From positions 5,311 to 42,045 of the forward strand of contig MEVD01000001.1 in the NCBI GenBank assembly GCA_001772865.1: a stretch of 36,735 bases of DNA. Direction: 5' to 3'. The stretch's first letter is position 1. Each line of letters begins with the position of its first letter. Made by a program: the position numbers and the translations under genes. The DNA is from a candidate division WWE3 bacterium RIFCSPHIGHO2_02_FULL_38_14. Its GTDB lineage: Bacteria > Patescibacteriota > WWE3 > UBA101185 > UBA10185. Below the pieces are notes generated by a model. It did no database searches, was not told the DNA's origin, and saw nothing but the letters and a program-made list of their open reading frames with translations. This document shows positions 1-36,735 of this stretch, piece after piece.

Positions 1-125
1 GCGTACAAAGCCGCTTAAAAAGAATTAAACATCTTGCCTAGGTTAATCAACATTGAAAGCACACAGCGATTCTAAGCACTAATTTAAAGTAGTCGCATGT
101 TTTAAAGTGCATATCAAATGATTAG
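1..125 (+). promoter_or_regulatory. Probable ribosomal protein L10 leader (rplJ-rplL autoregulation)
   Basis: This is noncoding sequence directly before an intrinsic terminator and rplJ. It contains CTTGCCTAGGT (about 34-44), which resembles from memory the conserved CCTGCCGAGGT core of bacterial L10 leader RNAs. In that family the L10(L12)4 complex binds the leader and represses its own operon. The 5' part of the element may lie outside the window. The assignment rests on one short motif, position, and the terminator that follows; no covariance model was run. Confidence 0.5.
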
Positions 126-150
126 ACTCACCTTTGGTGAGTTTTTTTTT
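126..150 (+). terminator. Attenuator/terminator hairpin 5' of rplJ
   Basis: A perfect 7-bp stem, ACTCACC (126-132) with GGTGAGT (136-142), has a 3-nt loop and runs straight into nine T residues (142-150). It lies about 50 nt before the rplJ start. It could end an upstream transcript or act as the expression platform of the L10 leader. Its position inside the leader favours attenuation. Confidence 0.8.
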
Positions 151-200
151 GCTTGAAGAACAAGACAATTTGAAAAACTGGTCAAAAGATAAAAAAATAT

Positions 201-725
201 ATGCCAAACTCTAAAAACACACAAACAGTTAAAGAAATAAAAGAAAAAGTATCCAAGGCTAAATCTATTGTTTTTACTGATTATAAAGGATTGGACGCAA
301 ATAAGGCCAACGAATTAAGGGCTAAAATGCTTGAAGAAGGCGTGGAATTAACTGTAGCTAAAAATACTCTCTTAAACATCGCTCTTAAAGAAGAAAAGTT
401 CGATGCGGAAAAAGTTAAAGAACACTTGAAAGGTCCTACCTTAGCGTTTTTTTCATACAATGACGCGGTTTCGCCTCTAAAAGCTCTAGCCGAATTTATT
501 AAAAAAGTTGAACTCCCCGTTATAAAAGGGGCTTTTATAGAAAAAGAGTATTTCAATGCTGAAAAAGTAAAAGAAATTAGCAATCTGCCCTCAAAAGATC
601 AATTGATTTCACAAGTTGTGTGGGGATTAAAATCTCCGTTATCGGGATTTGTAAATGTTTTAGGCGGATCACAACGCAAACTAGTGTATGCTTTGTCCGC
701 TCTTGCCAAAAAGAAACAAGGTTGA
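201..725 (+). CDS. rplJ: 50S ribosomal protein L10
   Basis: The 174-residue product is L10, the base of the ribosomal stalk, which carries L7/L12 dimers and helps recruit translation GTPases. The N-terminal part shows the family pattern with SIVFTDYKGL near residue 22 and VAKNTLLNIAL near residue 53. The C-terminal helix that binds L7/L12 ends in a lysine-rich tail. The length is normal. There is no Shine-Dalgarno sequence before the ATG, only an A-rich stretch. rplL follows after 15 nt, the classic rplJL pair, and a leader with an attenuator precedes it. Identification is secure. Confidence 0.96.
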   Translation: MPNSKNTQTVKEIKEKVSKAKSIVFTDYKGLDANKANELRAKMLEEGVELTVAKNTLLNIALKEEKFDAEKVKEHLKGPTLAFFSYNDAVSPLKALAEFIKKVELPVIKGAFIEKEYFNAEKVKEISNLPSKDQLISQVVWGLKSPLSGFVNVLGGSQRKLVYALSALAKKKQG

Positions 726-740
726 AGGAGGTGTTTAGTA

Positions 741-1142
741 ATGTCAGATAAATTAAGCGAAAATTCCAAAAAAGTAATGGATTTAGTTGAAAAAATGACA
801 GTTTTGGAACTAAATGACTTAGTAAAAGCTTTGGAAGAGAAATTCGGCGTATCGGCTGCTCCGATTATGATGGGAACAATGCCTATGGGCGGAAACGGCG
901 GACAGACTGCAGAACCTGAGGAAGAAAAAACAGAGTTTGACGTAGTTTTAACCGACGCAGGGGCCAATAAAATAGGTGTTATTAAAGCAGTTAGAGAATT
1001 GAACCAGAGTTTAGGTTTAGTTGAGGCTAAGGGTTTGGTAGAATCCACGCCTAAAGCGGTACTGGAAGGCGCCAAAAAAGACGCTGCTCAAGCCGCTAAG
1101 AAAAAGCTTGAAGAAGCAGGCGCAAAAGTGGAATTGAAGTAA
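741..1142 (+). CDS. rplL: 50S ribosomal protein L7/L12
   Basis: The 133-residue stalk protein L7/L12 is present in several copies per ribosome and activates EF-Tu and EF-G. The N-terminal dimerisation helices (about residues 1-35) are followed by a short Met/Gly-rich hinge ([12 protein letters not shown]). The C-terminal domain contains [20 protein letters not shown] and then EAKGLVES, as expected. A strong Shine-Dalgarno sequence, AAGGAGGT, lies 725-732 with good spacing. This contrasts with most genes in the window and fits the need for more L12 than L10. A terminator follows. Confidence 0.97.
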
Positions 1143-1160
1143 GTCGTACCATAATTTCAA

Positions 1161-1187
1161 AAAGGTCCTCAGATTGAGGACTTTTTT
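1161..1187. terminator. Bidirectional intrinsic terminator between rplL and galT
   Basis: The stem GTCCTCA (1165-1171) pairs with TGAGGAC (1175-1181) around a 3-nt loop. It is followed on the plus strand by six T residues and preceded by five A residues (1159-1163) that act as a U-tract on the minus strand. It can therefore end both rplJL transcripts and the minus-strand galT operon, whose last gene stops at 1200. Confidence 0.88.
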
Positions 1188-1199
1188 GTATACATTTTA

Positions 1200-2135
1200 C
1201 TAACCTATAAACTCCCTGTAACAAGTTTTCACATTCTCCCCCAGCTGTTCGGCTGCATCCTCCGGAGTGGCTTTGTCGCTAACCCAAATTCCCGCGCCAA
1301 GCTCTAAACCTCCGAAAACTTTAATATGCGGAATAAATCCTACATGCCAATGGTAAGGCTCATATTTCATTGTATGAATCCAAAAATTTCTGTCAGGCTT
1401 ATTGAACATAGCATTGTATGACCATAATGCGGCCTTTAAAATCTGTGTGAAGTCGTTAATCTCCATGTCATTTACATATCCGAAGTTGGGTTTGTGTTCT
1501 TTTGGTATTAAAAGCATTTCATAGCTCCATCTGCAGGCTACCGGTACCAGCAAAACGAAATGAGGAGTCTCATGGACTATCCTTTTCTTCAATGCCAGCT
1601 CCACTTTTATTTTATCGCACCAGTAACAGGAATTATGCTCATTGTAGTATTTCATCGCTTCGGTCTTTTCCATTTCTATTATTCCCGGGAAACCTTTTAA
1701 TGCCACTATTTGCGAGTGAGGATGCAGTATAGAAGCTCCGGCTTTTCCTCCCCTATTATTAAAGATCATTACCTCTTTATCCTGGGAATTATAGTATGTA
1801 ACCCTGTTCAAAAATGCCCTCATTATTCTGACATTTTGTACCTGTGGCAGGTCTTCAATATCTTTATCCTGATATGGAGAGTGCACAATTATTTCGTGAT
1901 CTTCAACCAAAGGATATTTATTTCTGAATACGCGTACATTCCAGTCTTCGGCATCTTGATAAACGGTAGAAGGAGTCAAATCCTCATTCCCTTTGGCAAA
2001 TCGATCTACGTTTACTGGAGTTTGTGATGTACTTATACCGGATCCGGCAGCACCTGTTTGATCAGCTCTTTTGGCTCTGTTGGTAGCAAGTATTGTTGGA
2101 ATCCCGGTTAATTCATCAAAAATAAATGTGGTCAT
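1200..2135 (-). CDS. galT: Galactose-1-phosphate uridylyltransferase-like protein (HIT superfamily)
   Basis: This 311-residue protein belongs to the GalT branch of the HIT superfamily, which moves a nucleotidyl group between sugar phosphates through a uridylyl-histidine. The active-site motif is H138-P-H140-S-Q142, and the C-terminal half has H262-W-H264 with H270. The usual first zinc pair (CPFCxGN) is changed to DRFAKGNEDLTP, so those cysteines are lost; a different C170-x2-C173 pair remains. The start overlaps the glgA stop in an ATGA arrangement, which implies coupled translation. Together with two glgA-like and two GH57 genes, this suggests supply or recycling of nucleotide-glucose. The true sugar and nucleotide cannot be read from sequence. 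Confidence 0.85.
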   Translation of the reverse strand: MTTFIFDELTGIPTILATNRAKRADQTGAAGSGISTSQTPVNVDRFAKGNEDLTPSTVYQDAEDWNVRVFRNKYPLVEDHEIIVHSPYQDKDIEDLPQVQNVRIMRAFLNRVTYYNSQDKEVMIFNNRGGKAGASILHPHSQIVALKGFPGIIEMEKTEAMKYYNEHNSCYWCDKIKVELALKKRIVHETPHFVLLVPVACRWSYEMLLIPKEHKPNFGYVNDMEINDFTQILKAALWSYNAMFNKPDRNFWIHTMKYEPYHWHVGFIPHIKVFGGLELGAGIWVSDKATPEDAAEQLGENVKTCYREFIG

Positions 2136-3550
2136 ATAAAACTTTCTTCATGCAATTTTACAACTTTTTCGTATAATATTTTATATTCCAAAGCGCTCTT
2201 ATCCCAGCTGAAATCTGTTTTCATCGCGTTTTCTATCATTGAATCCATTAAATGGGTCCCGTAAACTTTAAATGCCCTTTGCACAGCCGACAAAAGCCTG
2301 CCCGAAGAATAAGTATCAAATGAAAATCCATTAACTCCGTCGGTTACAGAATCCTTTAAACCGCCGACTTCATGAACAATAGGCAAAGATCCGTACCACA
2401 TTCCGATCATTTGAATTAATCCGCAAGGTTCATATTTGGAAGGCACCAGTAAAAAATCGCTGGCCGCATATATTTGATTTGCCAGTTCAACGTCAAATTT
2501 AATATTCACAGAAACATTCCCTTCTAATCCTTCTTTTTCATTTAATTTGGCAAAATTTGCCTCCCACTCTTTATCTCCTGTTCCCAAAAGCACAAACTGG
2601 CCACCGTTTTTCACTATTTCGGGAACTATCTTAATCAAAATATCCAAACCTTTTTGATTCGCATCAAGCCTGGAAATAAAAGCAAACGTAGGCTTGCGGA
2701 AATTCTCTAGTTTTAATTCTTTTTGAATATCTTCCTTATAGCTTTTTTTAGCTGAAGTGTAATTACCCGAGTCATAATTTCTGGGAAATTGCGAATAGTC
2801 TATTCCATTTAAAATTCCGGTCAGCCTGCCCTCTCTGCCTTTTATCACTTCGCTTAATTCTTTGCCAAATTCCTGTGTGACAATCTCACGTGCATACGTG
2901 GGAGAGACCGCATTTACATAATCACTCGACGTTATACCCTGCAAAATCAAATTTAAGTCACCGTCGGAAACATCCCAATCTATTAATCTGTGCTCGCCGG
3001 GATAAATTCCTACATCCTTAACCAAGTCGACACCGCCCTTGCCCTGGTATAAAAGATTATGAATAGTAAACAATGTCGCCGGTCTTTCTAATCCCAGTTC
3101 GTCGTTTAGCAAATGTGTAATCAGACCGGTATGCCAGTCGTTGCAATGGACTAAATCATAGGTGTTAAATTCTGATTTAACATACTCAACAACAGCCATA
3201 TCAAAAAAAGTGAACATTTCGGTTTCGGATATATTATTAGCAAAAGCTTCTCTTCCACCCTTTGAAAAGTATTTATAATTTTTCAGCAAAAATACATCTA
3301 CATTTGTGCCAGGAAGCTTAGTTTTATATACTTCAACCTGATTATTCTCCCCACCAAATGGAATATTTAAATCAAGACTTTTGTAAACATCCCGGTCTTC
3401 CAATTTAGCGTTGTCAAAAAAAGGAACTACAACGTCAGCGTTTACTCCTACTTTCTCCAAAGCTTTAGGCAGCGAACCGATTACATCCCCCAAACCGCCG
3501 AGCTTTACAATAGGCGCAACTTCGGAGGCGGCAATTAATACTTTCATCAT
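2132..3550 (-). CDS. glgA: Glycogen/starch synthase (GT5 family)
   Basis: The 472-residue GT-B enzyme should extend alpha-1,4-glucan chains from ADP-glucose (or another nucleotide-glucose). The donor-binding KxGGL motif is intact (K16-L-G-G-L), as are HNLLYQG, the NGIDYSQF region and SRLDANQKGLD. The C-terminal catalytic patch KYEPCGLIQMIGMWYGSLPIV is followed by HEVGGLKDSV. Length is normal for bacterial GlgA. A second Met follows the first, so the start could be one codon later. The gene lies 42 nt after the GH57 gene at 3593-5134 and overlaps galT, so the three are probably one transcript. Confidence 0.92.
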   Translation of the reverse strand: MMKVLIAASEVAPIVKLGGLGDVIGSLPKALEKVGVNADVVVPFFDNAKLEDRDVYKSLDLNIPFGGENNQVEVYKTKLPGTNVDVFLLKNYKYFSKGGREAFANNISETEMFTFFDMAVVEYVKSEFNTYDLVHCNDWHTGLITHLLNDELGLERPATLFTIHNLLYQGKGGVDLVKDVGIYPGEHRLIDWDVSDGDLNLILQGITSSDYVNAVSPTYAREIVTQEFGKELSEVIKGREGRLTGILNGIDYSQFPRNYDSGNYTSAKKSYKEDIQKELKLENFRKPTFAFISRLDANQKGLDILIKIVPEIVKNGGQFVLLGTGDKEWEANFAKLNEKEGLEGNVSVNIKFDVELANQIYAASDFLLVPSKYEPCGLIQMIGMWYGSLPIVHEVGGLKDSVTDGVNGFSFDTYSSGRLLSAVQRAFKVYGTHLMDSMIENAMKTDFSWDKSALEYKILYEKVVKLHEESFI

Positions 3551-3592
3551 GCTATAAGGGTATCAAAAAATGCATTTTATGACTACTTTTAA

Positions 3593-5134
3593 TTATAATC
3601 TGCCTGATTCCTTCACCCATTTCTCAAAATCCTCTTTGGTTTTTACATTTTTAAAACTCTCTCTGGCCAAATCCGAAAATTCTTCCCATTTTTGTTCTAA
3701 GAAAGGTTTTACCGACGGTATATGTCTGGCTGCCCACAATTCGTCAACTACATGTAGAACATCATAAATATCCGTGCCCTGATTCAGCTTTATTATGGCA
3801 TCCCTCCACTTAATTGCCTTTTCAAAATCCTGTCTTCGGGCAGATTTATTCATTTCATCCTCAAACTCCAAGATTATCTGGTTATACCATTCCGGTGGTG
3901 TACGGACGCCAAAAGAATCTTTCATAAATGTCGAGGAATTCTCAAGGTGTTTCCTTCTTATATAACCGCTTCTCTGCCATTCAAAAGCCTGGTCTACTAT
4001 ATCTCTGTATAATTTCTCGGCCGTTTCCCTGGTTTTTGCTTCAAACTCCCCGGTATAAATTACTTCCCTCAAAGCAAATGCTCCCTGCTCCACCATTTCC
4101 AAACTCCACCAAGGCAAGGCGCTCGCCCACCAAAACTGGTCAGAGGCTAAGGCTTTATCCATTTTTTCCCGCGCGTTTTTCCAGGAATCCGTATCCTTGT
4201 CATTACAGCTTCCTAGTGTACTCAAACAAAATTCCACAAACTGCCATTGCAGATTATGAATCGGATTCTCGGGATTTTTCCATAAAATAAAGGATTTACT
4301 TTCGGTGTATTGGGTCCTTTCCCTATCCAGCCAAAAATCCTGTTCTTGATTGGTCCAGGTTGTAGGACGGAGGTTAACTTCTTCTACCTCTTTTACATCT
4401 TTTATAAGCCCGGAAGGATAAGCAGATTGCAGCTTATGCGATGCTAATAGTTCGAACAATACTTTTTCATATCCGATTCTATGGTGTCCGAAAGTCTCCG
4501 CGTCCATTACCGTAAACCAGTATTTATTTTTTTTCTGCAGATCCTGGGTTTCATACAAAAGATCTTCGCCGGAACGAACCACTGCACCAAGTATCAAGGC
4601 GCTTACCCTTTTATTTCTAAAGAACACAAACAACCCTGAATCATTACCCGTATATAATTTATCGGCTCCGGCTTCTTCAGTTCCATAAGACAGCTCGGGC
4701 GCAGCCAACCACTTGTATCCCAACTCCTTCACTACCTTCAATACTTTGTCATTTACAGCCATTTCAGGCGAGAAAAATCCATCAGGTTTATATACTTCGC
4801 CGAAGTATTTTTTATTTTCTTCATCATTTAGCTTTATTTGTCTTTCGATTTCATTTTCAGGAAGAAGAGGTAGAAAAGCGTGATACATTGCACTGCCGGT
4901 AAATTCTACAATGCCTTCTAACGCGAGAAGTTTTAAGCCGTTTATAACATCTTCATATCCGCGATCCAATAAAAGTTTGGTCAGCGCTCCGTTCATATTA
5001 ACTAAAGTTTTACTTTTTTTATATTGGGTAAATCCTTTAATCAAAGGACGGTAACATTCATTAACTATACGAAGCAAAATATCATCCTGCTGATTATACG
5101 GTTGATAGAAATGTAATAAGTTAATCCATTGCAT
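3593..5134 (-). CDS. GH57 family glycoside hydrolase/glucanotransferase with C-terminal UVR-like motif
   Basis: The 513-residue protein is a GH57 retaining enzyme acting on alpha-glucans (amylase, 4-alpha-glucanotransferase or branching activity). GH57 motifs are visible: H8-F-Y-Q-P near the N-terminus, GSAMYH at 80-85, FFSPEMA with the likely nucleophile E124, and MDAETFGHH with the likely acid D211. The C-terminal region contains, at about 421-452, EMNKSARRQDFEKAIKWRD followed by AIIKL. This closely matches the UVR motif of UvrB, UvrC and ClpC-type proteins and is not a known part of the GH57 catalytic core. The gene is 24 nt after the second GH57 gene and before glgA. The exact reaction is undetermined. 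Confidence 0.87.
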   Translation of the reverse strand: MQWINLLHFYQPYNQQDDILLRIVNECYRPLIKGFTQYKKSKTLVNMNGALTKLLLDRGYEDVINGLKLLALEGIVEFTGSAMYHAFLPLLPENEIERQIKLNDEENKKYFGEVYKPDGFFSPEMAVNDKVLKVVKELGYKWLAAPELSYGTEEAGADKLYTGNDSGLFVFFRNKRVSALILGAVVRSGEDLLYETQDLQKKNKYWFTVMDAETFGHHRIGYEKVLFELLASHKLQSAYPSGLIKDVKEVEEVNLRPTTWTNQEQDFWLDRERTQYTESKSFILWKNPENPIHNLQWQFVEFCLSTLGSCNDKDTDSWKNAREKMDKALASDQFWWASALPWWSLEMVEQGAFALREVIYTGEFEAKTRETAEKLYRDIVDQAFEWQRSGYIRRKHLENSSTFMKDSFGVRTPPEWYNQIILEFEDEMNKSARRQDFEKAIKWRDAIIKLNQGTDIYDVLHVVDELWAARHIPSVKPFLEQKWEEFSDLARESFKNVKTKEDFEKWVKESGRL

Positions 5135-5158
5135 ATTATTTAATGAAGATTAAATCAA

Positions 5159-6421
5159 TTAGAATAATCTATTTTCATATTTTAACATAATTTCTCGTAT
5201 CTTCGCACTTAAGGATATTATCTGATCGTGAATTTGAGGAAGCCCCAATGTATCGCCATATTTATGCCAAAGATTCAAACTGTTCTCAATCATATTTTTA
5301 CTAAAAAGAACCTCGCCTGTAGGGAGAACTTTATTGGATATCCACCAGAACTGGTCGCTGTTTATCACCATTAAAAGCAGGATTTTCTTTTTTAAAAATT
5401 TTCTTTCGGATTCATCTTGAATCTTTGACAGATATGAAAAATCCCAGATCGGAAGTGTTTCATTTCCGTCCGATATAGGCTTATAAATATTCTTATAATT
5501 ATCCAGGGCCAGCTTTACCATTTCCCATTGAATTTTATGGATTTCATTTTCCGGATGGTCCCACATAGGATACAAAATACCGGAACTTACTTCCGAATCG
5601 CTCGCCCCCCAGCTTGATTCTTTTATCTCCACTGATTCTCTATATTGGCCGGATTCAACCAGCTCGCTCACAGTTATTACTTCTATTTCACGGGATAACA
5701 GCTCCTCCAAAAAAGTATCCAGTATATAAATACCTTCTTTATAATGGTGGCCGAAAGTTTCTCCGTCCAGCACAATTACATGATCCGTATCTTTTCTTTC
5801 ACTTATGCCGGGATTTGTGAAATATAGCAGGTCTTTAACATTAATATCTCTTTTAAACGCCATAGCATTGCTAAGATCTCTGTCTCTGACCACAAGTTTT
5901 AAACCGGAGTCCTTTAAGGAATAAACTCCAGGTTTATGACCGCATGTTTCATCTGCAATAACCCATTCGTAACCCAAACTTTCAATAGCTTTTACCAAAT
6001 TGGAATTAAGTGCAAGTTCAGGAGGGAAAAATCCGTTCAGATTTTTTATCAATATGCCCGCTTCCCCTTCAAAGCCACTGTGTCTCCCCAAATAATATCC
6101 CGTCCCATATTCATTCAATATTATTTCGTCTTCGGCAACTTCCTGCGGAATTTTGGTTAAAATAGGATGATAGGCCGCGGTACCGGTTAATTCTATTTTT
6201 TCTGATTCTTTTAATTCCTTTAGATATTCTATCCACGTTTTATATCCATATCTATGTATTTGCTGTATTAAGCTAAGAGGAACATTAAGAGTGAATTTGG
6301 AGTTTCTTTTATTTTTTATTAAACGCAATAGAGGTAAATAACAGGCTTCATATATTTCTCTGAACGACTGTTCTGATTGAGTAATTGGTTGGTACAAATG
6401 TAACAATATTGCTACAGCCAT
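5159..6421 (-). CDS. GH57 family glycoside hydrolase/glucanotransferase (second copy)
   Basis: The 420-residue protein is a second GH57 member, related to but diverged from its neighbour and shorter at the C-terminus. It has H8-L-Y-Q-P, GTAAYH at 80-85, FFPPELAL with the likely nucleophile E135, and VLDGETFGHHYKEG with the likely acid D219. SDQFWWIS near the C-terminal helical domain is also shared with the neighbouring protein. It should cleave or transfer alpha-glucan chains. The paired enzymes may divide branching and debranching or transfer work, but this is inference. The ATG lies 6 nt after a GATAAT -10 element, so the mRNA may be leaderless. Confidence 0.87.
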   Translation of the reverse strand: MAVAILLHLYQPITQSEQSFREIYEACYLPLLRLIKNKRNSKFTLNVPLSLIQQIHRYGYKTWIEYLKELKESEKIELTGTAAYHPILTKIPQEVAEDEIILNEYGTGYYLGRHSGFEGEAGILIKNLNGFFPPELALNSNLVKAIESLGYEWVIADETCGHKPGVYSLKDSGLKLVVRDRDLSNAMAFKRDINVKDLLYFTNPGISERKDTDHVIVLDGETFGHHYKEGIYILDTFLEELLSREIEVITVSELVESGQYRESVEIKESSWGASDSEVSSGILYPMWDHPENEIHKIQWEMVKLALDNYKNIYKPISDGNETLPIWDFSYLSKIQDESERKFLKKKILLLMVINSDQFWWISNKVLPTGEVLFSKNMIENSLNLWHKYGDTLGLPQIHDQIISLSAKIREIMLKYENRLF

Positions 6422-6427
6422 TAACCT

Positions 6428-6456
6428 ATTATCTATAAAAAAGACCTTAAAGTCCA
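6428..6456 (-). promoter_or_regulatory. Promoter for the GH57 gene at 5159-6421 (likely leaderless)
   Basis: On the minus strand TGGACT (6451-6456), a 17-bp spacer and GATAAT (6428-6433) stand only 6 nt before the ATG at 6421. A 7-bp inverted repeat, CCTTAAA (6445-6451) and TTTAAGG (6473-6479), overlaps the -35 side and could be an operator. The promoter follows directly after the terminator of the small RNA. Confidence 0.55.
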
Positions 6457-6482
6457 GTAAGAGAATAGTTGATTTAAGGGGT

Positions 6483-6575
6483 AAAAAAATGAAGTCCAGC
6501 CTGGGAGGGACGATTTCTTATTCTCCTGCCCACAGAACAAGAATCTTTTCCTTCCCAGACTGGGCTTCATTTATA
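6483..6575 (-). ncRNA. Novel small hairpin RNA, about 93 nt, with its own promoter and terminator
   Basis: The intergenic space between the second glgA-like gene and a GH57 gene encodes a nearly continuous hairpin on the minus strand. A 22-nt outer stem is formed by arms 6549-6570 and 6489-6510, with two mismatches. An inner stem of about 12 bp has one bulge and one G-U pair, and the apical loop reads GTGGGCAGG. The 3' arm runs into seven T residues (minus strand, 6489-6483), a typical intrinsic terminator. A perfect sigma70-type promoter places the start near 6575. It lacks the GGAAGCAGC signature of SRP RNA and the central bubble of 6S RNA. The function is unknown; alternatively it could be only an elaborate terminator. 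Confidence 0.65.
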
Positions 6576-6581
6576 CATAGA

Positions 6582-6610
6582 ATTATAGCACTATATTATA
6601 GGTCTGTCAA
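6582..6610 (-). promoter_or_regulatory. Perfect consensus sigma70-type promoter of the small RNA
   Basis: On the minus strand TTGACA (6605-6610) is separated by exactly 17 bp from TATAAT (6582-6587). Both hexamers match the consensus fully, the only such case found in this window. The expected start, near 6574-6575, lies four to five nt before the hairpin and far from any coding start: the next gene begins at 6421, beyond the hairpin. Confidence 0.85.
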
Positions 6611-6677
6611 TTAGTGGGGTGTGCTATAAACAGCACTATTAAAGGAAATACACACATTTTATATAATTTATATTACT

Positions 6678-8252
6678 TTAAAAGAGTGCTGCTTCTATAC
6701 TGCGTGATTTATAGCCTTTTTTACTCTTAAATGAAATTGCTCTCTCATAAAGCCGCACATATTCTTTTGCACTATACTCCCAGCTAAAGTCACTCTTCAT
6801 CGCATTTTGCATCAATTTGTGCCATAGTTTCTTATTTTTATACAACTCAACTGCTCTAACGAGCTGGCCAAATAACGAGAACTCATTAAAATCAGTAAAA
6901 ACAAAACCATTTCCTGTACCTTTGCTCGAATCGAAGTTTTCAACTGTGTCAGCCAAACCTCCGACCTTCCTTACAATTGGTGCTGCTCCATACCTCATTG
7001 CTTCTATCTGAACTATGCCACACGGCTCGAATCTTGATGGGTACAATATGCAATCAGATCCTGAAAACAGAAGACGAGGCAAAGTAAAATTCGGATATGG
7101 ATGTATCCCTACTTTATTCGGAAATGTTGATTTAAGATGATTAAGCATATCCACCAGAGCCCCTTCTCCTCCACCGACCTGTACAAATTGTACGTCATAA
7201 TCTGTTAGTACATGGTATAAAGTTTGAACTATAAGGTCTACCCCTTTTTGCATGTCAAGTCTACCAACAAATCCCAGCAGTAAAGTGTTGTCACTGACAG
7301 GCAGGTCATACTCCTTCTGTAATGCGGTCTTGTTTAATTTTCTTAAACCCACGTTTCTTAAACTGTAATTTTGCTCTATAAGATTGTCGGTTTGGGGATT
7401 AAACTCATCATAATCCAGCCCATTAACAATACCGAATAATTTGCTTTTAACCTCAAGCAACAGTTTATCCAGACCCTCGCCGAAGTCCGGAGTTAGTATT
7501 TCTCTGGAATAAGTTTTAGAAACGGTGTTAACGGCGTCGGAATATAAAATTCCGCGTTTCATAAAATTCTGCGTATTAAGTCTGGGAGAAAAAAACGATT
7601 CTATCGAGGACTTGCCGTCATCAAAATCTAATTCCGAAACATATCTGTGGTCAAAATTACCCTGGAACCTCAAATTATGCATAGTAAATACGCTGGAGAT
7701 TTTGCTTAAAACTTTATCTTCCTTATAAACGGTTTTTAAATAATTTCCAACTATACCGGTATGCCAATCATTGCAGTGAATTATATTAGGTACAAAATCG
7801 CCGCATATTTTTATAAATTCTAAAGCACCTCTTGATAAAAGTGCCCACCTTGTGGGATCATCGCTGTAGCCATAAACATTTGCGCGTTTTTCATAATATT
7901 CCTGATTTTCCAGAAAATAAGTTGTTACACCGGCCAAATCTTTGGCGGCTTTTACATTGCATATAAGGTTTGGCAGTGTTTCGTCGTTGGTCGGTACTTC
8001 CAGTCCTTCACAAACCATCTCCAAACCATATTTTTCTTCATCTATAAATCCGAATTTAGGAATAAAAAGTCTTGCATCATGACCCATTCTCACCAATGCG
8101 CGTGATAAATAAGCAAGCACCATGGCAAAACCTCCCACTGAAGCATAAGGTGACACCTCGGCACCCACCAGCAAAATCTTGAGCTTTCTGTCCTGGCCAT
8201 CTTTTAAACTGCCTATTAGCTTTTTTTCAGGTTTATTTAAGTAACCTAACAT
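6678..8252 (-). CDS. GlgA-like GT5 glycosyltransferase, divergent donor motif
   Basis: This is a second glycogen/starch-synthase-like protein of 524 residues from the ATG chosen here. An in-frame TTG at 8279 would add nine residues. The C-terminal GT-B half is conserved: SRFEPCGIVQIEAMRYG and RKVGGLADTV, with NGLDYDEF and GRLDMQKGVD before them. The N-terminal KxGGL donor-site motif is changed to S38-V-G-G-F, losing the lysine that contacts the ADP-sugar in GlgA. It could use another nucleotide sugar or have another acceptor. An extended -10, TGGTAAAAT (8284-8292), gives a leader of about 25 nt without a Shine-Dalgarno sequence. Confidence 0.86.
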   Translation of the reverse strand: MLGYLNKPEKKLIGSLKDGQDRKLKILLVGAEVSPYASVGGFAMVLAYLSRALVRMGHDARLFIPKFGFIDEEKYGLEMVCEGLEVPTNDETLPNLICNVKAAKDLAGVTTYFLENQEYYEKRANVYGYSDDPTRWALLSRGALEFIKICGDFVPNIIHCNDWHTGIVGNYLKTVYKEDKVLSKISSVFTMHNLRFQGNFDHRYVSELDFDDGKSSIESFFSPRLNTQNFMKRGILYSDAVNTVSKTYSREILTPDFGEGLDKLLLEVKSKLFGIVNGLDYDEFNPQTDNLIEQNYSLRNVGLRKLNKTALQKEYDLPVSDNTLLLGFVGRLDMQKGVDLIVQTLYHVLTDYDVQFVQVGGGEGALVDMLNHLKSTFPNKVGIHPYPNFTLPRLLFSGSDCILYPSRFEPCGIVQIEAMRYGAAPIVRKVGGLADTVENFDSSKGTGNGFVFTDFNEFSLFGQLVRAVELYKNKKLWHKLMQNAMKSDFSWEYSAKEYVRLYERAISFKSKKGYKSRSIEAALF

Positions 8253-8283
8253 GTTGTTCTTTGTAAAGAGCAGATACAATTAG

Positions 8284-8292
8284 ATTTTACCA
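8284..8292 (-). promoter_or_regulatory. Extended -10 element for the second glgA-like gene
   Basis: TGGTAAAAT on the minus strand matches the TGnTAtAAT extended -10 pattern. The predicted start is near 8277, about 25 nt before the ATG at 8252. The identical nonamer precedes obg at 34554-34562. Confidence 0.5.
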
Positions 8293-8355
8293 CAACCGCG
8301 AATAATTAAGTAAAAAAGGGTCCTTTAATGTAACTTATGAAGTGGGTTTCAAAAA

Positions 8356-9336
8356 TCAATAGTTGGACACCATTGAATCCAGCTCAGATGCTAAATCGTT
8401 TTCACCATATTCCATCAGATCCGACTTCAGCTGTTTTTCAGATACTACAAACAATCCGTGCATTTCTTTTTTAGTTTGGAGTGCAGAGCCTGCTCTATCA
8501 GTAATTATACATAACTGTGCTTCTCTGGGATCTGCGGGCATAAGATTTAAAATCCTTTCAAAAAACTCTCTGTCCTGAGGTCTAACATAAAAATGCAACA
8601 ACGAGAATGGCTTTATAGGTTTGTGTAAAGACATTCCTGCGTTCATGGTAAAGGCATAATCTACATATGCCCTTCTAGCATTCTTATCAATATTTTGCGC
8701 AATTTCTTTAAGCCCTCCCAGCATACTTCTATAGTAATATAATTCAGTTTTCTCAACGTCTTTAAATTTTTCTCCTGAAAAATCAGATATGGATGAGGTA
8801 GTGCTTACGGGTTCAGCTTTCACTTGTGGGACCGGTTCAACGTCTGGAGCTGCAGTTTGCGCAGGTGTTTCTTCAGTTTCCGCGGTTTTAAACTTGCTTG
8901 CCGCTTCTCTGAATTTTGCCAGCCAGTCAACGGGTGATTCCTGTTCTTCTTTTTGAGCTTCCTGCTCGGCTGCCGGCCTTTCTTCAACTTCAGGTTCAGC
9001 AGGTACTTCTTCAACTTTTTGTTTTATAGGTTCTGACGGGTACTCCGGCTCTTCAGGAATTACTTTAATTTTTGCCATAGTCTTATGCTGTTGTGCTTCT
9101 TGCTGTAGGGCTTGTTGAGGTTGTTGCATTTGTTGTGTTTGAGAAACTTTACCGGAAGATCCATCGGGGTATAAAAAGTCCAATATATTCTGTTTTGAGA
9201 ACCTATGTCTCCCTGTTGCAGTTTTTACATCAGCTTTTAATTTATCTTCTTCCATATATCTGTAAACTGATCTCAAACTTACTCCCAAAATATCGGCAAC
9301 TTCTGTAGATGTATACAACTTTTCTTCTAAGTTCAT
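8356..9336 (-). CDS. MerR/excisionase-type HTH protein with unknown C-terminal domain
   Basis: From the ATG at 9336 the protein has 326 residues. Residues 1-55 form an HTH_17-like DNA-binding domain (YTSTEVADILGVSLRSVYRY, then TGRHRFSKQNILDFL). A Gln-, Glu- and Pro-rich linker of about 125 residues follows. The last 140 residues form a compact domain that I do not recognise, including LLHFYVRPQDREFFERIL and QLCIITDRAGSAL. The start is fixed by a promoter whose TTGACA covers the alternative upstream TTG codon at 9372. It is probably a transcription regulator; the C-terminal domain may sense a ligand or mediate oligomerisation. It is a monocistronic unit between the glucan cluster and the mreB operon. 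Confidence 0.75.
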   Translation of the reverse strand: MNLEEKLYTSTEVADILGVSLRSVYRYMEEDKLKADVKTATGRHRFSKQNILDFLYPDGSSGKVSQTQQMQQPQQALQQEAQQHKTMAKIKVIPEEPEYPSEPIKQKVEEVPAEPEVEERPAAEQEAQKEEQESPVDWLAKFREAASKFKTAETEETPAQTAAPDVEPVPQVKAEPVSTTSSISDFSGEKFKDVEKTELYYYRSMLGGLKEIAQNIDKNARRAYVDYAFTMNAGMSLHKPIKPFSLLHFYVRPQDREFFERILNLMPADPREAQLCIITDRAGSALQTKKEMHGLFVVSEKQLKSDLMEYGENDLASELDSMVSNY

Positions 9337-9344
9337 AATCTGAT

Positions 9345-9372
9345 CATATACATATGTATTATTACATGTCAA
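9345..9372 (-). promoter_or_regulatory. Promoter of the HTH gene (likely leaderless)
   Basis: TTGACA (9367-9372, minus strand), a 16-bp spacer and TATATG (9345-9350) place the start at about 9337-9338, next to the ATG at 9336. This supports 9336 as the start codon and rules out the in-frame TTG at 9372. Confidence 0.65.
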
Positions 9373-9467
9373 TAGTATTTTTTTGTATTTTTTATTGTAA
9401 TTAATAAAATATTATTATCGGTTGTGAATAATAGTGTTATTTTGCATATAATGCTATTTAGATACTT

Positions 9468-10352
9468 TTACTTACTTTTCAAAGAAGAAAGGTAAACTTT
9501 TACAGGAAATATGGGAAAGGCATTTAATACCCTTCTAATTCTCCAAGGTTGAATTATAAGTCTGTACAACCATTCAAGGTTATATTTGATAAATATTTCC
9601 GGAGCTCTTTTTTTTGGGTATACAATATAATCAAATGTCCCGCCTACACCTATAGATATACGTGCAGGTATTTTATGAGCGTTTTTACGTATCCACTTTT
9701 CCTGCTTTGGATGGCCATAAGCTACAAATAAAAAATCGATATGGTCAACATTATTTTTGTTCATACAGAGTTTTATGTAGTCAATCTTTTCATTATCTGC
9801 CATTCCCATTTTCGATGTAGCACCGATAATCTTAAGGTTTTTATACTTTTCCTTAAGTTTTAATGCCGCTACAGAAGCAATATCTATATCAGTATTTACT
9901 TTTCTGCCAAAAATGTCTTTCGGCCATCCGCCAAGCAAAAATATATTCTTTTCATTTTTTTCTGCATATGAACAAATATTAAAAAATAAATCAACTCCTT
10001 TAACACACTCTCCTTCTATATTTCTACTTAAAATAGAGTCAATAAAAACACCTATACCAGTCAAAAAGAACTTAACACTTTTAAATCTCTTCTCATTTAA
10101 ATTATTGTGTATGTTATTTATCCTATTGATATAATTATATGCAAGTATAACACCATAACCATCAGGTACTGATATATCACTACTATTTATTATATGCATA
10201 AATTCATTATCATTCTGTGCATAAACTATAAATTCTGGGTTAGTGGTACATATAATATGTTGTTTACCATCCATAAGTAACTTATCTATAACTCCCATAA
10301 TATTTCCCAATGAATTGTTAATATCTATTTTAACATTTAGTATGTATGTCAT
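9468..10352 (-). CDS. WecG/TagA/CpsF family glycosyltransferase (GT26)
   Basis: The 294-residue protein belongs to GT26, which adds N-acetyl-hexosamine-type sugars to lipid-linked intermediates in teichoic acid or surface polysaccharide synthesis. Family features are TTNPEF near the N-terminus, VPDGYGVILA with the conserved Asp, NIFLLGG, FLFVAYGHPKQEKW and IGVGGTFDY. The C-terminus is basic and hydrophobic (LEWLYRLIIQPWRIRR), typical of membrane association. It is the last gene of a tight mreB-GT4-GT26 series, 10 nt after the GT4 gene. The AT content seems higher than in flanking housekeeping genes. The exact sugar is unknown. Confidence 0.88.
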   Translation of the reverse strand: MTYILNVKIDINNSLGNIMGVIDKLLMDGKQHIICTTNPEFIVYAQNDNEFMHIINSSDISVPDGYGVILAYNYINRINNIHNNLNEKRFKSVKFFLTGIGVFIDSILSRNIEGECVKGVDLFFNICSYAEKNEKNIFLLGGWPKDIFGRKVNTDIDIASVAALKLKEKYKNLKIIGATSKMGMADNEKIDYIKLCMNKNNVDHIDFLFVAYGHPKQEKWIRKNAHKIPARISIGVGGTFDYIVYPKKRAPEIFIKYNLEWLYRLIIQPWRIRRVLNAFPIFPVKVYLSSLKSK

Positions 10353-10362
10353 ATAATAAGTT

Positions 10363-11466
10363 TTAATTTAAATCTATTAATACAGATAAAATTTTCCTCG
10401 AGTTTTCGTACCAGTCAAAATTAGTTTTCAAATAAGACACTAAATCCTTATCATTATATAAAACAGCATCGCTAAAAGATTTATTTATAGCACCAGTCAT
10501 TTGATCAATATTATTTGGATCCGCAAAGTATACAAAACCGTCCCCGATTTCCTTAGTAGCAGAAACATTAGAAGTAATAACCTTTATCCCGCACGATAAA
10601 GACTCCAAAACTGGCAGTCCGAAACCTTCGGATTTAGAAACATACATTAATGCGTGGGCTCCTGAAATCAACTCAGGCAGGTCCTCCTCTGGCACATAAC
10701 TTAAAAATTTAACACTCTTTTCAATATTAAGAGACTTGGTAAGCTCCCGGATTGCCTCGTATTCTGGCGGGATTTTACCTCCTAAAACAAAGGTAATATC
10801 TTTAAATTCGCTGTTACTATTTTGATCTTTTATAAAATTGTGAAATGCCTTAATCATATTCGGAATATTTTTTCTTATGCCAAAAGTTCCGACATAAAAT
10901 AGGTACTTTCCTTTTATTTCATACTTATTTTTTACTTTCTCCACCATTACAGGGTTTCTTTTATAATAAACTGATGTATCAACGCCTTCATAAATAACTG
11001 TTATTTTATTTTCTTTAACTGGAAGCAATTTTAAAATTTCCGATTTTGTATATTCGGATACAGCTATTACTCTATCGGAGAACAAAATAGTATAAATCGT
11101 AGGACCTCCCCTCATTCTGAAATATTCCATTCCATGTATGACGCTGACAATTTTCATAGAAGGTTTATGAAAGATTGGAACAGTATGCCATGTACAAAGT
11201 AGTACATTAACATGATCTTTTATGCATTCAATTGATAAACTTATTTGAGTCCATGAAATGTATTTTTTAACAACCTTATAAGAAAAGTTTTTATTATTTG
11301 ATGCCAAAGTATTCCAAAAAGTTTCTGAAGGTTGTTCTCTAAAATATAAAATATACTTATTTTTATCATCTATTTTAGATAGACAATTAACAACATAATA
11401 AAGATAATTCTCAGTTCCTGTCCTGTTTTTTTCGGTCAGCCTTGAGGCGTCAATACCTATTAACAT
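10363..11466 (-). CDS. GT4 family glycosyltransferase
   Basis: The 367-residue GT-B glycosyltransferase starts with MLIGIDASRL and TGTENY, typical of envelope-polysaccharide mannosyl- or glucosyltransferases. The donor-side E-x7-E motif appears in SKSEGFGLPVLESLSCG near residue 280, and VGTFGIRKNI is the usual interdomain segment. It starts six nt after the mreB stop; the AAAGG at the end of mreB may serve as a weak ribosome binding site. With the GT26 gene after it, the operon links cell-shape control to surface glycan synthesis. Donor and acceptor are not predictable. Confidence 0.9.
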   Translation of the reverse strand: MLIGIDASRLTEKNRTGTENYLYYVVNCLSKIDDKNKYILYFREQPSETFWNTLASNNKNFSYKVVKKYISWTQISLSIECIKDHVNVLLCTWHTVPIFHKPSMKIVSVIHGMEYFRMRGGPTIYTILFSDRVIAVSEYTKSEILKLLPVKENKITVIYEGVDTSVYYKRNPVMVEKVKNKYEIKGKYLFYVGTFGIRKNIPNMIKAFHNFIKDQNSNSEFKDITFVLGGKIPPEYEAIRELTKSLNIEKSVKFLSYVPEEDLPELISGAHALMYVSKSEGFGLPVLESLSCGIKVITSNVSATKEIGDGFVYFADPNNIDQMTGAINKSFSDAVLYNDKDLVSYLKTNFDWYENSRKILSVLIDLN

Positions 11467-11472
11467 AATAAA

Positions 11473-12477
11473 CTACCTTTTTATCATGCTTCTATTAAAT
11501 ACATCTAAATTGTCCAAAGTCCTTCCTAGCCCTTTTACAACACAAAGCAAAGGATCATCGGCAATATGCGTAGGAACACCGGTGTAATGGGTTATATGCT
11601 TATCCAGATTCTGAAGCAGTGCCGTGCCACCGCTTAGCACAATCCCCTTTTCAACTATATCAGATGATAATTCAGGCGGAGTTTTTTCCAGTACATTTTT
11701 TATTGCCAACCCTATTTGGGAAAGAGGCTGGCTCAAACACTGAACAATTTCCCCCGAAGTTATAGAAATAGTTTTAGGAAATCCCGAAACAGAATCTCTA
11801 CCCCGAACCTCTAACACTTTGTCCTTAGGTAGTGGAAAAGCGGCACCGATTTCAATTTTTACCATTTCGGCAGTGTTTTCACCGATTATCAGATTGTATT
11901 TGCGTCTGATATGTTGGATAATTACCTCATCTAATGCAGTTCCGCCCACTCGTATACTTCCGTGTACAACCATCCCATAAAGTGATACTATGGCAATTTC
12001 TGTCGTACCTCCTCCTATATTGACAACCATATTCCCTGACGGCTCTGAAATCGGAAGTCCTGAACCTATTGCTGCCGCCAAAGGTTCGGGTACTAAATAA
12101 GCCTGCCTAGCGCCGGCAGAATACGCGGCTTCCAATACCGCCCTCGCTTCAACCGAAGTAGCTCCGGCAGGAATAGAGACTACAATATCGGGCTTGAATA
12201 TTCTTGATGAACCCATTACCTTATTTATGAAATACCTAAGCAATGCTTCAGTAAACAAGTAATCGGCAATTACGCCGTTTTTCAAAGGCTTAGTGGCTAC
12301 TAAATTTTCCGGCGTCTTGCCTAGCATTTCTCTTGCTTCCGAACCTACAGCCACAACTTTCTCGTCGTCAACAGAAACCGCAACCACCGTAGGTTCCCGC
12401 AGAACAATCCCTCTTCCCGAAACATAAACCAGGGAGTTAGTTGTACCTAAATCTATCGCAATTTTTTTACCCAGCAT
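11473..12477 (-). CDS. mreB: Rod shape-determining protein MreB
   Basis: The 334-residue actin homologue forms membrane-associated filaments that direct lateral cell wall synthesis. Actin-fold nucleotide motifs are clear: IAIDLGTTNSLVYV (phosphate 1), VVNIGGGTTEIAIVS (phosphate 2) and GIVLSGGTALL (adenosine). Length is normal. The ATG lies six nt after an extended -10 element, so translation is probably leaderless. It leads a three-gene operon with two glycosyltransferases and is divergent from the PEGA protein gene, 65 bp away. mreC and mreD are not in the window. Confidence 0.95.
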   Translation of the reverse strand: MLGKKIAIDLGTTNSLVYVSGRGIVLREPTVVAVSVDDEKVVAVGSEAREMLGKTPENLVATKPLKNGVIADYLFTEALLRYFINKVMGSSRIFKPDIVVSIPAGATSVEARAVLEAAYSAGARQAYLVPEPLAAAIGSGLPISEPSGNMVVNIGGGTTEIAIVSLYGMVVHGSIRVGGTALDEVIIQHIRRKYNLIIGENTAEMVKIEIGAAFPLPKDKVLEVRGRDSVSGFPKTISITSGEIVQCLSQPLSQIGLAIKNVLEKTPPELSSDIVEKGIVLSGGTALLQNLDKHITHYTGVPTHIADDPLLCVVKGLGRTLDNLDVFNRSMIKR

Positions 12478-12483
12478 GACTCG

Positions 12484-12492
12484 ATTATATCA
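12484..12492 (-). promoter_or_regulatory. Extended -10 element of mreB (leaderless)
   Basis: The minus strand reads TGATATAAT, a perfect TGnTATAAT extended -10. Its last base is separated by six nt from the mreB ATG at 12477, so transcription should start at or next to the A of the start codon. The -35 region (12507-12512, AAGATT) is poor. Confidence 0.7.
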
Positions 12493-12503
12493 TTGAGATT
12501 TGG

Positions 12504-12509
12504 TAGAAT
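12504..12509 (+). promoter_or_regulatory. Possible -10 element for the PEGA-domain gene
   Basis: TAGAAT on the plus strand is one base from consensus and would start transcription about 26 nt before the ATG at 12543. No good -35 and no Shine-Dalgarno sequence are visible, so the call is weak. Confidence 0.35.
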
Positions 12510-12542
12510 CTTACTGCAGTACTCGCAAGCGCCCGGATACTT

Positions 12543-13697
12543 ATGGAAAGAAATACACTCTTTAAAACAATTCTTACTATTCTTTTAATTTTCGGTATTA
12601 CCTCCGCGCTTTATTTATATACATCAGGATACAGGTTTCAAAGAGAGGAAAAAATAAAAATAGACTTCAAAAAAACCGGAATGCTGAGTATTAAATCCAT
12701 TCCGGAAGGGGCAAATATATATATTGACGGCGAACTTACAAACGCAACGGATACAACTATACCAGGAATAGAACCGGGCATTCACAATTTAAAAATATCA
12801 AAATCCGGATATGTGGACTGGGAAAAAGACGTGGAAGTATTTGCTGAGCTTGTAACCGACATAACCGCAGTTTTGGTATCGGGCAGTCCAAGACTTGAAC
12901 CATTAACCAACACTGGCGCGGCTAACCCGATAATATCCCCTTCTCTAAGCAAGCTGGCATATTTTTCAAATGATCCGTTAAAGCCCGGGGTTTGGGTTAT
13001 TCCATTAAACCAGGGCGGCTTGAGCCTGTTCAAATCGAACCCGTATATAGTTATACAGGACACTCAAAGAAATAAATACTCGGGTGGAACTATAATTGAA
13101 TGGTCCCCGGATGAAAAAAAGATACTGGTAGAGGATGCGAACAAGCTGCTATATTTGGTCGACCTGCAAAGCGGGGTAGCTCAGTCAACATCTTCTCCCG
13201 AAAAAGTGAGAAAAGAATGGTCAGACGAGTTGACTAAAAAGCGAAATGATTTTCTGGAAAGACTGGAAATCCCAGATAATATAAGAACTGTCGCGGTGCA
13301 ACCCACTACAATGTGGTCCCCCGATGACAAAAAATTCTTATATACTAAAGCTGTAGCCCAGGACACTGAATACCGTGTTTACAACATGGAAAAACCTATA
13401 CCGATAGGAGAAAAAGTAGACAACCTGGTCTTTACGATCAAAAAAACCGACCGTCAGCCAATAATTTCCTGGTATTACGATAGCTTCCACCTGATTCTCA
13501 CCAGCATGGATCCTGAAGAAAAGAACAGAGGGACCATTAATTTGATTAGAATTGATGGAACCAACAATACCGAAATTTACAATAACACTATGTATTCGGA
13601 AAATGTGTACAGCAGTCCGGGCGGCGACAAGTTGATTATGCTCACAACCTTTAAATCTACAGGAGCAACTAATTTATATACTTTAGGTATCAGATAA
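12543..13697 (+). CDS. Membrane-anchored PEGA-domain and beta-propeller-like protein
   Basis: The 384-residue protein has one N-terminal transmembrane helix (about 9-28), a PEGA domain (about 46-105; LSIKSIPEGANIYIDGEL, then PGIHNLKISKSGYVDW) and a C-terminal half with WD40/TolB-like repeats. The repeats are marked by IEWSPDEKKILV, MWSPDDKKFLYT and ISWYYDSFHLILTS. The topology places the PEGA and propeller domains outside the cytoplasm. Such proteins are common in Patescibacteria but uncharacterised; a surface-binding or scaffold role is likely. It stands alone, divergent from mreB and convergent with the sortase gene. Confidence 0.8.
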   Translation: MERNTLFKTILTILLIFGITSALYLYTSGYRFQREEKIKIDFKKTGMLSIKSIPEGANIYIDGELTNATDTTIPGIEPGIHNLKISKSGYVDWEKDVEVFAELVTDITAVLVSGSPRLEPLTNTGAANPIISPSLSKLAYFSNDPLKPGVWVIPLNQGGLSLFKSNPYIVIQDTQRNKYSGGTIIEWSPDEKKILVEDANKLLYLVDLQSGVAQSTSSPEKVRKEWSDELTKKRNDFLERLEIPDNIRTVAVQPTTMWSPDDKKFLYTKAVAQDTEYRVYNMEKPIPIGEKVDNLVFTIKKTDRQPIISWYYDSFHLILTSMDPEEKNRGTINLIRIDGTNNTEIYNNTMYSENVYSSPGGDKLIMLTTFKSTGATNLYTLGIR

Positions 13698-13699
13698 AA

Positions 13700-14410
13700 T
13701 TAAGGCACTTTAGGCAAAACCTCTATCAAAGTCGCGGTAACCACCAATCTGTTTATTGTAGTACCTGGAGGGTCGCAAGTTTGCAAAGTCAGGGTAGGTT
13801 CAATTACCGGACGCGTTAACGGATAAGTATTCCAGCCCTTTAAATATTCCTTATTCACCACTCTGTAAACGTAATCCTTTTGATCAAAGAAAACGTGGAT
13901 TTTATCTCCGTTATCAAGTTTTCTCAATAAGTTAAACACGGTGGCGTACTTGCCAAGCTGCCAGAAATTAATAGAGGCGTGAGCGAATAAATACACATTG
14001 CCCGGATCCTTAGAAGGATATTCGGAAGTAAGTGCATGAGCAACACCGCTTTTCAGAGCCTCTATGTATACGGCTTCATCCGTAACTGAAACATCGGCAA
14101 CTACAGGGGCATTGACTCCTATTCTTTCAATTACTACAGAAAAATCTTTATTTACAGGATCAATACTAATGGGATCTGAAGTCAAAAACCTGGCGAACAC
14201 GCTGTCTTTTTGAGCTTGGGGATCTTCCAGCACAAATACCTGCGATTTGGCTTCCTTTAAGGCAAACCATATCTCATCTTTTATAATAGGGCCGTATGCC
14301 ATAACCAAGGCCAGAAATCCGAAAATTATCAGGATTTTGGGAAGGGTTACAAAGTAAAAACGCCTGAGTTTTTTTACGCTCATAATAAAAGGATACACAA
14401 AAAGCGGCAT
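13700..14410 (-). CDS. Sortase family transpeptidase
   Basis: The 236-residue protein has an N-terminal basic segment and one transmembrane helix (about 25-42), then a sortase domain. The catalytic triad is visible: H144 in LFAHAS, C212 in TLQTCDPPG and R221 in INRLVV. The TLxTC and late Arg pattern is that of class D/E-like sortases. These enzymes link substrates carrying a C-terminal sorting signal to surface acceptors. No sorting-signal substrate was recognised in this window. The alternative start at 14383 (MSVKKLRRFYF) has a -10-like TATCCT six nt upstream and may be the true one. The gene follows the phosphohistidine-domain gene by 18 nt. Confidence 0.85.
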   Translation of the reverse strand: MPLFVYPFIMSVKKLRRFYFVTLPKILIIFGFLALVMAYGPIIKDEIWFALKEAKSQVFVLEDPQAQKDSVFARFLTSDPISIDPVNKDFSVVIERIGVNAPVVADVSVTDEAVYIEALKSGVAHALTSEYPSKDPGNVYLFAHASINFWQLGKYATVFNLLRKLDNGDKIHVFFDQKDYVYRVVNKEYLKGWNTYPLTRPVIEPTLTLQTCDPPGTTINRLVVTATLIEVLPKVP

Positions 14411-14428
14411 TCAATAAACCTGTAATCG

Positions 14429-14749
14429 TTAAAGGATTTCAACTACGCCAGCAGTACCATTGACTGTTACTTTCTGACCATCCTTTATTAGTTTAGTAGC
14501 TTCTTGTGTTCCTACTACAGCCGGGATACCAAATTCTCTAGATATAATGGCTGCATGTGACAAACTTCCACCGATGTCTGTAACTATTGCCGACGCAAAT
14601 CTAATAATAGGTGTCCATTGAGGACTTGTCGAAACCGTAATTAATATATCGCCTTTTTCAAACTTTTTTAAATTTTCAATATCCAGAATAACTTTGGCTT
14701 TCCCTGTAACCAAACCTCGGCTACCAGACAATCCCTTAATTTGCTTCAT
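14429..14749 (-). CDS. Stand-alone PEP-utilising phosphohistidine (swivel) domain protein
   Basis: From the start chosen here the protein has 106 residues and is entirely a PEP-utilising mobile domain, as in PEP synthase, pyruvate phosphate dikinase and rifampicin phosphotransferase. The phosphorylatable histidine is H65 in [20 protein letters not shown]. The start at 14749 is supported by a GGGAGG Shine-Dalgarno sequence 10 nt upstream and by an ATGA overlap with the preceding gene; an ATG at 14767 would make a longer N-terminus. In the known enzymes this domain carries phosphate between an ATP-grasp domain and the acceptor site. No ATP-grasp partner of this type is encoded nearby, so the phosphate donor is unknown. 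Confidence 0.85.
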
Positions 14750-15696
14750 TTCTTTAGTTCCTCCCATGATTTATTAAATAATTCCGACTCCGCAATGTTC
14801 TTTCTTTTTCCTAACTCCAGTATCATAACTCGTATTTTGTAATCCATAACAAATTCATAAAACCTTCTATCCTCTCTCAGTACAACATTAGCCCTTACTT
14901 TATTAACCAAGTTAATAAAAAAAGGGAACGGAATTATTAATTTTACCGAATTTAAGGTACTTTGGTATCTGTTTAGCGTTTTTTGATGGTCAATATCTGG
15001 TTCTATCGTATCTTTATTTAGATCTAAAAGGATTTTTATAGCGTTGGGTTTTTCTCTAAATGTTCTAAAGGATAAGTCCATGTCGTCAACTACACTTCCA
15101 AACTTATCTAAGAAGCTTTGATACATCATAACTTTTTTACTATTATCTGTTTCATTAGCAACTTCCCAAAGAGTCTGATTAAACTCCAAAACTTTATTGG
15201 GCATTCCTATAAGCAAATCTGAATATATATATTCTTTGTCTCTTGCTATTAATGGATAGATAAATTTAAAAAGCATTTCCCACCCCCAAGAAGCGAGACC
15301 AACATAGCCAATTCTTACAATTCCATAAGCAGACATTCGAATAGATTTTTCTATATTACCTATAAGCGCATTACTATCGACGGGTATCTCCATTTTATTA
15401 ACAAAGTCTATATTCTTTATATGGTAAGGTAAAAGGTTGTTCTTATACCAACGCTCCAATACCCACAATTCAAATAAAATATAAAGAAAAACCCCAAGGA
15501 CAATAGGAATTATGGGAAACGTAATTAAAAATCTTATGGTGAGTGAAAATATTGCTATAAGCGGGAAAACCCGAGTTAATGCCAGAATACCAATTTCCTT
15601 AGTAACTAAAGGTATTCTGAGAGTTGCTTCTAGCTTAGATTGCGGTTTTCTAAACCACTCAGGGTTGAGGAATCTAAAATGTCTAAGTTCTAACAT
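14746..15696 (-). CDS. Membrane protein resembling the central helical domain of PEP-synthase-like enzymes
   Basis: The 316-residue protein has two hydrophobic segments (about 36-57 and 61-81) and a helical remainder. Several stretches resemble the region between the ATP-grasp and phosphohistidine domains of PEP-synthase/rifampicin-phosphotransferase-like proteins: [20 protein letters not shown] (160-179), [20 protein letters not shown] (195-214) and [15 protein letters not shown] followed by the EEL near the C-terminus. The next gene, overlapping by 4 bp, supplies the phosphohistidine domain. Together they look like one enzyme split at a domain boundary and lacking the ATP-grasp part. The hydrophobic segments suggest membrane attachment. 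The homology is by eye and needs a profile search. Confidence 0.6.
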
Positions 15697-15702
15697 AAGT
15701 AG

Positions 15703-15708
15703 ATTATA
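15703..15708 (-). promoter_or_regulatory. -10 element of the 316-residue membrane protein gene (leaderless)
   Basis: The minus strand has TATAAT ending six nt before the ATG at 15696. The -35 position is poor. The spacing is the same as at mreB, argS and the S66 peptidase gene. Confidence 0.55.
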
Positions 15709-15840
15709 GTCTAGTCACTTAATGCATCGGATATGCTTTTTAAAAGCTATTCCGGGAAACCTGCACTTTTCTATAAATTTTTACGGAATCAGATTTTTCG
15801 TGATGTAACCAACGAAATTTCTCGAGGCTGGTTTGTCAAA

Positions 15841-15916
15841 TGGTCAGGGACCCCGGACTCGAACCGGGAACCTCTACGTCCCGAACGTAGCGCGCTACCT
15901 ATTGCGCCAGTCCCTG
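15841..15916 (-). tRNA. tRNA-Pro (anticodon CGG)
   Basis: A full cloverleaf is readable on the minus strand. The acceptor stem is CAGGGAC with GTCCCTG, the anticodon arm CTACG-TTCGGGA-CGTAG gives CGG, and the T arm contains GGTTCGAGTCC. The discriminator is A and CCA is encoded. It is the last of three clustered tRNAs. Confidence 0.95.
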
Positions 15917-15957
15917 GCAATTTCTTGCTGCCCTCATAAACATCTTACCAGACTTTA

Positions 15958-16033
15958 TGGAGCCCCCACCCAGAGTTGAACTGGGATCTGAGGTTTAGGA
16001 AACCTCTGCTCTATCCGCTTGAGCTATGGGAGC
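15958..16033 (-). tRNA. tRNA-Arg (anticodon CCT)
   Basis: The minus strand folds as a cloverleaf with acceptor stem GCTCCCA and TGGGGGC (one G-T pair). The anticodon arm GAGGT-TTCCTAA-ACCTC gives CCT, which reads AGG. CCA is encoded at 15958-15960. Confidence 0.93.
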
Positions 16034-16036
16034 ACT

Positions 16037-16126
16037 TGGCGGAGAGGGTGGGACTCGAACCCACAATCCGCTTTTGGCGGAAACAGTTTTCAAGACTGTC
16101 CGGATAACCATTCCCTGCACCTCTCC
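16037..16126 (-). tRNA. tRNA-Ser (anticodon TGA)
   Basis: A 90-nt class II tRNA on the minus strand. The acceptor stem is GGAGAGG with CCTCTCC, the anticodon arm ACAGT-CTTGAAA-ACTGT gives TGA, and the long variable arm pairs TCCGC with GCGGA. The discriminator is G and CCA is encoded. Confidence 0.95.
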
Positions 16127-16148
16127 ATTGACTTGCCAACAAGCTACT

Positions 16149-16154
16149 ATCATA
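16149..16154 (-). promoter_or_regulatory. Possible -10 element of the tRNA-Ser-Arg-Pro cluster
   Basis: TATGAT on the minus strand (five of six matches) would start transcription at about 16142, some 16 nt before the tRNA-Ser 5' end. The -35 is weak. Confidence 0.35.
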
Positions 16155-16236
16155 AAGGAAATACATAGATTTTATCATGAAAAACTATAATTCTAACGAT
16201 TATAATCTGCCAACCATTCTAATATGCATTTCCCTT

Positions 16237-17316
16237 TCAACCGATCAAAATTTTATGAATTTGGGAAAACATATTCAAAACATAAGTCGCTGCCAGCATA
16301 GTGTTGGAAACCACACCACTGTCATCTTTAAATTCCCACGGCTTTTTGCTGACTTTAATCTCTCCATCCTCATATTTATACGAATATTCCTGCTGAAACT
16401 CATAGTCTTCTAAATAATCATGTGCAATTTCCACCGGGACGGCACTTCTCACAAGAACTTTCGGTATTCCATAAATAGTTATCGCCATCTTCATAAGTTT
16501 TTCGTCCAGATCAAGTCTCTCTTTTATAGACGCAACTCCGGACGCATCCCCTTCTTTTTCAACATATCTGGCATTGTTATATCCGCTGCAGTTTACATTG
16601 TCGCAAAGCAGATAAAATTTATTCTGCCCTGCATCGTAGTTTACAAACTTAGTCGGATTATATGTAAGTGACTTCGAAGTGTTGCAGACAGGACAAACCA
16701 GACGGTGCTTCATTCTGTTTTCAATCACTTCCAATGGTGTATCAACAAGAACAAAAAAGTCCGGGTCGTCTCTGTAATTTATTAAATCGCGAAAATACAA
16801 AGAATAAGACACCTGGTCAAGGTTTCTTGGCAGTCCGTCAATAAAAAGTGCTTTTCTTCCTATTTTTTCTATTTCCCGCTTAAGCAGAGGCAGTATTAAT
16901 TCCGTAGGGATACTTATTTTTCCCTGGCTTCTGTTTTCAATAGCTTCAAAAGCTTCTTCTATTGTCATAAGACCACGGTAATATTTTTCCAAGTAATGCC
17001 TCATATTTTTTTTCTCTGCCGACCTTGAAGAATCTACCAATATTTCGTGTACTTCGCGCACAATGTCGCCCACGGAAATATGCGCAAATCTCTCGCGGCC
17101 TAGTATTTCTTCAAGCATTTTGGCATAGGTACCTTTACCGGCCATTTTCTTGGCAAGCATAAACCCGACAAATGTATTATTTTCCAGAAACGACTTTACT
17201 TCATCAATTTTAGATCCCAGTTTTGCGTGAAAATACTCATACCTGCCGCCGGGATTGCTAAGACTATAAACCTTTCCGTTAGAAAGTTCTTTAGAATTAA
17301 AAATCGGAAAACCCAT
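16237..17316 (-). CDS. Adenylate-kinase-like protein with extensions and altered P-loop
   Basis: The 359-residue protein has an adenylate-kinase-type core at about residues 48-295. Visible parts are a P-loop ending in A59-G-K-G-T63, ISVGDIVRE (AMP-binding side), FIDGLPRNLDQV, and a zinc-type LID with C208-x2-C211 and C238-x4-C243, followed by IKERLDLDEK. It should phosphorylate nucleoside monophosphates. The P-loop is unusual: the canonical GxPGxGKGT reads A55-K-K-M-A-G-K-G-T, losing two glycines. Extensions of about 45 residues (N-terminal) and 65 residues (C-terminal) have no clear match. It starts five nt after the ndk stop, so both nucleotide kinases are cotranscribed. Activity on AMP is inferred. 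Confidence 0.75.
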   Translation of the reverse strand: MGFPIFNSKELSNGKVYSLSNPGGRYEYFHAKLGSKIDEVKSFLENNTFVGFMLAKKMAGKGTYAKMLEEILGRERFAHISVGDIVREVHEILVDSSRSAEKKNMRHYLEKYYRGLMTIEEAFEAIENRSQGKISIPTELILPLLKREIEKIGRKALFIDGLPRNLDQVSYSLYFRDLINYRDDPDFFVLVDTPLEVIENRMKHRLVCPVCNTSKSLTYNPTKFVNYDAGQNKFYLLCDNVNCSGYNNARYVEKEGDASGVASIKERLDLDEKLMKMAITIYGIPKVLVRSAVPVEIAHDYLEDYEFQQEYSYKYEDGEIKVSKKPWEFKDDSGVVSNTMLAATYVLNMFSQIHKILIG

Positions 17317-17321
17317 AAAAA

Positions 17322-17903
17322 CTAATACAAATACAAATCTTCGTGAATTCTTTTGTAAGACACAATCTCTTCTTTGCTAAACCACAGGTCTATTTCATAT
17401 TGGGCTTCTTCCTCAGAACCTGAAGCATGAATCAAATTATAAATGGTCCTCGACCTTCTATTTGCGGCAAGGGCCGAGTCCAGAGAAAAATCCCCTCTTA
17501 CGGTACCCGCCTGGGCTTTTGAGGGAACTGTATTGCCTACAAGAGCTCTCACCCTCTCAACAGCATTTACGCCTTCAAAAACAATAGCTAATACCGGTCC
17601 TGACTTTAGAAAATCTTCGTTCCATTTTTTTACAATTTCTCCTACTTTTAGGGGATCGGTTGCACCTACATTTTCCATTAAATCTATGCCGTTAGCTTCA
17701 CATTCGTCTATAGTTCTTTGTCCAACGGTAGATTTCCATTTTTCGGTATTTGGATAATGTTTCTCAGCTAATGCTTCGTTTGGCTGAATAAGCTTAACAG
17801 CCACCATTTTCAGGCCCGCCCTTTCAAATCTGTGAAGAATTTCCCCTACAATACCTCTTTTAACCGCGTCGGGTTTCATTAATACTAAAGACCTCTGAAT
17901 CAT
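17322..17903 (-). CDS. ndk: Nucleoside diphosphate kinase, long form
   Basis: The 193-residue enzyme transfers the gamma phosphate between nucleoside triphosphates and diphosphates through a phosphohistidine. The signature is present as NLIHASGSEEEA with H159, and the N-terminus LVLMKPDAVKRGIVGEI and the RGDF motif are typical. It is longer than the usual 135-150 residues because about 45 residues (51-100) are inserted between EKHY and SGPVLAIVFEG; longer NDKs of this sort occur in some archaea and CPR. It leads a two-gene unit with the adenylate-kinase-like gene. The ATG follows an extended -10-like TGATATCTT by six nt. Confidence 0.92.
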   Translation of the reverse strand: MIQRSLVLMKPDAVKRGIVGEILHRFERAGLKMVAVKLIQPNEALAEKHYPNTEKWKSTVGQRTIDECEANGIDLMENVGATDPLKVGEIVKKWNEDFLKSGPVLAIVFEGVNAVERVRALVGNTVPSKAQAGTVRGDFSLDSALAANRRSRTIYNLIHASGSEEEAQYEIDLWFSKEEIVSYKRIHEDLYLY

Positions 17904-17909
17904 GCGTGT

Positions 17910-17918
17910 AAGATATCA
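17910..17918 (-). promoter_or_regulatory. Extended -10-like element of ndk (leaderless)
   Basis: TGATATCTT on the minus strand ends six nt before the ndk ATG at 17903. The TG is conserved and the hexamer TATCTT matches four of six bases, so the call relies partly on the spacing shared with other genes. Confidence 0.4.
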
Positions 17919-17979
17919 AAAAGACACAAGGAGTTCAAGGATCCGCGTGAGTCAGGATTTGCTACATTACTAACTTTGT

Positions 17980-19080
17980 TCACAAAACTACTTCTTCCAG
18001 CTCAAAACTGTCGTCGTTATATATTTTTAAAAGAGAAAATCTCGGAGTCTGCAGATTTACTACACCATCGCCGGCTCTGGTTTTGGTAATCGCCCCTACC
18101 ACAATGTGTTTTAAATTCCCTTTTTCCGGATCAGTATTTGTACTCGAACTATGATGATCTCCCGCAATCACAGCTTTAACCTCGGATTCTCGTATTAAGG
18201 CCAAAATTTCCAACGCCTGCTTGCGTACCTCTTTTACTTCTTCACCGTTGACAACTCCCATTACTCTGTTATTGGTAGAGTGGTAAAGTGGCTGAGGAAC
18301 CAACACAAAGTCGGCATCCTCCAATTCCTTCGTAAACCAGTCCATTTGTGCTAAATCTATTACCGTATAGTTTGCACTATTATCAAGCATCACAAATTTA
18401 AATCCGCTTAAAGTCACACTTTGATAATTTTTCCCGAACACTTTAATAAAGTTCTCAGGGCCAACCGTTTTCCACAAATCGTGGTCGCCGGGCAGCGAAT
18501 AATATTTAATCCCGGAGTTGTCCATAACTTTTTTCGCACTTATTAAGGCTTCTTCAATCCCTAAATCTGTATAATCCCCTAAATAAAAAACCTGGGCGAT
18601 TTTTTTTTGCGCCGTCATTTCTAGAGCCTTGGCCAGCATATCATTGCTTTCGTGAGAATCACTCATTAAAGACACTGTTAAATACGCTTTGTTATCTTCT
18701 TCGCCCTCAACTTCTCCGGGCCGGCTGTTTGAAGTATTATCAGACGGGTCTTTTCCTTCCCCTCCGGCAGGTCTTACAGTAGACGCGGCCGAAATATCAG
18801 GACTTTCGAAGTTTTCTTCAGTTTCATTATCTGATCCTTCACCACTACCGCCTTCTCTGTTATCAAAAATTCCTGCCACCTTGCTCAGCTCGGATGGATC
18901 AACCCCGACTCTGCTAAGTAGCGGCTCAAATCTGTAAATATCAAATTCCGAAGCACCTTTTATAACAAATGAAACACCTAACACAAATGCTGACAATACC
19001 ACAACTGCGGCAAAAGTTCTTATTAATCGCCCCAAAACATTAGGCGGCACCTCTTTTTGTTTCTTTGATTTCAATGCCAT
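17980..19080 (-). CDS. Membrane-anchored calcineurin-like metallophosphoesterase
   Basis: The 366-residue protein has a basic N-terminus and one transmembrane helix (about 20-41). An acidic, Ser/Gly-rich linker (about 75-130) is followed by a calcineurin-like phosphoesterase domain. Metal-binding motifs appear in order: SDSH, GDYTD, GDHD, PLYHS and GDHHSSS. The catalytic domain should face outside the membrane. Such proteins hydrolyse phosphomono- or diesters, but the substrate is unknown; PLYHS at the usual H position supports an intact dimetal site. It has its own promoter with a TATAAT seven nt before the ATG. Confidence 0.85.
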   Translation of the reverse strand: MALKSKKQKEVPPNVLGRLIRTFAAVVVLSAFVLGVSFVIKGASEFDIYRFEPLLSRVGVDPSELSKVAGIFDNREGGSGEGSDNETEENFESPDISAASTVRPAGGEGKDPSDNTSNSRPGEVEGEEDNKAYLTVSLMSDSHESNDMLAKALEMTAQKKIAQVFYLGDYTDLGIEEALISAKKVMDNSGIKYYSLPGDHDLWKTVGPENFIKVFGKNYQSVTLSGFKFVMLDNSANYTVIDLAQMDWFTKELEDADFVLVPQPLYHSTNNRVMGVVNGEEVKEVRKQALEILALIRESEVKAVIAGDHHSSSTNTDPEKGNLKHIVVGAITKTRAGDGVVNLQTPRFSLLKIYNDDSFELEEVVL

Positions 19081-19087
19081 TTTTTAC

Positions 19088-19093
19088 ATTATA
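19088..19093 (-). promoter_or_regulatory. -10 element of the phosphoesterase gene (leaderless)
   Basis: TATAAT on the minus strand ends seven nt before the ATG at 19080. A TTGAAA lies upstream, but only 8 bp from the -10, so it is not a proper -35. Confidence 0.6.
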
Positions 19094-19143
19094 CTGCATA
19101 TTTTCAATAAAACCTTTAAAAAATGGGCAGTGCTGCGGATAAA

Positions 19144-21117
19144 TTACATTTTTCTGGGGGCTGTTATACCTAAAAGGAAAAGCCCGTTACTTAGCACTCT
19201 ATTGATAGAGGATGTCAACATCAATCTGAACTCCTTTGAAAACTCGTCCGGGGCGTTTAATATGGAAAGCTCGTTGTAAAAAGTATTATAGCGTTGGCAC
19301 AAATCATACAAATAATTGCATAAAATATTCGGAGCGAATTCCATAGCCGATCTTGCTACAATCTCCGGAAATTTATACAGACTTCTTAATACTGAAACTT
19401 CTTTGTCATTTATATTAGAGTTTTTCATAATATCCAAGTGGTATCCTATAAGGCTTTTATCAAACATCCAATTTGTTCTTTCCAAAACGGAGTTGGTTCT
19501 GGCATAAGTGTACTGGATGTAAGGGCCTGAAAATCCTTTAACATTCAGCGCATTGTCCAAATCAAAAACTATATCCTGAAATGTATTGAACTTAAGCATT
19601 TCAAATTTAACGGCGCCGTTTCTAACGTCTTTCAAAGATTCAAACTCTCCGTGGTCAGACATCAGTTTTTCATCCACCAGTTCAATAAAATCGTCAATTT
19701 TTATACCCCAGCCTTTTCTCCCGCTCATACCATACTTTTCTTTTCCGTCAGAAGTATCAATTCCAAGGTTTTGGGCTGTTTTCGGAGAAAGATATACAAA
19801 GCCGTAATTTATATGGGTCATATTTTGGGATTCTTCCTTAAAACCCAAATACTCCAGCGACTTTTTTACTACCTCCATAGCATAGGTCTGCTCGCCGCCT
19901 ATTACATTCAAAACTATGTCCACGCCCGAGAAGGAAATGTTTTTCTGCCCGTCGCCTTTCGAAGTAGTAAGCCATAAATCTTTGCTTTGAGTCCCGAATT
20001 CCGCTTTTTTGTAACCGAAATCAATTCCAATCAGCCCGAATTTCCACATATGGTAGGCAATATCTTTCCCGGTGTAAGTAGGAATCCCGTTAGCCCGGAC
20101 AATTATTTTATCCTCTTCTATTTCCTCATTTTTGTTTTCTTTAGTATTTTTACTTTCTTCGCTTTCTTCTTTCCCCTTTGCTGAGTTTGAAACCTTAACC
20201 AGCCAGCATCCTGCTGATTTACCTTCAGCAGCGTAATATACATTTTCATTCTGTTTCAGTTTCTCAAAGGCTTTCTCCCACATCTTTAAGGCTACAATAT
20301 CCGATTCATAGATTATTACGTCATAATCTACTCCCAGATTCTGGAATGTTTTTAACTGTTCCGCTAAAATTTTCTGCGCCAGCTCCTTTTGCTTAATTGA
20401 TTCCGTACTTGTAGAATCCTCAAGCTTATGCATTAAATTTTCCCGCTCCTTCTTTAAATCGTCATTTTCATTTATATAAGATTCCATTTTTGAATATACA
20501 TCCCAAGCGTAGTGATCATATTTTTTATATCCCGAAGGTTTTATATCCTGAAGTTTTTCTATTCCCATTGATGAGGTAGCAACCTGAACACCCAGGTCGT
20601 TAGTATAATACTGAACCTCAACGTGGTATCCTAAAAACTCGTAAGTTCTTTCAAGAAACTGTCCAAGGCAGGCGTTTCGAAGGTGGCCAATGTGGGCTGC
20701 TTTGTTCGGATTTACATTCGAATGTTCCAGGGCGACCCGTTTTTTATTTACCAATTCCGAAGACCCATAATCTTCCGGATCAGCCAAAATCAAATAGAGT
20801 ACACTAAATAACCATTCTTGGGATAATTTAAAGTTTATAAACCCCGGCTGTACGAAATTCACTTCTTCAAATATTTTGTACTTTTTGTCTATTTCGGTAA
20901 TTGAAAGCTCATACCCTCTTATCTCATAGCATATACTTTTAGCGATCTCAATTGGATTCTGCTTTACAGCTTTTGCCAATTCCATAGCAACATTAGTTGC
21001 ATAATCACCCCATTTTTCGTTTTCAGGGTGCTCCAAGTGGACTTTTTCCAGCTCAACGTCGTATTTCTGCTTTACAGCTTTTCTTATATACTGTTCCAGG
21101 ATGCTTTTTATATCCAT
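19144..21117 (-). CDS. argS: Arginine--tRNA ligase
   Basis: The 657-residue class I synthetase charges tRNA-Arg. The N-terminal Add-1 domain is followed by the HIGH signature as AHIGHLRN (141-148), the KMSKS counterpart as YGMSGRKG, and a DALR-type anticodon domain containing GPYIQYTYAR and ending in LLGITAPRKM. A charged low-complexity insertion (about 311-335, rich in Lys, Glu, Asn and Ser) interrupts the catalytic domain before IIVRANGIPTYTGKDIAYH. The ATG at 21117 is chosen because a TATTAT -10 lies six nt before it; an in-frame TTG at 21135 falls at the promoter itself. Confidence 0.95.
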   Translation of the reverse strand: MDIKSILEQYIRKAVKQKYDVELEKVHLEHPENEKWGDYATNVAMELAKAVKQNPIEIAKSICYEIRGYELSITEIDKKYKIFEEVNFVQPGFINFKLSQEWLFSVLYLILADPEDYGSSELVNKKRVALEHSNVNPNKAAHIGHLRNACLGQFLERTYEFLGYHVEVQYYTNDLGVQVATSSMGIEKLQDIKPSGYKKYDHYAWDVYSKMESYINENDDLKKERENLMHKLEDSTSTESIKQKELAQKILAEQLKTFQNLGVDYDVIIYESDIVALKMWEKAFEKLKQNENVYYAAEGKSAGCWLVKVSNSAKGKEESEESKNTKENKNEEIEEDKIIVRANGIPTYTGKDIAYHMWKFGLIGIDFGYKKAEFGTQSKDLWLTTSKGDGQKNISFSGVDIVLNVIGGEQTYAMEVVKKSLEYLGFKEESQNMTHINYGFVYLSPKTAQNLGIDTSDGKEKYGMSGRKGWGIKIDDFIELVDEKLMSDHGEFESLKDVRNGAVKFEMLKFNTFQDIVFDLDNALNVKGFSGPYIQYTYARTNSVLERTNWMFDKSLIGYHLDIMKNSNINDKEVSVLRSLYKFPEIVARSAMEFAPNILCNYLYDLCQRYNTFYNELSILNAPDEFSKEFRLMLTSSINRVLSNGLFLLGITAPRKM

Positions 21118-21123
21118 ATTTCG

Positions 21124-21152
21124 ATAATAAAGCAAAACGTGGAAATTATCTA
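21124..21152 (-). promoter_or_regulatory. Promoter of argS (leaderless)
   Basis: TAGATA (21147-21152), a 17-bp spacer and TATTAT (21124-21129) on the minus strand end six nt before the ATG at 21117. Confidence 0.6.
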
Positions 21153-21157
21153 CGACC

Positions 21158-22021
21158 CTATTTCAATTTAAATGATTTATTTTTATTTATTACTATGGAG
21201 ATATTTCCTAATTCGTCTGTTCTAAACACTTCGGTGCCATTTTTAGCATAATTTTCTATAACTTGAGGATCGGGATGACCGAATTTGTTTTTTCCTACCG
21301 AAATTACTGCAACTACCGGTTTCACTTCTTCTGTAAAATATTGGTCGTAGTTATATTTCGATCCGTGGTGGGGGATTTTCAGAACTTCCAAAGGTTCGTC
21401 AATACCGCATTTATTTTTAACAATCGAGGTCATTGACTTTAGTACTTTTGCACCGGCATCGCCGGTAAAAAGCGCTTCAAATCCCCCGTAATCCATACAA
21501 AGGAATACCGAGTGGTCATTTGTATTTTTCGGATTTAGATTCATAAATTCGGAAGGCATTAAAAAGTGGAATTCGACTCCGTCAATAACTTTATCAAAAC
21601 TTTTATTGCTGATTTTATTATCCCTTAGGGCATTAGAGTTAATAAATCCTTTATAAAGATCAGAATCTAGTGATTCAACCGGAATCCCCGGAAATACCAG
21701 CAATCCTGCTTTACACCTTTTCAGAATTCTGTTTACTCCGGTTAAGTGGTCCGCGTCGGGGTGGGTAATAATAACATAGTCAATATAGCAGTCCCAAAAG
21801 GGGATTCTGTCGTCTAAAAATGCATCTGAATCATAGTTAGGACCCCCGTCTATTAATATTGTCCGACCTAAAGGCGTAGTTATAAATATTGAGTCACCTT
21901 GACCGACATCTATAAAATCAAGGATGGTCTTCCCATTTTGCAAAGAACCTGCAAACTCAATAAATAAGGATTTAATTGCCACATACAACAGTAAAATAAC
22001 CAATAATTTAGGTTTGAACAT
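21158..22021 (-). CDS. ComEC C-terminal part: metallo-beta-lactamase-fold domain
   Basis: The 287-residue protein has an N-terminal hydrophobic helix and a metallo-beta-lactamase domain of the ComEC/Rec2 type. Visible motifs are FIDVGQGDSIFI, ILIDGGPN, the metal-binding THPDADHLTG, and KIPHHGSKYN, plus LFTGDAG. In ComEC this domain is thought to degrade the non-transported DNA strand. It overlaps the upstream channel gene by 14 bp in another frame, with AGAGAG before the ATG, so translation is likely coupled. It is a split ComEC or, less likely, the product of a frameshift. Confidence 0.88.
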   Translation of the reverse strand: MFKPKLLVILLLYVAIKSLFIEFAGSLQNGKTILDFIDVGQGDSIFITTPLGRTILIDGGPNYDSDAFLDDRIPFWDCYIDYVIITHPDADHLTGVNRILKRCKAGLLVFPGIPVESLDSDLYKGFINSNALRDNKISNKSFDKVIDGVEFHFLMPSEFMNLNPKNTNDHSVFLCMDYGGFEALFTGDAGAKVLKSMTSIVKNKCGIDEPLEVLKIPHHGSKYNYDQYFTEEVKPVVAVISVGKNKFGHPDPQVIENYAKNGTEVFRTDELGNISIVINKNKSFKLK

Positions 22022-23171
22022 ACTTTCTCTCTAAATTTGCTACAGACTCCAGTTTCTTTTTAAACAGCTGATATAAGACAAAGACTGCCAGATAATAAAC
22101 GATTAAATATATAGCATTTAGTTTTAAAGTTACAGACAAAAAGGGTATATTGGAAAAAAGCCTTAAAACCTGGACAAATATATCGAGAGGAGCATACAAA
22201 AAAAGTGAAACCGCAAATGCAAGGTAGTAATTTATAAAAGCGGAAAATAAAAAAGCCGCCCCCAGAATCGTGGATACCGGAATAGTCCATAAAATAATTG
22301 AATTTATAAAAGGGCTGAAGATACTTACCCGTCCGAAATTAATTGATATAACCGGCCAGACTAGTATTTGCGCTGAAAAAGAAGAAACCAAATCTTCCTG
22401 CAGTAAATTTTGTGATGATTTTGTCATACTTTGTTTGCTTATGATGGCGAAAAATGCCTTGACTATAGGCGAAAACATCAAAAGACTCAATGAAGCAAGA
22501 AAGCTAAGCTGAAAACTGAGGCTGTAAAGAAGACCGGGATCGAAAAATATCATAACCAAGCCTGAAAATAAGAGCAGCATTACAGGATCCAGTTTCCTTC
22601 CGTAAAACATTCCCAAACCCGAAACGCTGGACATGATCCACGCGCGAATTACCGGCGGTTCAAAACCTGAAATTACCGAATAAACTAAAGTCGCAATTAC
22701 CGCAATAAGATATTTTTTAAAAGAATATATGCCTCCTAAAAAAGATTTTAAGAAACTAAACAAAAGATTTATATTGTACCCTGAAACCACAACAACATGG
22801 ATCGTACCTGTGGCAATTAAGATGTCGTTAAACGTTGGGACGGTTTGGAGTTCGTCGATGCCCAAAACTATTCCCAGCAACAGTTCGCTGTGAGGGCTGG
22901 GATAAAAATTTCTGGCCTTTTGAATAGAACTATTCCTGAACCGGTCAATAAAGTTAAAATAATCAAACAAAGATGTACCGCCGGCCTCCGCCCTATCCCT
23001 ATCCAATCCTTCTTTTTCGTATTCTTTGTAGCTTTCGTAGCGAATTTTTTCTTTAACGCCGCAATGGCCGGCGCCGAAAGTACAAACGCTTAAAAAACGT
23101 ACCATGACAATAATTAATAATAGAATCAGAAATTTATTTCTTTTCAATTTTTCACAAATAAGATTCTGCAT
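22008..23171 (-). CDS. comEC: ComEC/Rec2 competence channel domain
   Basis: The 387-residue polytopic membrane protein contains the Competence domain that forms the DNA uptake channel in the inner membrane. GIVLGIDE and the conserved HVVVVSGYNINLL are present, followed by many transmembrane helices and FQLSFLASLSLLMF. The N-terminal OB-like DUF4131 domain found in full ComEC is very short or missing, and the metallo-beta-lactamase domain is encoded by the next gene. comEA lies 37 nt upstream. The set implies uptake of single-stranded DNA. Confidence 0.9.
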   Translation of the reverse strand: MQNLICEKLKRNKFLILLLIIVMVRFLSVCTFGAGHCGVKEKIRYESYKEYEKEGLDRDRAEAGGTSLFDYFNFIDRFRNSSIQKARNFYPSPHSELLLGIVLGIDELQTVPTFNDILIATGTIHVVVVSGYNINLLFSFLKSFLGGIYSFKKYLIAVIATLVYSVISGFEPPVIRAWIMSSVSGLGMFYGRKLDPVMLLLFSGLVMIFFDPGLLYSLSFQLSFLASLSLLMFSPIVKAFFAIISKQSMTKSSQNLLQEDLVSSFSAQILVWPVISINFGRVSIFSPFINSIILWTIPVSTILGAAFLFSAFINYYLAFAVSLFLYAPLDIFVQVLRLFSNIPFLSVTLKLNAIYLIVYYLAVFVLYQLFKKKLESVANLERKYVQT

Positions 23172-23208
23172 TATTGTTTTTGTAAATTCGGTTAACCTGG
23201 ATAAAAAC

Positions 23209-23910
23209 TTAAAAAGTAATAGAACTTTTTATTTTTTCAAGTGTGGATACCGGAATACCGGATTTGTTTTTCAGCTCCTCGAAACCGGCGTATGGTCTGT
23301 TCAAAATTATTTTTTGGGCATATGCTTTACCGATCCCCGGTAAGGTATCCAGCCCGCCTTCGGTTGCCGAATTAACATTAACTAAAGATGAGTTATATTG
23401 AACACTGGTATCTTCGCTATATGAAGGGGTAGATTCCTGGTTTATAAAGTCCACCGCTTCCTCATAGTCCATAATGTCATCATTCAAAAGCTCTATTGAA
23501 TTATCTGACTTATACTCGATTTCCCATTCAAAAGGTACATATATTTTTTGCGAATCCTTCATCTTTGCCGACAAATTTAGATTTTTTGAAACCCACTTCG
23601 CCGAAACATCATTGGTAAAACCGTCGCCCAATTTTATTAAATCCACTACCCTCGCCTCGGGATTCATCATATAAACCCCGGGATTTTTAACCGCCCCCGA
23701 CAAGTCCACAGTTATCTCTGACGCTTGGACACTCTCATCAGCTTGACCGATTCCATCGGGGGCGGATGTCGCCGAATATGAAACTTCCTCGCATACATTT
23801 TTATTCTTTTGGTTCGCAAATAAAACACCCGCCAAAAGGCTAAAAAGCCCCGTCAAAACCAAAACTAATATAAAGTTTCTCTGAAGTACCTCCCCTACTT
23901 CGGCGATCAT
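23209..23910 (-). CDS. comEA: ComEA-like competence DNA receptor (SLBB plus helix-hairpin-helix)
   Basis: The 233-residue protein has an N-terminal transmembrane helix (about 11-32) and a SLBB-type segment (ITVDLSGAVKNPGVYMM, then KIYVPF). A helix-hairpin-helix domain is marked by VNVNSATEGGLDTLPGIGKAYA and ends at the C-terminus. ComEA binds incoming double-stranded DNA at the cell surface and delivers it to ComEC, which is encoded next. A long stretch between the SLBB and HhH parts is acidic and linker-like. About 400 bp without genes lies upstream. Confidence 0.92.
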   Translation of the reverse strand: MIAEVGEVLQRNFILVLVLTGLFSLLAGVLFANQKNKNVCEEVSYSATSAPDGIGQADESVQASEITVDLSGAVKNPGVYMMNPEARVVDLIKLGDGFTNDVSAKWVSKNLNLSAKMKDSQKIYVPFEWEIEYKSDNSIELLNDDIMDYEEAVDFINQESTPSYSEDTSVQYNSSLVNVNSATEGGLDTLPGIGKAYAQKIILNRPYAGFEELKNKSGIPVSTLEKIKSSITF

Positions 23911-24082
23911 AGTCCAATTTAAACACCTAAAAAACCTCCCGGTAAGACCTAAGCGTCTATTTAAGTTAGAATATGGAGAATATGCCTCTACAACAGCAAA
24001 TATTCAAATATTTATTATCTAACAAGATTGCATAAATCCAACAATTTGAACTTGTACAACAAATTGTGAATATACTTCCATA

Positions 24083-24105
24083 TAATCCCCGCATTATTAA
24101 CGCAG
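24083..24105 (+). repeat. Imperfect 23-bp direct repeat, copy 1
   Basis: Reads TAATCCCCGCATTA then TTAACGCAG. It matches copy 2 in 18 of 23 positions and the two starts are 70 bp apart, about seven helical turns. Confidence 0.5.
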
Positions 24106-24152
24106 TTACATCCGGATACAATTTATGTTGAAAACTTTTACACCAAAAATGC

Positions 24153-24175
24153 TAATTCCCGTACATTTAACGCAG
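24153..24175 (+). repeat. Imperfect 23-bp direct repeat, copy 2
   Basis: Reads TAATTCCCGTACAT then TTAACGCAG. The paired elements on one helix face might bind a regulator of comEA or of the ArsR gene. Confidence 0.5.
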
Positions 24176-24309
24176 GGTTTATTTTAAAAAATTTATAACA
24201 TGTAATAGCAACGCAACTTAAACAAGAAATGCGAAAAGGGAAAGTTAAAACAGGACACGATATAACCGCAAATCACAAAATATAATTAACAACTAATAAG
24301 GAAATGAAA

Positions 24310-24624
24310 CTACTTACCTAAAGCTTCTTTAAAAATCTGCTTGAAAGTATCGTTCTTATTTAAATCTCTGATCAAAGAAATAATTCTGCTCTCGTTCAAT
24401 TTATAAAACACTTCTCTTCCCTTTTTATCGTTCTTTAAAAACCCCAAACTGGCCAGAACTCTCAGATGGTGGGAAGCCAGATTTTCTTCTACATTCAACT
24501 TATCCGCTACTTCACTCACATTCCTCTGCCCCGAGCTCAGATATTCCAATATTTTAATTCTGTTTTTATCGGAAAAAGCTTTTGCAATTTTCAGCGAACT
24601 AATCATAGAAGAAATATACAACAT
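24310..24624 (-). CDS. ArsR-type winged-helix transcription regulator
   Basis: The 104-residue protein is a small ArsR/SmtB-fold regulator. It shows AFSDKNRIKILEYL, the recognition-helix region ENLASHHLRVLASLGFL, and the wing KKGREVFYKL. No cysteine-rich metal site is visible, so it may sense something other than metal or none at all. It follows comM after 25 nt in the opposite transcription direction order (comM ends at 24650), so it may belong to the dprA-comM transcript. An alternative ATG at 24606 has a TATATT six nt before it and would give 98 residues. Confidence 0.85.
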   Translation of the reverse strand: MLYISSMISSLKIAKAFSDKNRIKILEYLSSGQRNVSEVADKLNVEENLASHHLRVLASLGFLKNDKKGREVFYKLNESRIISLIRDLNKNDTFKQIFKEALGK

Positions 24625-24649
24625 AAATTATTACAAGGCAATATACGAT

Positions 24650-26224
24650 TTATGCGTTAATTCTGTATTGCAAAGCCTCCAGAATATGGTCTGTTTTGAT
24701 ATCACTTGAATTATCCAGATCGGCAATAGTTCTGGAAATCTTTAATATTTTAAAATAACTTCTTACGGACATGCCTAGTTTTATAAAAGCTTCATCCAAA
24801 ACTCTTCTTCCCTCTACACCGGTTTTACAGTATTTTTCCACCAAGGTATTGTCTAAAAAACAATTTAATTTACCCCTGCCACTTTGTTGTATACCTCTCG
24901 CATTTTTTACCCGCAATTTAATGCTTTCCAGACTGGCTGAACGCCTATTTTCACCCGTAGCACCAGCTAAAACATCAGCGGTGCAATTCGCGCTTAAATT
25001 ATTTATACAGCTGTTCTTAATATCTTCAGGGTTAACAGCCTCCATTCTGACCTGTAAATCTATCCTATCCAGAATAGGACCGGAAATTTTTTTCCAATAA
25101 TTCATGATCTGCCTGGGCGTACAGGTACATTTTTTATTCCTACTGCCGTAATAGCCGCATGGACAGGGGTTGCACGAAGCTATTAGAGTAAACCGTGCCG
25201 GAAATGTGTATGAATTTCTATTCCTTATTATTCTTATATAACCGCTTTCAAGGGGTTCTCTCAGCATTTCCACTACCACTCTCGAAAATTCCGGGAACTC
25301 ATCCAAAAATAAAACACCATTATGCGCCAAGCTGATCTCTCCCGGTGCAGGGTTGGCGCCTCCTCCGATCATGCCCGCATATGAAATGCTGTGGTGCGGC
25401 GACCTAAACGGCGGAATCTTATAAATCAGCTGTTCGTCGCTCACCATATTTGAAACAGAATGAATTTTTAAAACTTCAATGTGATCTTCCCTATTTAGAA
25501 ACGGCAGCAAATACTTATATTTATTGGCCAGCATTGTTTTTCCTACACCCGGCGCTCCCAATAGTATCAGGTTATGACCTCCGGCAGCAGAAATCTCAAG
25601 AGCGCGCTTTGCCTGAACCTGTCCATATACATCAATAAAACTGGATTCGGTAAATTCGAGGTCGAAATCAGGCTCCGGATCTAGCTTGGGATTAGCATTT
25701 TTCAACTCCATACTTAAACCGCTTTTGAAGTAATCTACTGCCTGCACTAAGTTCTTTACAGGAACCACCGAAATATCCGGAAAAAATGCCGCTTCCCTTG
25801 CACAGCTCTCCGGAAGAAAAATAAATTTGTTTCCCGACGCATGCGCATGCAAAGCAAATATAAAAGCACTTTTTGTATACTTCAGATCGCCGTTTAATGA
25901 AAGTTCACCGAAAAAATACACCGAATCCGGGATCTTTAAATTATTAATATAAGTCAAAATTCCCATTGCTATAGGGAAGTCATAAAAAGACCCTTGTTTT
26001 GGTATGTCGGCAGGCGCCAGATTAACAGTTATTTTCTTGTTCGGAAAAACAAAGCCGGAATTTTGCACCGCAGTTTTGATTCTGAGTTTACTTTCTTCAA
26101 TTGATTTATTTCCTAATCCTATTATGTCAAAATATGGCATTCCTCTTTCGGAAATATCCACTTCCACAAAAGCATTAATAGTGCTGACCCCGTTTATTGC
26201 CGCAGATTTTAATATGTATAACAT
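24650..26224 (-). CDS. comM: ComM/YifB-family Mg-chelatase-like AAA+ protein
   Basis: From the ATG at 26224 the protein has 524 residues. ComM is a hexameric helicase that promotes branch migration during natural transformation. The N-terminal ChlI-like domain has VNLAPADIPKQGSFYDFPIA. The AAA+ part shows Walker A GAPGVGKTM, Walker B GVLFLDEFPEF and the cysteine cluster CNPCPCGYYGS with KKCTC. The C-terminal Mg_chelatase_C helices follow, with RSYFKILKISRTIADL. An in-frame TTG at 26260 would overlap dprA, so 26224 is preferred; it begins five nt after the dprA stop. Confidence 0.93.
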   Translation of the reverse strand: MLYILKSAAINGVSTINAFVEVDISERGMPYFDIIGLGNKSIEESKLRIKTAVQNSGFVFPNKKITVNLAPADIPKQGSFYDFPIAMGILTYINNLKIPDSVYFFGELSLNGDLKYTKSAFIFALHAHASGNKFIFLPESCAREAAFFPDISVVPVKNLVQAVDYFKSGLSMELKNANPKLDPEPDFDLEFTESSFIDVYGQVQAKRALEISAAGGHNLILLGAPGVGKTMLANKYKYLLPFLNREDHIEVLKIHSVSNMVSDEQLIYKIPPFRSPHHSISYAGMIGGGANPAPGEISLAHNGVLFLDEFPEFSRVVVEMLREPLESGYIRIIRNRNSYTFPARFTLIASCNPCPCGYYGSRNKKCTCTPRQIMNYWKKISGPILDRIDLQVRMEAVNPEDIKNSCINNLSANCTADVLAGATGENRRSASLESIKLRVKNARGIQQSGRGKLNCFLDNTLVEKYCKTGVEGRRVLDEAFIKLGMSVRSYFKILKISRTIADLDNSSDIKTDHILEALQYRINA

Positions 26225-26229
26225 AAGTC

Positions 26230-27120
26230 TCACACATAAAACTTTCCGTTTTCCTCGCAAATAGTGCCTGCCAAAAGCATTAGCGTAACTTTTGAACTTA
26301 CCACTTCAACTGATAAGTCCAGATCCTCGGACAACTCGCTTATGCTTTTGTCGGAATCGTTAATTAACTGGTATATTCTGTACTCAATACTGTCCTTAAT
26401 CCATAGGTGGTCTTCTGCTTTTAACCTGACTGAATCTTTAAAAACATACATATCTTTAGCAGTTTCAAAGCCTAGTTCTTTGCAGATATCATAACCGGAA
26501 CCGACAGCCCTGGCACCGTCTCTCAGCAGCTGCAAACAACCCATTGAGCATTCACTGAAAACGCTTCCCGGGACAGAAAGGATACATTTGTTATACTTTT
26601 TGGCAAAGTTTGCAGTAATAAGAGACCCGCTATCTAAAGTTGCCTCGGTAATTACAACACCCGAACCGAGAGCTGCAATAATTCTATTTCTTTTATGAAA
26701 GGTCCAAATTTTAGCAGGAAAGTCCGGTTCAAACTCTGAAATAAGCAAGCCACCCTTTCGCAATATCCTTTCCGCCAAATCGGCATTATTCTCCACTAAA
26801 CTATCATTTATTCCGCAAGGCAGAATTGCTATAGTTTTGCCTTCGCAATTTACGGCTGTTTCATGCGCTGTCATATCAATTCCGTACATAAAACCGGAAA
26901 CTACGGTTATACCTGAACAAACGAGCTCCTGAACTATTTTCTGCGTCACTCTCCTTCCGTACATTGTCATTCTGCGCGTGCCGACAACCGCTACGCATTT
27001 TTCAAATGACTCCTCTGTTATATCTCCGCAATAGTATAAAAACTGGGGACAATCAGAAATCGCCTTTAAAGACTGAGGAAACAAGATATCCGATACTTCT
27101 AAACGATTTACATCAAACAT
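26230..27120 (-). CDS. dprA: DNA processing protein DprA
   Basis: The 296-residue protein protects incoming single-stranded DNA and loads RecA in natural transformation. The Rossmann-like core carries VAVVGTRRMTMYG, GITVVSGFMYGIDMTAH, ISEFEPDFPAKIWTFHKRNR and SGSLITANFA. A C-terminal winged helix includes SISELSEDLDLSVEVVSSKV. Length is normal. comM follows directly, and comEA and comEC lie further on, giving a competence gene set. The ATG follows a -10-like TATTTT by six nt. Confidence 0.94.
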   Translation of the reverse strand: MFDVNRLEVSDILFPQSLKAISDCPQFLYYCGDITEESFEKCVAVVGTRRMTMYGRRVTQKIVQELVCSGITVVSGFMYGIDMTAHETAVNCEGKTIAILPCGINDSLVENNADLAERILRKGGLLISEFEPDFPAKIWTFHKRNRIIAALGSGVVITEATLDSGSLITANFAKKYNKCILSVPGSVFSECSMGCLQLLRDGARAVGSGYDICKELGFETAKDMYVFKDSVRLKAEDHLWIKDSIEYRIYQLINDSDKSISELSEDLDLSVEVVSSKVTLMLLAGTICEENGKFYV

Positions 27121-27126
27121 TACTAA

Positions 27127-27154
27127 AAAATAAGTTTTTTGAATAAAAAATCAA
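27127..27154 (-). promoter_or_regulatory. Promoter of dprA (likely leaderless)
   Basis: TTGATT (27149-27154), a 16-bp spacer and TATTTT (27127-27132) on the minus strand end six nt before the ATG at 27120. Each hexamer matches four of six consensus bases. Confidence 0.45.
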
Positions 27155-27274
27155 CTTCTTTTTCTCTAATTAAATTAGAATTTACTTCGAGGCTTACTTT
27201 TACAAGTTATATTCTTCGAAACCGCGTTATTTAACTCTAAATCCTCAAAATTCTCCCCTAAAAAATTTCCCTAA

Positions 27275-27283
27275 TGATATAAT
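27275..27283 (+). promoter_or_regulatory. Extended -10 element of the MerR-like membrane protein gene (leaderless)
   Basis: TGATATAAT is a perfect TGnTATAAT extended -10. It ends seven nt before the ATG at 27291, the same layout as at mreB. There is no Shine-Dalgarno sequence and no clear -35. Confidence 0.7.
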
Positions 27284-27290
27284 TTCATAG

Positions 27291-27959
27291 ATGGAAAGCT
27301 TAATTAGCGTAGAAAAAATTATAGAAGAAGCAAAGGCCAAAGGAATTGATTTCGGAAAAGGCGACCCATATAACAGACTAAGATATTACACTAAAATAGG
27401 ATGGCTTCCCCACATGCAAAGAAAAAAGAATGATGAAGAAACTTCTATTACAACCGGGCATTACCCCAAATGGGCTCTGAACCGGCTTATTCAAATCGAA
27501 ACTCTAAAAAAGAAAGGCTTGTCAAATGACGAAATCGCCAAAAAAATAAGCACTCTAAACAGACTGCTAAACATCCAAAATGTAATACTCTCTCCCGAAT
27601 TCAGGACCAAATTAATAGTTTATTCATCATTTTTAATTCTGATTTTCATATTCTTAAACGAGCTGGAAATAATAAATCTGGGAAGACCAAAAAGCCAAAT
27701 TGTAGGATCGGTTCAGCAGGAAGTCCCCTCTCAAATTATCGACAGCGGCCAGTCTTTTGTGCCTGCAGGATCGCAGAAAATCAGAGTACTAACCGATAAA
27801 GCACAGATAAATTCAAAAGTATACATTAATTTTGAACAAGATTATTCCCCTGCCACAAGATACTGGGTTTCCGAAAAAATTCCCTTTGAAGGATTTATTT
27901 TAGAGCTTGATTCTCCCATTATCAATAACACTTCATTCCAATGGTGGCTTACAAATTAA
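27291..27959 (+). CDS. Membrane-tethered MerR-like HTH protein
   Basis: The 222-residue protein starts with a MerR-type segment: ISVEKIIEEAKAKGIDFG, then YNRLRYYTKIGWLPHMQRK and, after a short charged insertion, RLIQIETLKKKGLSNDEIAKKI. A transmembrane helix follows (about 105-121, LIVYSSFLILIFIFLNEL). The C-terminal domain is predicted outside and contains KVYINFEQDYSPATRYWVSE and ends in FQWWLTN, a short beta-rich fold. It looks like a one-component sensor-regulator, but DNA binding and ligand are unproven. The gene is followed by the large O-antigen-ligase-like gene. Confidence 0.7.
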   Translation: MESLISVEKIIEEAKAKGIDFGKGDPYNRLRYYTKIGWLPHMQRKKNDEETSITTGHYPKWALNRLIQIETLKKKGLSNDEIAKKISTLNRLLNIQNVILSPEFRTKLIVYSSFLILIFIFLNELEIINLGRPKSQIVGSVQQEVPSQIIDSGQSFVPAGSQKIRVLTDKAQINSKVYINFEQDYSPATRYWVSEKIPFEGFILELDSPIINNTSFQWWLTN

Positions 27960-28030
27960 TTACCATCTAATAATTACAGCTAATTCACTACAAATTTTAT
28001 ATGAAATTCTCGTAACGAGAAATTACCATA

Positions 28031-28059
28031 TTGACATATTTTATTTTTTGTTAAAAACT
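28031..28059 (+). promoter_or_regulatory. Possible promoter of the O-antigen-ligase-like gene
   Basis: A consensus TTGACA (28031-28036) with 17-bp spacing leads to AAAACT (28054-28059), a poor -10. It ends six nt before the ATG at 28066, the same leaderless spacing as elsewhere, which makes the call plausible but weak. Confidence 0.35.
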
Positions 28060-28065
28060 TAATAT

Positions 28066-30330
28066 ATGAACACAAAAAATTTAAATATAGTAAATAAACT
28101 TATAGATTCCACAGTTATTTCTTTGGCATTTTTAATTCCGGTATTTTTTCTGCCGATTACCACGGACTTCTTTGAATTAAATAAACTGGCTCTGCTAGTA
28201 TTAGGCTCTATTATCATACTTGTTTTATGGGGGGTTAAAATTCTGTTCACAAAAAAGCTCGCAATTTCCAGCTCGCCTCTGGATTTGCCCATTTTATTAA
28301 GCCTGGCGGTTTTCATTCTCTCTACAATTTTTTCAATTAATAAAGATTCAAGCATTTTCGGTATTCAGGGAAGGTGGTTTCCCAGTTTAATAGGATTTTC
28401 AACCCTGGTAGTATTTTATTACGCGTCCGCCTCTAATATTGAAAAGGCCACCACAATAAAATCGGCCTTATACGGCTTTCTGATTTCTTCGTCAATTTCC
28501 TCTTTAGTGGCAATATTGGGATACTACAATACTCCGGTCAAACTTTTTAACAGTGTATTGTTCACATTTTCAGGTTCCATAAACTCTGCTCTGTTTGTAG
28601 CCGCGTTGGGGGCTGTATTGTCATTAATTATGATGTTCGGAGAAAAAAACAAATTTTTGAAAATGTCTTTAACCACTGTGTCTCTGGTAAATTTTTCACT
28701 GCTTTTGGTTTTAAACAATGTTGTTTCCTGGGTGTTATTAATAACCGGTCTGCTGGCGGTTGCTTACCTGGTTCCGTTAGCACAAGTAAAGCAAAGCAAG
28801 CTTAATTTATATGTAATTGCCGGATTTGTTATATCGCTGGTATTACTGGTGGTAATGCCCGCAACAAAAAATGTTGTAATTAACAATAATTTTCCAAGAG
28901 AAATAAATTTGGACGTTACCGGCTCTTGGATAGTTACATCCTCCTCATTGAGAGACTTCCCAATTCTCGGCTCTGGTCCGTCAACCTTTAACCTGAATTA
29001 CACTAGATATAAGCCTCTTTATTTGAATAACGGAAACGAGTGGTCGCTTAGATTTGATAAACCTTTCAACGAATTATTTAACATTATGAGCACAATGGGC
29101 ATTTTGGGAACTGCTGCCTTAGTGCTTTTAGGAGTGACAGTTATAAAACTTACATTCAAGCTCAGAAATATTTACACTGATAGTTCTGAAGAAGGAAACG
29201 TTGCGGAAACCCTCAGTGCAGGACTAATAGTCACGCTTGTATCTTTCTTGGTTACATACGCCTATTCAATAAATGCCTTCGCTCTGTTCTTATTTTCGGC
29301 GCTTTTGGTTTCTAAAATAAAATTGGCCGGCAAAGAAAGCGATCTGGTAAAACACGTGGTTCTTAGCTTTACAACCGTATCTGAAGAAGTTTCCCTAAGC
29401 AGCCTAAGCGCAGTTAAAAAAGAGTATTTCCATTATGTTATTTCGGCGCCGGTTTTTGCCCTGGCAATAGCGGGATTTTTACTCACATACAGAACCTACG
29501 CCGCAGATGTGCTTATGAAACAAGCTTTTACCGCTGCTCAAAAAAACGACGGCAATACTACTTATCAATTGATGGCTAAGGCAATAAACACCAATCCCAG
29601 AAAAGATCTTTATCATAATTTGTATGCGCAGGTAAATATAGCTCTGGCAAATAGCGTCGCCTCAAAAGGAAACCTTTCGGACGTGGACAAACAAACACTG
29701 CAGTCATTGGTTTCACAGGCAATCAGAAGCTCCAGGATTTCAACCGAAATACTAAATCCTCTAAATCCCGTAAACTGGGAAGTCAGAGCATCTGTATACA
29801 AAGCTCTTATAGGAGCGGCGGAAAATTCCGAACAATGGGCTATAAACGCATACAACACTGCTATACAGCTGGATCCCACCAATGCAAGGCTGAGGCTGAA
29901 TTTAGGAGGTGTATATTACTCTAAAAAAGATTACCTTACGGCAGCCAACTTATTCAGGCAGGCAACAACTCTTAAACCTAACTACGCAAATGCCTATTAC
30001 AATTTTGCGGAAGCACTATACAATCTGAAAGATTATAAAAATGCAAAAACTGCATTCGAAGTGGCATTAAGCTTAGTAGAAAAGGACTCCGGAGATTACA
30101 AGAAAGTTGCTGAGGAGCTTAGCAAATTAAAAGAGCTGCCTGCCGTCGCCGGTGCTTCAGAATCCTCTCCTTCCGAAAAACCAATAGAACCCATAACCCA
30201 AAACACAGGTGCTACGGAACAGCAGGATGTAAAACAAGAGCCTTTAACAGACCCGGACCAGCAGAAAGAAGAACCTAAGGTAAGCGATATAGTGAATACG
30301 GGAACAGGCCAGCAGGTCCCGGCAGAATAG
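28066..30330 (+). CDS. O-antigen ligase/polymerase-like membrane protein with TPR repeats
   Basis: The 754-residue protein has about ten or more transmembrane helices across residues 1-420 and 460-490, in the pattern of the O-antigen ligase/Wzy family. IQGRWFPSLIGFSTLVV and the loop motif GSGPSTFNLNY stand out, the latter typical of the family. The last third holds TPR repeats (LDPTNARLRLNLGGVYYSKK and PNYANAYYNFAEALYN), then a Pro/Glu/Gln-rich tail after about residue 700. These proteins polymerise or attach surface glycans. A partner repeat-unit pathway is hinted at by the glycosyltransferases near mreB. It is transcribed alone, convergent with the Ddl-like gene. Confidence 0.8.
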   Translation: MNTKNLNIVNKLIDSTVISLAFLIPVFFLPITTDFFELNKLALLVLGSIIILVLWGVKILFTKKLAISSSPLDLPILLSLAVFILSTIFSINKDSSIFGIQGRWFPSLIGFSTLVVFYYASASNIEKATTIKSALYGFLISSSISSLVAILGYYNTPVKLFNSVLFTFSGSINSALFVAALGAVLSLIMMFGEKNKFLKMSLTTVSLVNFSLLLVLNNVVSWVLLITGLLAVAYLVPLAQVKQSKLNLYVIAGFVISLVLLVVMPATKNVVINNNFPREINLDVTGSWIVTSSSLRDFPILGSGPSTFNLNYTRYKPLYLNNGNEWSLRFDKPFNELFNIMSTMGILGTAALVLLGVTVIKLTFKLRNIYTDSSEEGNVAETLSAGLIVTLVSFLVTYAYSINAFALFLFSALLVSKIKLAGKESDLVKHVVLSFTTVSEEVSLSSLSAVKKEYFHYVISAPVFALAIAGFLLTYRTYAADVLMKQAFTAAQKNDGNTTYQLMAKAINTNPRKDLYHNLYAQVNIALANSVASKGNLSDVDKQTLQSLVSQAIRSSRISTEILNPLNPVNWEVRASVYKALIGAAENSEQWAINAYNTAIQLDPTNARLRLNLGGVYYSKKDYLTAANLFRQATTLKPNYANAYYNFAEALYNLKDYKNAKTAFEVALSLVEKDSGDYKKVAEELSKLKELPAVAGASESSPSEKPIEPITQNTGATEQQDVKQEPLTDPDQQKEEPKVSDIVNTGTGQQVPAE

Positions 30331-30369
30331 TAAAAGCCGAACCAAATAAATCCGGTTCAGTAAATCGGA

Positions 30370-31395
30370 TCAATTATGGGAATTTATTCTGGCCAGAGCG
30401 ATTTCGCAAATCTTTAATACCGTTTCGCCGTAGCTATAACCCGCTGTTTTGGCTGACCTCATAAATCCCCCTTCAATAGACACATCGGGATTTGTATTGA
30501 CATCCAGAACATAAGGAACACGGCCTCTCACTCTGATATCTATTCTCCCGTAATCCCGACATCCCAAGGCTTTATATGCTTTTAAAGCTTCCTCTTCTAT
30601 CGTTTTTTGAAGTTCCGAATCTATTTCCGGAGGACAGACAGGATTAATATTTTGATAGTGCTTGGACCCCGGGACCCATTTGGCGTCGTAATTGCACAAC
30701 CTATCGTGATAATCGTTGAAAACCGAATAATCTATTGCGCTGATCGGAAGGGCTTCAGGACTGTTGTTACCCCATATAGCCACATTGTATTCCGGCCCGT
30801 CAATAAAATCCTCCACTATAGCTCCTCCGGAATACTTTTTATTTATTTTCTCCACCTGTTTTTTCAGCTGCTCCGGATTATCCACAATTGAATCTGTTGT
30901 TATTCCGTACGAACTGTGTTCATAAACAGGTTTCACTAATGCAGGAAATGCCTTCCAGCCATTCAGCACTTCCCCACCTTTTTCATATACCTTCGAAGCA
31001 GGTGTGCTGACGCCGTTTTTTATTAATACTTCCTTAGTTTTAGCTTTATCCTGAGTTAATTCCAATTTAACGGCATCCGCACCTGTATATACAAAACCTA
31101 ATTTATCCAATGGAGGCGGAATCATCTGAAAACTGTTGGTTATGTCTTTAAACTGTTCGCACCAATTAAATATAACAGTATTTTCGGGGTCGAAATCTTT
31201 TACCGCTTCTTCAACTGTATTCACTACGGGAATAAAAACAGTTTTTACACCAAGATCTTCTAAGTCTTTCTTCATTAGCTTCACCGAATCCGTTATCTCT
31301 TTAAGCTCCTCGCCTTCCAATACATCAGGATTCGTATAAAGCACTACCAATTTTCTACCTGCAAGTGGAGGTTCACTACTCTCGGGGGCGTTCAT
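30370..31395 (-). CDS. D-alanine--D-alanine ligase-like ATP-grasp enzyme
   Basis: The 341-residue ATP-grasp ligase resembles D-Ala-D-Ala ligase. It has a Rossmann-like N-terminal part (KLVVLYTNPDVLEGEEL), the VYTGADAVKLELTQDKAKTKEVL region, and a central ATP-grasp core with KPVYEHSSYGI and VEDFIDGPEYNVAIWG. The C-terminal metal site carries YVLDVNTNPDVS followed by GGFMRSAKTAGYSY. Length fits Ddl. The substrate may be D-Ala-D-Ala or another amino acid pair, as such paralogues vary. The neighbouring S66 peptidase and M23 hydrolase support a cell-wall role. Confidence 0.78.
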   Translation of the reverse strand: MNAPESSEPPLAGRKLVVLYTNPDVLEGEELKEITDSVKLMKKDLEDLGVKTVFIPVVNTVEEAVKDFDPENTVIFNWCEQFKDITNSFQMIPPPLDKLGFVYTGADAVKLELTQDKAKTKEVLIKNGVSTPASKVYEKGGEVLNGWKAFPALVKPVYEHSSYGITTDSIVDNPEQLKKQVEKINKKYSGGAIVEDFIDGPEYNVAIWGNNSPEALPISAIDYSVFNDYHDRLCNYDAKWVPGSKHYQNINPVCPPEIDSELQKTIEEEALKAYKALGCRDYGRIDIRVRGRVPYVLDVNTNPDVSIEGGFMRSAKTAGYSYGETVLKICEIALARINSHN

Positions 31396-31408
31396 TTTAA
31401 CACATTAA

Positions 31409-31437
31409 ATTATTTTAAATATTAAGTGGGCTGTCAA
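31409..31437 (-). promoter_or_regulatory. Strong promoter of the Ddl-like gene
   Basis: TTGACA (31432-31437), a 17-bp spacer and AATAAT (31409-31414; five of six matches) on the minus strand give a start near 31402. This leaves a leader of only about seven nt before the ATG at 31395. Confidence 0.7.
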
Positions 31438-31475
31438 TGTTTTATTTCTGTTATCCGCTGACGATCATCTAATAT

Positions 31476-32498
31476 TTAATCAGATTTTCCGTCCGAAGTT
31501 GATGGCTCCAATAACAATAAATTAGCGGAAGACGATTCTACGGTCAATTTAGCATTAATGCCATTGGGAAGACTTACAAATATGCTTTTCTTTACCGGGA
31601 AAATCCTTCTGAGAAATCCGGGCTCTTCTACATGGCCAAAATTCGGAAACACCGCAAGAGGAAGCCCCGGCCTACTGACTCTTACTCTGCTTTCAATCAA
31701 GGACTCAACAGTAACTCTTTTCCCCCACTCCGGGTAAGTCTGCTCCCCTATACCTTCAAACCTTCCTAAAATTACTGCCTTTATTCTGCTAAATTTTTTA
31801 TGATTTAAGATTGTATCAACCTGGCGTTGCAAAGTGCTTTTTTCCACCCACCAGTCTTCAAGCCCGAGCAAAATCGGATCATTTCCGTGCATAAGCGGAT
31901 CAAATTTAGTACCTAAAGTAGCGACAAATGAATCTAAATTAGAAACTAAAAGTCTGCCTTCCGCTTCCCCGTATATCAACGGCTTCCAGTAAAAATCGCT
32001 CCCCAGTTCCATTACAGAATCTTCGCCGAATAATAAAGACTTCAGCCATTTAAGGCTTTTTTCATCCCAAAAAGTTAGTCCTCCCAAGTTGGGCCCGTGC
32101 ACGCTTACTATTTTAAAAGACATTAGCGCGTTCAAAACACAGCACACATCACTGTAGCCCAAAAACCACTTTGGGTTGTTCTTTAGCTCTTCCACAATCT
32201 CTTTTTTAAATAACGGCAGAACTTCCGTAGCAGCGTAGCCTCCCGCTGCAGCCCAAATCCCCTTTATTTCGCGGTCTTTAATAAATTTTATAATGTCCTC
32301 TCTTCTTTCCTCAGCCGTACCCGCGGCAAAATCCCCTACTTGGGAGAATAAGTGTTTTCCCAGTTTTGTTTTAAGACCCCAGGACTTTAGCACTTTCAGG
32401 CCGTTCTGAACGTACTGACGCTCTACAGCATCAGAGGGGGCCACTATACCTATAGTATCTCCGGTCTTTAATTTTGGGGGTTTGACGTATCGGGACAT
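31476..32498 (-). CDS. S66 family LD-carboxypeptidase (LdcA/MccF-like)
   Basis: The 340-residue protein belongs to peptidase family S66, which trims the terminal D-Ala of murein tetrapeptides (LdcA) or cleaves microcin C-type amides (MccF). The N-terminus LKTGDTIGIVAPSDAVE and the nucleophile region FLGYSDVCCVLNAL are typical; the likely serine is in GYSD. LGLEDWWVEK supplies the glutamate and PNFGHVEEPGF the histidine. FEGIGEQTYPEW is a common family segment. It has its own promoter and precedes the Ddl-like gene, so a murein-recycling role is favoured over immunity. Confidence 0.87.
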   Translation of the reverse strand: MSRYVKPPKLKTGDTIGIVAPSDAVERQYVQNGLKVLKSWGLKTKLGKHLFSQVGDFAAGTAEERREDIIKFIKDREIKGIWAAAGGYAATEVLPLFKKEIVEELKNNPKWFLGYSDVCCVLNALMSFKIVSVHGPNLGGLTFWDEKSLKWLKSLLFGEDSVMELGSDFYWKPLIYGEAEGRLLVSNLDSFVATLGTKFDPLMHGNDPILLGLEDWWVEKSTLQRQVDTILNHKKFSRIKAVILGRFEGIGEQTYPEWGKRVTVESLIESRVRVSRPGLPLAVFPNFGHVEEPGFLRRIFPVKKSIFVSLPNGINAKLTVESSSANLLLLEPSTSDGKSD

Positions 32499-32504
32499 GC
32501 AGGC

Positions 32505-32533
32505 ATTATATCTCTATATTAAGCCTTTTTCCA
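32505..32533 (-). promoter_or_regulatory. Promoter of the S66 peptidase gene (leaderless)
   Basis: TGGAAA (32528-32533), a 17-bp spacer and perfect TATAAT (32505-32510) on the minus strand end six nt before the ATG at 32498. Confidence 0.65.
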
Positions 32534-32602
32534 AATGCAAAAGGTTTTTGGTGGGTTTTATGAAATTTTAAAAAAACTAACTAGCAATTTTATTAAAACG
32601 AT

Positions 32603-33037
32603 TTACTTTCCAAATGCTGCTTCAAAAAGATGAAGCTGGGCTCTAATAGTTGCAGCCTCAACATTTAAGTTATTCTGTTCATCAACAATTTGCTCTGAAG
32701 GACCATCACCATATTTTCTCGCTTCATCTATTTCTGCTAAATTTGTGTAAGCTTCCATTTCTACCTCATTCAAGTTTTGATGCAAACGTGAAGATTCTTC
32801 CAATTGAGCTTCCGGTTTACCGGTAAGACCGGGTAAAGTATCGTTGGAATACTCTACAACTTTTAAAAGATCAGCCCGAGTAAAATCATGGAAATCGGAT
32901 GCTTGCCCCCCTTCTACAGCTTCACGGTATACTTCTCCGAGCGCTACTCTTACTTTATCTAAGTTCGGTATTTCAGTACTTAGATGAGCACTAAGTTCCT
33001 CTAAACTTACGGGACTTTCGTCGGTATTTGCCGGCAT
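32603..33037 (-). CDS. Hypothetical protein, helical, 144 residues
   Basis: The start is placed at the ATG at 33037 (MPANTDESPVSLEEL) because the upstream in-frame ATG at 33145 lies inside tRNA-Ala. The product is acidic and largely helical, with no transmembrane segment or cysteine. No domain is recognised. The segments KVRVALGEVYREAVEGG and NEVEMEAYTNLAEIDEARKY look amphipathic and could form a helical bundle. A GATAAT six nt before the ATG supports expression and this start. It lies between the S66 peptidase and tRNA-Ala. Confidence 0.6.
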   Translation of the reverse strand: MPANTDESPVSLEELSAHLSTEIPNLDKVRVALGEVYREAVEGGQASDFHDFTRADLLKVVEYSNDTLPGLTGKPEAQLEESSRLHQNLNEVEMEAYTNLAEIDEARKYGDGPSEQIVDEQNNLNVEAATIRAQLHLFEAAFGK

Positions 33038-33043
33038 ATTAAA

Positions 33044-33049
33044 ATTATC
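33044..33049 (-). promoter_or_regulatory. -10 element of the 144-residue hypothetical gene (leaderless)
   Basis: GATAAT on the minus strand ends six nt before the ATG at 33037. No good -35 is present. Confidence 0.4.
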
Positions 33050-33100
33050 CTTATAAATAATTAACGGAAATATTATATCATCATTTTTAAAAAATATCTT

Positions 33101-33176
33101 TGGTGGACCGTACCGGATTCGAACCGGTGACCTCTTCCATGCCATGGAAGCGCTCTACCAACTAAGCTAACGGCCC
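33101..33176 (-). tRNA. tRNA-Ala (anticodon GGC)
   Basis: The minus strand forms a cloverleaf with acceptor stem GGGCCGT and ACGGTCC (one G-T pair). The anticodon arm CTTCC-ATGGCAT-GGAAG gives GGC, and the T arm has GGTTCGAATCC. The discriminator is A and CCA is encoded. Confidence 0.95.
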
Positions 33177-33234
33177 AAAGTATACTACTCTCAAAAATCA
33201 AGTGCCGCTTCGTTCTCGCTTGCACTCGAACTAA

Positions 33235-33247
33235 AGCTAACGGCCCA
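33235..33247 (-). repeat. Duplicated 5' end of tRNA-Ala
   Basis: The 13-bp sequence AGCTAACGGCCCA is identical to 33165-33177 at the 5' end of tRNA-Ala (acceptor strand, joining bases and start of the D stem). The copies start 70 bp apart. It is not part of a full second tRNA and may be the trace of a duplication or recombination event. Confidence 0.65.
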
Positions 33248-33301
33248 TTTTCTCTGCGATTCCGCTATAAACTAAACGATTATAAATCAACTTTGCTAAA
33301 T

Positions 33302-34546
33302 TCACCATTTTTTCTTGTGCAAAAGTAGCTTCTTGGGAACAATTCTTCTAACCATTCTTTTGTTGGGCAGATTTTCTATAGTATAAGTTTTAACTATCGG
33401 TTCTACCTCAAAAACCGGCATAGTGGGAATGGTTTCCAGTTTTTCCATAATCTTATCTTTCAATTTTTCGGTGCCCTCCCCTGTATAAGCGGATATACCT
33501 AAAACTTCTATTTTCTCTTTTTTGAAAAACTTCAATATATGAGGAAACGCCTCTTTGACTTCGGTTAAATCAAGTTTATTTATTACAACTATTTCAGATT
33601 TCTCCGGCAAATTTCCCCCGCGCTTCTCAAGTTCTGTTCTCACTTTTTTGTATAATTCAAAAACATATTGGCATACTTCTTCATATTCTGTGTTTTTGTT
33701 TAGCTTAGCATCGGTCCCGGATGAAGTTCTTTTACTACTCATCCATGCGAAAATTTCCTCATTGTACGGATCTATCAAATGAACCAGCAGCCTGGTTCTT
33801 TCCACATGACGCAAAAATTCAAAACCCAAACCTTTTCCTTCTGAGGCACCTTCAATCAAACCCGGAATATCCGCAATTACAATCTCTCTGCCGTTTTTTA
33901 ACTTGCATGTTCCAAGGTTGGGGTTCAAAGTTGTAAAAGGATAATTTGCAACTTTCGCATGAGCGTTTGTCAATTGGTTAATTAAAGTACTCTTACCAGC
34001 ATTCGGCATGCCAACAAAGCCAACGTCAGCAACCATCTTAATCTCAAATTTCAGCGTTTTAGCCTCCCCTTTTGTGCCGGGTGTATATTCGTAGGGAGTT
34101 CTGTTAACAGAACTTTTAAAATGATAATTCCCTTTTCCCCCTACTCCGCCTTTGGCAAGTAATAATTTTTGATCGTTTTCCTTCAAATCTCCTACTAGTT
34201 TTTCACCGCTTTTTCCGGCGTTCCAGTTTTTACCTTCATTTCCGCCCTCTTCGGCAACTTCATACACCAGGGTGCCTACGGGAACTTTTATAAATAAATC
34301 CGAACCGCCCGAGCCGGTCATTTTTTTATGACCTCCCGGCACACCGCTTTCAGCCTTATAGTTCGGACGGGACCTGAAATCCATTAAGGTAGCCATATTA
34401 TTATCCGAAACCAGATACACGCTCCCGCCGTTTCCGCCGTCGCCTCCGTCCGGACCGCCTTTGGGAACAAACCTCTCATGTCTGAATGAAACTCTTCCGT
34501 CCCCTCCATCGCCGGCCCTTATTTTAATAGTTGCAACATCTATCAT
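33302..34546 (-). CDS. obg: Obg family GTPase
   Basis: The 414-residue GTPase has a glycine-rich Obg fold (about residues 1-165; RAGDGGDGRVSFRHERFVPK and GGNGGSVYLV). A G domain follows with G1 GMPNAGKST, switch I NYPFTT, G3 DIPGLIEG, and NKLDLT as G4. The C-terminal part has a short OCT-like segment ending in a basic tail. Obg proteins act in large-subunit assembly and stress control. It follows the M23 peptidase gene by 21 nt, and its ATG lies seven nt after the extended -10 TGGTAAAAT, so it may also be transcribed alone. Confidence 0.94.
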   Translation of the reverse strand: MIDVATIKIRAGDGGDGRVSFRHERFVPKGGPDGGDGGNGGSVYLVSDNNMATLMDFRSRPNYKAESGVPGGHKKMTGSGGSDLFIKVPVGTLVYEVAEEGGNEGKNWNAGKSGEKLVGDLKENDQKLLLAKGGVGGKGNYHFKSSVNRTPYEYTPGTKGEAKTLKFEIKMVADVGFVGMPNAGKSTLINQLTNAHAKVANYPFTTLNPNLGTCKLKNGREIVIADIPGLIEGASEGKGLGFEFLRHVERTRLLVHLIDPYNEEIFAWMSSKRTSSGTDAKLNKNTEYEEVCQYVFELYKKVRTELEKRGGNLPEKSEIVVINKLDLTEVKEAFPHILKFFKKEKIEVLGISAYTGEGTEKLKDKIMEKLETIPTMPVFEVEPIVKTYTIENLPNKRMVRRIVPKKLLLHKKKW

Positions 34547-34553
34547 AAAATAG

Positions 34554-34562
34554 ATTTTACCA
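34554..34562 (-). promoter_or_regulatory. Extended -10 element of obg (leaderless)
   Basis: TGGTAAAAT on the minus strand ends seven nt before the ATG at 34546. It overlaps the intergenic space just after the M23 peptidase gene, whose stop is at 34568, so the -35 region lies in coding DNA. Confidence 0.55.
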
Positions 34563-34567
34563 GAGAA

Positions 34568-35764
34568 TTAATTTATATAATTTAATGGATTTTGAGGAGT
34601 ACCTTTGTAATTAATTGTAAAATGTATATGTGGGCCGGTGGACCTTCCGGTACTGCCCATTGTTCCAATTGATTCCCCCCTTGAAACCCTTTCGCCATAA
34701 CTCACATCTATTCTGGCCATGTGCCCATATACAGTTTCATAGCCGTTTCCGTGGTCTATTCTAACGTGCAGACCGAGCCCCCACGGATCCCACCCTGCTC
34801 TGGTAACGGTTCCTCCGGCACAAGCAAACAGAGGCGGCGATGACCCCCACGGCGTGGCTATATCCAACCCATTGTGATACCAGGAAAAGTACTGACTGAT
34901 GATTCTTACTGTTGTAGGCCACATACACCACCCCTTGCTGGCGCTGGTGTCTACGGCAGGACCCTGACGTATTTGCGCGGGCACGCTTGGAATAACTATC
35001 GGTTCAGGCACTTTTGCACCGGGAATTACAAGCTCGGTACCCACAGCCAATTTTGAAGTATCCAAAATATAATTGAAATCTGCGATAGCCTGGCTTGGTA
35101 CGTCATATTTATTTGCTATCGACTGCAGACTGTCTCCCGAAGCCACTTTATGAACCAGCCCTGCAACAGGAGGAATAACTACTTCTTGGCCGACTTTTAA
35201 ATAAGCCAGATCCGACAAATTATTAACATACCTTAAAGCATCTACCGAAATCTTAAATTTATTCCCGATGTCAGATAATGTATCCCCGCCTTCAACCACA
35301 TAAACTATCGGCTCGGTCCTCTGTCTGTTTTCTGGCAGCACCGTTAGAGCTGTATTTCTTTGAGGAATTATGTCTGTAACATTAGCCAAATATATTGGGT
35401 TTATTTCCTGGCTGTTAACAAACCTTGAACTGTTAAAAACCTTACCGAATAAAAATACAAAAAATGCTATGGACATCACCGTAGCAGTTGCAACCATTCT
35501 CCCCAGCCTACCGCGCGACCAAATAAGCTTTTGCACCACCAGCCTTTTAAAAGCTCTCATCCCCTTATCAGTATATATAAACAAATATCCGAACAGCCTT
35601 AAAAATTGGGCTGTTTTTTTTATAAAATATTTGTAAAGAGCCTTTACAAAAGAGACGCCTACCTTAAACAATTTTTCGATTTTATTTTTACCATGCGGTC
35701 TGAAACCGTTAAAGTACTGCAGGAAAAATCTTTCAGACTTGGGGCTTTTAATCGTGAATAACAT
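34568..35764 (-). CDS. Membrane-anchored LysM/M23 peptidoglycan endopeptidase
   Basis: The 398-residue protein begins with a long basic region and a transmembrane helix (about 89-108). Two LysM modules follow at about 152-200 (VVEGGDTLSDIGNKFKIS) and 203-250 (VASGDSLQSIANKYDVP). The M23 zinc peptidase domain at about 290-398 carries HNGLDIATPWG, YGHMARI and the metal site HIHF. The LysM modules bind peptidoglycan and the peptidase cleaves cross-bridges during growth or division. The active-site ligands look intact. Confidence 0.92.
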   Translation of the reverse strand: MLFTIKSPKSERFFLQYFNGFRPHGKNKIEKLFKVGVSFVKALYKYFIKKTAQFLRLFGYLFIYTDKGMRAFKRLVVQKLIWSRGRLGRMVATATVMSIAFFVFLFGKVFNSSRFVNSQEINPIYLANVTDIIPQRNTALTVLPENRQRTEPIVYVVEGGDTLSDIGNKFKISVDALRYVNNLSDLAYLKVGQEVVIPPVAGLVHKVASGDSLQSIANKYDVPSQAIADFNYILDTSKLAVGTELVIPGAKVPEPIVIPSVPAQIRQGPAVDTSASKGWCMWPTTVRIISQYFSWYHNGLDIATPWGSSPPLFACAGGTVTRAGWDPWGLGLHVRIDHGNGYETVYGHMARIDVSYGERVSRGESIGTMGSTGRSTGPHIHFTINYKGTPQNPLNYIN

Positions 35765-35776
35765 AGTATGCTGCTT

Positions 35777-35805
35777 ATTTTAACAAGTTTAATAATTAAT
35801 CACAA
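35777..35805 (-). promoter_or_regulatory. Promoter of the LysM/M23 peptidase gene
   Basis: TTGTGA (35800-35805), a 17-bp spacer and TAAAAT (35777-35782) with an extended TG on the minus strand lie 12 nt before the ATG at 35764. The expected leader is only about five or six nt. Confidence 0.6.
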
Positions 35806-35892
35806 AAACAGCGGCAGATAATAACACTAACTGCCAACTCAGTTAATTGTGGTTTGTATGGAAGCATTTGTACGAGGTGTTTTTAACTTGAT

Positions 35893-36735
35893 CTAACTGG
35901 GTTTGTGCAAACCTTGGAGAAAATCTTTGTTCGTTTTAGCTTTTCTCATTCTTTCGAGCACAAGTTCGGTGCTTTCTTTGTCGTCCAACAGGTCTATCAT
36001 TCTTCTAAGCTTATACACGGAATCTAAAGTCTCTTTGTCATACAAATGTTCTTCATGTCTGGTGCTGCTGGATTTGATGTCTATTGAGGGATAGATTCTC
36101 CTTTCGGCCAATTGTCTATCCAACCTCAGCTCCATATTACCTGTACCTTTAAACTCCTCAAAAATCACATCGTCCATTCTGGAGCCGGTATCCACAAGCG
36201 CAGTAGCAATTATAGTCAGACTTCCGCCTTCTTCAAAATTCCTTGCGGCGCCGAAGAAGTGCTTGGCGGGATACAACGCTGAAGGATCAAAACCTCCGGT
36301 CAAAGTTCTTCCCGAAGGAGGAACAACCATGTTGTACGCCCTCGCAAGTCTTGTTAAAGAGTCCATCAAAATTACTACGTCCTGGCCTTTTTCCGCCAGC
36401 CTTTTCGCCCTCTCCAAAGTCATTTCGGCTACGCGGGTCTGGTCTTCCGCCTTCTCATCAAAGTTGCTGGCGTAAACATCTCCCTTCACATTTCTTTTCA
36501 TATCAGTAACTTCTTCAGGTCTTTCTCCGATTAGTGCCACCATTAATACTATTTTAGGGTGATTCGTAGAAATCCCATTTGCAATATCTTTAAGCAGCCA
36601 TGTTTTACCGGCTTTGGGCGGAGCAACTATCATTGCCCTCTGACCTTTGCCTATCGGAGCCACCAAATCAATCAGTCTAGTGGTCAAAACGTCGGGAGTG
36701 GTTTCAATTTTCATCCAGTCGTTGGGAAAAACAGC
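35893..36735 (-). CDS. rho: Transcription termination factor Rho (partial, N-terminus outside window)
   Basis: The reading frame runs off the right edge of the window, so only the C-terminal 280 residues are seen; the apparent ATG at 36714 is internal. Rho is a hexameric RNA helicase that ends transcription. The ATPase core shows [18 protein letters not shown], the Walker A region [38 protein letters not shown] and the R-loop GRTLTGGFD. The C-terminal [15 protein letters not shown] and [14 protein letters not shown] segments are typical. The N-terminal RNA-binding domain cannot be assessed. Confidence 0.95.

Follow-up and report, generated by a model that had tools for sequence, protein, structure and literature searches.

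A small RNA gene common to candidate division WWE3 (Katanobacteria), and previously uncatalogued, is well supported by the genome comparisons described here. It lies on the minus strand (6610-6483) of the window, the 36,735-nucleotide stretch of WWE3 DNA that was analysed, where a TTGACA-17-TATAAT promoter is followed by a rod-shaped hairpin of about 93 nt and then seven T residues. The favoured reading, given a probability of about two in three, is that of an independent gene for a trans-acting antisense small RNA whose loop would serve as a seed at start codons. Its mechanism and regulon are what we infer from sequence. WWE3 bacteria are tiny, host-dependent and mostly uncultivated. No paper on their regulatory RNAs was found in the literature searched.

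Promoter, Transcript and Fold

The promoter (6610-6582, minus strand; TTGACAGACCTATAATATAGTGCTATAAT) is the sole perfect sigma-70 consensus within the window, with one match against 0.07 in shuffled sequences. The initial annotation had described it as free of mismatches and unique in the window; both points held, and an extended TG was found as well. Its perfection is shared by relatives only in part. The -35 box TTGACA (6605-6610) is identical in all 24 relatives, while the -10 box (6582-6587) keeps its TG in 21 and the exact TATAAT in just 7. Within the spacer lies a CCTATA element (6597-6602), present in 18 of the 24 relatives, which may be an operator. The combination TTGACAnnCCTATA is restricted to this small RNA gene in two complete genomes. 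A protein with a MerR-like HTH_17 domain is encoded at 8356-9372 of the window, and such a gene lies near the RNA family-wide as well as in G029, a genome of another family. It is a candidate for controlling the promoter of the RNA, in which the CCTATA element lies.

With its start placed some 7 nt past the -10 box, the predicted transcript is 93 nt long (6575-6483); it begins just before the stem and amounts to the whole hairpin, as had been proposed. A covariance model (R1) matches nearly the same interval (6482-6574, minus strand, 66.8 bits). The RNA is present once in the 941-kb genome. The seven T residues reported after the hairpin lie at 6489-6483 and, together with the stem, make up an intrinsic terminator. 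At least four T follow the stem in 21 of 24 relatives and at least five in 18; the run is poor in a few copies (L043, L058). An own promoter (24/24) joined to an intrinsic terminator (at least four T in 21/24) is one mark of a trans-acting small RNA.

The hairpin folds at -45.4 kcal/mol (z = -6.4), and none of 200 shuffles was equally stable. Its outer arms (6572-6549 and 6510-6487) form 8+11+3 bp with small mismatches and enclose an inner stem of 12 bp (arms 6545-6534 and 6524-6512), in agreement with the 22-nt outer and 12-bp inner stems first described. The apical loop in the fold is GUGGGCAGG, at 6533-6525.

Conservation and Covariation

The core of the small RNA was recovered by BLASTN in about 17 relatives, and a pattern scan returned named copies that were nearly all from candidate division WWE3. 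A covariance model built on 11 copies found the RNA, at a single place each, in 24 of 27 WWE3/Katanobacteria genomes belonging to the window's family; further matches in a genome were the antisense of the same hairpin, not second copies. Under stricter Infernal filters, 18 genomes from other families in the class gave no match, nor did the model match elsewhere in a set of 380 genomes from the phylum. The loop pattern was also sought in viral contigs and was absent from them.

Compensatory change was seen at 36 of 39 pairs in 22 distinct sequences, among them all 26 outer pairs, in an alignment fitted to the model; an unfitted MAFFT alignment of 11 sequences gave 28 of 39. Cells of the fitted alignment were paired in 92% of cases, compared with 73% in shuffled and 43-55% in slid versions, every shuffle and slide falling far below. 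A covariance-model search of relatives for such changes had been suggested at the outset, and its outcome is strong. G-U pairs outnumbered A-C pairs (102 vs 20), which identifies the minus strand as the RNA strand. Variation is lower at the inner than at the outer pairs, and the upper stem is partly conserved in sequence. Invariance is confined to UGGGCAGG in the loop (6525-6532; seed UGGGCAG), identical in 23 of 23 sequences. A conserved unpaired seed, a second mark of trans-acting small RNAs, is therefore present.

Known RNA Families

With its size, its rod shape, a strong promoter and one copy per genome, the RNA recalls 4.5S RNA, and a divergent SRP or 6S housekeeping RNA was accordingly considered. 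Rfam scans of the window at gathering and at permissive thresholds returned no family, only microRNA-like chance matches. The covariance model of the bacterial small SRP RNA (RF00169), itself a rod of about 100 nt with a strong promoter and a single copy, found nothing in the genome from which the window comes, even with E relaxed to 10. The same genome has no Ffh, and the loop differs from that of SRP RNA, with no GNRA motif; SRP RNA identity was rejected on the missing covariance match and the missing Ffh. 6S RNA (RF00013), which is rod-like and abundant, was absent from the window matches and from the permissive scan; the WWE3 RNA is half as long and lacks the central bubble. The RNA is also missing, along with the GH57 gene, from three genomes of the family. 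A divergent SRP or 6S RNA is thus extremely unlikely; the initial annotation had also set aside SRP and 6S.

RF00169 was not detected in any of 57 Patescibacteria genomes, the window's own included. No SRP54-family protein (Ffh/FtsY) scored over cut-off in the window's own genome or 56 relatives, where only P-loop-level matches below cut-off appeared; the same search was positive in 14 of 14 control genomes. These Patescibacteria may be without SRP.

Genomic Neighbourhood

The RNA lies between a glgA-like GT5 gene (6678-8279; PF08323) and a GH57 gene (5159-6421; PF03065), all on the minus strand, so that the position first assigned to it is confirmed by Pfam. In the 24 RNA-bearing genomes of the family, it is always on the same strand as the GH57 gene and just 5' of it. 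The upstream gene is usually the glgA-like GT5. A second GH57 protein, encoded at 3593-5134 of the window, has a UvrB/UvrC motif at its C terminus (PF02151, E 6e-7).

Could the hairpin be only the terminator of the glgA-like gene? It has the anatomy of a terminator and starts about 106 bp beyond the end of that gene. A conserved promoter separates the two in 24 of 24 genomes, however, and the sequence of the loop is invariant. L021 and L027 have another gene upstream and still retain the RNA. This explanation is hardly credible, and the initial view of the hairpin as something other than the upstream gene's terminator stands.

A cis-acting leader, in which the hairpin would be a conditional terminator in the 5' UTR of the GH57 gene, is suggested by that gene being the invariant downstream neighbour and by the lack of a good T-run in the few copies mentioned above. 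The three RNA-less genomes of the family also have no GH57 match, although they are drafts in which gaps are possible; the RNA therefore appears to travel with the cluster. The GH57 gene, however, has a promoter of its own in many relatives, a TTGACA-nATAAT site located 3' of the hairpin and about 6 nt before the GTG or ATG. This spacing suggests a leaderless GH57 mRNA in WWE3 and counts against a shared leader. A GH57 promoter directly after the hairpin had been noted initially; it is clear in many relatives, but the window itself has only a weak promoter-like site (6428-6456, minus strand, 9/12 match) with the leaderless spacing. The predicted transcript begins at the stem, which leaves no space for an antiterminator, and in G029 it is the GT5 gene that the related hairpin precedes. 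Given the -35 box identical in 24 of 24 and the downstream GH57 promoter in many relatives, the RNA is best read as a separate small RNA gene, and a leader is quite improbable.

The Loop Complement at Gene Starts

The complement of the loop is CUGCCC. Its occurrence at gene starts was examined in three RNA-bearing genomes, two of them complete (G020, G009) and one represented by 220 kb (G008), with ORF starts called mechanically. Within -25 to +25 of starts, CTGCCC was found 22 times against 8.8 expected in G020, 19 against 7.5 in G009 and 6 against 1.6 in G008, an excess over the genome-wide expectation of 2.5-, 2.5- and 3.7-fold. It ranked first of 448 hexamers with at least five G or C in each genome, and the pooled count was 47 against 17.9 (Poisson 8e-9). 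The antisense hexamer GGGCAG was depleted on the same strand at starts. When the test was limited to intergenic sequence, CTGCCC ranked 1, 12 and 4 in the three genomes. The next base was preferentially A or G (CTGCCCA 3.6-fold, CTGCCCG 3.5-fold, CTGCCCT 2.2, CTGCCCC 1.4), as expected for pairing with the U of the loop.

Between G020 and G009 orthologs, CTGCCC was the top shared G/C-rich hexamer at starts, with 8 pairs in -60 to +20 against a mean of 0.09. Some of these pairs are explained by the coding needs of an adjacent gene, and for this reason the within-genome and further tests were used. Many sites sit at the position expected of a ribosome-binding site (for example aaaCTGCCCtaATG and acaCTGCCCgATG) and others in the first codons; predicted duplexes with the loop range from -12.7 to -18.2 kcal/mol. 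Conserved complementary sites at translation starts, a further mark of trans-acting small RNAs, were thereby found. Two candidates and one control were rejected: the ftsZ site is the coding end of an upstream gene, as is the dnaB site in G020, most relatives lacking the latter; and G029 is no clean negative control, having 4 CTGCCC before starts against 1.15 expected and GGGCAGG-loop hairpins of its own.

The RNA might instead bind a protein that recognises the loop and upper stem, in the manner of the CsrB/RsmZ sponges and CsrA, the CUGCCC signal then having another cause. The partly conserved upper stem and the less variable inner pairs speak for this, and a rod with one conserved loop, if abundant, would suit a protein ligand. 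Yet just one G/C-rich hexamer stands out at starts, and it is the exact complement of the loop, with the flank preference that pairing predicts. The loop has no ANGGA, the CsrA consensus, and tblastn with E. coli CsrA gave nothing convincing in the two complete genomes. This alternative is unlikely. An RNA chaperone such as Hfq is not universal for trans-acting small RNAs; tblastn with E. coli Hfq found no homolog in the two complete genomes, the best E being 0.14 for G020 and 0.98 for G009. The initial annotation had proposed a separately transcribed, unassigned RNA with a regulatory or a structural role; the predicted separate transcription is supported, and a regulator is favoured, since sites complementary to the invariant loop are conserved at the starts of mRNAs.

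Predicted Targets and Mechanism

In G020, predicted targets identified by Pfam include PEP synthase, pyruvate kinase, the C-half of transketolase, GAPDH, glucose-6-phosphate isomerase (GPI), a PilB-like ATPase and a pilin. The transketolase site was found in G020 and G008 and the GPI site in G020 and G009, with differing flanks. For five central-carbon genes among 27 predicted G020 targets, the probability is 8e-5 to 1e-3 if 15-25 such genes are assumed among 775, a range that is our own estimate for a set picked after the targets had been seen; the enrichment is suggestive only.

The most detailed case is ppsA. Across 19 RNA-bearing genomes, synonymous conservation over 213 fourfold columns is highest at its codons 5-6 (ACT GCC), which take the top two places. 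GCC is used in 14 of 15, while it makes up 20% of Ala codons. At amino acid 7, Gln and His alternate, both CAN, and in G011 an indel shifts the codons and CTGCCCA is kept. Judging from these patterns, the ppsA site is under selection at the level of RNA or DNA sequence, not protein. Two observations count against a link with the RNA: the genome to which the window belongs has lost the site, and the RNA-less G018 keeps CTGCCC.

In the proposed mechanism, the strong sigma-70-type promoter would drive a single hairpin of about 93 nt ending in its own terminator. The stem would be a scaffold free to vary in sequence, displaying the 7-nt seed UGGGCAG in the apical loop. Target mRNAs would carry CUGCCC(A/G) in their first codons or ribosome-binding region; by pairing there, the seed would alter translation initiation, most simply by blocking it, so that the RNA probably switches target messages on or off. 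Likely targets would be the messages for PEP synthase, glucose-6-phosphate isomerase, GAPDH, pyruvate kinase and transketolase, with surface and type IV pilus genes. Because the RNA sits in a glucan gene cluster, it may tie carbon storage to central carbon flow. Here evolution alone delivers an RNA together with a rule for its targets that can be tested: CUGCCCA/G at the start codon, the first ppsA codons included. A putative global post-transcriptional circuit would thereby become testable in a laboratory strain with synthetic parts.

Possibly Related Hairpins

Searching for GGGCAG loops themselves picked out possibly related hairpins elsewhere. G029 has no model match, yet between a MerR-like HTH gene and a GT5 gene, one gene upstream of GH57, it carries a stable hairpin followed by a T-run, with GAAGGGCAGGACA as its loop. 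Two outgroup hairpins have the loop GAAGGGCAGGAC, in L216 near 9993 on the plus strand (G029 C1:329993) and in L204 near 4123 on the minus strand. The L216 hairpin is the one between the HTH and GT5 genes; with its T-run and its place in the glucan cluster, it is likely a divergent homolog of the small RNA.

A second hairpin, with loop GGGGCAG, lies just before rho in G009 (L153 near 1188, plus), in G020 (L129 near 10576, minus) and more loosely in G008 (L191 near 16670, minus); the identity of rho was confirmed by Pfam in G020 and G009. Its form GGGAGGTAGCnnGGGGCAGTGGCTAYCTCCC is stable and conserved (looser in G008) and has no Rfam match. It may be an autoregulatory element of rho or a paralogue of the WWE3 small RNA, and through its loop another RNA could share CUGCCC sites. 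As the source of the start-site signal it is less likely, since a GGGGCAG loop would favour C or U as the base after CUGCCC, where A and G are the favoured ones. The divergent form in the same cluster of another family and the paralogue-like hairpin before rho hint at a class older than the WWE3 family. Tentatively, and at rather less than even odds, this would be a Patescibacteria-specific class of single-hairpin RNAs with a GGGCAG loop, acting as chaperone-independent global regulators of carbon flow and pili.

Comparison with Known Regulatory RNAs

CsrB and RsmZ are sponge RNAs tied to carbon storage and central carbon metabolism, in which many GGA loops on stem-loops bind CsrA. The WWE3 RNA resembles them as a stem-loop RNA with a predicted link to carbon storage and central carbon metabolism. 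It differs in having one loop, without ANGGA, and CsrA was not found by tblastn.

A second comparison is with RepG, whose host Helicobacter pylori, to our knowledge, does not rely on Hfq. The WWE3 RNA and RepG were compared by description. RepG has a second stem-loop, and its C/U-rich loop is directed at G-repeats (PMC8295292), whereas the WWE3 RNA is one hairpin in all, with a G-rich seed directed at CUGCCC. RepG acts in trans, the loop of its terminator hairpin being the seed that pairs with mRNA leaders (PMC8295292), and this use of a terminator-hairpin loop is what is proposed for the WWE3 RNA.
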